A stretch of DNA of 64,000 nt from Thioalkalivibrio nitratireducens DSM 14787 (lineage in GTDB: Bacteria > Pseudomonadota > Gammaproteobacteria > Ectothiorhodospirales > Ectothiorhodospiraceae): the NCBI RefSeq assembly GCF_000321415.2, contig NC_019902.2:372001-436000 (forward strand). Reading direction: 5' to 3'. Shown here piece after piece: positions 1 to 64,000 of this stretch (the stretch's first letter is position 1; each line of letters opens with the position of its first letter). The position numbers and the translations under genes were made by a program. A model generated the notes under the pieces. It had not been told where the DNA came from and did no database searches. It saw only the letters and a program-made list of their open reading frames with translations.

Positions 1-672
1 GGTCTGACCGGATCGCCAGAGGCCGACGCCGGGCCGGCGATCGCGACCGTGAGCGCGGACGACGCGGAGCGGTTGCGCTTGCAACTGTCGGACGACGAAC
101 TGGAGCGGCTGCCGGGTGGCATCGACATCGCGGACAGCGGCCTGTCCGATGCCGAGGGCCTGCGGGCGCTGGTCGATGCCATCGCCAGAGCGCCGGGGGC
201 GTACGATGGCCCGTTGCCCGGCGACCTCGGGTCGTCCGAGAACCCGGGCATCCGGGTGGTTCGTGGGACCGACGGACAAGCGGTCGATCTGCATCTGACC
301 GGAAGGGTCCGGGGTGCTGGAATCCTGGTGGTCACGGGCAACCTGTCGCTGGAACAGGCCCCGGACTTTTCCGGGCTGATCATGGTGCTCGGCGAGGTGT
401 TCGAGATCCACCGCGGAGCCGGGCGCATCGACGGCGCGATCGTACTGCACCGCATCGCCGATACCGCGGCCCGAGAATGGTCGACCGACCCGAACGGCAG
501 TGGCTTCCGGGTCGCCGGAAGGCTGGAACTCGGGCCGGGGCGGGAGGCCCTGAACCGGGTATGGGATCTACTGCCCGGGGAGACGCGGGCGCTGTGGGAG
601 GAACTCGCCGGTACGACCGGCCTGGCCCGATCAGGGCGGCTTTTCGGCTGGTCCGAATCGCCGCGGATCTGA
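1..672 (+). CDS. C-terminal part of a PilX-like/pilus-assembly-type protein (partial)
   Basis: The frame is open to the left edge of the window, so the gene very likely starts upstream; a GTG at 49 is only an internal candidate. The middle of the visible part has alternating glycine and hydrophobic stretches (GILVVTGNLSL, then FSGLIMVLGEVFEI, then GRIDGAIVLH). This looks like a stacked beta region of the kind found at the C-terminus of PilX-like type IV pilus assembly proteins. No catalytic motif or membrane segment is visible, and the N-terminal pilin-like helix that would decide the family lies outside the window. The pilus link is inference from this one pattern; a secreted or surface protein of another family is possible. 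Confidence 0.45.
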   Translation, partial: GLTGSPEADAGPAIATVSADDAERLRLQLSDDELERLPGGIDIADSGLSDAEGLRALVDAIARAPGAYDGPLPGDLGSSENPGIRVVRGTDGQAVDLHLTGRVRGAGILVVTGNLSLEQAPDFSGLIMVLGEVFEIHRGAGRIDGAIVLHRIADTAAREWSTDPNGSGFRVAGRLELGPGREALNRVWDLLPGETRALWEELAGTTGLARSGRLFGWSESPRI

Positions 673-1038
673 TGCCCCGCGTTCGTTGCGCGACCGGTCT
701 TGCGTCTTTCGGGGCGATGCGTACCGTGATGGTCGCCAGGGTGAGCAAGACAGTCACGGAAGAACACCGAGATCACGGGAAAAGCGCTTATTATCAGGGC
801 CTTTTGATTTTTTTCGTGTTCGTCTGTGGCCCGTCGTCCTCCCTCGGGATCGGCCAGCATCTGTGCCAAGAAACTCTCATTGGAACAGCTGGTTACGAGA
901 AGATCCATATCAGGCGGAAGAGCGAAGCGTCATCCGCCGGTCGGCGTTCGCACTGCCCCGGCGCTGCGCGGTACCCCCGACGCAGCGCCTGCGTGTCGGG
1001 CGCAGCGATCTGGTGATGAGCGTCCCGCGCATGGCCCA
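673..1038. repeat. Intergenic region with decayed unit C repeat and dispersed repeats E/F
   Basis: No gene is visible here. Positions 751-830 are a decayed copy of the long palindromic unit C (TCACGGAAGAACACCGAGAT at the left, TTTTTTCGTGTTCGTCTGTG at the right). Positions 913-972 match, in opposite orientation, the repeat at about 52797-52857; both contain GGCGGAAGAGCG followed by AGCGTCATCCGCC. Positions about 940-1039 resemble about 7770-7853, sharing CTGGTGAT then CGTCCCGC then ATGGCCC. The region ends directly at the stop codon of the TauE/SafE gene on the other strand. Confidence 0.6.
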
Positions 1039-1800
1039 CTAGGGTCCCGGGAGCAGCAGCGCCACGCCGGTCAGTACCGTCACGATCTCGAACACCCGTT
1101 TGACCAGACGATTGCCGTAGCGGTGCGCGAGACTGGCGCCCAGATATCCGCCGGCAAAGCTGCCGATCAGCAGCGCTGGCAGCCAGTCCCAGCGTACCTC
1201 CCCGAGCGTGCCCAGTACCAGGGCCCCGGCCCCGTTCCAGAATAGTCCGACCAGCACCAGGGTGTAGGCGACCGCCTGCGTGTACGACAGCCCGTACCAG
1301 CGGACCAGCCAGAGCGTGACCATCAGCCCGGTGCCCGAGGTCAGTGACCCGTTCAGGATACCGATCAGGAACAGGCCCAGCGTGCCGGTTGCGGCATGGG
1401 CCGTGCCTCTGGCCACGGCGACGGTTGCCTGTCCGAGCTGCGGACGGCGCCACGAGTACCAGCCCAGGGCGATGGTCAGGATTCCGAGCGCGACCTCTCC
1501 CGCCCGGGGTGGTATCTCGAGAACCAGCAATGCACCGATGATCACCCCGGGCAACCCGGCCACCAGGATCAGCGCTAGTCGTCGGGAGTCGAATGTGTTT
1601 TCCTTGAGATGGCGGGCACTGGCGCCGGCGCCCAGCGCCACCGAGGCGATCTTGTGGGTCGCCAGCGCTACCGGAAACGGCAGCCCCAGGAAGATGAGTG
1701 CCGGCAGTTGCAGCAGTCCGGCCCCGCCGCCGGCCAGGGCCGAGAGGCCATTAGCTACCAGCGCGATCAGGATCAGACCAAGGTGATCGAGGATGGACAT
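1039..1800 (-). CDS. TauE/SafE family (DUF81) membrane transporter, probable sulfite/sulfonate-type exporter
   Basis: A 253-residue hydrophobic protein with about seven or eight membrane segments and the glycine-rich first helix typical of the family (ALAGGGAGLLQLPAL). Inner-membrane TauE/SafE proteins are thought to export sulfite, sulfonates or related organic anions; the substrate cannot be read from this sequence. The start is placed at the ATG ending at 1800 (MSILDHLG). A start 18 bases further upstream is possible but would run deeper into the divergent DUF4124 gene. The sulfite dehydrogenase genes at 50818-52500 and other sulfur genes make a sulfite-related role plausible, but they are far away and this is inference. 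Confidence 0.8.
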   Translation of the reverse strand: MSILDHLGLILIALVANGLSALAGGGAGLLQLPALIFLGLPFPVALATHKIASVALGAGASARHLKENTFDSRRLALILVAGLPGVIIGALLVLEIPPRAGEVALGILTIALGWYSWRRPQLGQATVAVARGTAHAATGTLGLFLIGILNGSLTSGTGLMVTLWLVRWYGLSYTQAVAYTLVLVGLFWNGAGALVLGTLGEVRWDWLPALLIGSFAGGYLGASLAHRYGNRLVKRVFEIVTVLTGVALLLPGP

Positions 1801-1831
1801 CGCACAGACGTTACGCAAAGGAGGGCTGCTG

Positions 1832-2458
1832 GTGCCATTGCTGCTTGCCCCGCCGCTGCTCGATGCGCAGATCTACCGCTGGGTGGACGATGCGGGGGTC
1901 GTGCATTTCTCGACCACACCGCCGCCGGAAACGGCCGACCGAGAGCGCAGAGTGCTCGATCGCCTCGGAATCGAGCGGCGGGTGCTGCCGGCCCCAATGA
2001 GCTCGGAGGAGCGGCAACGGCAGGAAGCGGAGCGCGAGCAGGAGCGGATCGAGGCGCAGCGCAGGGAGCGGGAACATGCCCAGCGCATCGCGGAGGGGGT
2101 AGCGCTGGAAAGTCGGGTGCGCCAGCTGCACCGTGCCTATGCCAGTGTCGACGAGATCGTCGACCAGCGTGACCGGAGGCTCGGCCTGGTCGCCAACAAT
2201 CTGAAGCTCAGCGAGGGTCAGGAAGCGACCCTGCAGCGCGAAAGGGACCGCATCGCCGCCCAGCTCGATGATACGCGCGCCAGCCCCGAAAATCAGGAGC
2301 GCTACCGGCGCGAACTCGCCGACCTCGACCGTCGCGTCGCGCGGGAGCAATCGTTTCAGCAGCGACAGCGCGAGGCGATGGCCGCTATCCGCGAACAGGC
2401 CGCCGCGGACATCCGGGACTACGAGCGGCTGCTGACGCCCGTGCCGGTCGGGCCCTAG
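1832..2458 (+). CDS. DUF4124 domain protein with signal peptide and coiled coil
   Basis: 208 residues if started at GTG 1832. That start is chosen because AAAGGAGG at 1817-1824 sits seven bases upstream and because it leaves a short hydrophobic export signal (PLLLAPPLLDAQ). An ATG at 1793 is in frame but would overlap the divergent transporter start. Residues about 10-45 are a DUF4124 module (IYRWVDDAGVVHFST), found in many proteobacterial envelope proteins. From about residue 50 to the end the protein is highly charged, rich in Arg, Glu and Gln, and looks like one long coiled coil. It is probably periplasmic or envelope-associated. Its function is unknown. Confidence 0.75.
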   Translation: MPLLLAPPLLDAQIYRWVDDAGVVHFSTTPPPETADRERRVLDRLGIERRVLPAPMSSEERQRQEAEREQERIEAQRREREHAQRIAEGVALESRVRQLHRAYASVDEIVDQRDRRLGLVANNLKLSEGQEATLQRERDRIAAQLDDTRASPENQERYRRELADLDRRVAREQSFQQRQREAMAAIREQAAADIRDYERLLTPVPVGP

Positions 2459-2498
2459 TTGAGGCACGCTACCGGGCGCGCGCTGCGCACAGCGGGTC

Positions 2499-3404
<906 letters not shown>

Positions 3405-3409
3405 TTATC

Positions 3410-5006
3410 TTAGCGTGAAAGAACCTGACGTTGGGGCGAGCGAGATTCTGGCGTGACGCATGCCGGTGCGCAAATGCCTGCTTGCGGGACTCGAAGAGCC
3501 TGTGTGGCGGCTCAGGTGGCGGTGAGATAGCCGTGCTTTTCCAGCATCTTCAGCCAGCGCGGCGCGTTGCGCTGCACGACGAGAGCCTCGTAATCGACGG
3601 TGCGGTCCTGGTAGGGGGTCGCATGATTGAGCATGGCGTAGACGATGCGCAGGAGCTTGTGCGCCAGGGCCACGATGGAGCGCTTGTGTCCCTTGCGGAT
3701 GGACAAGGCCGAAAACTTGTCCTTGAGCGCACAGCGGGTGCGGGAGGCGGCTTGCGCGAACTCGCACAGCAGGCGACGGACCCAGGCGTTGCCCTTGCGC
3801 GTGCGTCCGCTCTTGCGTTTACCGGCGCTCTCGTGGTTGCCGGGGCAGATGCCGACCCAGGAAGCCAGGCGTTCCGCGTTGCCGAAGCTCGCCATGTCGG
3901 TGCCGATTTCGACGAGCAGCATGGCGGCGCCAATGCGGTCGATGCCGGGCACGGTTTCCAGCAGGCACACCTGCGGTTCCCAGGGGGCCAGACCCGCAAG
4001 CAGTTCCTGTTCGAAGCGGGCGATCATGGCCTCGAGGTACTCGATGTGCGCCAGAACCTCGTTGAGCACGAAGCGGTGCCTGGTGCTCAGTTCCTCCGGT
4101 TGCAGGGCTTCGAACAGTTCTTCGCGGGAAGCCCGCAGGCGGCCGGCGAGGTCGAGGATCGCGTGCATGGGGGCATCGGCGAGCAGGGCCTTGATCATGG
4201 CCCGTGCCGACGCGCCGTGTACGTCGGAGACCAGCACGTTCAGGCGAATCCCGGCATCGGTCAGCACCTTGTGCAGCCGGTTCTTCTCCGCGGCCAGCAT
4301 CCCGACCAGCTTCTGGCGCTGCCGGGCGATCAGGCGCAGATGGCGGATCTCGGCCGGAGGAATGAACGAAGCCCGCAGCAGACCGGCACGGGCCAGCGTG
4401 GCCAGCCACTGGGCATCGGAGAGGTCGGTCTTGCGGCCAGGCACGTTTCGGGCGTGACGGGCATTGACCACCCAGGCCATGACGCCCACACGCTCAAGGG
4501 CCGCATAGGGGCTCTTCCAGTAGATCCCAGTGCTCTCCATCACCACGACCTCGGGTCAAACCCGCGAACCCACTCGGCCAACGCCCGCCGATCGCGCTTG
4601 AAACCACCAAACTCCCGGTGCTCCACCGCCACACTGCCATCGGGCTGCTCGATCAGCGCACAGGCCGTGATCTTGCTCTGGTGCACATCCAGACCGACAA
4701 CGCGCCGGTGAATCGGGGTAATGTCCATGCTGACCTCCTCGGGCAAACGCACTATCCTTCACGATGTGCTGTCGCCAAGGGCGCCGTCCTTCAACGGCCT
4801 GTCGGGACTCGACGGCTCTTTTTAGCGTGCGCTGTCCATGACCCTTCCAGGCCATGCCAGGCAATCCGGGGTACGAGTGAAGGGCAGCGGGTCGAGTTAG
4901 CGTGCGCGGTCAGGCGCCATCAAGAATTATCGCGACCTCAGCCCGACGCGACAGCACGCCCATTATCTTTCATCATCGGGGGTGCCGCGCGCCCGGCGGC
5001 ATGACA
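3410..5006 (-). mobile_element. IS110-family element, copy 1 (defective)
   Basis: A 1.6-kb element on the minus strand, over 98% alike by eye to the copies at 10299, 11919, 48841 and 52990. Both ends carry CACGCTAA (complement at 3410-3417 and 5008-5015). There are no long terminal inverted repeats and no evident target duplication, as usual for the IS110 family. The transposase gene has a one-base deletion. The right end abuts unique DNA before argB; the left end joins a unit C repeat. Joining the two flanks gives TTTTCACGCTAA followed by GATAAGG as the probable empty site. Confidence 0.9.
3512..4728 (-). pseudogene. IS110-family transposase, frameshifted (copy 1)
   Basis: Compared with the intact gene at 10577-11815 this copy lacks one G in a run of four at about 4553-4556, next to the codons for FDPEVVVMES. 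The first 59 residues are therefore out of frame with the remaining roughly 345. The start ATG at 4728 and its ribosome binding site (GAGGAGGT) are intact. The C-terminal SAGK serine motif and the CCCCC run that is shortened in copies 3-5 are also intact. It also differs from the other copies by scattered substitutions and by GCGATC instead of GCAATC, which suggests an older, separate insertion. Confidence 0.9.
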
Positions 5007-5189
5007 GTTAGCGTGAAAATCCAGCCACGGAAGAATACGGAAATCACGGAGGAGGAAACGGATCAAACCTTTTTTCCGTGTCTGTCGGTGCTTTCCGTGG
5101 CTCGCCTTTTCATCTTGCAGGGCGGCCGCGCAGCGTTCGCGCAGGCTGAACAAAGCGCGTGCCGCTTGCCGGGTTCCGTTCCCGGGCGC
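4729..5189. repeat. IS110 left end, junction and unit C repeat between the element and dut
   Basis: 4729-5006 is the non-coding left end of element copy 1. At 5007-5022 lie the CACGCTAAC junction and the edge of the unit C repeat. Unit C fills about 5023-5102: it opens with AGCCACGGAA and closes with the complementary TTCCGTGGCT, with further CACGGA/TCCGTG pairs inside, so the whole 80 bases can fold as one long imperfect hairpin. 5103-5189 is a short spacer before the dut stop codon in which nothing else is recognised. Confidence 0.75.
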
Positions 5190-5657
5190 TCAGTGGCGTC
5201 CGGACGATCCGAAGCCGCCGCTGCCGCGATCGCTCTGGTCGAAATCCTGCACCACATGAAACCGTGGCTGTACCACCGGAACGATCACCAGTTGCGCGAT
5301 GCGTTCGCCAGCCGCGATCCGGAAAGGCTCCGCTCCGCGGTTCCAGCAGGACACCATCAGGGGCCCCTGATAATCGGAGTCGATCAGCCCCACCAGGTTG
5401 CCCAGCACAATGCCATGCCGGTGCCCGAGGCCCGAGCGCGGCAGGATCAGGGCGGTGAAACCCGGATCCTCGATATGGATCGCGATGCCGGTGGGAATCA
5501 GCAGGGTCTCGCCTGGCGCCAGGTCGTGGTCCGCGTCTAGGCAGGCGCGAAGATCCACACCCGCGGACCCCGGCGTGGCGGGTGCCGGCAGCGGGAATTC
5601 GCGCCCGATGCGCGGGTCGAGGATTTTCACGGCGATTGCGGGTACGGGCATCGGCAA
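5190..5657 (-). CDS. dut: Deoxyuridine 5'-triphosphate nucleotidohydrolase (dUTPase)
   Basis: 155 residues, the normal size of the homotrimeric dUTPase. It hydrolyses dUTP to dUMP and pyrophosphate, keeping uracil out of DNA and feeding dTMP synthesis. The five family motifs are visible: [27 protein letters not shown] covering motifs 2 and 3, GERIAQLVI, and the glycine-rich C-terminal arm [12 protein letters not shown] that closes over the active site. The gene lies nine bases after coaBC on the same strand and is almost certainly cotranscribed with it, an order common in gammaproteobacteria. Confidence 0.96.
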
Positions 5658-5666
5658 CTCTTCCGG

Positions 5667-6887
5667 TCAGGAGGAAGGGGTGGTTACGGGCGCCTCGGCC
5701 ATGCGTTCGGCGATGAGCCGGATCAGGGCCGGGGCCAGGGTCTCCTTGGGCTGCGCGGCGAACCCGCGCTCGCCACCGGGCCAGAACACGGTGAGGGCAT
5801 TGTCCGGCGTACCGATCGCGCGTCCAGCCGAGACGTCGTTTGCGGCGATCATGTCGAGGCCCTTGCGCTCGAGTTTCGCTCGGGCATGCCGGTGCAGGTC
5901 GTGGGTTTCGGCGGCGAAGCCGACCACGAACGGGCGCGGCCGGTGTGCGGCGACCTCGGCGAGGATGTCCGGGTTGCGCACCAAGTCCAGGGTCAGGGTC
6001 TGCGTGTCCTTCTTCAGCTTCCGGCTCGCGGGCTCGCGCGGGCGATAGTCGGCCACGGCCGCCGCGGCGATGAACAGGTCGACGCCTTCGAGATGCTCGA
6101 ACACCGCGGTACGCATGCTTGCGGCGCAGTCCACCGCCACCGCCTTCACTCCCGGCGGCACCGGCACCGCGAGTGGGCCGTGCACCAGGCAGATCCGGGC
6201 ACCGGCGTCGCGCGCGGCCGCGGCGAGCGCCACGCCCATCCGCCCGGAACTCCGGTTGCCGATGAATCGCACCGGGTCGATCGCCTCGTGCGTCGGCCCG
6301 GCGGTGATCAGCACCTGTTTCCCGGACAGCGGCCCGGGTGGCGGATCGAGCAGCGCTTGTAGAATGGCCGCGGGTTCGGCCATGCGCCCGGCACCGTGTT
6401 CGCCGCAGGCCTGGTCCCCATGTTCGGGGCCGACCGTCCGGACGCCGCGGGTGACGAGGAGCCGGTGATTGGCCTGCGTCGCCGGGTGTGCCCACATCAC
6501 CCGGTTCATCGCCGGGGCCAGCAGGATCGGCGCCTCGGTCGCCAGGCACAGCGTGGTCAGCAAGTCGTCAGCGAGGCCGGTGGCCATGCGTGCCATCAGG
6601 TCCGCGGTGGCGGGTGCAATCACGACCCGGTCGGCCCAGCGCGCCAGGGCGATGTGGTCCATGCCGCTCTCCGCCTCGGCGTCGAGCAGATCGCTGCGCA
6701 CGGGCAGTCCCGACAGTGCCTGGAAACTGAGCGGGGACACGAAAGCGGAGGCCGCCCGGGTCATCACCACGCGGACCTCGCAGTTCGCATCGCGTAGCCG
6801 CCGCACGAGTTCGCAGGCCTTGTAGGCCGCGATGCCGCCGCCCACGCCCAGCAGGATCTTCAGGGTCTGCCCGTTTGCCATCGGCAA
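5667..6887 (-). CDS. coaBC: Bifunctional phosphopantothenoylcysteine decarboxylase / phosphopantothenate-cysteine ligase
   Basis: 406 residues. It joins cysteine to 4'-phosphopantothenate (CoaB half) and decarboxylates the product to 4'-phosphopantetheine (CoaC half) in coenzyme A synthesis. The N-terminal flavoprotein half has [14 protein letters not shown], the active-site histidine in MDHIALARW, the PAMNRVMW motif and the substrate-clamp cysteine in [11 protein letters not shown]. The C-terminal half has [24 protein letters not shown] and the lysine in SRKLKKDTQ. It is cotranscribed with dut and divergent from radC, with about 130 bases between the two starts. Initiation at 6887 or two codons later is equally possible. 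Confidence 0.96.
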
Positions 6888-7021
6888 AGCTTACCGCAAA
6901 CACCCCGGCGAGCCGTACGCGGTGCGGGCGAAGCCGTTCGCGATGCCTCGCGACGGCGCTTGGCCTGTGGCCGCTGGCATGGTATCAAACGCGCTGGGAA
7001 AGCGGCCACAGGGAGGTGTTG

Positions 7022-7693
7022 GTGGCAATCACTGACTGGCCGGAGGACGATCGTCCCCGGGAAAAACTGCTGCGGCGCGGGCCGGCGGCATTGTCCGATG
7101 CGGAACTGCTGGCAATCTTCTTGCGCACCGGTGTCGCAGGCAAGAGCGCGGTGGACCTCGCGCGCGAGCTGCTGACCCACTTCGGGGGGTTGCGCGCGCT
7201 GTTGCAGTCGGATCAGATGGCCTTCTGCCATGCCCGCGGGCTCGGCGATGCGAAGTACGCGCAACTGCAGGCGGTGCTGGAGATGGGGCGGCGCCACCTG
7301 GCCGAATCGTTGCAGCGCGGCGATGCGATCACTTCGCCGACTGCGACCCGGGCCTTCCTGTCGGCCCGATTGCGCGACTATCCGTTCGAGGTCTTCGCGT
7401 GTCTGTTCCTGGACAACCGGCACCGAGTAGTCGCGTTCGAGGAGCTCTTCCGCGGCACCATCGACGGTGCGAGCGTGCATCCGCGCGAGGTCGTGCGCCG
7501 GGTGCTGCACCACAACGCCGCGGCGGTGATCCTGGCGCACAATCACCCCTCCGGGGTGGCCGAACCCTCGCGGGCCGACGAGGCGATCACGCGGCGGCTG
7601 CGCGAGGCCTTGGGGCTGGTGGACGTGCGCGTGCTGGACCATGTGATCGTCGCCGACGAGATCGTCTCCTTCGCCGAGCGCGGGCTCCTCTAG
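7022..7693 (+). CDS. radC: RadC family JAB/MPN domain protein
   Basis: 223 residues from GTG 7022. This start gives the usual family beginning ([16 protein letters not shown]) and is preceded by GGGAGG at 7011-7016. An N-terminal helix-hairpin-helix region (GLRALLQSD to [11 protein letters not shown]) is followed by the metalloprotease-like JAMM domain with AHNHPSG and a downstream aspartate. Despite its name RadC is not established as a repair enzyme, and its substrate is unknown. The gene stands divergent to coaBC-dut, the common gammaproteobacterial arrangement. Confidence 0.93.
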
Positions 7694-7944
7694 TGGGCCT
7701 GCGGGAAGCCCGAGGCGTTTGGAGTACAGCCGGGCGCGTCCGAGCAACGCGGGCCAGTGCCGGAATGGCGAACCTGTTTCCAGCTGGCCCAACGCAGCGC
7801 CGGCGTTGTCTGGCGAAGGGACCTGGTGATCAACGTCCCGCATGGCCCGCGGCCGGGCATCGTGTCGGTTCCCGAAACTGCTAGCATTCGAGGCAGGCAT
7901 GGCTAACTGTCGCACGGCCGGCGGCGATCGGGAGAGGCGGGCAC

Positions 7945-9147
7945 ATGGTCAAGGGGTTCAGCATTGCGCGATTGCCGCGCATCGAGTTCGGTTCCGGGGC
8001 GCGGCGCCAGCTGCCGGCGCTGGCGGCCGGGTTCGGGCGGCGGGTTCTGCTGGTGACCGGCGGGCGGTCGTTGTTGGAGGGGCCGTTCTGGCCCGAGATC
8101 GACACCGGCTTTTCCAGCGCGGGTCTGAACGTGATGGTGCACCGGGTTCCGGGCGAGCCTTCGCCGGAGGAGATCGATGCGGCGGTTCAGCGCTATCGCG
8201 GCCGCGAGATCTCGGCCGTGGTCGCGATCGGCGGAGGCAGCGCGCTCGACGCGGGCAAGGCGATCGCGGGACTTCTGATCCAGGGAAATCCGGTGCTGGA
8301 CCACTTGGAAGGAGTCGGACCGGAGCGCCCCTACCACGGACCCTCGGTCCCGTTCATCGCGGTCCCCACCACCGCGGGTACCGGCTCCGAGGCTACCAAG
8401 AATGCCGTGCTGAGCCGGCAGGGGGCCGATGGCTACAAGAAATCGTTTCGGCACGAGCGCCTGGTAGCCAGATACGCGGTGATCGACCCGGATTTTCTCA
8501 GTACCTGTCCGCCCCGGGTGATTGCGGGTAACGGCATGGACGCGCTGACCCAGCTGCTGGAATCGTATCTCTCGCTGCGTTCGAACCCGTTCTGCGATGC
8601 GCTCGCGCTCGACGGCATGGTCCAGGCGCGCGACAGCCTGTTCGTGCTCTATGGCGATCCCGGGAATGCGGGTGCTCAGGCGGGCATGGCCTACGCGTCG
8701 CTGTTGTCCGGGATCACGCTGGCCCAGGTTGGCCTGGGCTCGGTGCACGGTCTGGCCGCGCCGCTGGGGGCGTTTTTCCCGATTCCCCACGGGGCCGCCT
8801 GCGGGACACTGGTGGCGGCGGCCACAGCCGTGAACATCCGGGCACTGAACGCAAGGGAACCCGCGCATCCGGCGCTGGCGCGGTACGCGCATGTCGGCCG
8901 CCTGTTGACCGGCGAGGCGCTGCCGGACGACGATCAGGCCCGTGCGGCGCTAGTGCGCCTGCTCGAGGACTGGACCGAGAGGCTGCATTTGCTGACGCTC
9001 GATCAGTACGGGATACGCCCGGAGGACCATCCCGGGATCGTGGCCAACAGCCGGGGTTCCAGCATGAAGACCAACCCGATCCGACTCTCCGACGAGGAGA
9101 TCACGGCGATCCTCGAGATGCGCCAGCAGCGTCCGGAACCCGCATGA
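7945..9147 (+). CDS. Iron-containing alcohol dehydrogenase family protein
   Basis: 400 residues, the usual length of group III (Fe-type) dehydrogenases. The N-terminal NAD(P)-binding half shows the GGGS motif (AIGGGSALDAGKA) and PTTAGTGSE. The C-terminal metal half has NGMDALTQLLESY, SVHGLAAPLG and IPHGAACG. In typical members the metal is held by Asp and three His. Here Asp and the last two His are present, but the residue four positions after the Asp is Gln rather than His. The physiological alcohol or aldehyde cannot be inferred. It stands alone, with the DsrE2-like gene convergent downstream. Confidence 0.9.
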   Translation: MVKGFSIARLPRIEFGSGARRQLPALAAGFGRRVLLVTGGRSLLEGPFWPEIDTGFSSAGLNVMVHRVPGEPSPEEIDAAVQRYRGREISAVVAIGGGSALDAGKAIAGLLIQGNPVLDHLEGVGPERPYHGPSVPFIAVPTTAGTGSEATKNAVLSRQGADGYKKSFRHERLVARYAVIDPDFLSTCPPRVIAGNGMDALTQLLESYLSLRSNPFCDALALDGMVQARDSLFVLYGDPGNAGAQAGMAYASLLSGITLAQVGLGSVHGLAAPLGAFFPIPHGAACGTLVAAATAVNIRALNAREPAHPALARYAHVGRLLTGEALPDDDQARAALVRLLEDWTERLHLLTLDQYGIRPEDHPGIVANSRGSSMKTNPIRLSDEEITAILEMRQQRPEPA

Positions 9148-9186
9148 GTCTGGCGCCCCACGGGGGTGATCGTGGTCGGCCGGTCA

Positions 9187-9648
9187 TCAGATGAACAGGC
9201 AGACGTCGGATTCGCCGGCGAAGTCGAAGAAGGTGGTCGCACCCCCATATTCCACGCCATCGATGAAGTCGCTGGGTCGCCAGTCGAACAGGTCAACGGT
9301 CATCTGGCACGCGACCAGACGGACCCCTGCCTCCAGGCAGAGGTCGCGCAGTTCTGCGATTTCGGCGACGCCCTTGGCGCCGATCCGGCGCTTCATCATC
9401 GCGGTTGCGAGGTACTGTGCCCCCGGCATGGCCTGCAGCAGCACCGGCAGGCGCAGCGGCATGCCGGGATTGCCCATCGGGCTGACCCGCAGGTTCAGGT
9501 CGCGCTTAAGCAAGTGCAGACCGTAGAAGGTGAAAAACATCTTGCAGTCGTAGCCCAGCGCGGCGCCGGTCGAAGCCAGGATGAACGGCGGATAGGCCCA
9601 GTCGAGGGAGCCCTTGGTGGCGATGATCGCGATACTCTTTTCCGGCAT
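9187..9648 (-). CDS. DsrE/DsrF-like family protein (DsrE2 type)
   Basis: 153 residues. The sequence begins with a Rossmann-like strand and loop (SIAIIATKGSLDWAYPP) and has the long internal insertion of methionine- and proline-rich sequence that marks the DsrE2 group. The conserved cysteine is Cys114 in VACQMTVDLF, in the place where related proteins carry persulfide sulfur. DsrE2 proteins are associated with sulfur trafficking in sulfur oxidisers, usually next to TusA and a rhodanese; neither gene is near here. The 3' end converges on the alcohol dehydrogenase; upstream is the first mosaic repeat block. Confidence 0.87.
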   Translation of the reverse strand: MPEKSIAIIATKGSLDWAYPPFILASTGAALGYDCKMFFTFYGLHLLKRDLNLRVSPMGNPGMPLRLPVLLQAMPGAQYLATAMMKRRIGAKGVAEIAELRDLCLEAGVRLVACQMTVDLFDWRPSDFIDGVEYGGATTFFDFAGESDVCLFI

Positions 9649-10298
9649 GCAGGTCGGGCTCCGTTACACTAGAAACGCGGTGCGCGCTTCCACATTAGCT
9701 CTCATGGCCCCGGGGCACCCCTGAGCACGAAAGCCGATCGACCAGAGGGCTGGTCCGCGGGGCGCATTGGCGTCTGGGGTGGCCCGCCATGCTGGAATCT
9801 ACCCTGCAGGAGCGAGCCTCGCCCGCGAAACCGCGTCGGATTGGCCGCCAGCGCCGGGCGCGCCTGCGGCGCATTCGCCTGCAAGGCACGCTCCACGGGG
9901 GCGCGCGGGCATGGTCGCGGCGGCTTTCACGCTAGCTTTCATGGCCAGCGGCCACCCCGCAAGATGACAAGGCGAGCCACGGAAGGCACGGACAGCGACG
10001 GAAACAAGGTTCGATCCGTTTCATCGTCTGTGATTTCCGTGTTCTTCCGTGGCCGGATTTTCACGCTAACTGTCATGCCCTCGGCCGCGAGGCACCCCGA
10101 AGGATGAAACTACGATTATAAATCAGAGACATACGATTCTAGGGCGGCGTATTTTCACGCTAACTTTCATGGCCAGCGGCCACCCCGCAAGATGAAAAGA
10201 CGAGCCACGGAAAGCACGGAAAGACACGGACAAGGGGTTGGATCCGTCTCATCTTCCGTGATTTCCGTGTCCTTCCGTGGCTGCATTTTCACGCTAAC
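9649..10298. repeat. Mosaic repeat block 1 (order A'-A-C-A-B-A-C), no gene
   Basis: This 650-base stretch has no credible gene; its open frames are translations of repeats. A decayed unit A lies at 9688-9732 (hairpin GCCCCGGGGC) and another unit A at 9925-9969 (hairpin TGGCC/GGCCA). Unit C follows at 9975-10054, unit A at 10058-10109 (hairpin CCTCG/CGAGG), unit B at 10110-10150, unit A at 10151-10197 and unit C at 10203-10282. It ends with CACGCTAAC at 10290-10298, where IS110 copy 2 begins. 9733-9924 holds GC-rich sequence with nothing recognised. Confidence 0.85.
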
Positions 10299-10338
10299 TG
10301 TCATGCCGCCGGGCGCGCGGCACCCCCGATGATGAAAG

Positions 10339-10560
10339 ATAATGGGCGTGCTGTCGCGTCGGGCTGAGGTCGCGATAATTCTTGATGGCGCCTGACCGCG
10401 CACGCTAACTCGACCCGCTGCCCTTCACTCGTACCCCGGATTGCCTGGCATGGCCTGGAAGGGTCATGGACAGCGCACGCTAAAAAGAGCCGTCGAGTCC
10501 CGACAGGCCGTTGAAGGACGGCGCCCTTGGCGACAGCACATCGTGAAGGATAGTGCGTTT
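10339..10560 (+). ncRNA. Candidate bridge-type guide RNA in the IS110 left end
   Basis: IS110-family elements with a long non-coding left end are known to transcribe a structured bridge RNA whose loops pair with the target and with the element ends. Here the left end carries CACGCTAA at 10401-10408 and again at 10476-10483, the same sequence as both element boundaries and the insertion site. TCATGGACAG just before the second copy is close to the complement of the right half of the site. Short hairpins follow, such as GTCGAGTCCCGAC and CCGT/ACGG near 10490-10525. The same region is conserved in all five copies. The RNA ends given are approximate and its existence is inferred. Confidence 0.4.
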
Positions 10561-10576
10561 GCCCGAGGAGGTCAGC

Positions 10577-11815
<1,239 letters not shown>

Positions 11816-11918
11816 GCCGCCACACAGGCTCTTCGAGTCCCGCAAGCAGGCATTTGCGCACCGGCATGCGTCACGCCAGAATCTCGCTCGCCCCAACGTC
11901 AGGTTCTTTCACGCTAAC

Positions 11919-13504
<1,586 letters not shown>

Positions 13505-13513
<9 letters not shown>

Positions 13514-13879
13514 GATCATGTCTTCGGGGGTGAGGCACCCCGAAGGATGAAAATCGGACACGGAAAACACGGACAGACACGGACAAGGGGTTTGATCCGT
13601 CTCATCTTCCGTGATTTCCGTGTCCTTCCGTGGCTGTATTTTCACGCTAACTTTCATGCCCTCGGCCGCGAGGCACCCCGAAGGATGAAACTACGATTAT
13701 GAATCAGAGACATACGATTCTCGGGCGGCGTATTTTCACGCTAACTGCTATGCCCCCGGGCGTGACACGCTTCGAAGGATGAAAACGGGCCACGGATGAA
13801 CACGTAAGCCTGCCGAAAAGACTCTCAATACCCTTCATTTTCTGTAATTTCCGTGTCCTTCGGTCGCTGCCTTCAACCG
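13505..13879. repeat. Mosaic repeat block 2 (order A-C-A-B-A'-C'), no gene
   Basis: Between the end of IS110 copy 3 and bioF. A unit A variant lies at 13501-13553 with an unusually long hairpin (CTTCGGGG paired with CCCCGAAG). Unit C follows at 13557-13634, unit A at 13638-13690 (CCTCG/CGAGG), unit B at 13691-13731, a diverged unit A at 13732-13784 and a worn unit C at 13788-13869. The block reaches ten bases short of the bioF stop codon, so the DNA that would hold later genes of a biotin operon has been replaced or lies elsewhere. Confidence 0.85.
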
Positions 13880-15103
13880 TTACCGTGTAGTCCTCCCGCC
13901 GGGCGGATTCAAGTCCGTGTGTTCCGGGGGCATCCGCGCGAGCACCCGGTCCAGGGTCTCGACCAGCCGATCCACCTGCGCCTCGGTGTGGCGTGCCGAG
14001 AGCGTGATGCGCAGACGGGCCGTCCCTTCCGGGACGGTCGGTGGACGGATCGCCGGTACCAGCAGGCCGTGTTCGAGTAGTCGGGCAGCCGCGGCGATCG
14101 CGCGCCCGGTGTCGCCGAGCACGATCGGCTGGATCGGCGACGCGCCGGGCGGCCGGGACAGGCCGATCCGTTCCAGGCCGGCACCCAACCGGGCGATCAG
14201 CGCCGCGAGATGTTCACGCCGCCAGGTTTCCCGCGTGGCGATGCCGACCGCGGCCAACGCCGCCGCGGCCAGTGTCGCGGGCATCGCGGTGGTGTAGACG
14301 TAGGTGCGGGCGAACTGGGTCAGACCCTCGACGAGCGTCTCGCTGCCGGCGACGAACGCCCCGGCGGTGCCGAAGGCCTTGCCGAGGGTACCCATCAGCA
14401 CCGGCACATCGTCCATGCCCAGACCGAAATGTCCGCAACTCCCGCCGCCGTGGCGGCCGAGCACGCCGAGACCGTGGGCGTCGTCCACCATCAGCCAGGC
14501 TCCGTAGCGGCGCGCGGTGTGTGCGAGCTCCGGAAGGGGTGCGAGGTCGCCATCCATTGAGAATACGCCGTCGGTGATCACCAGCCGAGCCGTTTCCGTT
14601 CGCTGCTCGCGCAGCCGTCGCGCCAGATGCACGGGATCGGCATGGCGGTAGCGGCGGGTCCGGCAGCCGGCGAGCCGGGCGGCGTCGATCAAGGAGGCGT
14701 GGTTGAGCCGATCCTCGAACACGGTGTCGTGTCGCCCCACCAGGGTCTGCAGCACCCCGAGGTTGGCCATGTAGCCGGTGGAGAACAGCAGTGCGCGGGG
14801 GCGGCCGGTGAAGGCGGCCAGCGCCTCCTCCAGAGCGGCATGGGCGCGGGTGTGGCCGTTGACCAGGTGCGCCGCGCCGGCGCCCAGCCCGTAACGGCCG
14901 AGTCCGTCGCTCGCGGCCGCCGCGACGCGCGGGTCGGCGGCGAGCCCGAGATAGTCGTTGGAGCAGAAGGCGAGCACCGGGCGGCCGTCGACGACCTGCT
15001 CGGGCGTCTGCGGACCGTTCAGGGTACGGTGCCTGCGCCAGAGTCCCCGTGCGCGTACATGGTCGAGACGCTCGCGCAGCCGGGCTTCGATCCAGCCGTT
15101 CAT
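13880..15103 (-). CDS. bioF: 8-amino-7-oxononanoate synthase
   Basis: 407 residues. This PLP enzyme of the alpha-oxoamine synthase family condenses pimeloyl-ACP (or -CoA) with alanine in biotin synthesis. Visible signatures are FCSNDYLGLAADP, the glycine-rich GAGAAHLVNGH, DGVFSMDGDLAPL, VDDAHGLGVLG and the PLP lysine in LMGTLGKAFGTAGA. It follows bioB on the same strand with a 37-base gap, so the two are probably cotranscribed. The usual downstream genes (bioH, bioC, bioD) are missing here and a mosaic repeat block begins instead. Confidence 0.95.
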   Translation of the reverse strand: MNGWIEARLRERLDHVRARGLWRRHRTLNGPQTPEQVVDGRPVLAFCSNDYLGLAADPRVAAAASDGLGRYGLGAGAAHLVNGHTRAHAALEEALAAFTGRPRALLFSTGYMANLGVLQTLVGRHDTVFEDRLNHASLIDAARLAGCRTRRYRHADPVHLARRLREQRTETARLVITDGVFSMDGDLAPLPELAHTARRYGAWLMVDDAHGLGVLGRHGGGSCGHFGLGMDDVPVLMGTLGKAFGTAGAFVAGSETLVEGLTQFARTYVYTTAMPATLAAAALAAVGIATRETWRREHLAALIARLGAGLERIGLSRPPGASPIQPIVLGDTGRAIAAAARLLEHGLLVPAIRPPTVPEGTARLRITLSARHTEAQVDRLVETLDRVLARMPPEHTDLNPPGGRTTR

Positions 15104-15140
15104 GGCGCCCGCGCAGCTCGCGCGATCGGCTCGCGGCGGC

Positions 15141-16142
15141 TCAGGCCCGTTGTGCGTCGGGCGTGGCTTCGGGGCCGGCGGAGGGTTCGGTCGGGCCGGC
15201 TTCGGGCTCGATTCCCAGGCGCCGAAACAGGGCCCGGTCCCGGTCCATGTCGGGGTTCGGGGTGGTCAGCAACTGCTCTCCGTAGAACACCGAGTTCGCG
15301 CCTGCCAGGAAGCACAGTGCCTGCATTTCGTCGCTCATCCCGGCCCGCCCCGCGGACAGGCGGACGTGCGACTTCGGCATCAGGATGCGGGTCGCCGCCA
15401 CGGTGCGCACGAACTCGAACGGGTCGAGCGCGTCGGTGCCGAACAGCGGCGTGCCCTGCACTTGCACGAGCTGGTTGATCGGGACCGATTCCGGGTGCCT
15501 GGGCAGGTTCGCCAGCTGCTGCAGTAGTCGGGCGCGATCCCGACGTGATTCGCCCATGCCCAGGATGCCGCCGGTGCATACGCTCATGCCGGCCGCGCGC
15601 ACGTGTTCGAGCGTGTCCAGCCGATCCTGGTAGGTGCGGGTGGTGATGATCTCGTCGTAGAATTCGGGCGAGGTGTCCAGGTTGTGGTTGTAGTAGTCGA
15701 GGCCCGCATCCGCGAGGCGTTGCGCCTGCGCCTGCGTCAGCATGCCAAGCGTCAGACAGGTCTCCAGCCCCTGCTCGCCGACCGCGCGCACCATCTCGAT
15801 CACCTTGTCGAGGTTGCGGTCGGTGGGGTTGCGCCAGGCAGCGCCCATGCAGAACCGGGTCGCTCCGCGCTCACGTGCGCTTCGGGCCGCGTTCGCGACT
15901 TCGTCCACCGGCAGCAGGCGCTCGCGTTCGAGATCGACGTGGTGATGGGTACTCTGCGGGCAATAGCCGCAGTCCTCGGGACAAGCCCCGGTCTTGATCG
16001 AGAGCAGCGTGCTGACCTGCACCCGACGAGGATCGAAATGCTCGCGGTGCACGCCCTGTGCGCGGAACACGAGGTCGCTGAAGGGAAGATCCAGCAGGTT
16101 CTCGATCTCGGCGGTGTTCCAGTCATGCCGCATGCGGGTCAT
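15141..16142 (-). CDS. bioB: Biotin synthase
   Basis: 333 residues from the ATG ending at 16142 (MTRMRHDW). It is a radical SAM enzyme that inserts sulfur into dethiobiotin, the last step of biotin synthesis. The radical SAM cysteines are in [12 protein letters not shown] (CxxxCxxC). [13 protein letters not shown] and the arginine-containing strand near HVRLSAGR match the family. The C-terminal tail after residue 310 is a poorly conserved Pro/Glu/Ala-rich extension. The start codon overlaps the stop codon of the upstream membrane protein gene by four bases (ATGA), so translation is probably coupled. The frame continues upstream, but that part is a different gene's DNA read out of frame. Confidence 0.96.
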
Positions 16143-16591
16143 CGGTCGTGTTCCTCCGTCGGCACCTCGATCTCGAAGTCGCGCCAGGTTTCCTGGTAGA
16201 TGCGGTACAGCGCATACAGCGTCCAGGGAATCAGGATGGCCGCGGCAACGACCCAGTAGGCACGGTAATAATTGAGGTCCGGCGGGAAGAACGTGGCCAC
16301 CACGATCAGCGAACCCATCAGTCCATAGTACCGGTACGCAGCCCACTGCGTGAAGCGCCCTACGCGTTCCTCCGGGTGGTGCCGGCACATCGCGTAGACC
16401 ATCATCGACGCGCCAAACCAGAAAATCAGCGGCACGATGCCCATGATCGCGGCGATGATCGTCGCAATGCCCACCTCGCTGCTGACCAGAAACAGCGGCA
16501 CGCCGGCCAGGGACACGCTGATCAGGTTGCCCCAGTCGAAGGTTGATGCAGCGCGCCGGCAGGAACGGCCGGTAACGGTCTTGGTCGTCAT
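16139..16591 (-). CDS. Small membrane protein of unknown function, coupled to bioB
   Basis: 150 residues with three or four predicted membrane segments: about residues 24-48 ([16 protein letters not shown]), 50-68 ([18 protein letters not shown]), 87-105 ([15 protein letters not shown]) and 110-132 ([21 protein letters not shown]). The C-terminus is acidic and cytoplasmic-looking. I do not recognise the family. Its stop codon overlaps the bioB start (ATGA), which suggests a shared transcript, but nothing in the sequence ties it to biotin. The start at 16591 has no clear ribosome binding site, and its 5' end nearly meets the divergent comF gene. Confidence 0.7.
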
Positions 16592-16626
16592 TGCGTATCA
16601 AGCGGGCAAAACCGCATCATAGCACC

Positions 16627-17364
16627 GTGCCCGATTCGAACGCAGAAACCCATTTTCTTCGGGCGGCACTGGCCCCAGTGCTGCGCCGCTGGGCGGCTGC
16701 CTGCGCGGACGGGGTCGTTCCGGACCGCTGCGTCCTCTGCCGGGCTCCGGCCACGATGGGTGTCTGCACGGATTGCGCCGCGGACCTGGTGGTGCCGGCA
16801 TCCCCCTGCCCGGGGTGTGCCCAGCCGCTGCCGGCCGCCGGTCTTTGTCCTTCCTGCCTGCGCGCGGCACCGGCGTTCGATGCTGCCTGGGCCCCGTTCG
16901 CCTACGCCTGGCCGCTGGATCGCCTGCTGCTGAGTTACAAGGGCGGCAGCCGCCCCCAGTTGGGCCGGCCGCTGGCCGGCCTGTTCGTGCGGCATCTGGA
17001 TCCTGCGGCGACCCGTGCAGTCGACCGGGTGATCCCCGTTCCCCTGCACGACGGCCGCCTCGCCCGGCGCGGGTTCAACCAGGCGGAACGCCTGGCCCTC
17101 GGCCTGTGCCGGGCGCGCGGGCTGGAACTCGATACGCGCAGCGCGCGCCGGGTCCTGGCGACGCCGAGCCAGCAGGGTCTGGGCCGCAGGGCGCGCCGTG
17201 CGAACCTGCGCAAGGCTTTCGCGGTCGACGCGGATCTCTCGGGGCTGCGGGTGCTGCTGGTGGACGACGTGATGACCACTGGCACGACCCTGGACATGCT
17301 GGCACGCGAGGCGCGCCGTGCCGGGGCCGCGTGGGTCGGAGCGGCCGCGCTGGCACGCGCCTGA
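16627..17364 (+). CDS. comF: ComF family phosphoribosyltransferase-like protein
   Basis: About 245 residues from GTG 16627; an in-frame TTG at 16591 is also possible and neither has a good ribosome binding site. The N-terminus has a zinc-ribbon-like set of cysteines (CVLC, CTDC, CPGC, CPSC). The C-terminal phosphoribosyltransferase domain has RGFNQAERLA and the PRPP loop VLLVDDVMTTGTTLD. ComF proteins act in natural DNA uptake in several bacteria, possibly handling single-stranded DNA or nucleotides. The competence-related dprA gene is at 26299, also isolated from other competence genes. Confidence 0.88.
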   Translation: MPDSNAETHFLRAALAPVLRRWAAACADGVVPDRCVLCRAPATMGVCTDCAADLVVPASPCPGCAQPLPAAGLCPSCLRAAPAFDAAWAPFAYAWPLDRLLLSYKGGSRPQLGRPLAGLFVRHLDPAATRAVDRVIPVPLHDGRLARRGFNQAERLALGLCRARGLELDTRSARRVLATPSQQGLGRRARRANLRKAFAVDADLSGLRVLLVDDVMTTGTTLDMLAREARRAGAAWVGAAALARA

Positions 17365-17430
17365 ACGCCCGTGCTGCAGCATCCCGGTGCGGGCGGGCCT
17401 GGCTCCGGGAGCGGAAGGAACCGAGGAACG

Positions 17431-18303
17431 TCATCCACCGCCGAGTGATGTATCCGCGACCATCCCGGCCAGTACGACCAGGCCCAGGTAGTGATTGTTT
17501 CGAAATGCCCGGAAGCAGGCCTCCGGTTCCCGATCGAAGATCAGGAACTGCTGGTAGAACATCAGGATCGCGACCACGCCCAACGCGCCGAGGTAGATCC
17601 CGCCGAAACCGGCCTGCTGTCCGACCAAGTACAGGCCGAGCCAGACCAGCCCCTGCAGGATGCCGGTGATCAGACGATCCTGCTCGCCGAACAGGATCGC
17701 GGTCGAGCGAACGCCGATGGCCAGGTCGTATTCGCGGTCGACCATGCCGTAGAACGTGTCGTAGACGACGGTCCAGGTCAGCGTGGTCACGAACAGCAGC
17801 CAGGCGATCGGCGGCGGGAGTTCGTTGGTGACCGCGGTGAAGGCCATCGGTACCGCCCAGGCGAATGCGGCCCCGAGATGCACCTGGGGCAGGCTGTGGA
17901 AGCGCTTCATGAACGGGTAGGTGGCTGCCAGTACCACCGCCACCAGCGCGAACCCGACGGTCAGCGGATTGGTGAACAGCACCAGCACGAAGGCGATCGC
18001 GGACAGGATCAGGAATACCGCGATGGCCTCGAAGGGGCGGATGCTCCCGCGCGCCAGTGGCCTTGACCGGGTGCGCTCGACATGGGCGTCGATGTGCCGG
18101 TCCGCGAAATCATTGATCGCACAGCCAGCGGAACGCATCAGCGTGACCCCGGCCACGAAGATCAGCAGGATGTCCAACGGCGGCCAGCCCCCTGCCGCGA
18201 TCCACAAGGCCCAGAGGGTGGGCCACAGCAGCAGGTAGATGCCCACGGGCCGGTCCAGTCGGACCAGGCGGGCATATTCGACAAGACGCTCGCGCAGGGT
18301 CAT
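17431..18303 (-). CDS. ubiA: 4-hydroxybenzoate polyprenyltransferase
   Basis: 290 residues from the ATG at 18303 (MTLRERLVEYARL), which gives the usual length; an upstream in-frame start adds 20 unconserved residues. This integral membrane enzyme prenylates 4-hydroxybenzoate in ubiquinone synthesis. Both Asp-rich motifs are clear: CAINDFADRHIDAHVERTRSR after the second membrane helix, and YDTFYGMVDREYDLAIGVRS in the second half. It converges on comF and is preceded by a region with a unit C repeat. Confidence 0.94.
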   Translation of the reverse strand: MTLRERLVEYARLVRLDRPVGIYLLLWPTLWALWIAAGGWPPLDILLIFVAGVTLMRSAGCAINDFADRHIDAHVERTRSRPLARGSIRPFEAIAVFLILSAIAFVLVLFTNPLTVGFALVAVVLAATYPFMKRFHSLPQVHLGAAFAWAVPMAFTAVTNELPPPIAWLLFVTTLTWTVVYDTFYGMVDREYDLAIGVRSTAILFGEQDRLITGILQGLVWLGLYLVGQQAGFGGIYLGALGVVAILMFYQQFLIFDREPEACFRAFRNNHYLGLVVLAGMVADTSLGGG

Positions 18304-18417
18304 CGGAAAGGGCCTATCGAACCGGGCCCCAAGGATACCGTGAAAGGCGCGCGCAGCGCGCACGAAGGCTTGTTCCCGCGCTTGCCTTTATCGCGATGAT
18401 CGCCAGCCGGAAGAAGC

Positions 18418-18497
18418 AGCCACGGATGAACACGGAAATCATGGAAGATGAAACTGCATACACCGCTTTTCCGCGTCGGTCCGTGTTTTCCGTGGCT
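18418..18497. repeat. Unit C long-palindrome repeat upstream of ubiA
   Basis: An isolated copy of unit C between ubiA and the OmpA-like lipoprotein gene. It opens with AGCCACGGATGAACACGGAA and closes with TCCGTGTTTTCCGTGGCT, so its outer arms are complementary. It shows that unit C can occur without units A and B. The remaining 170 bases of this gap hold no gene. Confidence 0.75.
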
Positions 18498-18554
18498 TGC
18501 GTGTGGGCGAAACGTGTGTACGGTGGCGCCCGGGCACGCGTGCATTCCAGCGGT

Positions 18555-19217
18555 TTATCCCGTGGTGAGCGGGAACAGCGTCAGTTCGACCCGGCGGTTC
18601 AGGGTGCGGCCCTCGGCGGTTTCGTTGCTCGCAATCGGCTGGTGCGGTCCGAAACCGATCGTCGCGATGCGCACGGGGTTCACCCCGCGGATGGTCATCG
18701 CATGGGCCACGCTGCGTGCCCGCCGTTCCGACAGATCCATGTTGTACTCGACCCGTCCGGTGCTGTCGGTGTGGCCAGCGACTTCGATGCCGGTCTTCTC
18801 GTAGCGGTTTAGCACCAGCACCACCGAATCGAGCACCGACTGGAACTCCGGCTTGATCTCGGTGCGGTCCACGTCGAAGGTGATGTGGCCGGGCATGTTC
18901 AGGACCAGGTTGTCGCCGACGCGGGTCACGCTGACGCCGGTCCCCTGGAGCTGCTGCCGCAGTTCCTCTTCCTGCCGGTCCATATAGTTGCCGATCGCGC
19001 CGCCGGCGAGCGCGCCGATGCCGGCGCCGATCATCGCACGCTGGGTGCGGTTGCGGCTGCTGGTCACGCTGCCGAGCACGGCACCTGCGGCCGCGCCGAT
19101 GCCAGCGCCGATGGTGGTGCGGGAAACCCGTTCCTCGCCGGTGTACGGATCGATGGTGGTGCAGCCGGTCACGAAGGCCAGAAGGCCTAAGGATGTGAGT
19201 ATAAGCAGTTTACGCAT
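18555..19217 (-). CDS. YiaD-like OmpA-family lipoprotein
   Basis: 220 residues from the ATG at 19217. The N-terminus is a lipoprotein signal with lipobox FVTGC. Residues about 35-90 form glycine zippers (GAGIGAAAGAVLGS, then GAGIGALAGGAIGNYMD) typical of outer membrane lipoproteins that insert or self-associate. Residues about 105-215 are an OmpA C-terminal peptidoglycan-binding domain with FDVDRTEIKPEF, GHTDSTGRVEYN and LSERRARSVAHA. It probably anchors the outer membrane to peptidoglycan. An in-frame start much further upstream would run into aroE and is rejected because the lipobox fixes this start. Confidence 0.9.
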   Translation of the reverse strand: MRKLLILTSLGLLAFVTGCTTIDPYTGEERVSRTTIGAGIGAAAGAVLGSVTSSRNRTQRAMIGAGIGALAGGAIGNYMDRQEEELRQQLQGTGVSVTRVGDNLVLNMPGHITFDVDRTEIKPEFQSVLDSVVLVLNRYEKTGIEVAGHTDSTGRVEYNMDLSERRARSVAHAMTIRGVNPVRIATIGFGPHQPIASNETAEGRTLNRRVELTLFPLTTG

Positions 19218-19287
19218 GGTGAGGCCCTCGACGGGGTGCAATGGGTTAAACGATAGACAACGGGCTTGAATGAAACCTGAATGTTGT

Positions 19288-22516
<3,229 letters not shown>

Positions 22517-23122
22517 TCAGGTGCGCGGGCCGCCGCGCAGCCAGGCTCCGGTGACGATGTCGCGGATGCTGCTGGGCTCGTCGGCGCCCCCGCAGGGCAG
22601 ATCCAGGATGCCGTCGATCTGCCCCTCGAACCGGACTCGCACTTCTGCGCTGTCGCGGCATGGCGGTTCCCCCGAGCGATTCGCGCTGGTCGAGACCAGG
22701 GCCGAGCCTGCGGCTGCACAGAGGGCCCGGGCGCCGGGGTGAGCCGTGACCCGCACCGCGAGGCGCGTGTGTGCGCCGCGCAGCCACGGTGGGCAACTCG
22801 CGCGCGCTGGCCACAGCCAGGTATGCGGTCCGGGCCAAGTCGCCTCGGCACGCGCCTGCTGCGCCTGTGGCAGCGGCTCCAGCCAGCAGGTGATCCGTGC
22901 AAGGTCGTCGGTGATCACGATCAGACCCTTGCCGGCATCGCGCCCCTTCGTCGCCAGCACGCGTTCGCAAGCCGCCGCGTCGGCAGGGCGGCAGCCGAGA
23001 CCGAATACCGCCTCGGTAGGGTAGGCGATCACGCCGCCTTGTCGGACGATGCGGGCGATCACACCGACGTCGGCCGAAACCAGCGTGCCCGATTCGCTGG
23101 CGGTGCCGTTGGGAGCCGTCAC
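22517..23122 (-). CDS. tsaC: Threonylcarbamoyl-AMP synthase (Sua5/YciO/YrdC family)
   Basis: 201 residues, the short single-domain TsaC form. It makes threonylcarbamoyl-AMP from threonine, bicarbonate and ATP for the universal t6A modification of ANN-decoding tRNAs. Motifs: GGVIAYPTEAVFGLGCR, the KGRDAGKGLIVI nucleotide region, WPGPHTWL and LVSTSANRSGEPP. It follows topA by 21 bases on the same strand. The C-terminal tail (SSIRDIVTGAWLRGG) matches the usual end of the family. Confidence 0.94.
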   Translation of the reverse strand: MTAPNGTASESGTLVSADVGVIARIVRQGGVIAYPTEAVFGLGCRPADAAACERVLATKGRDAGKGLIVITDDLARITCWLEPLPQAQQARAEATWPGPHTWLWPARASCPPWLRGAHTRLAVRVTAHPGARALCAAAGSALVSTSANRSGEPPCRDSAEVRVRFEGQIDGILDLPCGGADEPSSIRDIVTGAWLRGGPRT

Positions 23123-23143
23123 TGCTGGCTCTGCCCCTCGGGG

Positions 23144-25675
23144 TCAGTTGCCGCCGGCCGCGTCGGGCCGATTGCCGGCGGCCGTGCGCCGCGCTGCGGC
23201 CTTGGCCGGCTTCTTGGCGCCGGTCTTGTCCGCGGTGGTCTTGCGGGTCGTGTTCTTCCCGGCCGGGACCTTCCGGGTGGTGGGCTTCTTCTGCCCAGTA
23301 CCCGCGGCATTGCCGTTGCCACGTTTGGCGGCCGCCGCCTTGGTGGTGTCGGCTGTCTTGCCACCGGACTTGCCACCGCGGCGCCCGCGCCGTTCCGGGG
23401 CCGCCGCGAGCAGTTCGCGGCATTCCTCCAGAGTCAGCGATGCGGGTTCCCGGTCTTTGGGGATCTTGGCGTTCTTGGTCCCGTCGGTGATATAGGGGCC
23501 GTAGCGACCGTTCAGCACTTCGATTCCCTGGTCCGGGAACGATTGGATGTGCTTTTGTGCGTCCAGCGCCTTTTTCTCGGCGACGATCTCGAGTGCACGC
23601 GGAAGCTCGATGCTCCAGACGTCGTCGTCCGGGCCGAGCGAGGCGAACTTCCGGCCATACTTCACATACGGTCCGAACCGCCCGACGTTCACCTGAACTG
23701 GCTCGCCTTCCGGGGTTTCCCCCAGTTCACGCGGGAGTTTGAACAGCGCCAGCGCTTCCTCCAGCGTGACCTGGTCCATCTTCTGGCCCGGCAGCAGGCC
23801 GGCGAAACGCGGTTTTTCCTCGTCGTCTTTGGTGCCGATCTGCACGATTGGGCCGTAGCGGCCCATGCGTACGCTGACCGGGCGCCCGCTCTTCGGATCG
23901 GTGCCCAGTTCGCGCGACTGCACGGCCTCGGCCCGGCTGACGCTGACGGCCTTGTCTTCGACCTGGTCACGGAAATCCTTCCAGAAGCCTTTCAGCACCG
24001 GGATCCAGTCCTTGTCTCCGCGCGCGATGTCGTCCAGTTCGTCCTCGAGTTTCGCGGTGAAGTCGTAGTCGACGTAGCGGGTGAAATGCTGGGTCAGGAA
24101 GGCGTTCACGATCCGGCCGATGTCGGTGGGCAGGAAGCGCTTGCCGTCCATCTCCACGTATTCGCGCGACTGCAGGGTGGAGATGATGCTGGCATACGTC
24201 GATGGTCGGCCGATTCCGTATTCCTCAAGGGTTTTCACCAGGCTCGCCTCGGTGTAGCGCGGCGGCGGCTCGGTGAAGTGCTGGTCCGCGCTGACGTCGA
24301 GCAGGTCCACCACCATCCCCTCGGCCAGTTCCGGCAGCCGGCGATCCTCGTCCTCATCGGCCGCCGCTTCATCGCGGCCTTCCTGGTATACCGCGATGAA
24401 GCCGGCGTGGCGCAGCGTCGACCCGGTGGCGCGGAAACGGTGCGCCGTCTCGCCCGGGGCCAGGTCCGCGGCCACGGTATCGAAGGTCGCGTGCACCATC
24501 TGGCAGGCCACGGTTCGCTTCCAGATCAGTTCGTAGAGGCGTGCCTGGTCGGAGGTCAGGCGCTGACGCACTTCCTCCGGCAGCCGGCGCACCGACGTCG
24601 GACGGACTGCCTCGTGCGCCTCCTGCGCGTTCTTGGACTTGGTCTTGTACTGGCGCGGGCTGGCGGGCAGGTTGTCCGCGCCGTAGCGTTCCTCGATCAG
24701 GCCGCGAATCTCCGCGATCGCCTCGCCCGCCAGCGTCACCGAGTCGGTGCGCATGTAGGTGATCAGGCCGATCGCGCCGCTGCCGAGGTCGATGCCCTCG
24801 TACAGCTGCTGCGCGACGCGCATCGTCCGGCTGGCCGTGAAGCCCAGCTTGCGCGATGCCTCCTGCTGCAGCGTCGACGTGGTGAAGGGCGCGGCCGGGT
24901 TGCGCTTGCGCTGCTTCTTCTCTACCGAAACCACGCGCAGGCTGCCCTGGGCCGCGTCGAGCAGGCGCTGGCGGGCCTCGGTGGCCAGCGGTTCGGAGTT
25001 CAGGTCGAACTGGTCGAGCTTGTTGCCATCGAGATGGGTCAGGCGAGCGGTGAACGGCTGTTCCCCGCGCCGGGCCCGGGCGTCCAGCGTCCAGTATTCG
25101 CGCGCCTCGAAACGCTCGATCTCGTCCTCGCGCTCGCAGATCATCCGCAGTGCCGGACTCTGGACCCGGCCGGCGGAAAGCCCGCGCTTGATCTTGCGCC
25201 ACAAGAGTGGCGAGAGGTTGAAGCCGACCAGGTAGTCGAGCGCCCGGCGTGCCTGCTGGGCGTTGATCAGGTCCAGCGACAGCCCCCGCGGATGCGCGAC
25301 CGCTTCCTGGATCGCCTTTTTCGTGATCTCGTGGAACACGACGCGCTTGACTGTGCGCTCGCCGAGCAGGCCGCGCTCGCGCAGGATCTCGAGCAGGTGC
25401 CAGGAAATCGCCTCTCCTTCGCGGTCCGGGTCGGTCGCGAGGATCAGCGCGTCCGAGCCCTTCAGTGCTCTGGCGATCGACTGGATCTGTCTCTCGTTGC
25501 GCTCGATGACCTCGTAGTTCATCCGGAACCCCGCGTCGGGGTCCACCGCGCCTTCCTTGGGCACAAGGTCCCGTACATGGCCATAGGAGGCCAGCACGGT
25601 AAAGTCGGGGCCGAGGTACTTGCCGATTGTCTTGGCCTTGGCAGGCGATTCTACAATGACCAGATTCTTGCTCAT
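23144..25675 (-). CDS. topA: DNA topoisomerase I
   Basis: 843 residues from the ATG at 25675 (MSKNLVIVESPAKAK). A type IA enzyme that relaxes negative supercoils by single-strand passage. The Toprim domain occupies about residues 1-135 with the acidic triad region TDPDREGEA (Asp82, Asp84, Glu86). The active-site tyrosine is Tyr307 in LITYMRTDS. SAGRVQSPALR lies at 167-177. After the core come TopA C-terminal repeats (RYGPYV/RYGPYI type) without zinc-finger cysteines. The last roughly 90 residues are a Lys/Ala/Thr-rich basic tail, probably a disordered DNA-binding region. In the conserved block dprA-smg-topA-tsaC. Confidence 0.96.
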   Translation of the reverse strand: MSKNLVIVESPAKAKTIGKYLGPDFTVLASYGHVRDLVPKEGAVDPDAGFRMNYEVIERNERQIQSIARALKGSDALILATDPDREGEAISWHLLEILRERGLLGERTVKRVVFHEITKKAIQEAVAHPRGLSLDLINAQQARRALDYLVGFNLSPLLWRKIKRGLSAGRVQSPALRMICEREDEIERFEAREYWTLDARARRGEQPFTARLTHLDGNKLDQFDLNSEPLATEARQRLLDAAQGSLRVVSVEKKQRKRNPAAPFTTSTLQQEASRKLGFTASRTMRVAQQLYEGIDLGSGAIGLITYMRTDSVTLAGEAIAEIRGLIEERYGADNLPASPRQYKTKSKNAQEAHEAVRPTSVRRLPEEVRQRLTSDQARLYELIWKRTVACQMVHATFDTVAADLAPGETAHRFRATGSTLRHAGFIAVYQEGRDEAAADEDEDRRLPELAEGMVVDLLDVSADQHFTEPPPRYTEASLVKTLEEYGIGRPSTYASIISTLQSREYVEMDGKRFLPTDIGRIVNAFLTQHFTRYVDYDFTAKLEDELDDIARGDKDWIPVLKGFWKDFRDQVEDKAVSVSRAEAVQSRELGTDPKSGRPVSVRMGRYGPIVQIGTKDDEEKPRFAGLLPGQKMDQVTLEEALALFKLPRELGETPEGEPVQVNVGRFGPYVKYGRKFASLGPDDDVWSIELPRALEIVAEKKALDAQKHIQSFPDQGIEVLNGRYGPYITDGTKNAKIPKDREPASLTLEECRELLAAAPERRGRRGGKSGGKTADTTKAAAAKRGNGNAAGTGQKKPTTRKVPAGKNTTRKTTADKTGAKKPAKAAARRTAAGNRPDAAGGN

Positions 25676-25816
25676 GTCGCTCGGGACCACTCCGTCTCTG
25701 CCCGGGTTCAACGAATCACGCCCCGGCGGATCGGTCGGCGCCGCTCGGGCCGGCCCGCAGCCGGCGGAGGCGATCCGGACAATAGCAGCAAATGCGGGGC
25801 GGGCGATACCGGCCGT

Positions 25817-26302
25817 TCAGTGCAGGTAGTCCGCCAGCGCGGGTGCGGTGTCGGACATCACCACCTCTTCGAGGCGCGAATAGGCGATGCTGTCATCCGG
25901 CTGGTTGAACAGGACCATCAGAATCACCCACTTGAGCTGGTCGAGGTCGATCTCGTCGCCATCCAGCTCCATCACCCGGTCGATCACCAGCTCACGGGTG
26001 CCGGTGGTGAGCAGCCCGTTCTGTTCGAGGAATACCAGGAATCCGCGCGCTTCCAGATCCAGCCGGCCCTGCTCCTCGGTGGTGTACACGCGCTGGGCCG
26101 CCTCGGATCCGACGTGTGCCGCTACCGGCTCCTCGCTGACGAGCCGGTCCAGCCAACCCAGCGCACGGTCGATCTCGTGGGAGGGAAAACCGGCCTCCTG
26201 CAGGCGTGCCTGGAGATCCTGGCGGTCGGGCTCGGCCTCGGTCTCGTCGTCCATGTAGTGCTCGAACAGGTACATCAACACGTCCAGCACGTTTTCGTTC
26301 AT
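25817..26302 (-). CDS. smg: Smg family protein (DUF494)
   Basis: 161 residues. The start MNENVLDVLMYLFEHYMDDE, the acidic composition and the C-terminal LKWVILMVLFNQPDDSIAY are typical of Smg/DUF494. The name refers to its position between dprA/smf and topA; no biochemical function is established. The start overlaps the dprA stop by four bases (ATGA), so translation is coupled. Confidence 0.93.
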   Translation of the reverse strand: MNENVLDVLMYLFEHYMDDETEAEPDRQDLQARLQEAGFPSHEIDRALGWLDRLVSEEPVAAHVGSEAAQRVYTTEEQGRLDLEARGFLVFLEQNGLLTTGTRELVIDRVMELDGDEIDLDQLKWVILMVLFNQPDDSIAYSRLEEVVMSDTAPALADYLH

Positions 26303-27426
26303 GTTTCGGGGGGTCCTGCGTCGAGGCGCTGGTAGCGCCCGTGGCTGAGTGCGGCCACGCGGCCATTGAGTTCCAGTAAAACCAGCATGGAGGAAAGCGT
26401 GTCCACGGTCAATCCGGTGCGCTGCAGCAGATCGTCGAGGGCGACCGGGTCGAAACCCATCTGTTCGAGGACGCGTTCCTGTTCGGGATCCAGGGTGGCT
26501 CCGTCGGCCATCGGCGGTGCCTGGACCGGTGCGTCCGCCGGTATGCCCAGCCAGTCGGCCAGGTCCTCGAGGATGTCGTCGGGAGAATCGACCAGTTGGG
26601 CCCCGTCACGGATCAGGCGGTGACAGCCCCGGCTGACTGGGTTCAGGATCGAGCCGGGGATCGCGTAGACCGAGCGACCCTGTTCCGCGGCCAGCCGGGC
26701 GGTGATCAGCGAGCCGCTGCGCAGCGCCGCTTCGACGACCAGTGTACCCAGCGCCAGCCCGCTGATGACCCGGTTGCGCTGCGGGAAATGCCGGGGGCTC
26801 GCAGCGGTCCCGACCGGCCAGAGCGACACCAGCAGCCCGTGGTCGGCGATGCGGTGCGCCAGCCGCCGGTGCTGGGGCGGGTATACGCGATCCGGACCGG
26901 TGGCGATCACCGCGACCGTGCGGCCATTTTCCGCCGCCAGCGCGCCGCGATGCGCCGCTCCGTCGATGCCACGGGCCAGGCCGCTGGTCACGGCCAGTCC
27001 AGCGGCTGCGAGCGCGGTCGCGAACCGTTCGGCGTGGCGCAGCCCCTGCGGAGTCGCGCCGCGGGCACCGACCACCGCGATTTGCGGGCGCCGCAGCAAC
27101 TCGGGATCGCCGACCAGGTACAGCGCCGGGGGCGGATCCGGCAACTCGGCCAGCAGGGGCGGGTAACGTGGATCCTGCCGGGTCAGGATGGAGTGCCGTG
27201 GGTCCGCCTCCAGCCAGGCGAGGTCGGCCTCGATGCCCCGCTCGAGCGGCTCCCGATCGCTGCCCCGGCAGGGTCCGCCGGGGACGTCCGCCAGCGCCCA
27301 GTCGCGGGCGTCGGCCTGGAGTGCCGCGGCGGGGCTCCCGAAACGTTCGAGCAGCCGGGCGATGCGTCTTGGGCCGAGACCGGGCGTGTGCAGCAGTGCC
27401 AGCCAGTCGCCCAACTCGGTGGACAT
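26299..27426 (-). CDS. dprA: DNA-processing protein DprA (Smf)
   Basis: 375 residues from the ATG at 27426 (MSTELGDWLALLHTPG); an earlier in-frame start would overlap the LysM gene. DprA binds incoming single-stranded DNA during transformation and loads RecA. It has an N-terminal helix-hairpin-helix (PGLGPRRIARLLERFG) and the extended Rossmann fold with VGARGATPQGLRHA, TSGLARGIDGAAHRGAL and PQRNRVISGLA. The C-terminal winged helix lies after about residue 310. It forms a block with smg, topA and tsaC, and a LysM protein gene lies immediately upstream. Confidence 0.95.
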   Translation of the reverse strand: MSTELGDWLALLHTPGLGPRRIARLLERFGSPAAALQADARDWALADVPGGPCRGSDREPLERGIEADLAWLEADPRHSILTRQDPRYPPLLAELPDPPPALYLVGDPELLRRPQIAVVGARGATPQGLRHAERFATALAAAGLAVTSGLARGIDGAAHRGALAAENGRTVAVIATGPDRVYPPQHRRLAHRIADHGLLVSLWPVGTAASPRHFPQRNRVISGLALGTLVVEAALRSGSLITARLAAEQGRSVYAIPGSILNPVSRGCHRLIRDGAQLVDSPDDILEDLADWLGIPADAPVQAPPMADGATLDPEQERVLEQMGFDPVALDDLLQRTGLTVDTLSSMLVLLELNGRVAALSHGRYQRLDAGPPET

Positions 27427-27439
27427 TTCGGCGGCCGGT

Positions 27440-28627
27440 TCAGGGGTGGCGGACCTTGTAGCCTTCACGAATCGGGCGCGTGGAGTGCAGGACGAGCGCG
27501 TAGGCGACCTTGTCGAAGGTTCGGAACACCATCATGGTGCCGATCTCCTCTTCCGGCAGTTCGATCAGCACGTTGCGGTTCCGGCTGACCGGGTCGCGTG
27601 CCGTGCGGCCAGCCTCCCAGGCAGCGAAGACCTGGCCGTTGCGCACGCCGTCACGCTCGCCGCGGTTGATCACGACCGCCTGCAGCGAACCGGTCTGGGT
27701 AATCGCGTCGAACAGCAGGATCACCGATCCCTCCAGGCCCGGCGGCGGGCGGTCGATATCGAACAACAGATCGGGCTCGCCGTCGAATGGAAGCAGCCGG
27801 TCGCCCCGGATCGCTTCGCGCTCGCCAGACCGCAGCAGGGCGGTTGCAATCTCGCCCCCGCGTACGATCTTCGCCTCTCCGATCGGCAGGGTGGCCACGC
27901 CCAGTTCCTCGCCGGTGTCCGGGTCGGTCAGCATGCGGTCCCGGCGTACGACATGGTAGAGATCGTAGCGCTCGACATCCGGGGCGTCGCGCACATAGAC
28001 TCGGTCTCCGGGGCCGTAGATCACGCGTTCGTCCTGCGCGGCGACGATGTACGGTGCCCGATCCAGCGTCTCCTCGTCCACGACGCGCGGTCGGAACATG
28101 AATGGTTGCAGCGTGGAGATCGGCAGGGTCTCGTCGTCGTCCAGTGCCTCCACGCGAATCTGCGGCGACAGACGCTCGACCGGGAGCACGCTCGTGCCGC
28201 CATCGACCGTGACGCGGCGTTCGCTGTCGACATGGTGGATGCTCAACACGTCGCCCGGGTAGATCAGGTGCGGGTTGGGGCGCTGCGGGTTCGCCGGCCC
28301 GATCTCGGGCCAGTGCCAGGGGTCGCGCAGGAAGGTGTTCGCGACACTCCAGAGCGTGTCGCCATCGCGCACGACGTAGCGTTCCGGGGCCGCCGGGTGG
28401 AACTCGGGTTCCGGTGCCCGACCCTCCGGCACCGCCTCAGGTTCCGCGGCCACCGGGTTCGGCGCAGGTTCCGGGGGCGCCGTGGTGGGCGCGACCGCGT
28501 GCCCCACGGTCTCTTCCGTCAATTCCGGCCCGGAGGCGCAGGCGGCGAGCGTCAGCGCCAGCAGTCCGATCCATCCCGCCGGACGGGTCACGGCAAGGCC
28601 CGGTGCAAGGAACATCGATCTCCCCAT
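27440..28627 (-). CDS. LysM-domain lipoprotein
   Basis: 395 residues from MGRSMFLAPG (28627); a start four codons later is also possible. The N-terminal signal ends in a lipobox-like LTLAACAS. A Pro/Ala/Glu-rich linker precedes a LysM peptidoglycan-binding module at about residues 83-130 (YVVRDGDTLWSVANTFL to IYPGDVLSI). The large C-terminal region is acidic and shows repeated beta-strand-like segments. Proteins of this kind lie upstream of dprA in many gammaproteobacteria and are presumed envelope proteins of unknown role. The gene is divergent from def. Confidence 0.88.
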   Translation of the reverse strand: MGRSMFLAPGLAVTRPAGWIGLLALTLAACASGPELTEETVGHAVAPTTAPPEPAPNPVAAEPEAVPEGRAPEPEFHPAAPERYVVRDGDTLWSVANTFLRDPWHWPEIGPANPQRPNPHLIYPGDVLSIHHVDSERRVTVDGGTSVLPVERLSPQIRVEALDDDETLPISTLQPFMFRPRVVDEETLDRAPYIVAAQDERVIYGPGDRVYVRDAPDVERYDLYHVVRRDRMLTDPDTGEELGVATLPIGEAKIVRGGEIATALLRSGEREAIRGDRLLPFDGEPDLLFDIDRPPPGLEGSVILLFDAITQTGSLQAVVINRGERDGVRNGQVFAAWEAGRTARDPVSRNRNVLIELPEEEIGTMMVFRTFDKVAYALVLHSTRPIREGYKVRHP

Positions 28628-28888
28628 GGTCTCGTTCCGGTACGCTGCCTCTGGCTGCAGCATCGGCGGCAACTGCGAGGATATTGCCGCGAATTCCTTC
28701 GGCCCGACGCGGTCTGTACAGCAGAAGGCGCTTTTCTGGCTTGGCCGTGTCCGTTAGAGGTTGTCTCGTAAAACCGGATCGCGACCACCTATACTGCGCA
28801 CATCGCAGGCACTGGCATCGCGCCCGTTTCAGCTTAAACGTTAGCAGAAAAACCGTGCCCGCACAGTACAAGAGCATGAGGTTTGGCA

Positions 28889-29431
28889 ATGGCACTCAGA
28901 GAAATCCTTTGTTTTCCCGACCCGCGGCTGCGGTTGCGCGCGGATCCGGTGGCCGAGGTGGACGATTCCATTCGTGAACTCGTCGATGACATGTTCGAAA
29001 CCATGTACGCGGCGCCCGGGATCGGACTGGCCGCGACCCAGATCAACGTCCAGAAGCGCATCCTGGTGGCGGACGTGTCCGAGGACCAGAACGAGCCGTA
29101 CTGCCTGATCAACCCGGAGATCCTGAGCCGTGACGGCGAGGAGGAGATGGACGAGGGTTGCCTGTCGGTGCCGGGTTTCTACGAACGGGTGCGGCGCGCG
29201 GAACGAATCCGGGTACGGGCCCTGAACCGGGATGGCGAGCCCTTCGAACTCGAGACCGGGGGGCTGCTGGCGGTCTGTATCCAGCACGAGATCGACCATC
29301 TCGATGGCAAACTGTTCGTCGATTACATCTCCAACCTGAAACGCACGCGTATCCGCAAGAAGCTCGAGAAGCAGGCGGCCCGTGATCCGGGGAGAGGCGC
29401 GCGGCTGGCCGAGCCGGTCGCGGCGCGTTGA
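28889..29431 (+). CDS. def: Peptide deformylase
   Basis: 180 residues from ATG 28889 with GAGG upstream. This metalloenzyme removes the formyl group from nascent proteins. The three active-site motifs are intact: [18 protein letters not shown] with the metal cysteine, and HEIDHLDG with the two metal histidines. Its stop codon overlaps the fmt start (TGATG), as in most gammaproteobacterial def-fmt-rsmB operons. A TATACT box at 28790-28795 lies in the intergenic region shared with the divergent LysM gene; no well-spaced -35 was found. Confidence 0.97.
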
Positions 29432-30387
29432 TGCGGCACGACCGGCGCATCGTTTACGCCGGCACCCCGGAGTTCGCGGTTCCCGCCCTCGAAGCGCTGA
29501 TCGCCGCGGGCCAGACCCCGGTGGCGGTCTACACCCAGCCCGACCGGCCCGCCGGGCGGGGCCGCAAGCTGACTCCGAGCCCAGTGAAGAAGGTGGCGCT
29601 GGCGGCGGGAATCCCGGTACAGCAGCCGGTATCGCTGAAGTCCGCCGAGGCGCAGGCCGAGCTTGGGCGACTGGCGCCGGACGTGCTGATCGTGGCTGCC
29701 TACGGTCTGATCCTTCCGGCCCGCGTGCTGGCGATCCCGCGGTCGGGGGGGGTCAACGTCCACGCCTCGCTATTGCCCCGCTGGCGCGGGGCGGCTCCGA
29801 TCCAGCGCGCGATCCAGGCCGGTGACCCGGAGACCGGGGTCTGCCTGATGCAGATGGAGCCCGGCCTCGACACCGGCCCGGTCTATGCCTGCACGAGCCT
29901 GCCGCTCGATGACGATGCGACCGCGGCGAGCGTGCATGACCGGCTGGCGTCCCTAGGTGCGCGCCTGCTGGTCGAGCGGCTCGATGAGATCCTGGATGGA
30001 ACGTTGAAACCCCGCCCGCAGCCGGCGGAGGGCGTGGTGTACGCGCGCAAAATCGAGAAAGCCGAGGCCTGGATCGACTGGGCCCGCCCGGCCGCGGCGA
30101 TCGACCGCCAGGTGCGTGCCTTCGTCCCCTGGCCGGTGGCCCAGACGCGCTGGGGTGACCAGGTCCTGCGCATCCACCAGGCGCGTCCACTGCCTGCCCC
30201 TGCCGGCCCCGAGCCGGCGATTCCCGGGACCGTAATCGGCATCCATGCAGACGGCGTGGACGTGTCGGCCGGGTCCGGAATTCTGCGCCTGCAGGTGGTG
30301 CAGCTGCCGGGGCGGCGCCCCGTCGCTGCCGCCGACTGGGCGCGTTCGGCAGCCTTGATTGGGCACCGGCTCGGGGGGGTGGGTTGA
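29431..30387 (+). CDS. fmt: Methionyl-tRNA formyltransferase
   Basis: 318 residues from ATG 29431. It transfers a formyl group from 10-formyl-tetrahydrofolate to initiator Met-tRNA. The catalytic Asn-His region is [20 protein letters not shown] and the catalytic Asp is in GLDTGPV. The N-terminus [14 protein letters not shown] is typical, and the C-terminal OB-like domain extends from about residue 210. It overlaps def by one base and rsmB by four bases. Confidence 0.96.
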
Positions 30388-31703
30388 GCTCTCGAAGGGC
30401 GACCTGGGTTCCCCGGCGGCAATGCCTCGCTGCACTCGTCCGTGTGCTGCTTCACGGGGAATCGCTGACCGTGGCGCTGGCGGACGAAACCGCGGACCTG
30501 CCGCCGCGCGAGGCTGCATGGGTCCGGGCCCTGGCATTCGCCACGGTACGCTGGTACGTGCAGCTCGAGGCGATGGTCGAGGGGATGCTGGACCGGCCGC
30601 TGAAACCGCGCGATGCCGTGATCCGCGTGCTGCTGTGCCAGGGGCTGGCGGAGATCTTCCGTTTCGGAACCCCGGATCACGCCGCGGTGCGCGAGACCGC
30701 GGAACTCGCACGGGCCATCCAGCGGCCGGGTGCGGTGGGGCTGGTGAACGCGCTGCTGCGCCGCGCGCTGCGCGAGCGCGAATTGCTGGGTCAGGCGATG
30801 CAGCGCACGCCTGCGCTACGCCACGCCTGCCCCGCCTGGCTTGTTGCCGGGATCCGCGCCAGCTACCCGGAGCGCTGGGAAGCGGTACTGGAAGCTTCCA
30901 CCCGGGCGGCGCCGATGACGCTGCGTGTGAATACGGCACGCGTATCCCGGGCCGCCATGCAGGAGCGGCTGGAACGGGCGGGGCTGGCAGCGCAGCCGCA
31001 TCCTCTGGTTCCGACCGCGCTGACGCTGGCAGAGCCCGTCGACGTCGACGCGATTCCGGGGTTCGCCGATGGGCTGCTGTCGGTGCAGGATGCTGCCGCC
31101 CAGTGGGCCGGGTTGCTGCTGTCGCCGCAGCCCGGCGAACGGATCCTGGATGCCTGCGCGGCACCGGGTGGCAAGACCGGACACCTGCTCGAGGCATCCA
31201 GCGGTGGGATCGACCTGACCGCGCTCGACGTCGACGGTGCGCGAATGGGTCGGGTGCGCGACAACCTGCGGCGCCTGGGGTATCGGGCGCAACTGGTGAT
31301 CGGTGACCTGGCGGATCCGGAGGACTGGTGGGATGGTCGGCCGTTCGACGCGATCCTGCTGGACGTGCCGTGTTCGGCAACCGGCGTGATCCGCCGCCAC
31401 CCGGACATCAAGCTGCTGCGCCGGGCCGCAGACATCCCGGCGCTGGCCGCGCGCCAGCGCGAACTGCTGGCGCAGGCCTGGCGCCTGCTGCGTCCGGGCG
31501 GGCGCCTGCTGTACGTGACCTGCTCGCTGCTGGCCGACGAGAACGAGCGGGTCGTCGGTTCCTGGCTGGCCGCGACCCCGGACGCGAAGCCGCTGCCGCT
31601 GGCGTTTCCCGGCGGGGACGATCGCCCGGTCGGGCGCGCGGTCGCGCTGGGCGCCGAGGACATGGACGGATTCTACTTTGCGCTGCTCGGGCGCGCGGGC
31701 TGA
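30384..31703 (+). CDS. rsmB: 16S rRNA (cytosine967-C5)-methyltransferase
   Basis: 439 residues from TTG 30384, which overlaps the fmt stop codon (TTGA). RsmB methylates C967 of 16S rRNA. Residues about 1-135 form a NusB-like RNA-binding domain. The SAM domain has [16 protein letters not shown], the cysteine in [17 protein letters not shown] and the nucleophilic cysteine in [14 protein letters not shown]. Third gene of the def-fmt-rsmB operon. Confidence 0.95.
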
Positions 31704-31707
31704 CGGC

Positions 31708-32265
31708 ATGCGCAGGCGGATCGTGCTTGGCCTTATAGTCCTGTGGTCGTGTCTGCTCCCGGGCTTCACGGCCGCGACCGAGATCCGCCAGGCGGATTCG
31801 GTCTGGCAGGGGGAGGACCGGCTGCTGGTGCGTCTTTACCTGGACATGGAACTGCCCGACGTGCTGCTGCAGGCGCTGGAGAACGGAATCGGTATCCACT
31901 TCCTGTCCGAAGTGAATCTGGAGTACCGGCGTGGCATCTTCGGAGAACGCGCGGTGGCGACCGCCAGCCGCCGTGCGCGCCTGGAATACTATGCGTTGAG
32001 CCGCCACTACGTGATCACCGACCGGGTCTCGCGTCGGGTCGATTTCGCGCCGACGCTGGGGGATGCGCTGGAGATCCTCGCGCGTCGCCTCGGCCGCATC
32101 GCCCTCGAGGTCGGTTCCGCAGAACTACGGCCCGGCGTGGATTACCAGATTGCCGCCCGGGTGCAACTGGATCACGGCGCGCTGCCGCTGCCGCTGCAGT
32201 GGGAGACCCGACTGCGCGGCGCCTATGTGACACAGCCGGGATGGTATCGATGGTCCTTGGACTAA
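31708..32265 (+). CDS. DUF4390 exported protein
   Basis: 185 residues from ATG 31708, four bases after rsmB. The N-terminus is an export signal (MRRRIVLGLIVLWSCLLPGFTA). The mature part is predicted to be all-beta and ends in the aromatic GWYRWSLD. DUF4390 genes typically sit between rsmB and the NtrY-like kinase gene in gamma- and betaproteobacteria, and this one overlaps the start of ntrY. The function is unknown; a periplasmic role linked to the kinase is possible but unproven. Confidence 0.88.
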   Translation: MRRRIVLGLIVLWSCLLPGFTAATEIRQADSVWQGEDRLLVRLYLDMELPDVLLQALENGIGIHFLSEVNLEYRRGIFGERAVATASRRARLEYYALSRHYVITDRVSRRVDFAPTLGDALEILARRLGRIALEVGSAELRPGVDYQIAARVQLDHGALPLPLQWETRLRGAYVTQPGWYRWSLD

Positions 32266-34454
32266 GGCGTTTCCCCTGGGATCTTTTCGGGCTGGGCCTG
32301 CTGTTCGTCATCCTGCTGGCCTCACTGGTGGTGATGGGGGATGCCGCGCAGAACTCGGCGCGCTTCGAGCAGCTGTTCCTCTGGCTCCTCGCGTTCCACG
32401 GCGTGGTGCTCGTCGTGCTGGGCGCCCTGATCATCTACCAGGTCGGGCGCCTGATCGCGCAGTGCCGGGACGGTCGGCCCGGGAGCCGTCTGACCCTGCG
32501 CCTGATCGCGGGTTTCATGCTGGTCGCGGTGGTGCCGGTCACAGTGGTGTACTACTTCTCGTTCAAATTCCTGAACGAGGGCGTCGATTCCTGGTTCGAC
32601 GTGCGCGTCGACGGGGCGCTCGAGGACGCGCTGGAGCTGTCCCGCTCGTCGCTGGATCTTCGCGTCCGGGATCTCGCCCGCGAGACCCAAGAGATCATGC
32701 GCCAACTGCAGGACGTATCCGAGACGCTGGTGCCGCTGGCGCTTAACGATATCCGTGCCCAGATGGGGGCACAGGAGCTGACGCTCGTCGGTGCCAACAA
32801 CCGGATCATCGCCTCCAGTACCGACAGTCCGATCCGGCGGCTGCCGTCTCCACCAAGCGCCGACATCCTGATGCGCATGAGCCCGGGGCAACCCTTCACA
32901 CGCCTGGAGCCCGATGCGAACGGCCATCTGCTGATCCGCGTGGTCGCGCTGGCGGGGGACCGGTCGCCGGGTGCCGACAGCCGTATTCTGCAGGGCCTGT
33001 ACCCGGTGGATCCACGCATGAGTGCGCTCGCGGTGCGGGTGCAGGACGCGTTCGTCGATTACCGCGAGTTTGCCTACCTGCGCGGGCCGATCAAGCAGGG
33101 CTTCATCTTCACGATGTCGCTGGCGCTGGCGATGTCGCTGATGGCCGCCCTCTGGGCCGGGCTGCTGGTCGCGCGGCGCCTGGTGCGGCCGGTCACCGAC
33201 CTGGCTGAGGGCACCCGGCTGGTCGCGTCCGGGGACTACAGCACCCGGCTGCCGGTCAGTCGCGACGACGAACTCGGATTTCTGGTCCGTTCGTTCAACG
33301 CGATGACCCGCACGCTGAACGAAGCCCGCGAGGAGGCCGAACGCAACCGCCGCCTGCTCGATGCCGAGCGTGCCTACCTGGAAAGCGTGCTGCAGCACCT
33401 GCGCTCTGGAGTGCTGGCGCTGGATGGTGGCCTGCGCCTGCGCACCGCGAACGAGGCGGCGTGCCAGATCCTCGAATGCGACCTGCGCTCCGGGCCTCCC
33501 CGGCCGCTGTCGGACTTCGAGGATGCGTGCCCGCTGGTGGCGCAGTTCTTCGACGCGATCGGCGACGCGCTGGTGGCCGGGGAACAGGAGTGGTCGCGCG
33601 AGGTGGTGGTATTCACCCGCACCGGGCGCAAGGTGCTGATGACCCGCGGGGTATGGTTGCCCGATCCGGGCAATCGGCGCGGACTGCACGCGATCGTGTT
33701 CGACGACATGACCGAATTCCTGCGCGCGCAGCGCGATGCGGCCTGGGGCGAGGTGGCCCGACGACTGGCGCACGAGATCAAGAATCCGTTGACCCCGATC
33801 CAGCTGTCCGCCGAGCGGCTGTCCCGGCGCTTGGGCAAGACCGTGCAGGGCGCCGACCGGGAGGTGCTGGACCGTGCCACCGGGACCATCGTGCAGCAGG
33901 TCGAAGCGATGAAGACGCTGGTGAACGCGTTCCGCGACTATGCCCAGGCGCCGCGGCTGGAACTCGTGCCGCTCGATCTGAACCAGCTGGTGCGCGATGT
34001 CGGTGAACTGTACGCCGGCGAGGCCCAGCCCGCGCGGCTGGTGGTCGACCTGGAACAGGGATTGCCTGCCATACGGGCCGATGCCGGGCGTTTGCGCCAG
34101 CTCCTGCACAACCTGATCAAGAACGGGATCGAGGCGGTGCAGGACCGTGCGGACGGTGCGGTCCAGGTATCCACCCGGTATCTGCAGGACGGCAACGGAC
34201 ACCGGGTGGAACTGCGTGTCGCGGACAACGGGCCGGGCATCCGCCCCGAGTTCCTGGAGCGCATCTTCGAGCCGTACACGACCGACAAGCCCCGTGGCAC
34301 CGGCCTGGGCCTGGCCGTTGCGAAAAAGATCGTCGAGGAGCATGGGGGTATCATTGAATGCCATAATGGGCCGACGGGGGGGGCGGTGTTCGTGATCCGC
34401 ATTCCGGTCAACCGCGGCGGCGATACCGAGGGTGTCGGAGAGGCGCACGAATGA
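32250..34454 (+). CDS. ntrY: NtrY-type membrane sensor histidine kinase
   Basis: 734 residues from ATG 32250 (three codons more if ATG 32241 is used); the frame is open much further upstream, but that is rsmB/DUF4390 DNA. Three membrane segments lie within the first 110 residues (FGLGLLFVILLASLVVMG, FLWLLAFHGVVLVVLGALI, LIAGFMLVAVVPVTVVYY). A periplasmic domain of about 180 residues and a fourth helix (SLALAMSLMAALWAGLLVA) follow. Then come HAMP, a PAS domain, the phosphoacceptor RLAHEIKNPLTPIQ and the ATPase boxes LIKNGIEAV, DNGPGI and GTGLGLAVAKKI. It pairs with NtrX downstream (four-base overlap). The signal is unknown; orthologs affect nitrogen metabolism, envelope state or redox. Confidence 0.94.
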   Translation: MVLGLRRFPWDLFGLGLLFVILLASLVVMGDAAQNSARFEQLFLWLLAFHGVVLVVLGALIIYQVGRLIAQCRDGRPGSRLTLRLIAGFMLVAVVPVTVVYYFSFKFLNEGVDSWFDVRVDGALEDALELSRSSLDLRVRDLARETQEIMRQLQDVSETLVPLALNDIRAQMGAQELTLVGANNRIIASSTDSPIRRLPSPPSADILMRMSPGQPFTRLEPDANGHLLIRVVALAGDRSPGADSRILQGLYPVDPRMSALAVRVQDAFVDYREFAYLRGPIKQGFIFTMSLALAMSLMAALWAGLLVARRLVRPVTDLAEGTRLVASGDYSTRLPVSRDDELGFLVRSFNAMTRTLNEAREEAERNRRLLDAERAYLESVLQHLRSGVLALDGGLRLRTANEAACQILECDLRSGPPRPLSDFEDACPLVAQFFDAIGDALVAGEQEWSREVVVFTRTGRKVLMTRGVWLPDPGNRRGLHAIVFDDMTEFLRAQRDAAWGEVARRLAHEIKNPLTPIQLSAERLSRRLGKTVQGADREVLDRATGTIVQQVEAMKTLVNAFRDYAQAPRLELVPLDLNQLVRDVGELYAGEAQPARLVVDLEQGLPAIRADAGRLRQLLHNLIKNGIEAVQDRADGAVQVSTRYLQDGNGHRVELRVADNGPGIRPEFLERIFEPYTTDKPRGTGLGLAVAKKIVEEHGGIIECHNGPTGGAVFVIRIPVNRGGDTEGVGEAHE

Positions 34455-35827
34455 GTGGACCGTACATACTGGTGGTGGATGACGAGCCGGACATCCGCAT
34501 GCTGCTGCGGGACGTGCTCGAAGACGAGGGCTACGAAGTGGCCCTGGCCGGATCTGTCGCCGAAGCCAAGGCCGCGCGCCGCAGCCGGCGTCCCGACCTG
34601 ATTCTGCTCGATGTGTGGATGCCGGACGGCGACGGGATCAGCCTGCTGAAGGAGTGGAACGAGGACGGCAGCCTCCCCTGTCCGGTGGTGATGATTTCCG
34701 GGCATGGAAACGTCGAGACTGCGGTGGATGCCACCCGGCTCGGAGCCTACGACTTCATCGAGAAACCCCTGTCGATCGACAAGCTCGTCATTACCCTGAC
34801 CAACGCACTCGAATCGGACCGGCTGCAGCGGGAGAACCAGGGGCTGCGGCGGCTGGGAACCACCATCTCCGAACCGGTCGGCGACAGCGCGGTGATGAAC
34901 AGCCTGCGCGATCAGGTTCAGCGCATGGCCCAGCACGACACCTGGGTGCTGATCTCCGGGGAAGCGGGCGTGGGCAAGCAGACCTTTGCGCGATTCCTGC
35001 ACGCGGGCAGTGCACGTCGGGACAATCCCTTCATCGTGGTCGCGGTTGGATCGCTGTCCGGGCAGGAGGCGATCACCGAATTGTTCGGGTCGGAGCAGGG
35101 CGACCGCGTGCGTTTCGGACTGCTGGAACAGGCAGCCGGTGGAGTGCTGTTCCTGGACGAGGTCGCTGAGATGGATCTGCAAACCCAGGGGCGGCTGCTG
35201 CATGCGCTGGATACGCAGAGAATCACCCGGATCGGCGGCAACCAGCCGATCGCGGTCAACGTGCGGGTGGTGGCCGCGACCAAGGTCGACCTTGCCGAGG
35301 CGGTGCACCAGGGGCGCTTTCGCGAGGATCTCTACTACCGGCTGAACGTACTGCCGCTGAAGATCCCGCCGCTGCGCGAGCATCCCGAGGACATCCCGGC
35401 GCTGCTGAAACACCATATGGAACACCTGCACCAGCAGGAGGGGCTCCCGGAGCGGCGCTTCCAGGCCGGTGCGCTCGAACGGCTGCGGCGTTACCACTGG
35501 CCGGGCAACGTGCGTGAACTGCGCAATTTCGTGCAGCGGCTGATGATCCTGGGCTCCGGCGAGGAGGTGACGCGCGAGGAGGTGGAGCGCACGCTATCCG
35601 GGCAGACGCTCGGCGAGGCGGATCTCGGCGCGGTGAAGCTGTTCCCGGACCTGCCGCTGCGCGAGGCGCGGGAACAGTTCGAGCGCCAGTACCTGATCCA
35701 TCAGCTCGAACGCAGCGAGGGCAACATGACCCGACTGGCGGAACGGGTCGGCCTGGAGCGTACCCATCTGTACCGCAAGTTCAAGACCCTTGGGATCGAC
35801 CCAAAAAAACTGAAGACCGACGGCTGA
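34451..35827 (+). CDS. ntrX: NtrX-type response regulator (NtrC family)
   Basis: 458 residues. The receiver domain (1-120) has phosphoacceptor Asp54 (LLDVWMPDGDG). The AAA+ domain has a Walker A-like GEAGVGKQTF and Walker B LFLDEVAEM. The C-terminal helix-turn-helix is MTRLAERVGLERTHLYRKFK. The sigma54-contacting GAFTGA loop is missing: after ELFG the sequence goes directly through SEQGDRVRFGLLEQAAGG. NtrX proteins of several lineages are known to lack this motif, so this regulator may act without activating sigma54 polymerase. It overlaps ntrY by four bases and is followed by trkA. Confidence 0.94.
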   Translation: MSGPYILVVDDEPDIRMLLRDVLEDEGYEVALAGSVAEAKAARRSRRPDLILLDVWMPDGDGISLLKEWNEDGSLPCPVVMISGHGNVETAVDATRLGAYDFIEKPLSIDKLVITLTNALESDRLQRENQGLRRLGTTISEPVGDSAVMNSLRDQVQRMAQHDTWVLISGEAGVGKQTFARFLHAGSARRDNPFIVVAVGSLSGQEAITELFGSEQGDRVRFGLLEQAAGGVLFLDEVAEMDLQTQGRLLHALDTQRITRIGGNQPIAVNVRVVAATKVDLAEAVHQGRFREDLYYRLNVLPLKIPPLREHPEDIPALLKHHMEHLHQQEGLPERRFQAGALERLRRYHWPGNVRELRNFVQRLMILGSGEEVTREEVERTLSGQTLGEADLGAVKLFPDLPLREAREQFERQYLIHQLERSEGNMTRLAERVGLERTHLYRKFKTLGIDPKKLKTDG

Positions 35828-35842
35828 CCCTAGGCGCTGGAT

Positions 35843-37222
35843 ATGAAGCGGATCGTGATCGTGGGCGCCGGCCAGGTCGGGCAATCGCTCGCCGAGGCCC
35901 TCAGCGCCGACGGACACAACGTGACGGTGGTCGACACGCGTTCCGTTTGCCTTGAGGCGATCGAGAGCCATCTCGACATCCGGACCGTGAACGGCTTCGG
36001 CAGTCATCCCGGCGTGCTCGAGTCCGCCGGGGCCCGCGAGGCCGAGATGCTGATCGCGGTCACCGATTCGGACGAAGTCAACATGCTTGCCTGCCAGGTC
36101 GGCTCGACGCTGTTCGGTATCGGTACCAAGATCGCGCGGGTGCGTGAACGCAGTTACCACGATTATCCGCGTCTGTTCTCTCCAGATGCGGTGCCAGTGG
36201 ACATGCTGATTTCCCCGGAGGCGATCGTCACCGCCCAGATCCAACGGCTGGTCGAACATCCCGGGGCGTTGCAGGTGCTCGATTTTGCCGACGGGCTGGT
36301 TTCGCTGGTCGGGGTCCGGGCGTATTACGGTGGACCGCTGGTAGGCCACGAGCTGCGCAATCTGCGGCGGGACATGCCGGGCATCCAGACCCGGGTCGCC
36401 GCGATCTTCCGGCGCGATCGTCCGGTGCGTCCCGACGGGCATACGGTGATCGAGGCCGACGACGAGGTATTTTTCGTCGCAGCGAAGGAGGATATCGGCG
36501 CCGTTACTTCGGAACTGCGGAAGCTCGATCAGCCGTACCGGCGGATCATGGTGGCAGGCGGAGGCAATATCGGGCGGCGGCTGGCCGAGGCCCTGGCGGG
36601 TCGTTACGAGGTCAGCGTGATCGAGCAGGACCCGGTGCGTGCCGAACAGCTGCGCGAGGTGCTGCCGGAGGGTACCGAGATCCGGGTTGGCGACAGCGCC
36701 GACGATCAGCAACTGGACCGTTCCGGGATCGGCCGGACCGACGTGTTCTGCGCGGTCACCAACGATGACCAGGCTAACATCTTCGCCAGCATGCTCGCGA
36801 AGCGCCGCGGTGTGCGCAAGGTGATGGCGCTGATCAACCGTCCCGGCTACGTCGACCTGATGCAGGAGGGCACGATCGACATCGCGCTGTCGCCGCAACA
36901 GGCGACGATCGGGGTCCTGCTGGCGCGGGTGCGGGAAGGCGGCACCGCCACCGTGCACAGCCTGCGCCGCGGCGCGGCGGAAGCGATCGAGACCATCGTC
37001 AGCGGCGATGCGCGGAACTCGCGCGTCGTCGACCGCAGGATCGAAGAGCTGCACTTGCCCGAGGGCGCGACGATAGGCGCGGTCGTGCGCCACCGCGAGG
37101 TGCTGATCCCGCATCACGATACCGTGATCCATTCCGGCGACCACGTGATCCTGTTCCTGACCGATCGCGGCCTGCTGCGGGCAGTCGAGCGATTGTTCCA
37201 GCCGACCCGCCGTTTCTTTTGA
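35843..37222 (+). CDS. trkA: Trk system potassium uptake regulatory protein TrkA
   Basis: 459 residues. A cytoplasmic protein that gates the TrkH/TrkG potassium channel. It consists of two halves, each a Rossmann-type RCK-N domain plus an RCK-C domain. The first NAD-binding loop is IVGAGQVGQSLAEALS at the N-terminus and the second is VAGGGNIGRRLAEAL at about residue 236. It lies 15 bases after ntrX and is probably in the same operon, a frequent arrangement. trkH is not in this window. Confidence 0.95.
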   Translation: MKRIVIVGAGQVGQSLAEALSADGHNVTVVDTRSVCLEAIESHLDIRTVNGFGSHPGVLESAGAREAEMLIAVTDSDEVNMLACQVGSTLFGIGTKIARVRERSYHDYPRLFSPDAVPVDMLISPEAIVTAQIQRLVEHPGALQVLDFADGLVSLVGVRAYYGGPLVGHELRNLRRDMPGIQTRVAAIFRRDRPVRPDGHTVIEADDEVFFVAAKEDIGAVTSELRKLDQPYRRIMVAGGGNIGRRLAEALAGRYEVSVIEQDPVRAEQLREVLPEGTEIRVGDSADDQQLDRSGIGRTDVFCAVTNDDQANIFASMLAKRRGVRKVMALINRPGYVDLMQEGTIDIALSPQQATIGVLLARVREGGTATVHSLRRGAAEAIETIVSGDARNSRVVDRRIEELHLPEGATIGAVVRHREVLIPHHDTVIHSGDHVILFLTDRGLLRAVERLFQPTRRFF

Positions 37223-37293
37223 GCCGGCCCGCCGTGGGGTACGCTGCGGGTCGAAAGACCGCCCTTACCCGCAGGCGGGAGAGGGCGATAAGG

Positions 37294-37313
37294 AGCGCGC
37301 TGCGCGCGTTTTT
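37294..37313 (+). terminator. Possible terminator after trkA
   Basis: A short GCGC/GCGC stem (295-298 with 304-307 of 37 kb) with a five-base loop, followed by GTTTTT. The stem is short, so this is a weak candidate; it would separate the ntrYX-trkA transcript from the TPR gene that starts 17 bases later. Confidence 0.35.
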
Positions 37314-37329
37314 CTGAACGGAGGCGGTG

Positions 37330-37671
37330 ATGGCCGACATGATTTCGCGTTTCCAGACGCTGCTGGAGTCAGGGCAGGACTCGCCGATGCTGCGCCTGTC
37401 GCTGGGGAATGCCCTGATCGCGGCCGGCCGCCACGCGGAGGCGGTTGGGCACCTCGAGCGTGCGCTGGATCAGGATCCCGGGTACTCGGCAGCGTGGAAG
37501 CGACTGGGCTGGACGCTGCTGGAGACCGGCGCGGCCGCGCGCGCGCTGGAGGTCTGCGAACGCGGCATCGAGGTGGCACGGGGCAGGGGCGATCTGCAGG
37601 CGGCGAAGGAGATGGAGGTCTTCGCCCGACGTGCGCGCAAGCAGCTGGATGCCCCGAAGCGGGACTCATGA
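37330..37671 (+). CDS. Small tetratricopeptide-repeat protein
   Basis: 113 residues from ATG 37330, with GGAGG about five bases upstream. Residues about 15-85 form two TPR-like helical pairs (LRLSLGNALIAAGRHAEAV, then AWKRLGWTLLETGAAARALE). The C-terminus is basic (ARRARKQLDAPKR). It has no signal peptide and is presumably a cytoplasmic protein-interaction module. Its stop codon overlaps the start of the acyltransferase gene (ATGA). Function unknown. Confidence 0.8.
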   Translation: MADMISRFQTLLESGQDSPMLRLSLGNALIAAGRHAEAVGHLERALDQDPGYSAAWKRLGWTLLETGAAARALEVCERGIEVARGRGDLQAAKEMEVFARRARKQLDAPKRDS

Positions 37672-38678
37672 CGGAGGACCGCAGCCGGGCAACGGGTGGC
37701 GGTTATCGGGCTCCGCTCACGCCCCGGCATTTCCTGCCACGGCACTGGGGCAGCTGGCTTGGACTCGGGTTGCTGTGGCTGCTGCACCAGTTGCCCAGGC
37801 CGTTTCTGCGCGGCCTGGTGCCCGGGCTGGCCTGGCTGCTGCGGCGCGGGTCGGCCAAGCGCAGGCATTTCGCTACCCTGAACCTGTCCTGGTGTTTCCC
37901 TGCGCTGACGCCGGAGCAGCGGGAACACCTGCTGCGGGAACACTACCGTTTTGCCGCGCAGGGCATGCTGGACTACGGGATGCTGTGGTTCGGATCTGCC
38001 GCCACCCATGCGGCACGCATCCGGGTTGTCGGCCACGAACACTACCTCAGGCTGCAGGCGCGCCAGGTGCCGGTGATCGTGCTGTCCCCGCATTCGATCG
38101 CACTCGATCACGGTGGACTGCGGATGAGCCAGCTCCACAATGGCGTGTCGTTTGCGAAGCAGTTGCGCAATCCCGTTGTGGAATGGATCAACCACCGCAC
38201 CCGTACCCGTTATTCAGCGCAGATCTACTCACGCGAACAGGGTCTGCGTCCGGCGATTCGGCAGATGCGCCAGGGACGCAATTTCTACTATCTCCCCGAC
38301 GAGGATCTCGGGGCCGAGGGTGCGGTGTTCGTCGATTTCCTTGGCGTTTCCAAGGCCACGCTGACCTCGCTGGGTCGCCTGGCACGCGTGACCGGGGCCG
38401 CGGTCGTTCCGAGCTTCGCCTGGTATGACCGTGCCGAGGACCAGTACGTGGTGACGCTCTCGCCGGCGCTCGAGAACTTCCCCAGCGGTGACGATCGCGC
38501 CGACGCACGCGCGATGAACGCGGCGATCGAGAAAGCGGTGCGCGAGAGACCGGCGCAGTATCTCTGGACGATGCGCCTGTTCCAGACCCGCCCCGGCGGG
38601 GCCCCGAACCCGTACCGTTCCGGATCCGCGGGTCCGCGCGCGGACGCGGCCACCGGGCCCCGCACCCCGGGAAGGTAG
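37668..38678 (+). CDS. Lipid A biosynthesis acyltransferase (LpxL/HtrB family)
   Basis: 336 residues from ATG 37668, coupled to the TPR gene by a four-base overlap; the frame is open upstream but that is TPR-gene DNA. One membrane anchor lies near the N-terminus (SWLGLGLLWLLHQL). The acyltransferase HX4D-like motif is HSIALDHG, followed by FAKQLRNPVVEWINHRTR and YLPDEDLGAEGAVFVDF, as in LpxL/LpxM enzymes. These add a secondary acyl chain to Kdo2-lipid IVA at the inner membrane. The last 30 residues (Gly/Pro/Arg-rich) are not conserved. LpxL versus LpxM versus LpxP cannot be decided from sequence alone. Confidence 0.9.
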   Translation: MTEDRSRATGGGYRAPLTPRHFLPRHWGSWLGLGLLWLLHQLPRPFLRGLVPGLAWLLRRGSAKRRHFATLNLSWCFPALTPEQREHLLREHYRFAAQGMLDYGMLWFGSAATHAARIRVVGHEHYLRLQARQVPVIVLSPHSIALDHGGLRMSQLHNGVSFAKQLRNPVVEWINHRTRTRYSAQIYSREQGLRPAIRQMRQGRNFYYLPDEDLGAEGAVFVDFLGVSKATLTSLGRLARVTGAAVVPSFAWYDRAEDQYVVTLSPALENFPSGDDRADARAMNAAIEKAVRERPAQYLWTMRLFQTRPGGAPNPYRSGSAGPRADAATGPRTPGR

Positions 38679-38711
38679 CGCCGGCCACGGTTTGCGCGGT
38701 AGGCTCGGGCC

Positions 38712-39743
38712 ATGGCAGCCAAGGTTCTGACTATCAAGCCCGAGCACCTTCGCAAGCCCGCGGCCCGGGTTGCGCGGCTGCTGATGCGCAAACGCCTGGC
38801 CGTCGCCGATTCGCTGCTCGACAAGCTCGACGATCCCGAGGCAGTCCACGAGTTCCGGGTCGCGGTGCGCCGGGCGCGCAGCATCGAGAAAGCCTACCGC
38901 CCCTATCTTGTGGATGCGGTCACCCCGAAGCTGCGCCGGCGCCTGAAGGACGTGGTGGCCGCGACCGGTGCAGCGCGTGACACCGAGGTGCAGATCGAGC
39001 GCCTACACCAGCGCTGCGCCGATCCCCGCCCGCACCAACGCCCGGGCTTCGATTGGCTGGAGCAGAGGCTCCAGCATCGGCTCGCAGTCGAGTACGAAGC
39101 GTTGCGGGCCACGCTCGCGGAACGCTTTCGGCTCGTGCACAAGCCGCTGCACGCCCGCTTGAAGGCGCGCTACGCGGATCCCGGGCCCAGCTTTGCCGAA
39201 GTGACCGCCGGGATGCTGCTCGAGGTGGCCGGCGAATTCGCGCTCCGCTGCGCGCATCTCGATCGCGATCTCGATGAGGGTCCGCTGCACGCAGCGCGGA
39301 TCAGCGGCAAGCGCCTGCGCTATCTGCTGGAGCCGCTCACTGCTGCCTTTCCGCAGGCAGAGGCGCTGGTGGGATCGCTCAAGGTGCTGCAGGACCTGCT
39401 CGGGGAGATTCGTGACCTGCAGGTGTTCGGAAGGGAACTGGCCGAGGCTTCGGAAGAGGCCGGGGCTGCGCGCATGCGCAAACTCATCGAGATGTCGCTG
39501 ACGCTCCCGTTCGATTCCCCCGAACTCGCGAGGGGGCGCCAGCAGGATGAACGCGCGGGCCTGATGTCGCTGGCCCGGGAACTGCAGACGCGCCAGGGCG
39601 ACCTGATCGAGCATCTCCGGGCCCGCCTGCGCGACGGCGCGGCCGAGGAACTGGTCGCGGGGGTGCGTGCACTGGCTCGCGATTGTGCCCATGCCGGGAT
39701 GCCGCAAAGCGATCCGCAGCCAGCGCGCGACAACGCCGGCTGA
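38712..39743 (+). CDS. CHAD domain protein
   Basis: 343 residues, almost entirely one CHAD domain: a helical bundle rich in conserved His and Arg (AVHEFRVAVRRARSIEKAYR near the start, HAARISGKRLRYLLEPL in the second half). CHAD domains bind inorganic polyphosphate and are often found with polyphosphate kinase or CYTH triphosphatases; no such partner is near. No signal peptide. It probably acts in the cytoplasm or on polyphosphate granules, which is inference from the family. Confidence 0.88.
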   Translation: MAAKVLTIKPEHLRKPAARVARLLMRKRLAVADSLLDKLDDPEAVHEFRVAVRRARSIEKAYRPYLVDAVTPKLRRRLKDVVAATGAARDTEVQIERLHQRCADPRPHQRPGFDWLEQRLQHRLAVEYEALRATLAERFRLVHKPLHARLKARYADPGPSFAEVTAGMLLEVAGEFALRCAHLDRDLDEGPLHAARISGKRLRYLLEPLTAAFPQAEALVGSLKVLQDLLGEIRDLQVFGRELAEASEEAGAARMRKLIEMSLTLPFDSPELARGRQQDERAGLMSLARELQTRQGDLIEHLRARLRDGAAEELVAGVRALARDCAHAGMPQSDPQPARDNAG

Positions 39744-39977
39744 GGTATTCCAGGGAACCGGAATCGCGCTCGGCTACACTAACTTCCGATGCGCGTTGCC
39801 AGCACGGTATCCGGGATGCCATCGATGCGTTCGATGAAGACCTCCGGCAGCGATCGGTGCGCGCGCGAGCGCCGCAAGCGTGTACGTCGGCCCGCGCTGC
39901 GTCCCGATCGATCACGATTCGGGCAGGCCGCTGCACATCGAGCCGGCATCCCCAGGACTGAATTTCGGGAGTTGACC

Positions 39978-40622
39978 ATGTTCTTCGGCGCGACACACAA
40001 GATCCGCATGCCCGATCCGTCCGAGGCGCTGTCGGGGCGTGCCGAGCCGATGCCGGTATCCGGCCGTCACGCGGTACTCGGGACGCTGCTGGCGCCTCCG
40101 TATCCCGAAGGCATGGCGACCATCCATTTCGGCATGGGTTGTTTCTGGGGTGCCGAGCGCTTGTTCTGGCGCCAGCCCGGGGTGTTCACCACCGCGGTGG
40201 GCTACGGTGGCGGCTACACGCCCAACCCGACCTACCGGGAGGTGTGTTCGGGGCTGACCGGCCACAACGAGCTCGTGCGCGTGGTGTACGACCCGGGGCA
40301 GATCGGACTGGAGGCCCTGCTGAAGGTCTTCTGGGAGGGGCACGATCCGACCCAGGGCATGCGCCAGGGCAATGATGTCGGAACCCAGTACCGCTCGGGA
40401 ATCTACCTGAGCGACCCGACCCAGCGTGCGCCGGCCGAGGCGAGCCGCCAGCGCTTCGAAGCAGCTCTGCGGCGCGTGGGCCAGGGGCCGATCACCACCG
40501 AGATCGTCGATCTCGGCGACTTCTACTTCGCCGAGGACTATCACCAGCAGTATCTGGAGAAGAACCCCGGTGGCTACTGCGGGCTGGGCGGGCTCGGGAT
40601 CGGCTATCCCGCCGGCGCCTGA
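39978..40622 (+). CDS. msrA: Peptide-methionine (S)-S-oxide reductase
   Basis: 214 residues from ATG 39978, preceded by GGGAG. It reduces methionine-S-sulfoxide in proteins and free methionine. The catalytic cysteine is in [14 protein letters not shown] and the C-terminal part has [21 protein letters not shown] with a possible resolving cysteine. The N-terminal extension of about 45 residues matches the longer enterobacterial-type MsrA. Its 3' end overlaps the convergent amidotransferase gene by 19 bases. The 234 bases upstream (39744-39977) hold no intact gene; a short frame ending at 39974 may be a remnant. Confidence 0.94.
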
Positions 40623-41470
40623 TCCGTCGGCTCCCGTGCCCCGGTCTCCGGGCCCGCCGCCCGGACAAGCGCGCGGAACAGGCGCTGCTGGACGTGTTTC
40701 TGCGGAAGATACTCGGGATGCCACTGCACCCCGATGCACCAGCGATCGCAGGCCTCGATCGCCTGGATGACTCCGGTGGGTTCCCGACCGCATACGCGCA
40801 GGTGCTGCCCCAGTTCCGCAACCGCGTGGTTGTGGAGGGCATTGACCTGAACGGTCTCGCCGTCCAGCACCGCGGCCAGACGCGAGCCGGGTTCAAGGTC
40901 CACCCGTTTCACCGGCAACAGGCTGCGCGTCTGCGGGGTCTCCGTGTAGAACCCCCCGAGATCCCGGTGCAGCGTTCCGCCCCGGACGACGTTGACCAGC
41001 TGCATGCCCCGGCAGATGCCCAGGATCGGCCGGCGCTCGTCGAGCGCCCGGTGGATCAACGCCTTCTCCAGGCGGTCGCGTTCCGTGTCGAGCCGGCCGC
41101 CATGCGACTGGAACAGGCGTCGGAGCAGCCACAGCAGTGGGTAGAATGCGTACCCGATCAGGCGCTGGGACCAGCGCCGTTCGGCGGCCTGAATCTCGCT
41201 CGTTGCGGGGCCGTCGGGTTTCTCGTACAGCGCGGGATCCACATCGGCACCGCCGCCGACGATCAGGGCGTCGAAATGGCAGTGGTGGTGTGGCCGTGCC
41301 GGTCGAATCCTCAGCGGGCGCCCACCGGCACGGTGCACCGCCCAGGCGGTGAAGAACCACGCGGGCCAGCCGCCCCGGTCGGGCCCGGTGACCGCGACCA
41401 CCGCCCGCGGTTGCGGGCGGGATGGTTCCCCCCCTTCGCGGTGTGCGGGATCCGCGTCAGAACCAGTCAC
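40604..41470 (-). CDS. Peptidase C26 / gamma-glutamyl-gamma-aminobutyrate hydrolase-like class I amidotransferase
   Basis: 288 residues from GTG 41470, which overlaps the end of the amidoligase gene by 14 bases; the longer open frame upstream is the amidoligase region read out of frame. The class I glutamine amidotransferase triad is visible: nucleophile in [12 protein letters not shown], and His-Glu in [20 protein letters not shown] is typical of peptidase C26 (PuuD-like) proteins. Members hydrolyse gamma-glutamyl amide bonds. Because it is cotranscribed with an amidoligase, it may process or recycle the product of that ligase; this is inference. Converges on msrA. Confidence 0.87.
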
Positions 41471-42449
41471 GGATCCGCCGGACCCAGTCGTCGGTGAACT
41501 GTCCCAGGGCCTGGCCCGGGCGGCGCAGGTATTCTGCTGCGGCGGCCTCCAGGCGGTCGCGGTCGGCCGCCAGGTGTTCCACTTCGGCCCAGCCGTTGAA
41601 CGGACGGGCGAGGGTCCAGTTCGGGTCATCGATCTCGCAATTCGGGAGCCGATAGTGCAGCGCTGGACGCGGTTTCACCAGCGACCGTTCTACCGGCGCC
41701 GCCATCACCCGATCCCGGTCGATCTCCGCGAACAGCGGGAGCAGGTCCAGCGGCCGGTTGCGGGTGGGGTTGTGTTCCAGGTAGTCGTCGATCAGGCGGG
41801 TGATGTCGGGCGCGTACCCGGACTGCAGCACGTGGCGCACGTAGCCTCCGGGGAAGGGTCGGATGTAGGGCGACAGGCGGCGCGCGAGATCGATCTCCCC
41901 GACCTTCACCAGGGCCTCGTACAGCAGCACGAACGCCCGGACGATCGAGGTGATCCAGGCCGCATCGAGGCTGTGGACCTCGATGTTCAGCTGCAGGCCG
42001 AACGCGTACAGCAGCGCGGCCTGGGTTCCCTGCGCACCCTGCCGCTGCAGCGTGGCGCGCATCCGGTCGAGGCGCGGGAGGACACCGAGCGGTACCGGCG
42101 GTGCGACGATCTCGTGCGGCACGATGCGGCCGGCTGCGCCGGCGAGCCAGCGTTCGAGGGCCGCGCTGTCCTGGTCGTCGAGGTCTACCCCGAGCCGTTT
42201 CAGGTGCTCCCGATAGCGCCGGTCCTTCAGAACCAGGGCGTCCAGCTCGACCTCGAACGTGCCGAACTCGGTGTCGAGCACGCGCGTCAGGAAGGCACCG
42301 CCGGTCTCGATACGGCCGCCGAACTCGTTGCGGACCGTCTCGGCCATGGTTTCCAGCGGGATTCCCGCCATTTCGAGTTCGACGCCGATGCGCCGGGGAC
42401 GGCCGTCCGGAGCCTCGGGCCACGGCAGTTCACGGAATCGGGCGGTCAT
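41457..42449 (-). CDS. Putative amidoligase (glutamine-synthetase-like fold)
   Basis: 330 residues from the ATG at 42449 (MTARFRELPW); a start six codons earlier is possible, and further upstream the frame is compositionally different. The N-terminus IGVELEMAGIP is the metal-binding strand of the amidoligase_2 family, followed by GTFEVELD and, in the middle, YAFGLQLNIEV with an acidic pattern and the arginine-rich RRLSPYIRPFPGGYVRH. Amidoligases of this fold use ATP to join carboxyl and amino groups on small molecules or peptides. It forms an operon with the C26 amidotransferase. The substrate is unknown. Confidence 0.82.
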   Translation of the reverse strand: MTARFRELPWPEAPDGRPRRIGVELEMAGIPLETMAETVRNEFGGRIETGGAFLTRVLDTEFGTFEVELDALVLKDRRYREHLKRLGVDLDDQDSAALERWLAGAAGRIVPHEIVAPPVPLGVLPRLDRMRATLQRQGAQGTQAALLYAFGLQLNIEVHSLDAAWITSIVRAFVLLYEALVKVGEIDLARRLSPYIRPFPGGYVRHVLQSGYAPDITRLIDDYLEHNPTRNRPLDLLPLFAEIDRDRVMAAPVERSLVKPRPALHYRLPNCEIDDPNWTLARPFNGWAEVEHLAADRDRLEAAAAEYLRRPGQALGQFTDDWVRRIRDWF

Positions 42450-42764
42450 CACTGCATTCGCTCCCATGTCGGTGCCCAGGCGTCCCGGCCCCCGGGAAAG
42501 CCCCGTTGGACCGGACCGGAATCCGTCGGTTCGCCGCTGCCCGCATGGCACGCGGGCCAACCCCGAGCGGTTTCCGGTACGGGCCGAACCGGCATCGGGG
42601 TTGCCCCGACCCGGCTGCGCCCGGATCATAGCGCACCGGTCTGCCGCCGTCCCCGCGATGGGGAGGCGGTCGGGACCGGGACCGCCGGGGTCGAACGCAG
42701 TCTGCCCAGGTATGTCTGCGCATTACCGCATCTTTCACAGGCGAGGCCGGGAGGACGAGCCGCG

Positions 42765-43118
42765 ATGGACCATATCTATCTCCGTGACCTAGAGGTCGAG
42801 GCCGTGATCGGCGTCTACCCCTGGGAGCAGCGGGTGCGGCGGCGGCTCCGCTTCGACATCGAACTGGGAGCCGACACCCGCGTGGCTGCACGCTCCGGCG
42901 ATATCGCCGATACCGTCGACTACGAGGCCGTAGCCAATTGCATTCGCGCGATCGCCAGCCGCGAGCCCCATGTACTGCTCGAATGCCTCGCCGAAGAGAT
43001 CGCCGAGACGCTGCTGCGTCGTTTCGGGGGGCACTCGGTGCGCCTGACCGTGGGCAAGCCGGGGGCGGTGGCGGGCGCCCGCGAGGTCGGCATCGTGATC
43101 GAGCGCGGGCATCCCTGA
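42765..43118 (+). CDS. folB: Dihydroneopterin aldolase
   Basis: 117 residues from ATG 42765, the normal size. It converts 7,8-dihydroneopterin to 6-hydroxymethyl-dihydropterin in folate synthesis. Motifs: DHIYLRDLEVEAVIGVYPWE at the N-terminus, DTVDYEAVA, LECLAEEIAE and the C-terminal VRLTVGKPGAV with the catalytic lysine. It is followed three bases later by folK, giving two consecutive steps of the pathway. Confidence 0.95.
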   Translation: MDHIYLRDLEVEAVIGVYPWEQRVRRRLRFDIELGADTRVAARSGDIADTVDYEAVANCIRAIASREPHVLLECLAEEIAETLLRRFGGHSVRLTVGKPGAVAGAREVGIVIERGHP

Positions 43119-43120
43119 CA

Positions 43121-43618
43121 GTGTCCAGCCCGCCTTCCCGCCGCGCGTTCGTCGGGCTCGGCAGTAATGTCGCGCCGGCCGCAAATCTGCGGCGCGCGCT
43201 GGACGAACTGAGCGGGCAATTCGGGGCAGTCGCACGTTCGCCCGTCTGTGTCAGTGGCGCGGCGGGATACGACGGGCCGGATTACTGGAATCTGTGCGTC
43301 GGGTTCGACACCTCCCTTTCCGCTGCCGCGCTGGTCGCCTGGCTGAAGGGGATGGAGCGACGACTGGGACGTGCTGCTGGAGAACCCCGGCTCGCGCCGA
43401 AGACGATCGACGCCGATCTGCTGCTGCTCGGAGACACGCAATCGGCGAGTCCGCCGTTGCCGCACCCCGAGGTCTTCACCCGCGCCTACGTGCTGGGGCC
43501 GCTGGCGATGCTGGCCCCGGAACGGATTCTCCCCGGGCACGACACGACCGTCGGCGAACTCTGGAAGGACTTTCCCGGCGCGGATGCTCTGACGGTGCTT
43601 CCGCCCGACCCCCTCTGA
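43121..43618 (+). CDS. folK: 2-amino-4-hydroxy-6-hydroxymethyldihydropteridine diphosphokinase
   Basis: 165 residues from GTG 43121, two bases after folB. It transfers pyrophosphate from ATP to the hydroxymethylpterin made by FolB. Signatures: AFVGLGSNVAPAANLRRAL, the pterin-binding DYWNLCVGFDT and the ATP/Mg motif RLAPKTIDADLLLLGD. PLPHPEVFTRAYVLGPL is the usual C-terminal motif. It converges on the CBS-domain gene with a gap of 34 bases. Confidence 0.94.
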   Translation: MSSPPSRRAFVGLGSNVAPAANLRRALDELSGQFGAVARSPVCVSGAAGYDGPDYWNLCVGFDTSLSAAALVAWLKGMERRLGRAAGEPRLAPKTIDADLLLLGDTQSASPPLPHPEVFTRAYVLGPLAMLAPERILPGHDTTVGELWKDFPGADALTVLPPDPL

Positions 43619-43652
43619 GCCGCCTGCGGGCGCCATGCGCGGGCCGCGGTGT

Positions 43653-44102
43653 TCAGGGTCTTCGGCGCTGCTCGTGCTCGCGCTGCCGTTCGACCACGGC
43701 CCAGAGGCGGCCCTGCAACTCGGTGAACAGGCCGATGACATCATCCATCGTCAGGATTCCGGCCAGCGCACCGTCGGCGTCCACCACCGGCAATCGGCGG
43801 ATCGCCTTGGCCCGCATCCGTTCCAGGGCATCGAACAGGCTGTCGTCGGTGCGTGCGACCGACAGTGGCGAGGTTACGATATCGCGTACCGCCAGCGTCG
43901 TTGGGTCGAGTCCCGGCACCAGAACCTCCACGACCAGGTCGCGGTCGGTGATGATGCCGGTCGGGATGCGGCGACCGCCTTCCTCCCGGTACAGCACCAC
44001 GTCGCCGACGTGGTGCCGCCGCATCAGTTCCGCGGCCACCTGAACGGATTCGTCGTCCTGGATCACGATAACTTCCCGTTTGCAGACATCTCCCGCTTGC
44101 AT
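43653..44102 (-). CDS. CBS domain pair protein
   Basis: 149 residues consisting of two CBS motifs (about 7-65 and 75-130) and a short charged helix at the end. ITDRDLVVEVL and ILTMDDVIGLF are the typical CBS strand-helix segments. CBS pairs sense adenine nucleotides or similar ligands; as a stand-alone protein its target is unknown. It lies 44 bases after the HPF-like gene on the same strand. Confidence 0.9.
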   Translation of the reverse strand: MQAGDVCKREVIVIQDDESVQVAAELMRRHHVGDVVLYREEGGRRIPTGIITDRDLVVEVLVPGLDPTTLAVRDIVTSPLSVARTDDSLFDALERMRAKAIRRLPVVDADGALAGILTMDDVIGLFTELQGRLWAVVERQREHEQRRRP

Positions 44103-44146
44103 GGTCCGAAGCTCCGTGGTGATGGGTGTGATCGCAAGGACCGGCC

Positions 44147-44725
44147 TCAGCCGACGACGTGGTGTTTGCCCTCCACGTGCACCGTGCTGGCTGCCGGCCC
44201 ATCGTCGCTGGTGACCTCGGTGAACCAGACCCGGTCACCGACCTCCAGCTTGGCGAAATCCGCATCGACCACGCTTGCGGAACTGAAGCGGATCTCGCGC
44301 CCGTCGGAGGTCTCGATCATGCCGTAATCCGCGGCCGGGGCGATTTCCCGGATATGCCCGTGCGGTGGGGGCTCGTGGAGCTTCACGTTGCCGCGCTGCT
44401 TGCGCGCGAAATCCTGGAGTTGCCGCCGCATCGCTGCGAACGCATCGCGCACGGCCACGTAGACGTCCTGGTGGGCCTGGTGCGCGTCGGGTTCCCGGCT
44501 CGCGACCAGTTCGGCGTTCGGCACGGTGAGATCGATGCGCACGTGGTAGAGATGTCCCTTGTGCTGATGGCGGTGGCGTGCTTCGACCGCCACCCGGCAG
44601 GCGATGATCTGATCGTGAAACTGGCCCAGTTTTGCGATTTGTGCCCGAACCCTGTCCTCCACCGCCGGGGAGTGATCCATGTTGCGAAAGGCGATCTCGA
44701 CCAGGGGTGTTCCAGGGTTGCTCAT
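44147..44725 (-). CDS. HPF/RaiA-type ribosome-associated protein with C-terminal cold-shock-like domain
   Basis: 192 residues. Residues about 1-115 resemble the ribosome hibernation factor HPF/RaiA domain (PLVEIAFRNMDHSPAVEDRV, then HLYHVRIDLTVPNAELVASRE). Residues about 125-190 are a small beta-barrel of cold-shock type (YGMIETSDGREIRFSSASVVD and LEVGDRVWFTEV). This domain pairing is distinct from the long HPF proteins with an HPF C-terminal domain. A role in ribosome protection under stress is likely by family but untested. Its promoter region adjoins that of glnK. Confidence 0.85.
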   Translation of the reverse strand: MSNPGTPLVEIAFRNMDHSPAVEDRVRAQIAKLGQFHDQIIACRVAVEARHRHQHKGHLYHVRIDLTVPNAELVASREPDAHQAHQDVYVAVRDAFAAMRRQLQDFARKQRGNVKLHEPPPHGHIREIAPAADYGMIETSDGREIRFSSASVVDADFAKLEVGDRVWFTEVTSDDGPAASTVHVEGKHHVVG

Positions 44726-44859
44726 TGCATCGCTCCTGCACTCCGCGCGGGAGTGGCACGTTGAAACAAGCCATCTACGGCCCTTTCAGGCCCTGCTACC
44801 CCGAGTATAGACACGCCGTGGCTACCCTCCGTCGCGGCGCGTGAGCTCGCCGGAGGAGG

Positions 44860-44876
44860 TGCACCGAATCGGTGCG
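44860..44876. promoter_or_regulatory. NtrC-type binding site upstream of glnK
   Basis: TGCACCGAATCGGTGCG matches the NtrC consensus TGCACC-N5-GGTGCA at all but the last base and is a near-perfect inverted repeat. Its centre lies about 128 bases upstream of the expected start of a sigma54 transcript from 44969-44984, a normal enhancer distance. A further half site GGTGCA is at 44903-44908. Confidence 0.75.
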
Positions 44877-44968
44877 GCGGGCTCCGCCTCCGGTGCGGTT
44901 GTGGTGCAAGTGCCGCGGCCGGTGCGTTTGAGGGCCAAGAAAAGGCCGTGCATCGTCGGCCCCCTTGT

Positions 44969-44984
44969 TGGCACGCCCCGTGCA
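44969..44984 (+). promoter_or_regulatory. Sigma54 (RpoN) promoter of glnK-amtB
   Basis: TGGCACGCCCCGTGCA matches the -24/-12 consensus TGGCACG-N4-TTGCA with one mismatch; the invariant GG (44970-44971) and GC (44982-44983) have the required ten-base spacing. With the upstream NtrC-type site it predicts induction of glnK-amtB under nitrogen limitation. The remaining leader to the glnK start codon is about 60 bases. Confidence 0.8.
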
Positions 44985-45051
44985 GGAGCCCCGTCGTCTG
45001 CATGACGACACCTTCCCTCGAGGACTTACAGGCACTGGCAACAAGGAGTGA

Positions 45052-45393
<342 letters not shown>

Positions 45394-45434
45394 CGCGCCG
45401 GCGCTGAACTCACTTTCACTGGAGAAATCCGACT

Positions 45435-46712
<1,278 letters not shown>

Positions 46713-46727
46713 GACCCATAAACCAGC

Positions 46728-46750
46728 AACCCCGGGGCGAACCCGGGGTT
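46728..46750 (+). terminator. Stem-loop directly after amtB
   Basis: AACCCCGGG (46728-46736) pairs perfectly with CCCGGGGTT (46742-46750) across a five-base loop. There is no T run after it, so it may stabilise the 3' end or attenuate rather than terminate fully. Confidence 0.55.
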
Positions 46751-46812
46751 CCCACGAAGGAGTCTCCTCCGACACCGACCGCACCGTCTCCCAGGACGTG
46801 ACATCGGTGATT

Positions 46813-46839
46813 GCGGGCGCCCAGGCGCCCGCTTTTTTT
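46813..46839 (+). terminator. Intrinsic terminator of the glnK-amtB operon
   Basis: GCGGGCGC (46813-46820) pairs with GCGCCCGC (46825-46832) around a four-base loop and is followed by seven T residues (46833-46839), a textbook rho-independent terminator. The following 269 bases before fetA hold GC-rich sequence and a TAGAAT box at about 47058 but no gene. Confidence 0.85.
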
Positions 46840-47108
46840 GGGCGGGGGACACCAACCCGCGGTGCCCCCCGCGCCGAAAGATCCCCAGCCGGAACGAGAC
46901 CAAATCCGCAACCCCTCCGCGCGGGGGGCTGGGGAGGGGCAGTGCACGACCTTGCCGCGGTGCGCTCGGCCCTCTCACCCTGGTCGCTGCCCGTCGGCCA
47001 TCCCGGGCAGCCGCGGGCTCGACGAATCCCAGCCTCATGTGCCCCCGGCGCGTCGGGTAGAATGCGCGCTTCGGAAACCGCGGATCTGCCTTTGGGACAA
47101 GGATCGGG

Positions 47109-47717
47109 ATGGATTGCCTGCTGGACATGACAGACCTTCGGACCGCCCAGTTGGGGCCGCTGGACCTGCGCCTGCAGGCCGGGGAGCTCGTGCAGATCAC
47201 CGGTGCCTCCGGTTCCGGCAAGTCGCTGTTGCTGCGCGCGCTGGCGGATCTCGACCCGAACCAGGGGCAGGTGCGCCTCCAGGGGCAGGACCGCAACGGC
47301 ATCGCACCGACCGACTGGCGCCGGCAGGTGGCCTATGTCCCGGCCGAAACCGCCTGGTGGGCCGAACGCGTGCAGGAACATTTCCCCTCGAACTGGGACC
47401 GGCAGCAGGCGCTGGACTGGCTGCAGCGTTTTTCGCTGCCTGAAGAGGCGCTCGACTGGGAGGTCGAGCGCCTGTCCAGCGGCGAACGCCAGCGGCTGGG
47501 CCTGCTCCGCGCATTCCTGAACCATCCCCGGGTGCTGCTGCTCGATGAACCCACCGCGAATCTCGACCTCGAGAATACCCGGCGCATCGAGCGCGCGGTG
47601 CGCGGCTACTTGGCCGAGGAGGACGCCGGTGCGCTGTGGGTCAGCCACGATACGCTGCAGCGTAACCGCCTCGGCGGGCGCATCCTCGAAATCCGCTCCG
47701 GGAGGCTCGTGCCATGA
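47109..47717 (+). CDS. fetA: ABC transporter ATP-binding protein, FetA/YbbL type
   Basis: 202 residues. Walker A is ITGASGSGKSLLLRAL, the signature is VERLSSGERQRLGLLRAF, Walker B is VLLLDEPTANLD and the switch histidine is in WVSHDTLQ. The short length and the UPF0014 permease immediately downstream (four-base overlap) identify the FetAB pair, which in E. coli exports iron and protects from peroxide stress. An alternative start is six codons further in. Iron export is inferred from the family. Confidence 0.88.
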   Translation: MDCLLDMTDLRTAQLGPLDLRLQAGELVQITGASGSGKSLLLRALADLDPNQGQVRLQGQDRNGIAPTDWRRQVAYVPAETAWWAERVQEHFPSNWDRQQALDWLQRFSLPEEALDWEVERLSSGERQRLGLLRAFLNHPRVLLLDEPTANLDLENTRRIERAVRGYLAEEDAGALWVSHDTLQRNRLGGRILEIRSGRLVP

Positions 47718-48505
47718 CCGTGATCAGCCTCAGCGCGCTGGACCTTTCGCTCGCAGCGCTGCTGGTGCTGGCGCTGGCCGGGTTGACGCTCTGGGCCCGG
47801 CTCGGCGTTGGACGCAGCCTGCTGATCGCCGGGGTGCGCACTGTGCTGCAGCTGCTGCTGGTCGGGTTGATCCTGCAGACGCTGTTCGATCACGCCCGGC
47901 TCGGCTGGGTCGTACTGATGGCGATGGCCATGCTGCTGATCGCCGGCTACGAGGTGATGGCCCGGCAGGAACGGCGCTTCGCCGGTTTCTGGGGCTACGG
48001 GATTGGCACCGCGACGATGTTTGTGTCCGCGTTCGCGGTCACCGTGCTGGCGCTGACCACGATGGTCGGCCCGACTCCGTGGTGGGAGCCGCAGTATGCG
48101 ATCCCGCTGCTTGGCATGCTGCTTGGCAATACGATGACCGGCATCGCGCTGGGGCTGGACCGGCTCACGCAGACCGTCTGGCGCGAGCGGCGGGTGATCG
48201 AGGGCCGGCTCGCGCTGGGCGACTCCTGGGTCTGCGCGACCGCGACGATGCGTCGCGAGGCCGCGCGCAGCGGTCTGATGCCGACGATCAACGCGATGGC
48301 CGCGGCCGGCGTGGTCAGCCTGCCGGGAATGATGACCGGGCAGATCCTCGCCGGTGTGCCGCCGGTCGAGGCGGTCAAGTACCAGATCCTGATCATGTTC
48401 CTGATCTCGGCCGGCACCGGATTCGGCGCGCTGGGCGCAGTCTGGTTCGCATCCCAGCGCCTGTTCGACCACCGCGCCCGTCTGCGCCTCGACCGCCTGC
48501 GCTGA
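47714..48505 (+). CDS. fetB: ABC transporter permease, FetB/YbbM (UPF0014) type
   Basis: 263 residues with about seven membrane helices (LSLAALLVLALAGLTLWARL at the N-terminus). The cytoplasmic loop contains the family motifs IALGLDRL and ALGDSWVCATATMRREAARSGLMPTINAM, followed by the glycine-rich VSLPGMMTGQILAGVPPVEAV. It overlaps fetA by four bases. The second mosaic repeat region starts shortly after its stop codon. Confidence 0.9.
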   Translation: MTVISLSALDLSLAALLVLALAGLTLWARLGVGRSLLIAGVRTVLQLLLVGLILQTLFDHARLGWVVLMAMAMLLIAGYEVMARQERRFAGFWGYGIGTATMFVSAFAVTVLALTTMVGPTPWWEPQYAIPLLGMLLGNTMTGIALGLDRLTQTVWRERRVIEGRLALGDSWVCATATMRREAARSGLMPTINAMAAAGVVSLPGMMTGQILAGVPPVEAVKYQILIMFLISAGTGFGALGAVWFASQRLFDHRARLRLDRLR

Positions 48506-48840
48506 CCGGAACGCAATAGGATCCGTTTCGGCTGGCCCGGTCATCCAACGGCGGCGGCGTGGTCTGACCACAGTAACCAGTGGTTTCAATTGATGATCAT
48601 GCCCAGAAACCGCTTGATTAGCACTTTGGGGCATCCATTCCTGGCCTAACTCCCATGCCCTTGAGCTTGAGGCCCCGAAGGATGAAAACCGGCCGCGGAA
48701 GCCCACGGAAATAGTGCAAGACATGGGATGCCCGTAATTTTCCGTGTTGTCCGTGTTCTTCCGTGGCTGGATTTTCACGTCAAAATGTCATTAATAATCA
48801 TAGGTATGTGATTCCAGATCGGTGTATTTTTGCCGCTAAC
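48506..48840. repeat. Mosaic repeat block 3 (order D-A'-C-B'), no gene
   Basis: Unit D at about 48548-48650 (contains CCACAGTAACC, TGGTTTCAATTGA and ATTCCTGGCCTAAC) has a diverged partner at about 52614-52718. A worn unit A (48641-48687, ending CCCCGAAGGATGAAA), unit C (48691-48768) and a diverged unit B (about 48784-48826) follow. The block ends with GCCGCTAAC at 48832-48840, a variant of CACGCTAAC, where IS110 copy 4 begins. Confidence 0.8.
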
Positions 48841-50426
<1,586 letters not shown>

Positions 50427-50440
<14 letters not shown>

Positions 50441-50538
50441 TGTCATGCCCTCGGCCGCGAGGCACCCCGAAGGATGAAAATACGATTATGAATCAGAGAG
50501 ATACGATTCCCGGGCAGCGTATTTTCACGCTAACTGCG
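50427..50538. repeat. Mosaic repeats A-B after IS110 copy 4
   Basis: Unit A at 50427-50479 (hairpin CCTCG/CGAGG, shared junction with the element end) is followed by unit B at 50480-50520 and a terminal ATTTTCACGCTAAC at 50521-50534. Unique sequence leading to the sulfite dehydrogenase gene starts immediately after. Confidence 0.8.
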
Positions 50539-50567
50539 TTGACAAACACCAGCGCGGCGACTAATGA
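50539..50567 (+). promoter_or_regulatory. Possible sigma70 promoter upstream of the sulfite dehydrogenase genes
   Basis: A perfect -35 box TTGACA (50539-50544) with a 17-base spacer to TAATGA (50562-50567), a poor -10. It begins right after the CACGCTAAC end of a unit A/B repeat. The 250 bases between it and the gene start contain no credible gene. Confidence 0.3.
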
Positions 50568-50817
50568 AGGTGATTGGATGTCCCCGGGGAGAACGCTGAC
50601 CCATCGCCATGTCTCGGGGGCACTCCGGATGCGCCGCCAGGTTTGCCCACCGCCGGTGGTTGTCCGTGATTCGGGCCCGCGAGCCGCGGTTGCGCGGAAG
50701 TCGGCAGGGAAACTGCCCTGGCGCCGCCGGGGCCGGGAAAGCCGGAATGGCGTTCCAATGCTTCCACGAAGGGGGCATCACCTCGCATACGTTCCACAAT
50801 GAAACCGGAGGGTGGCA

Positions 50818-52149
50818 ATGATGGACCGCAAGAAACACCGGTCGCTGATAGAGCGCACGGAGCAAAAGGGAACGGTAGGTTGGGATACGCTCGACGCGGC
50901 CGGGGTGTCGCGGCGGAGTTTCCTCGGCCGAGTAGGCAAGGGCAGCGCGGCCTTGGCCGTGTTCGGCCTCGGGTCGGAGGCGGCGATCCAGGGCCTGTTT
51001 GGGCGCAGCACGCTGTCGAGCGCGGTCGCAGCCGCCCTCGAGGAATTCCGGGTGGAAGGCAAGGTGGACGGTTTCATCTACCTAAATGACCGCCCGATCA
51101 ACGGCGAGCTGCCGCCACACCTGTTGCACGACGAGGTGACTCCGTTCCCGAATATGTTCATCCGCAACAACGGCGTCCCGCCGGCAAAGGACAGCATCGA
51201 TCCCTCGCGGTGGACGCTGACCGTGAGTGGCGAGGCGGCCGACCGCGAGGTGACCTACTCGATCGCTGATCTGAAGAGCAAATTCGAGAACGTGACCCTG
51301 CAGATCTGGATCGAGTGCGGCGGCAATGGCCGCGCCGCGTTCGAGCCGTCGCCGCGTGGCAACCAGTGGGACCTGGGTGCGATCGGCTGCCCGGAATGGA
51401 CCGGCGTGCGCCTGCGTGACGTGCTGGAGGATGCCGGCTATGACAGGGATAAAGCCGTTTACATCGGCTACGAGGCCGGTGATGCTCATCTCAGTGGTCG
51501 GCCCGATCTGGACGCGATTTCCCGTGGTTGCCCGATGCGCAAGGCGCTGGAGGACGAAACCATCATCGCGTTTGCGATGAACGGCGAGGACATCCCCGAG
51601 CAGCACGGCTATCCGCTGCGCCTGATTGTCCCGGGCTTCCCGGGTTCCGCCAGTGGCAAGTGGCTGCAGGGCATCCTGATCCGGGACCGCGAGCACGACG
51701 GCGAGAAGATGACCGGCTACAGCTACCGCGTGCCGGCCTATCCGGTCGAGCCGGGTGCCGATGTACCGGAGGAGGATATGGTAATCCTCGAGGAAATGCC
51801 GGTGAAATCCCTGATCACCTTCCCCGAAACCGGGGTGCGTACCACCGTGGGTGCCGGCCTGAAGGTGGAGGGCAAGGCGTGGGACGGTTACGGCGATGTC
51901 GAGGAACTGCACGTCTCCATCGATCATGGCGCCACCTGGCAGAAGGCGAAGCTTAACCGGCCGCGCAACAGGTTTGCCTGGCAGACCTGGGAGGCGGACA
52001 TCGAGTTTCCGACCCCGGGCTACTATCAGGTCTGGGCGAAGGCGACCAACCGTCGCGGCGAAAGCCAGCCGATGCGGGTGCCGGGCTGGAACCCCCGTGG
52101 TTACGGCAACAACCGTGCCCACCACATCGACGTGTATGTCGAAGCCTGA
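50818..52149 (+). CDS. Molybdenum-dependent sulfite dehydrogenase catalytic subunit (SorA/SoxC type)
   Basis: 443 residues from ATG 50818 (GGAGGG at 50807-50812). A twin-arginine export signal is centred on SRRSFLGRV (31-39). The sulfite oxidase molybdopterin domain has the Mo-ligand cysteine Cys168 in WIECGGNGR and SGRPDLDAISRGCPMRKAL. The C-terminal dimerisation domain (VEGKAWDGYGDVEELHVSID) is followed by GYYQVWAKATNRRGESQP. It would oxidise sulfite to sulfate in the periplasm and pass electrons to the cytochrome encoded next. Sor versus Sox type is not certain; the adjacent monoheme cytochrome favours a SorAB-like enzyme. The gene pair is bracketed by IS110 copies 4 and 5. Confidence 0.9.
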   Translation: MMDRKKHRSLIERTEQKGTVGWDTLDAAGVSRRSFLGRVGKGSAALAVFGLGSEAAIQGLFGRSTLSSAVAAALEEFRVEGKVDGFIYLNDRPINGELPPHLLHDEVTPFPNMFIRNNGVPPAKDSIDPSRWTLTVSGEAADREVTYSIADLKSKFENVTLQIWIECGGNGRAAFEPSPRGNQWDLGAIGCPEWTGVRLRDVLEDAGYDRDKAVYIGYEAGDAHLSGRPDLDAISRGCPMRKALEDETIIAFAMNGEDIPEQHGYPLRLIVPGFPGSASGKWLQGILIRDREHDGEKMTGYSYRVPAYPVEPGADVPEEDMVILEEMPVKSLITFPETGVRTTVGAGLKVEGKAWDGYGDVEELHVSIDHGATWQKAKLNRPRNRFAWQTWEADIEFPTPGYYQVWAKATNRRGESQPMRVPGWNPRGYGNNRAHHIDVYVEA

Positions 52150-52152
52150 GGC

Positions 52153-52500
52153 ATGCGGATGAAGTGGCAAGCCTGTCTGTTCCTGCCCGCCGTGTTGTGG
52201 CTGCTGTCGATGCCGCTCGTGCTGGCGGACGAGCCGACCGCCGATGGCGACGGGGTTGCGGCCGGTGAACCGGAGATCGACCCGGAAACCGGTATGATCC
52301 GGGCGCGCGGTTTCGAGACGGTGAAGAACAACTGCACCGTTTGCCATTCGTCCCGCACGTTCATCAACCGCGGCTACACACGAAAGGTGTGGCTGGAACA
52401 GATCCGCTGGATGCAGGACAGCCAGGGCCTGTGGGAATTCGACCCGGAAACCGAGGAACTCATCTTGGATTACCTGGAAACCAACTATCCGCCGCGCTGA
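52153..52500 (+). CDS. Monoheme cytochrome c, SorB-like
   Basis: 115 residues with an N-terminal export signal (ACLFLPAVLWLLSMPLVLA, cleaved after LADE or thereabouts) and one heme-binding motif CTVCH (Cys61, Cys64, His65). A methionine ligand may be Met88 in IRWMQDSQ. It starts four bases after the sulfite dehydrogenase stop and is almost certainly its electron acceptor subunit. A terminator follows. Confidence 0.85.
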   Translation: MRMKWQACLFLPAVLWLLSMPLVLADEPTADGDGVAAGEPEIDPETGMIRARGFETVKNNCTVCHSSRTFINRGYTRKVWLEQIRWMQDSQGLWEFDPETEELILDYLETNYPPR

Positions 52501-52541
52501 CGCTGACGGTTGAGCGTTGCACCGTACGCGGTGCCTGACCG

Positions 52542-52568
52542 ACGCCCCGGCTTTGTCCGGGGCGTTTT
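52542..52568 (+). terminator. Intrinsic terminator after the sulfite dehydrogenase pair
   Basis: ACGCCCCGG (52542-52550) pairs perfectly with CCGGGGCGT (52557-52565) around a six-base loop, followed by four T residues (52565-52568). Confidence 0.8.
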
Positions 52569-52613
52569 CCTGGGAAGCACTCGACGAATCCGTCCCGGCT
52601 TTTGCAGCGCGCG

Positions 52614-52989
52614 GGGCGGTGCGGCGGGGTCGGGCCACAGTAACTGATGGTTTCAATTGAGATTCTTTCCTAGAACCACTCGATTGGTGCCTTAAAACAT
52701 ACATTCCTGGCCTAACTGTCATGGCGCGTGCAGCCACCCCCGATGATGAAAGAGGCGTAGGCCGTCATCCGCCAGCCGGCGTTGGGGATGCTGCGGGCGC
52801 CTGGGCACTGCGAACGCCATGTGGCGGATGACGCTGCGCTCTTCCGCCCTACGGGTCGCCAGGGACACGAGACAGGCCGTGACTTTCACGCTAACTGTCA
52901 TGCCCTCGGCCGCGAGGCACCCCGAAGGATGAAACTACGATTATAAATCAGAGACATACGATTCTAGGGCGGCGTATTTTCACGCTAAC
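52614..52989. repeat. Mosaic repeat block 4 (order D-A'-F-A-B), no gene
   Basis: Unit D at about 52614-52718 is the diverged partner of 48548-48650. A variant unit A lies at 52706-52751. Unit F, about 52754-52860, has inverted ends (GTAGGCCGTCATCCGCC at the left, GGCGGATGACGCTGCGCTCT at the right) and matches 913-972 in the opposite orientation. Unit A at 52882-52934 and unit B at 52935-52975 follow, ending in CACGCTAAC at 52981-52989 where IS110 copy 5 starts. Confidence 0.8.
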
Positions 52990-54576
<1,587 letters not shown>

Positions 54577-54590
<14 letters not shown>

Positions 54591-54684
54591 TGTCATGCCC
54601 TCGGCCGCGAGGCACCCCGAAGGATGAAAATACGATTATAAATCATAGACATACGATTCTATGGCGGCGTATTTTCACGCTAAC
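54577..54684. repeat. Mosaic repeats A-B after IS110 copy 5
   Basis: Unit A at 54577-54629 (CCTCG/CGAGG hairpin) and unit B at 54630-54670, ending in ATTTTCACGCTAAC at 54671-54684. The same A-B order follows copy 4. Confidence 0.8.
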
Positions 54685-54816
54685 ACCAGCCTTGTAGTCA
54701 GGCGAGACCTCGCGAATACAGGCCCTGTCGTCCATCATCGCGAGCATACGCTTGCGTGCACCGGCCCCCAGCGCCTTATGGACCTGCTCCAGATCGCTCA
54801 TGCTGCCGATGGCCAT
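54643..54816 (-). pseudogene. Truncated gene fragment of unrecognised family abutting the repeat block
   Basis: A 57-codon frame beginning MAIGSMSDLEQVHKALG and continuing through RMLAMMDDRACIREVSPDYK. It reads like real protein (acidic/helical, unlike repeat translations) for about 45 residues and then runs into unit B, where it stops. In-frame protein-like sequence also continues upstream of the Met. A second protein-like tail on the same strand ends at 54874 (EALEIRSVEELTCCHRQ). The two may be pieces of one or two genes cut off when the repeats and IS110 copy 5 arrived. No family recognised. The rest of 54817-55088 holds nothing else. Confidence 0.4.
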
Positions 54817-55088
54817 TGACACCGTCCATAGCGCATCGCGTTTGGCACGACCTGATCGTAACGCTTCCCCGGCCTACTGGCGGTGGCAACACGTCAGTTC
54901 CTCCACGGAGCGGATTTCCAGCGCTTCCAGTAGTGCCTTCTGTTCAATGATTCTGTGGTGACGACGTAGGTGAGCTGGAACGGCGACCGGATCTCCGGCA
55001 AGAACGACACCCGTGGGGCAGCGGAAAGTGATCGCCTGTCGACCGCGATGACCTGCAAGAGTGGGGGAGGCCGCGCCGCCGTCCACCC

Positions 55089-55138
55089 TTGACAGTCTTG
55101 TCTCAACGTCTAGTCTTGGGAGTAGACCGTTCTGTCTA
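55089..55138 (+). promoter_or_regulatory. Promoter with overlapping NemR-like operator
   Basis: TTGACA (55089-55094) and TAGTCT (55111-55116), spacer 16, form a plausible sigma70 promoter for the TetR-family gene. TAGACCGTTCTGTCTA (55123-55138) is an inverted repeat one base away from the NemR-box form TAGACC-N4-GGTCTA and lies just downstream of the -10, ideal for autorepression. A second copy of the same kind precedes the globin gene. Confidence 0.65.
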
Positions 55139-55149
55139 ATTGAGCACCT

Positions 55150-55728
55150 ATGGCATCGACGACCAAACAACGCCTGCTCGACACCGGCCTTTCCATGCTG
55201 CTGAAGCACGGCTACCACGATCTGGGCATCCAGGCCTTGCTCGAGGCTACGCATGTTCCGAAGGGTTCGTTTTACCATCACTTCACCAACAAGGAAGACT
55301 TCGCCCTGCAGGTGATCGACGAGTACATGCAGGAGGTGCACGCGGGCCTGGATGCCAGCCTTGGCGATTCTCGGCTGTCACCCCTCCAGCGGGTACGCGC
55401 CTTCTTCGAACTGTCTCGCGAGAAGTACCGGCGGGAAGGCTATATGGGGTGTCTGCTGGGCGGCCTGGGTCAGGAACTGGCGGGTGTCAGCGAGGGCTTC
55501 CGACGCAGGATCCAAAGCTGTTTTGTGGCGATCGTCGATCGCCTGACCGCCTGCCTGGAGGAAGCGAGGCAGCGGGGCGAGATCGATCGGGAGGCGGATC
55601 CGAGGGAACTCGCGGACCTGTTGCTCGATTGTTGGGAAGGGGCCGCACTGCGCAGCCGACTGAAACGCGATCCCGCGCCGCTGAACGCGATGCTCGACTT
55701 CTACTTCACTGCGGTCGTCACCCGCTGA
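55150..55728 (+). CDS. TetR-family repressor, NemR/AcuR-like
   Basis: 192 residues. The N-terminal helix-turn-helix is KQRLLDTGLSMLLKHGYHDLGIQALLEATHVPKGSFYHHFTNKEDF. The ligand domain carries EKYRREGYMGCLLGGLGQELAG, the segment with a cysteine typical of the NemR/AcuR branch, which senses electrophiles or acrylate by cysteine modification. A matching palindrome overlaps its own promoter and another lies upstream of the next gene. It probably represses itself and the globin gene; the inducer is unknown. Confidence 0.88.
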   Translation: MASTTKQRLLDTGLSMLLKHGYHDLGIQALLEATHVPKGSFYHHFTNKEDFALQVIDEYMQEVHAGLDASLGDSRLSPLQRVRAFFELSREKYRREGYMGCLLGGLGQELAGVSEGFRRRIQSCFVAIVDRLTACLEEARQRGEIDREADPRELADLLLDCWEGAALRSRLKRDPAPLNAMLDFYFTAVVTR

Positions 55729-55751
55729 CCGCTATCGATTTGTCCTAAAAA

Positions 55752-55767
55752 TAGACAGACCAGTCTA
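55752..55767. promoter_or_regulatory. NemR-like operator upstream of the globin gene
   Basis: TAGACAGACCAGTCTA is an inverted repeat with arms TAGAC/GTCTA, the same arms as at 55123-55138. It lies between the TetR gene and the truncated globin gene, in an AT-richer stretch that probably contains the globin promoter. Confidence 0.65.
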
Positions 55768-55844
55768 ATCCAATCTCCGCGTATCCCAGCGACTTCATGT
55801 AGCGCGGGGACATGTCAAACCGCCAGACCGAGGAGGCAGACAAC

Positions 55845-56225
55845 ATGGATCACTCGAAGAACTCCGCAACCCGCTCGCTGTACGATCGACTGGGGGGTGA
55901 GGACAGGATCCGCGCCATTGCCGGCACCATCTTTGACCGGCACATCGGGAACCCGGCAGTGCAGCGGAGGTATGTCGCCAGCGATCGTGAGGCGCTGATT
56001 CCGATCCTGACCGCGTTCGTCTCCGCCGGGACCGGCGGCCCCCAGACCTACACGGGCAAAGATATGCTGGTGGCCCACCGGGGCATGAACATCAGCGACC
56101 AGGAGTTTGTGGCGGTGCTCGACGACATCCTTGCAGCGCTGGACGAACACGGGGTTGGCCAGAGGGAGAAGGAGGAACTCCTGATGATCTGCTGGTCGCT
56201 CAAGGACCAGATCGTGCGTCAGTAA
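55845..56225 (+). CDS. Group I (N-type) truncated hemoglobin
   Basis: 126 residues from ATG 55845, chosen because GAGGAGG lies about eight bases upstream; an ATG at 55812 adds 11 unconserved residues. The 2-on-2 globin pattern is clear: SLYDRLGGEDRIRAIAG at the N-terminus, GGPQTYTGKDM and the proximal heme histidine in LVAHRGMNI. Such globins bind O2 or NO and often detoxify NO or reactive species. Control by the upstream NemR-like repressor is suggested by a shared operator palindrome. It converges on argA. Confidence 0.92.
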   Translation: MDHSKNSATRSLYDRLGGEDRIRAIAGTIFDRHIGNPAVQRRYVASDREALIPILTAFVSAGTGGPQTYTGKDMLVAHRGMNISDQEFVAVLDDILAALDEHGVGQREKEELLMICWSLKDQIVRQ

Positions 56226-56302
56226 CCCACCATGACGCATGCCGGGTGCAGCGGATGTGGAGGGCCGTCACGGCCGCTATCCGGCCGCGCTGACGATTCA
56301 GC

Positions 56303-57625
56303 TCAGCCCAGCGGTTTGACCAACACCTTCGAGTTGCGCGCCTGGTTGTACAGCGCCTGCCGCGAAGGTGGCAGTTCGGTGACCTGCCCCTCGCGGTAGC
56401 CGCGTTCCTGGAACCACTGTGCGGTGCGGGTCGTCAGCACGAACACCTGGCGGTGGCCGCGTCGCCGGGCCAGCGTCTCGATGTGTTCCAGGATCTGGTC
56501 GCCGCGCCCGCCGCCGCGGTACTCCGGATGTAGTGCGAGGCAGGCGATCTCGGCGGCCTGGGTCTCCGGGAACGTGTACAGCGCCGCGGTGCCGATGATC
56601 AGACCGTCGGCGTCGAGTACCTGGAAGCAGTCGATCTCGAGTTCCAGGTGCTCGCGCGAGCGCCGTACCAGGATCCCCTCGCTTTCCAGCGGCTGGATCA
56701 GGTCGAAGATGCCGCCGACGTCGTCGACGGTTGCGGCACGCAGCCGTTCCACCGGCTCGCGGCTGACCAGCGTGCCGATGCCGCGCCGCGAGAACAGCTC
56801 GATCAGCAGGCCGCCGTCGATGTGGCGGTCGACGAGGTGCACGCGCAGGTCGTGTACGGTGCAGACTTCGATCGCGCTGCGCAGATGGGCCGCGAGTTCC
56901 TCGGGCAATCGGGAGTCGGTCGCGAGCAGTTGTTCGGCTGCCGGCACCGTCAACTGCGTCAGCATCTCCCGTTGCCGGTCGCGCAGCGGGCCGGCCTCGG
57001 TCAGGAACACCAGCTTGTCCGCCTTCAGTGCAGCTGCGACCTGGGTCGCAACGTCCTCGCCGGACAGGTTGAATACCTCCCCGGTCGGCGAGTAGCCGAG
57101 CGGCGATACCAGCACGATCTGCCCCTCGTCGAGCAGGCGGGCGATGCCCTGTGCGTCCACCCGGCGAACCTCGCCCGTGTATTGGAAATCGACGCCTTCG
57201 CGCACGCCGAGCGGGCGTGCGGTCACGAAGTTGCCGCTGGCGACGCGCAGCCTTGCGCCGGCAATGCCGGGACTGCCCAAGTTGCGCGACAGCAGCCCCT
57301 CGATGTGCAGTCGCAGCCGACCCACGGCGTCACAGACCGCCTCGAGCGCATCGGCATCGGTGACCCGCAGACCAGCGGCGTAGCGCGGCGCCAGCCCCCG
57401 CTCGCGCAGCCGCACCTCAATCTGCGGCCGCGCGCCGTGCACCAGCACTACGCGCGTGCCCAACGCCCGCAGTTGTGCGATGTCACGCAGCAGCGTCGGG
57501 AAGGCCGGCGCCTGCGCGGCCTCGCCCGCAATGGCGATGACCATGGTTCGGTCGCGGTGCGCGGCGACGTAGGGGACCGCCGCGCGGAACCAGTCAAGTC
57601 CGGTCTGTTGCTGCTCGGTCTCCAT
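56303..57625 (-). CDS. argA: N-acetylglutamate synthase
   Basis: 440 residues from METEQQQTG (57625; a start three codons earlier exists). It acetylates glutamate with acetyl-CoA, the first step of arginine synthesis. The N-terminal half is an amino acid kinase-like domain (VVLVHGARPQIEVRLRERG, LVSPLGYSPTGEVFNLSGED) that binds arginine in homologues. The C-terminal GNAT domain begins near residue 290 and has IACLALHPEYRGGGRGDQIL for acetyl-CoA. Length and fusion match classical ArgA. argB is at the far end of the window. Confidence 0.95.
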   Translation of the reverse strand: METEQQQTGLDWFRAAVPYVAAHRDRTMVIAIAGEAAQAPAFPTLLRDIAQLRALGTRVVLVHGARPQIEVRLRERGLAPRYAAGLRVTDADALEAVCDAVGRLRLHIEGLLSRNLGSPGIAGARLRVASGNFVTARPLGVREGVDFQYTGEVRRVDAQGIARLLDEGQIVLVSPLGYSPTGEVFNLSGEDVATQVAAALKADKLVFLTEAGPLRDRQREMLTQLTVPAAEQLLATDSRLPEELAAHLRSAIEVCTVHDLRVHLVDRHIDGGLLIELFSRRGIGTLVSREPVERLRAATVDDVGGIFDLIQPLESEGILVRRSREHLELEIDCFQVLDADGLIIGTAALYTFPETQAAEIACLALHPEYRGGGRGDQILEHIETLARRRGHRQVFVLTTRTAQWFQERGYREGQVTELPPSRQALYNQARNSKVLVKPLG

Positions 57626-57857
57626 TGCCCCCAACGCCGCTCTTACGCACCTCTATCAAAGGTCCACCGCCCTCTAAGGCGATTTCTGTCAAACAAGATA
57701 CCGTCTTGCTGGTCTTTTGGTCCGTCCGCTGCGTTGCCCTCCCGGTTGCATGGAACCACAATGCGCCCGGGATGGCGCCTTGCCGACGAACGAAAATCCG
57801 GTACCCTGTTTTCCGGCAATCGCCTAAGGCCCGTGCGTATCGCCTGAAAGCTGCATC

Positions 57858-58141
57858 ATGAGTATGGATCCCCGATCCCGCAAGCGGCTCGCATGGGAAA
57901 CGCACCGCTTCAGGGCTGTACCGTTTGCGGCGTCCACGGTAGCGCGAGTGCTGCAGGGTCAAAGCCCAGTCAGTCACGAGATGGGCTTGCGTTTATCCAA
58001 GGGGCCAGGCCGTTCGCCAGAGAGTTGGCTGGCCAGGCGGATAGGCACGATCTTTGGTGCGCGAAGAAGTCGGTGAATCTGGACGGCGCGGAACGGGTTC
58101 GTTTCGACGAAGCCGGCAACGGAATTCAACCCATGTCCTAA
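57858..58141 (+). pseudogene. Remnant of a HigA-type antitoxin
   Basis: The frame from ATG 57858 has the helix-turn-helix-like tail of HigA antitoxins: STVARVLQGQSPVSHEMGLR then LSKGPGRSPESWLA. After about 58030 the homology continues in another frame (ADRHDLWCAKKSVNLDGAER, to the stop at 58139-58141), so an indel separates the two parts. The N-terminal part is unlike intact antitoxins. No HigB toxin is recognisable in the 220 bases upstream or downstream. The surrounding 57635-58257 holds nothing else I can identify. Confidence 0.55.
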
Positions 58142-58257
58142 TCGGCAGGCCGGACCCCAAATGAACGCGGATGGGGCGGAGTATCCGCTGCCGGGCGCCG
58201 GATCCACCGGGGGCGGAGTAGAATTCGGGTTGTGGCCCCGCTCTGCACGAGGACTCG

Positions 58258-59493
58258 ATGGCCAAGACCGAAACCCCGTTATCCGGGCTCGCGCCATCGC
58301 GGCGGGCGGCTGGCCCCGCGGTGGCGGATCGCCTGTCCCACGATCCGGTCGAGCCAGCGCGGGAGCCAGGGATCCGGCCGGCAACACTTGATGACCTCGA
58401 TGCCCTCGTGGGACTGGAGCAGGCATGTTTCGAGGGCGACCGGATCTCGCGGCGGCAGTTTCGCTACCTGCTGACGCGCGGCCATGCGCGGACGCTGGTG
58501 GCCCCCGATCCCGCCGGTTCCAGCCTGATCGGCTACGTGATGGTGTTGTTCAGCCGGGGCACTTCGCTGGCGCGGCTGTACTCGATCGCGGTAAGCGGTG
58601 GTGCCCGGGGCCTCGGGCTGGGGCGGCGCCTAGTGGCGGCGGCCGAGGCGGCGGCGATCGAGAATGCCTGTGCCGATCTGCGCCTCGAGGTGCGTCGGGA
58701 CAACGCCGCGAGCCTCGCGCTGTTCCGGGGCATGGGATACCGCGATTTCGGCACCATCGAGGATTACTACGAGGACCACATGGAGGCGCTGCGGCTGCAG
58801 AAGTCGCTGGCGCCGGGCCCCGATCCCGCTTTGGTGCGGGCCCCGTTCTATGCGCAGACGCTCGACTTCACCTGCGGATCGGCGGCGCTGATGATGGCGA
58901 TGCGCGCGGTCGATCCCGGCGTGAAGCTTGACCGCAAGCTCGAACTGCGGGTCTGGCGCGAGGCGACGACGATCTTCATGACCTCGGGACACGGCGGCTG
59001 CGGGCCGTACGGGTTGGCGCTCGCGGCAGCGCACCGCGGCTTCGAGGTGGAACTGCTGGTGCGCGACACCGGAGTCGCGTTCTTCGACTCGGTACGCAGC
59101 GCGGACAAGAAAAGGGTGATGCAACTGGTGCAGGAGGACATGGTCAAGGAACTGGAACGCCTGCAGGTGCCGATTGTGCACGGTCCGGTGAATGTCGGGG
59201 CGTTGGAGGACCGTTTCCACGCCGGCCGGGTGCCGGTGGTGCTGATCAGCAGCGTGCGTATCTACGCCGAGCGCTTCCCGCACTGGGTCACCGTGACCGG
59301 CTTCGACGAGCGTTTCATTTACGTGCACGATCCGCTGGTCGACGTCGAGGAGGGCGAGCGGGCCGTCGATTCGATCAACATGCCGATCCTGCGCCGCGAT
59401 TTCGAACGGATGGCGCGCTATGGGCGCGCGGGACTGCAGGCGGCCGTGATCGTGGGTCCCCGTGACCTGAAGGAGCCGGGAACGGATGTCTGA
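58258..59493 (+). CDS. GNAT acetyltransferase fused to a C39-like peptidase domain
   Basis: 411 residues. Residues about 38-175 form a GNAT (RimI-like) domain: GIRPATLDDLDALVGLEQ, the acetyl-CoA loop GARGLGLGRRLVAAAE and FRGMGYRDFG. Residues about 195-400 form a C39-like papain-fold domain with the probable catalytic Cys206 (QTLDFTCGSAALMMAM), His342 (HWVTVTGFD) and Asp358. It has no signal peptide or membrane helix, so it is not a bacteriocin transporter. The next gene, an ATP-grasp ligase, overlaps by eight bases; together they suggest modification and trimming of a peptide or small molecule, which is inference. Confidence 0.87.
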   Translation: MAKTETPLSGLAPSRRAAGPAVADRLSHDPVEPAREPGIRPATLDDLDALVGLEQACFEGDRISRRQFRYLLTRGHARTLVAPDPAGSSLIGYVMVLFSRGTSLARLYSIAVSGGARGLGLGRRLVAAAEAAAIENACADLRLEVRRDNAASLALFRGMGYRDFGTIEDYYEDHMEALRLQKSLAPGPDPALVRAPFYAQTLDFTCGSAALMMAMRAVDPGVKLDRKLELRVWREATTIFMTSGHGGCGPYGLALAAAHRGFEVELLVRDTGVAFFDSVRSADKKRVMQLVQEDMVKELERLQVPIVHGPVNVGALEDRFHAGRVPVVLISSVRIYAERFPHWVTVTGFDERFIYVHDPLVDVEEGERAVDSINMPILRRDFERMARYGRAGLQAAVIVGPRDLKEPGTDV

Positions 59494-60976
59494 GCACCTG
59501 CTGCTGATCGAACGCAAGGCGGACTGGAAGGCGCATTTCCCGAGGCTCCCGGTGGCCGAGGTCGACGCCTATCTGAAGGCGTCCTCCGAGCGCTATTCCG
59601 CGAGCCTACGGGTGATCAATCTCTGCCGTAGCCAGCGTTATCTTTCCGAGGGGTATTACGGCTCGCTGCTGGCCGAGGCGCGTGGTCACCGGGTGATTCC
59701 CAGTGTGCGCACGTTGCAGGACCTGTCGCGCAAGGCGATCTACAGCCTCGACACCGAGGATCTCGACCGCAAGGTGGGCCGGGTTCTGGGGCGCAGCCGG
59801 GCGGGGCTGCAGCCGATCGCGCTGGAGCTGACGATGTTCTTCGGACAATGCGCGGCGAAGGAGATGCAGGAGATCGCGGCGCAGCTGTTCGCGCTGTTTC
59901 CCGCGCCGATGTTCCGGGTCGAGTTCCGGCTGCAGGGCGAGCAGTGGCAGATCCACGCGTTGAAGCCGTTCGCGCTGAACTCGCTGTCCGCAGCGCAGGA
60001 AGTGGAGTTCTTCACCGCGCTGGAAGGCTACCTGAAGAAGCCGTTCCGTCGGCCGCGCGGCGCGAAGAGCCACCGCTACGATCTGGCGATCCTGCACAAC
60101 CCCGGCGAGCAACTCGCGCCGTCGAGCACGGCGGCCCTGAAGCGGTTCGTGCGCGCCGGGCGCGCGCTCGGGGTCGACGTCGAGCTGATTCAGGCCCGCG
60201 ACTTCGGCCGGCTGGCGGAGTTCGACGCATTGTTCATCCGCGAGACCACGCGCATCGACCACTACACCTACCGCTTCGCGCGCAAGGCCGAGGGCGAGGG
60301 CATGGTCGTGATCGACGATCCGAACTCGATCCTGCGCTGTACCAACAAGGTGTACCTGGCCGAGCGGCTGGCGGCGCAGAAGGTGCCGACGCCGAAGACC
60401 GTGATCCTGAACCGCGACACGATCCTGCGCGCCGAGGAGTTGATCGGCTACCCGGTGGTGCTGAAGATTCCGGACGGCAGCTTCTCCCGTGGGGTGTTCA
60501 AGGCGAGCAGCCGTTCGGAGCTCGAGTCGATCGCGAAGAAGCTGCTCAAGGAGAGCGACCTGATCCTTGCGCAGGAGTTCGTGTACACCGACTACGACTG
60601 GCGCATCGGCCTGCTGAACAAGAAGCCGCTGTACGCTTCGCAGTACCTGATGTCGCGCCAGCACTGGCAGATCGTGAACCACGACGCCAAGGGCGGACCG
60701 CGCCAGGGGGGCTTCAACACCGTCGACATCGCCGACGCGCCGGCCGCGGTGGTGCGCACTGCGGTGAAAGCTGCAAACCTGATCGGTGACGGCCTCTACG
60801 GGGTCGACCTGAAGCTGACCGAGCGCGGCGTGATGGTAATCGAGGTCAACGACAACCCGAATCTGGATGCCGGGGTCGAGGACAAGGTGCTCGGCGAGAC
60901 CTTATACCGGGCGGTGATGGAGGATTTTGTGCGCCGGCTGGACACGGCCCGGCGCAGCCAAGCTGTACCGGGCTGA
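59486..60976 (+). CDS. RimK-like ATP-grasp ligase with an N-terminal RLAN-type domain
   Basis: 496 residues. The N-terminal 200 residues (starting HLLLIERKADWKAHFPR) match the domain that precedes some RimK-like ligases. From about residue 270 the ATP-grasp fold is clear: KVYLAERLAAQKVPTPKTV, PVVLKIPDGSFSRGVFKA for the nucleotide lid, LILAQEFVYTDYDWRIGLL and the metal-binding end VMVIEVNDNPNLDAGVED. RimK-type enzymes join amino acids such as glutamate to protein or peptide ends. It overlaps the GNAT-C39 gene by eight bases and the two are surely cotranslated. Substrate unknown. Confidence 0.88.
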   Translation: MSEHLLLIERKADWKAHFPRLPVAEVDAYLKASSERYSASLRVINLCRSQRYLSEGYYGSLLAEARGHRVIPSVRTLQDLSRKAIYSLDTEDLDRKVGRVLGRSRAGLQPIALELTMFFGQCAAKEMQEIAAQLFALFPAPMFRVEFRLQGEQWQIHALKPFALNSLSAAQEVEFFTALEGYLKKPFRRPRGAKSHRYDLAILHNPGEQLAPSSTAALKRFVRAGRALGVDVELIQARDFGRLAEFDALFIRETTRIDHYTYRFARKAEGEGMVVIDDPNSILRCTNKVYLAERLAAQKVPTPKTVILNRDTILRAEELIGYPVVLKIPDGSFSRGVFKASSRSELESIAKKLLKESDLILAQEFVYTDYDWRIGLLNKKPLYASQYLMSRQHWQIVNHDAKGGPRQGGFNTVDIADAPAAVVRTAVKAANLIGDGLYGVDLKLTERGVMVIEVNDNPNLDAGVEDKVLGETLYRAVMEDFVRRLDTARRSQAVPG

Positions 60977-61019
60977 GGCAGGCGAGGATACCGGCAGGCG
61001 GGCCTGCTGGCGCTGTCGC

Positions 61020-61379
61020 TCAATCCAGATAGGTCTTGGCTTCCTCGCCGGGGTTGGGAAGTCCGGCGATCCGCCACACGGGCAGGCAGCCGCCGAAGAG
61101 GTCGTAGATCTCTTCGCGCGACATGCCGGTTGCCTTGCAGACGCGCCGCATGCCGGGCATGCCGCCCAATGCCAGGTAACGTTCGCGCACGTGGTGCAGC
61201 AGTTTCCAGTGCCGTTCGTCCAATGCTCCCACGCCTTCGCGCCGGGCGATGCGCTCGGCCAGCGCCTCGTTCCAGTGCTCGTGGTCGACCACGAACCCGT
61301 CCTCGTCGAACAGGGTGCCGGGCTCTGCGAACAGCTGCGAGTTGGGTCTGGACGTGGAGGGTTCCGGGATCCTCAGCAT
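61020..61379 (-). CDS. DsrC/TusE-family sulfur-carrier-like protein lacking the terminal cysteine
   Basis: 119 residues from the ATG at 61379, with GGAGA upstream. The fold region LFDEDGFVVDHEHWNEALAE and the C-terminal MRRVCKATGMSREEIYDLFG match DsrC/TusE proteins. The C-terminal arm reads GGCLPVWRIAGLPNPGEEAK and ends KTYLD: one cysteine (Cys98) remains near the usual inner position, but the penultimate cysteine needed for sulfur relay or trisulfide formation is absent. Such variants exist beside true DsrC in sulfur oxidisers and may be regulatory. It is divergent from a CysB-like regulator. Confidence 0.85.
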   Translation of the reverse strand: MLRIPEPSTSRPNSQLFAEPGTLFDEDGFVVDHEHWNEALAERIARREGVGALDERHWKLLHHVRERYLALGGMPGMRRVCKATGMSREEIYDLFGGCLPVWRIAGLPNPGEEAKTYLD

Positions 61380-61507
61380 GGTGATGTCTCCGTGTGGCTT
61401 GGGTCGTGGTGCCGGCGGATCGTGCCGCGGCGCCATGAAATGGAGTATCGACCTGCCCGCATATCAAGTAAAATAATGAAGCATGCATTTATATTGTCCT
61501 TATTGAT
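61380..61507. promoter_or_regulatory. Divergent promoter region between the DsrC-like and CysB-like genes
   Basis: An AT-rich island at 61459-61509 in an otherwise GC-rich region. It is flanked by inverted ATATCAA (61461-61467) and TTGATAT (61503-61509), the latter overlapping the LysR start codon. LysR-family regulators commonly bind such divergent regions. No ribosome binding site precedes the LysR ATG at 61508. Confidence 0.45.
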
Positions 61508-62452
61508 ATGGAGCTCCGGCAACTCCGTTCCCTGGTGACGCTGGCCGAGAGCGGATTCAGCGTCAGCCGTGCGGCGCAGCAATTGCACCTGGTCCAGCCC
61601 GCGGTTTCGCAGCACCTGCGGCTGCTGGAGGAGGCGCTGGGAACCCCGCTGTTCCTGCGCCATGGCAAGCGGCTGGTGGGCCTGACCGAGGCGGGGGACA
61701 AGGTGCTGGGGCATGCCCGCAGCATGCTGGCCGAGGTCGCGAACATCGTGGCCGTGGGGCGCGACCACGTGGAGGAAGCCCGCGGTGTGCTGCGCATCGG
61801 CACCACGCATACCCAGGCCCGCTACGTGCTGCCGCCGGTGCTGCTGGAATTCAAACGGGCGTACCCCGAGGTCGAGGTGCAGATCCACCAGGGCACGCCG
61901 GCCCAGCTGGTCGAGATGGCATTGGCGGATCGTGTGGACCTGGCGGTCTGTACCGAGGCCGTTGGCGATCATGCGGCCCTAGTCACCCTGCCATCGTATC
62001 GCTGGAACCGCTGCCTGATCACGCCCCCGGGGCATCCGCTGCTGGAACGAAGGCCGATCTCGCTCGGGGCGCTCTGCGAATACCCGATAATCACCTACGT
62101 GTTCGGCTTCACGGGAAGGACCAGCCTCAGCCAGACCTTCGCGAAGGTGGGCCTGCACCCCCGGGTGGTGCTGAGTGCAGCCGATGCCGACGTGATCAAG
62201 ACCTACGTACGGTCCGGCATGGGCATCGGCATCATCGCTGATCTAGCATTTCACCCGGAACACGACCAAGACCTGGAGCGCCGCGATCTGAGCCACCTGT
62301 TTCCCTGGGAGGTCACCCGGCTCGCCTACCCGCGGGGCAAGTACGTGCGCCGTTTCCAGCAGCGGTTCATCGACCTGTTTCAGCAGGAGGCGGATCGCAT
62401 CGGCAGGGGAGGGGGGGCGGGCGCGACGGTGTCCCGCCGCGCGGACCTGTGA
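61508..62452 (+). CDS. LysR-family regulator, CysB-like
   Basis: 314 residues. The N-terminal winged helix (MELRQLRSLVTLAESGFSVS, then AAQQLHLVQPAVSQHLRLLE) is followed by a periplasmic-binding-like effector domain. It contains TTHTQARYVLPPVLLEFKRA and the IHQGTPAQLVEM segment characteristic of CysB/Cbl, which sense O-acetylserine, sulfate or related sulfur compounds. It is divergent from the DsrC-like gene, which it may control. The C-terminus is a low-complexity Gly-rich tail. It is not certain that it is CysB itself. Confidence 0.87.
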   Translation: MELRQLRSLVTLAESGFSVSRAAQQLHLVQPAVSQHLRLLEEALGTPLFLRHGKRLVGLTEAGDKVLGHARSMLAEVANIVAVGRDHVEEARGVLRIGTTHTQARYVLPPVLLEFKRAYPEVEVQIHQGTPAQLVEMALADRVDLAVCTEAVGDHAALVTLPSYRWNRCLITPPGHPLLERRPISLGALCEYPIITYVFGFTGRTSLSQTFAKVGLHPRVVLSAADADVIKTYVRSGMGIGIIADLAFHPEHDQDLERRDLSHLFPWEVTRLAYPRGKYVRRFQQRFIDLFQQEADRIGRGGGAGATVSRRADL

Positions 62453-62488
62453 CCGGTTCGGGACCGTGGCCGGGAGGGCACGCGGGAG

Positions 62489-64000
62489 TCAGGGCGACGG
62501 CTGCGGGTTCCGGCCATTCCCGTCCGTGTCGCCGTCCCGTGACACGGCGCGGGCCATCGGGGCGACGTCGCGGATATGCAGGTCCATCTGTGGATATGCG
62601 ATCTCGATGCCCTTGCTGCGGAATTGCCGAATGATCGTCTGGTGCAGTTCGCTGATCGTGACCAGCCGGTCCTTTAGCTGGTCCACGTACACGCGCAGCT
62701 CGAAACTCAGCGCGCTGTCGCCGAACTTCAGGAACAACACGGTGGGGGGCGGATCCCTCAGCACCAGGGGGCTGGCCTCGGCGATGTGTTGCAGGGTAGC
62801 CATCACCTCGTCGACATCAGCAGTGTAACTGACGCCAACCGGGATCACGATCCGGGTCATCGTGTCGGACAGCGTCCAGTTGATCAGGCGTTCGGTGATG
62901 AACGCCTTGTTCGGAATCACGATCTCGCGGTTGTCCCAGTCGATGATAGTCGTCGCGCGGGTGCGGATCCGGGCCACGGTGCCGCTGTACTCGCCGATGG
63001 TGATCGTGTCGCCGACGCGCACCGGGCGTTCGAACAGCATGATGATTCCCGAGACGAAGTTCGCGACGACTTCCTGCAGGCCGAAGCCGAGGCCCAGCGT
63101 CAATGCCGCGACCATCCATTGCAGCTCGCTCCAGCGCAGGCCGAGCAGCGAGAACACGCTGATCACCGCGACGACGGCCAGCACGTAGCGCAGCAGCGTG
63201 GTCACGGTGTACCGGCCGGCCGCGTCCATGTGCGTGCTGCGCGAGAGCAGGATCTCGACCAGCCCGGGCAGGTTGCGTGCCGCCAGCGTGAACAGGACGC
63301 CGAGGAAGATCGCGAGCAGGAAGTCCTGCAGGCTGACCCGGCTCAGGATCTCGGTTTCACCGACCACGATCGTGCGCGACCAGAGGGTCACGCGCTCGAG
63401 CCAGGTCAGCGCCGGCAGGATATCCGCCCAGACCCAGAGCAGCGCCAGTACCAGCGCCGCGCCCGCGGTGACGCGCAGCAGCGTGCGCGTTTGCTGGTTG
63501 ATGTTTTCCACGCTCAGGTGGGGTTCTGGCAGGTCGATGACCGCGCCTTCGCCGACGGTACTGCCCGGCTCCAGGGCCGCGGCCTTGGCGCGCTGCTCGC
63601 GCATCCGGCGCATCACCAGCCGCGTCTCGCTGAGCACCAGCGCGCGGGCTGCCAGGCTGTAGCCGAGCCAGACCGCGGCGACGACGACGATGGTGTTGAT
63701 GATGCGGCCCAGCAGTTCGGACACGGTCAGCAGGTAGCCGGCCAGCGTCAGTCCGATCAGCGCCACCGCGACCGCGGCCAGTGCGATGCGCACCAGCCGC
63801 CTTCGGCGGTTCTGGCGCGGATCCACGTCGGCATCGGTGCGCCGGGGTGCGAGCATGCGCCAGGCGAACAGGCCGCTCAGCACCACCGCCGCCAGCAGGC
63901 CGATGCGGCCGAACACGTCGAAGACCAGCTCGCTGGGATGGCCGAATGCGAGCGCGAGGAAGATGATCAACGTGAGCTGGGTGGGCAGGTACCAGGCCAG
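62489..64000 (-). CDS. MscS-family mechanosensitive channel (partial, N-terminus outside window)
   Basis: At least 503 residues; the frame is open to the right edge, so the start is not seen (an internal ATT/ATG-like start near 63970 is not required). Several membrane helices occupy the first 330 residues (LLAAVVLSGLFAWRML, ALAAVAVALIGLTLAGYLL, TIVVVAAVWLGYSLAARAL and others). The pore helix and beta domain follow: LTLGLGFGLQEVVANFVSGI, ERPVRVGDTITIGEYSGTV and DWDNREIVIPNKAFI. The protein releases solutes on osmotic downshock. The long N-terminal part resembles MscK/MscM-like members. Confidence 0.92.
   Translation of the reverse strand: MAWYLPTQLTLIIFLALAFGHPSELVFDVFGRIGLLAAVVLSGLFAWRMLAPRRTDADVDPRQNRRRRLVRIALAAVAVALIGLTLAGYLLTVSELLGRIINTIVVVAAVWLGYSLAARALVLSETRLVMRRMREQRAKAAALEPGSTVGEGAVIDLPEPHLSVENINQQTRTLLRVTAGAALVLALLWVWADILPALTWLERVTLWSRTIVVGETEILSRVSLQDFLLAIFLGVLFTLAARNLPGLVEILLSRSTHMDAAGRYTVTTLLRYVLAVVAVISVFSLLGLRWSELQWMVAALTLGLGFGLQEVVANFVSGIIMLFERPVRVGDTITIGEYSGTVARIRTRATTIIDWDNREIVIPNKAFITERLINWTLSDTMTRIVIPVGVSYTADVDEVMATLQHIAEASPLVLRDPPPTVLFLKFGDSALSFELRVYVDQLKDRLVTISELHQTIIRQFRSKGIEIAYPQMDLHIRDVAPMARAVSRDGDTDGNGRNPQPSP

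Follow-up and report, generated by a model that had tools for sequence, protein, structure and literature searches.

A conserved acetyltransferase and RLAN/ATP-grasp ligase gene pair with an optional C39-like peptidase domain

What might a bacterium make or modify with two overlapping genes that bring together an acetyltransferase, a papain-like peptidase domain and an amino-acid ligase? Such a pair is found in the 64,000-nucleotide stretch of Thioalkalivibrio nitratireducens DSM 14787 analysed here (the window), and its parts and one neighbour are located as follows.

58258..59493, + strand: GNAT-C39 fusion protein, 411 aa (ORF list, Pfam profiles, AlphaFold2 mean pLDDT 88)
58363..58818, + strand: RimI/Ard1-type GNAT domain, residues 36-187 (VIA-align Z, conservation, family alignments)
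58843..59454, + strand: DUF3335 / C39-like cysteine peptidase domain, residues 196-399 (PF11814, 277 bits)
58873..58875, + strand: codon of the presumed catalytic Cys206 (sequence, conservation)
59281..59283, + strand: codon of His342 (sequence, conservation)
59329..59331, + strand: codon of Asp358 (sequence, conservation)
59486..59493, + strand: 8-base overlap of both reading frames, ATGTCTGA (sequence)
59486..60976, + strand: RLAN/ATP-grasp ligase, 496 aa (ORF list, Pfam profiles, AlphaFold2 mean pLDDT 88)
59564..60016, + strand: RLAN domain, residues 27-177 (PF14401, 165 bits)
60077..60946, + strand: RimK/LysX/ArgX-type ATP-grasp fold, residues 198-487 (VIA-align Z, conservation)
56303..57634, - strand: argA (N-acetylglutamate synthase), a divergent neighbour outside the cassette (NF003641, 583 bits)

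The start codon region of the ligase gene sits within the 3' end of the GNAT-C39 gene, and this 8-base overlap suggests that the two are translationally coupled. The identical overlap recurs at four other loci (L065, L068, L070 and L071; 22 same-strand pairs were measured) and the two proteins adjoin in many genomes, so the pairing is not due to chance. The real start of the GNAT-C39 protein may lie downstream of 58258, since its first ~38 residues have no counterpart in most relatives and residues 1-30 are poorly modelled by AlphaFold2 (pLDDT < 50).

The first protein matches PF00583 over residues 55-161 (E 4.8e-13; 49.8 bits against a cut-off of 20.7), and its GNAT domain is structurally closest to Ard1 (VIA-align Z 22.5) and RimI (Z 22.1). 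Glu144, Tyr170 and Tyr171 are invariant in 39/39 aligned GNAT-C39 proteins, and family alignments show the acetyl-CoA loop to be mostly kept. Taken with the profile match and the NAT fold, the conserved Glu and the Tyr-Tyr motif identify a GNAT of the N-terminal-acetyltransferase type, with a score below the cut-off for RimI, the S18-alanine N-acetyltransferase (TIGR01575, 63.8 of 86.4 bits). Residues 196-399 belong to PF11814 (DUF3335, 'Peptidase_C39 like family'; 277 bits against a cut-off of 25). Cys206, His342 and Asp358, together with the oxyanion residue Gln200, are identical in all 39 proteins, and by this Cys-His-Asp triad and glutamine the domain is presumed to be a papain-like cysteine peptidase. 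Fold searches with the full-length protein returned a match list filled by GNAT structures, and the C39 half, searched by sequence in the PDB, matched no peptidase and gave only marginal unrelated matches. The exporter-type C39 profile PF03412 is absent from the Pfam matches of the protein up to E 0.01 and no ABC domain is present on it, which sets it apart from the exporter-type C39 bacteriocin peptidases.

The second protein combines an RLAN domain (PF14401, residues 27-177, 164.7 bits against a cut-off of 25) with a match to the RimK-type ATP-grasp profile. Its closest solved structures are LysX and ArgX (VIA-align Z 28.3, rmsd 2.0-2.6), followed by RimK (Z 27.4); this match list, from the full-length protein, is filled by the ATP-grasp part and not by RLAN. 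The scores stay below the cut-offs for the RimK S6--L-glutamate ligase (TIGR00768, 90.2 of 143.4 bits; NF007764, 43.9 of 331) and for LysX (TIGR02144, 92.2 of 275.6). The window ligase shares 44-53% identity with ten relatives spread over the phylum. The ATP site is conserved too, Lys288, Lys327, Asp441, Glu453 and Asn455 being invariant in 45/45 aligned ligases. The conservation alignments comprised 39 GNAT-C39 and 45 ligase rows, including the window, thinned at 80% identity and freed of rows containing N; the GNAT-C39 set further excludes 18 stand-alone GNATs and two aberrant rows, L077 and L126. A sequence-only reading had described a GNAT fused to a C39-like domain with this triad, overlapping by eight bases a RimK-like ligase with an extra N-terminal domain, here RLAN, and forming a coupled pair with it. 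Its description holds throughout, and conservation predicts that all three active sites are intact.

The occurrence of the pair in other genomes reveals which of its activities go together. The constant core is acetyltransferase plus ligase, and the peptidase is optional. RLAN is found in 56/299 sampled genomes of the phylum, and a GNAT adjoins the ligase in 97/101 loci and 45/48 ligase groups; in L158 GNAT, RLAN and ATP-grasp form a single 659-aa ORF. The C39 domain is present at 71 of the 101 ligase loci and was not found at the other 30, some of which are cut by contig ends, as several loci are. A count made from different seeds links it to the ligase in 56/80 named loci, and since these are the best 80 of at least 586 relatives, ranked by similarity to the window, they are biased towards its kin. 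No such ranking went into the choice of the 20 further loci or of the 299-genome sample.

The C39 domain depends on the ligase, whereas the ligase can occur without C39. RLAN is present in 46/47 DUF3335 genomes (8.8 expected; the co-occurrence Fisher values count genomes as independent, though they are not), and DUF3335 lies within 5 kb of it in 44/46 genomes carrying both. DUF3335 is missing genome-wide from 10/56 RLAN genomes, and a GNAT adjoins the ligase in all nine of these ten that were examined. On the ligase tree, which comes from a quick search and has 12 long end branches flagged, the locus has gained or lost C39 at least 12 times, 10 of these events being forced by starred branches. 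Peptide cleavage, which the sequence-only reading had listed along with acetylation and ligation, is by these counts outside the core. Exceptions to the core are few: at four of the 101 loci the DNA covered contains no GNAT, a Pseudomonas aeruginosa plasmid block (L243) has a ligase without a GNAT within 7 kb, and in genome G193 the GNAT-C39 gene is on a different contig from the ligase. In L158, and in L152 with L213 (same genome), C39 keeps its own GNAT although the ligase has another.

We then looked to the neighbourhood for a substrate or further partners. Among 2702 small ORFs within 1.5 kb at the 101 loci none is common to more than 2/48 ligase groups, a negative answer to the check that the sequence-only reading had proposed. 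As a control, 30-45-aa pieces of the GNAT and the ligase linked 22-27 of 24-27 groups in 11/12 settings, the failed setting being a variable 30-aa ligase piece that linked 3/27; a very variable precursor would escape such a search. An adjacent small-ORF substrate was accordingly rejected, and a precursor gene adjoining the pair seems unlikely from these sequence comparisons. A first clustering had grouped mixed ABC-ATPases from 22 loci, where they stood at scattered positions. ABC-ATPase-like ORFs come within 3 kb of the pair at 2/101 loci, and a 10-kb limit raises this to 21 loci from 6 groups. There is thus no recurring exporter, and an exporter was rejected as partner; the sequence-only reading had likewise seen no export gene near the pair.

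A third gene encodes a DUF2817 protein (AstE/aspartoacylase-like, by a weak AstE/AspA match) in 10/101 loci and 7/48 groups. CorA was rejected, its 17 loci falling into 1/48 groups (Pseudomonas). DUF155 was set aside: it occurs at 5 loci in 5 groups (the L068 match is just 25% identical), and much of its genome count (RLAN in 19/31 DUF155 genomes against 5.8 expected) comes from one family, f33. The arginine genes were retained as a weak hint. argE is near the ligase in 4/101 loci, and in the window's family argA and argE both occur in L191-L193 and argA alone in L197-L199, L202, L210 and the window; at 11/19 family loci with RLAN both are missing (20 were inspected; L196 showed no RLAN and was left uncounted), and the linkage may be an inherited neighbourhood. 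An anti-phage defence system was rejected, the PADLOC models giving 0 families for either protein up to E 0.001, and phage carriage found no support in 50,697 records, none of which matched up to E 1e-20.

In order to account for this arrangement, we hypothesise that the pair is an N-acetyl-peptide synthetase with an attached hydrolase, the C39 domain, which trims the product or breaks it down, a reading to which we give a probability of roughly 0.45. The RimI/Ard1-like GNAT would acetylate the alpha-amine of what is probably an amino acid or short peptide, using acetyl-CoA. The RLAN/ATP-grasp enzyme would use ATP to turn a carboxylate of the acetylated molecule into an acyl-phosphate and would join an amino acid to it in the manner of RimK or LysX, the substrate and direction being presumptive and RLAN presumably holding the substrate. 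Where present, the C39-like domain may cleave the product, either trimming it or switching it off, and in some lineages the DUF2817 enzyme could provide a second hydrolysis. What results would be a small peptide of non-ribosomal origin, N-capped and retained inside the cell.

This reading is favoured by the constancy of the GNAT, by the L158 fusion, by the absence of an adjacent conserved precursor gene, and by the dependence of C39 on the ligase; DUF2817 as third gene and the N-acetyl-amino-acid genes argA and argE beside some loci point the same way. Against it we count that the closest folds (RimI, Ard1 and RimK) mostly act on proteins, that the argA/argE hint may reflect inheritance, and that L243, G193 and the four loci without a GNAT depart from the pattern. 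Nor does this reading account for the second GNAT kept by C39 in L152/L213 and L158.

A close rival, which we regard as possible if on balance improbable, is the reversible modification of protein ends. Here the ligase would attach an amino acid to the C-terminus of one or a few housekeeping proteins encoded elsewhere and the GNAT would acetylate an N-terminus, with C39 and DUF2817 as erasers, a role that papain-like and M14 enzymes play in the cycles of tubulin tyrosination and glutamylation. It fits this view that the GNAT is structurally closest to the N-terminal acetyltransferases RimI and Ard1 (Z ~22) and that the ligase resembles RimK, LysX and ArgX, whose targets are ribosomal protein S6 or the carrier LysW; no adjacent substrate gene is required. 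RimB, an unrelated peptidase, likewise strips the glutamates added by RimK (PMC12239564). However, the RimI, RimK-family and LysX cut-offs are all missed, the gene neighbourhood offers no candidate substrate, and the L158 fusion suggests one substrate handed between the GNAT and ligase sites.

RimK, an S6/poly-alpha-glutamate ligase, and its partner RimB resemble the pair in the ATP-grasp fold and in joining a ligase with a peptidase. In contrast, the ligase studied here carries an extra N-terminal part of ~190 residues that includes RLAN and has a GNAT partner, and its associated peptidase is cysteine-type where RimB is aspartic. For LysX/ArgX with LysW, the structural closeness of the ligase is set against the lack of a conserved carrier-sized small ORF near the pair.

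That lack also weighs on the view that the ligase belongs to a side branch of amino-acid biosynthesis, using a LysW-like carrier or an N-acetylated arginine intermediate. LysX and ArgX as best solved relatives speak for this, and argA and argE would stand nearby for that reason, but both genes are missing from most family loci with RLAN, and with a canonical argA and an argB-like ORF (2499-3377, identified by eye) in the window the normal arginine route seems intact; we consider the side branch very improbable. C39 peptidases, like ATP-grasp enzymes, are known from RiPP pathways, yet a RiPP-like peptide whose leader is cut by C39 and whose core is decorated by ligase and GNAT, as in graspetides or bacteriocins, is most unlikely given the dispensable C39, the missing PF03412 match and the lack of recurring small ORFs or exporters.

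Another of the closest known systems is the route to the osmolyte N-acetylglutaminylglutamine amide (NAGGN), which consists of AsnO, Ngg (GNAT plus ATP-grasp, TIGR03103) and an M42 peptidase. Both systems have a GNAT and an ATP-grasp ligase as a unit with a linked peptidase gene, and the L158 fusion keeps the GNAT/ATP-grasp order of the NAGGN synthetase. They differ in that the pair's peptidase is unrelated, its ATP-grasp family is another and carries RLAN, and no AsnO lies beside the window pair. TIGR03103 scores 14.8 of 569 bits on GNAT-C39, far below the NAGGN synthetase cut-off, is not among the 25 families listed of the 28 matched by the ligase, and has no match in the window's own genome. 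GNAT-C39, DUF2817 and DUF155 genes lie near 1/21 NAGGN loci (L213), and this arrangement was found in 0/20 further NAGGN loci (L235 and L239 being short contigs); across genomes RLAN and the NAGGN synthetase occur together at the rate that chance predicts (7 cases against 5.1 expected, p 0.31, genomes treated as independent). A link to the NAGGN pathway was therefore rejected, and this too counts against the synthetase reading. We tentatively propose, while thinking it somewhat improbable, that GNAT and RLAN ligase make, and C39 and DUF2817 turn over, a hitherto unknown N-acetylated peptide metabolite widespread in Pseudomonadota, as a second counterpart of NAGGN that evolved independently.

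Part of this ground has been covered before. Iyer et al. in 2009 reportedly noted DUF3335-GNAT proteins and predicted peptide-tagging and peptide-synthesis systems, and may anticipate some of the present findings. The DUF3335-GNAT fusion is described in the review of papain-like enzymes PMC10318531, the available part of which does not mention RLAN, the optional C39, the DUF2817 and DUF155 partners or the GNAT-ligase fusion. DUF3335 is unnamed in the available parts of PMC12239564, PMC2922099, PMC12802237 and PMC10413270. In the literature covered by our search no study of the pair's substrate came to light. With the two domain families and the fusion to a GNAT described previously, the pair is less of a puzzle than the sequence-only reading made it; what is new is the logic of the pair, with the GNAT rather than the peptidase as the constant partner of the ligase. 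Of the overall interpretation offered earlier, the coupling, the conserved active sites and the want of an exporter or substrate gene stand, whereas cleavage as part of the core falls away and peptide tagging is no better supported than a small acetylated peptide as the product.

A possible regulatory connection that was considered and set aside concerns Pseudomonas aeruginosa, where gene order (PA1343, which we take to be pagP, PA1344 and the order in L243) points to PA1345 as the ligase of the RLAN pair. PA1344 is given as a short-chain dehydrogenase in PMC10413270. A CpxR site upstream of PA1345 is predicted in PMC12802237 from the motif only, without DAP-seq support, and PA1345 does not appear in the inspected part of its regulated-gene table.

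If the pair does synthesise N-acetylated peptides, roughly one in five of the 299 sampled genomes would carry an N-acetylated metabolite system. The pair is strongly conserved, occurs in many genomes and almost always has an acetyltransferase with it, so that a metabolite common in bacteria, or else a common way of modifying proteins, would seem to have been missed.

The two overlapping ORFs proposed by the sequence-only reading are borne out on the forward strand:

58258-59493, forward strand: GNAT-C39 gene; ORF encoding GNAT and DUF3335 (PF11814, 'Peptidase_C39 like')
59486-60976, forward strand: ligase gene; ORF encoding RLAN (PF14401) and a RimK-type ATP-grasp domain

They share bases 59486-59493, and translation of the first places Cys206, His342 and Asp358 of the C39 domain where that reading had put them. 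These three residues and Gln200 are invariant among 39 aligned GNAT-C39 proteins, as are Glu144, Asn149, Tyr170, Tyr171 and Asp173 of the GNAT domain, and most of the acetyl-CoA loop is conserved (30/39 have Gly118, 34/39 Gly120, and 38/39 Gly or Ala at 122). In the ligase, Lys288, Lys327, Asp441, Glu453 and Asn455 are invariant across 45 aligned sequences. Because these key residues do not vary, all three active sites look functional; the inactive C39 domain that had been named in advance as counting against the proposal was not seen, the putative active-site residues being intact in 39/39.

Both domain families, DUF3335 and RLAN, have Pfam entries, and a passage of a review on papain-like proteins (PMC10318531) describes DUF3335 members as frequently GNAT-fused, citing Iyer et al. 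2009. No experimental study of the pair was found in the open literature searched, mostly without full text. Iyer et al. 2009 reportedly proposed that RimK-like ligases take part in pathways of peptide synthesis or tagging.

The AlphaFold2 models of the two proteins are confident, each with a mean pLDDT of 88. In fold searches with these models, LysX and ArgX align with residues 198-487 of the ligase at Z 28.3, and RimK does so at Z 27.4. For residues 36-187 of the GNAT protein the Z values are 22.5 with archaeal Ard1, 22.1 with RimI and about 20.5-22 with NatA subunits of eukaryotes. Hits to these two domains took up the result lists. Profile alignments show the GNAT motifs LEVR..N...LY..GY and YY.D to be common to RimI/Ard1-type families. 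As Ard1, RimI and NatA are alpha-amine acetylation enzymes, the likely acceptor is the amine at the N-terminus of a peptide or protein, or that of an amino acid.

We compared 101 loci, comprising the window, 20 loci taken from genomes of the sample that belong to other families, and the best 80 of at least 586 ligase relatives ranked by similarity to the window (the named loci); single linkage at 72% identity gave 48 ligase groups. A homologous GNAT adjoins the ligase in 97 loci, and a C39 domain lies beside it in 71. In 26 loci GNAT is present and C39 was not found; 19 of these GNATs, from named loci, are short proteins (127-183 aa) that align with the Glu kept in 19/19 and with positions 170-171 occupied by Tyr-Tyr or Phe-Tyr, likewise in 19/19. 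GNAT was not found in L066, L074, L075 and L137, with about 10 kb available on both sides only for L137. On the 101-ligase tree the C39 label must have changed 12 times or more, by gain or loss; well-supported branches force 10 of these changes, and shuffled labels need 25.9 on average. Gene order is variable (same strand, divergent, or ligase first), so the linkage does not reflect a single frozen operon. At one locus (L158, 7553-9532) a single 659-aa ORF fuses GNAT to RLAN-ATP-grasp, and a GNAT-C39 gene adjoins it on the opposite strand.

In a sample of 299 genomes spread evenly over the phylum, RLAN occurs in 56 (24 families of the sample) and DUF3335 in 47, of which 46 have RLAN (expected 8.8); the two lie within 5 kb in 44 of these 46. 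The sole DUF3335 genome without RLAN, G008, encodes a 233-aa protein (L214) with no recognisable GNAT. DUF3335 is absent from 10 RLAN genomes, and a GNAT homologue stands beside the ligase in all nine examined (G057 left out). The dependence is one-sided, of DUF3335 on RLAN and not the reverse. It does not hold everywhere, since Methanosarcina acetivorans, one of 14 control genomes, has a DUF3335 match and no RLAN match. Within the window's own family DUF3335 is found in 33/47 genomes; the window's genome has one RLAN copy. One genome (G193) is a counter-example to the GNAT-ligase pairing: its ligase has no adjoining GNAT, and a GNAT-C39 gene lies on a different contig. The constant part of the system is the acetyltransferase with the ligase, and the peptidase is ligase-dependent but dispensable. 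A second counter-example is the P. aeruginosa plasmid pZYPA1927 (L243; ligase gene at 6911-8500), with no GNAT within 7 kb of the ligase; the ligase's block, perhaps a chromosomal segment, also carries a glutamate/aspartate ABC importer, ggt, pagP and a short-chain dehydrogenase.

DUF2817 lies near the ligase in 10/101 loci (7/48 groups), and DUF155 (RMND1-like, PF02582) in five loci of five groups. RLAN is present in 25/40 DUF2817 genomes (expected 7.5) and 19/31 DUF155 genomes (expected 5.8), counts inflated by shared ancestry because one family, f33, supplies many; neither has a match in the window's genome at the threshold used. The DUF2817 protein of L138 (PF10994, 311 bits) also gives a weak AstE/aspartoacylase match. 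Among the 101 loci, argA or argE is divergent and near the ligase in the window, L064, L072, L075 (no GNAT seen) and L150. Window-family loci with RLAN have argA and/or argE near the ligase in 8/19 cases (both in L191-193; argA in L197-199, L202 and L210). In keeping with the claimed absence of an export gene, there is no recurrent ABC exporter: an ORF resembling an ABC ATPase lies within 3 kb in 2/101 loci. The ligase gene is followed by a co-directional gene for a CorA-type Mg2+ transporter in 17 loci of Pseudomonas type (between L082 and L136); at most 8 bases separate the two in 15/17. Genome G197 has, besides a normal pair, two extra DUF3335 genes without recognisable GNAT (L215, 4133-5194 and 13189-14397), which by eye flank apparent peptide-importer (ABC) genes.

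Other features in the window are as follows:

61020-61436, reverse strand: protein resembling DsrC/TusE (68.6 bits in Pfam against a cut-off of 24.9; slightly below the TIGR03342 cut-off, 51.8 vs 53.5)
61508-62452, forward strand: CysB-like LysR regulator, divergent to the preceding gene
3410-5129, 10286-11961, 11907-13554, 48810-50534 and 52960-54684: five copies, one of them inverted, of a repeat of roughly 1.6-1.7 kb (97-99% identity), with ORFs resembling IS110-type transposase by eye; the last ends about 3.6 kb upstream of the pair

The search for conserved small ORFs next to the pair, suggested by the sequence-only reading, compared 2702 ORFs, each 20-100 aa long and no more than 1.5 kb away, and found none common to more than 2/48 ligase groups. 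As a control, 30-45 aa segments of the GNAT and ligase proteins from the named loci went through the same procedure and linked 22-27 of 24-27 groups in 11/12 settings. Given this null result and the working control, it is unlikely that a conserved gene for a precursor, carrier or leader peptide adjoins the pair, though such a gene may lie elsewhere or be highly variable. The missing substrate gene would also be accounted for by modification of protein termini in the manner of RimI and RimK, a reading nearly as likely as the one we favour, in which the acetyltransferase and ligase would make a small N-acetylated peptide without the ribosome and dedicated hydrolases (the C39 domain and a second hydrolase) would remove it. 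The small-peptide reading as a whole fits the constancy of acetyltransferase and ligase, their fusion, a peptidase that is ligase-dependent yet dispensable, a second hydrolase that recurs, and the lack of a precursor gene.

Synthesis of the osmolyte N-acetylglutaminylglutamine amide (NAGGN) by a GNAT, an ATP-grasp enzyme and a peptidase is a known precedent for such logic. The likeness is one of logic, not membership, because the window pair does not match the NAGGN profile, a profile search found no NAGGN synthetase in the window's genome, synthetase and RLAN co-occur at chance (7 vs 5.1 expected, p 0.31, 299 genomes), and GNAT-C39 is near NAGGN genes in 1/21 NAGGN loci. At that locus (L213 10508-13809; G006:C1:235000-254000) GNAT-C39, DUF2817 and DUF155 follow a complete NAGGN trio on the same strand, with ligase and GNAT 2.1 Mb distant, an arrangement not repeated in the 20 others.

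With the families and the GNAT fusion already on record, the window's copy is an ordinary representative of a known pair type; what is added here is the anatomy of the system, in its core, accessory and missing parts.
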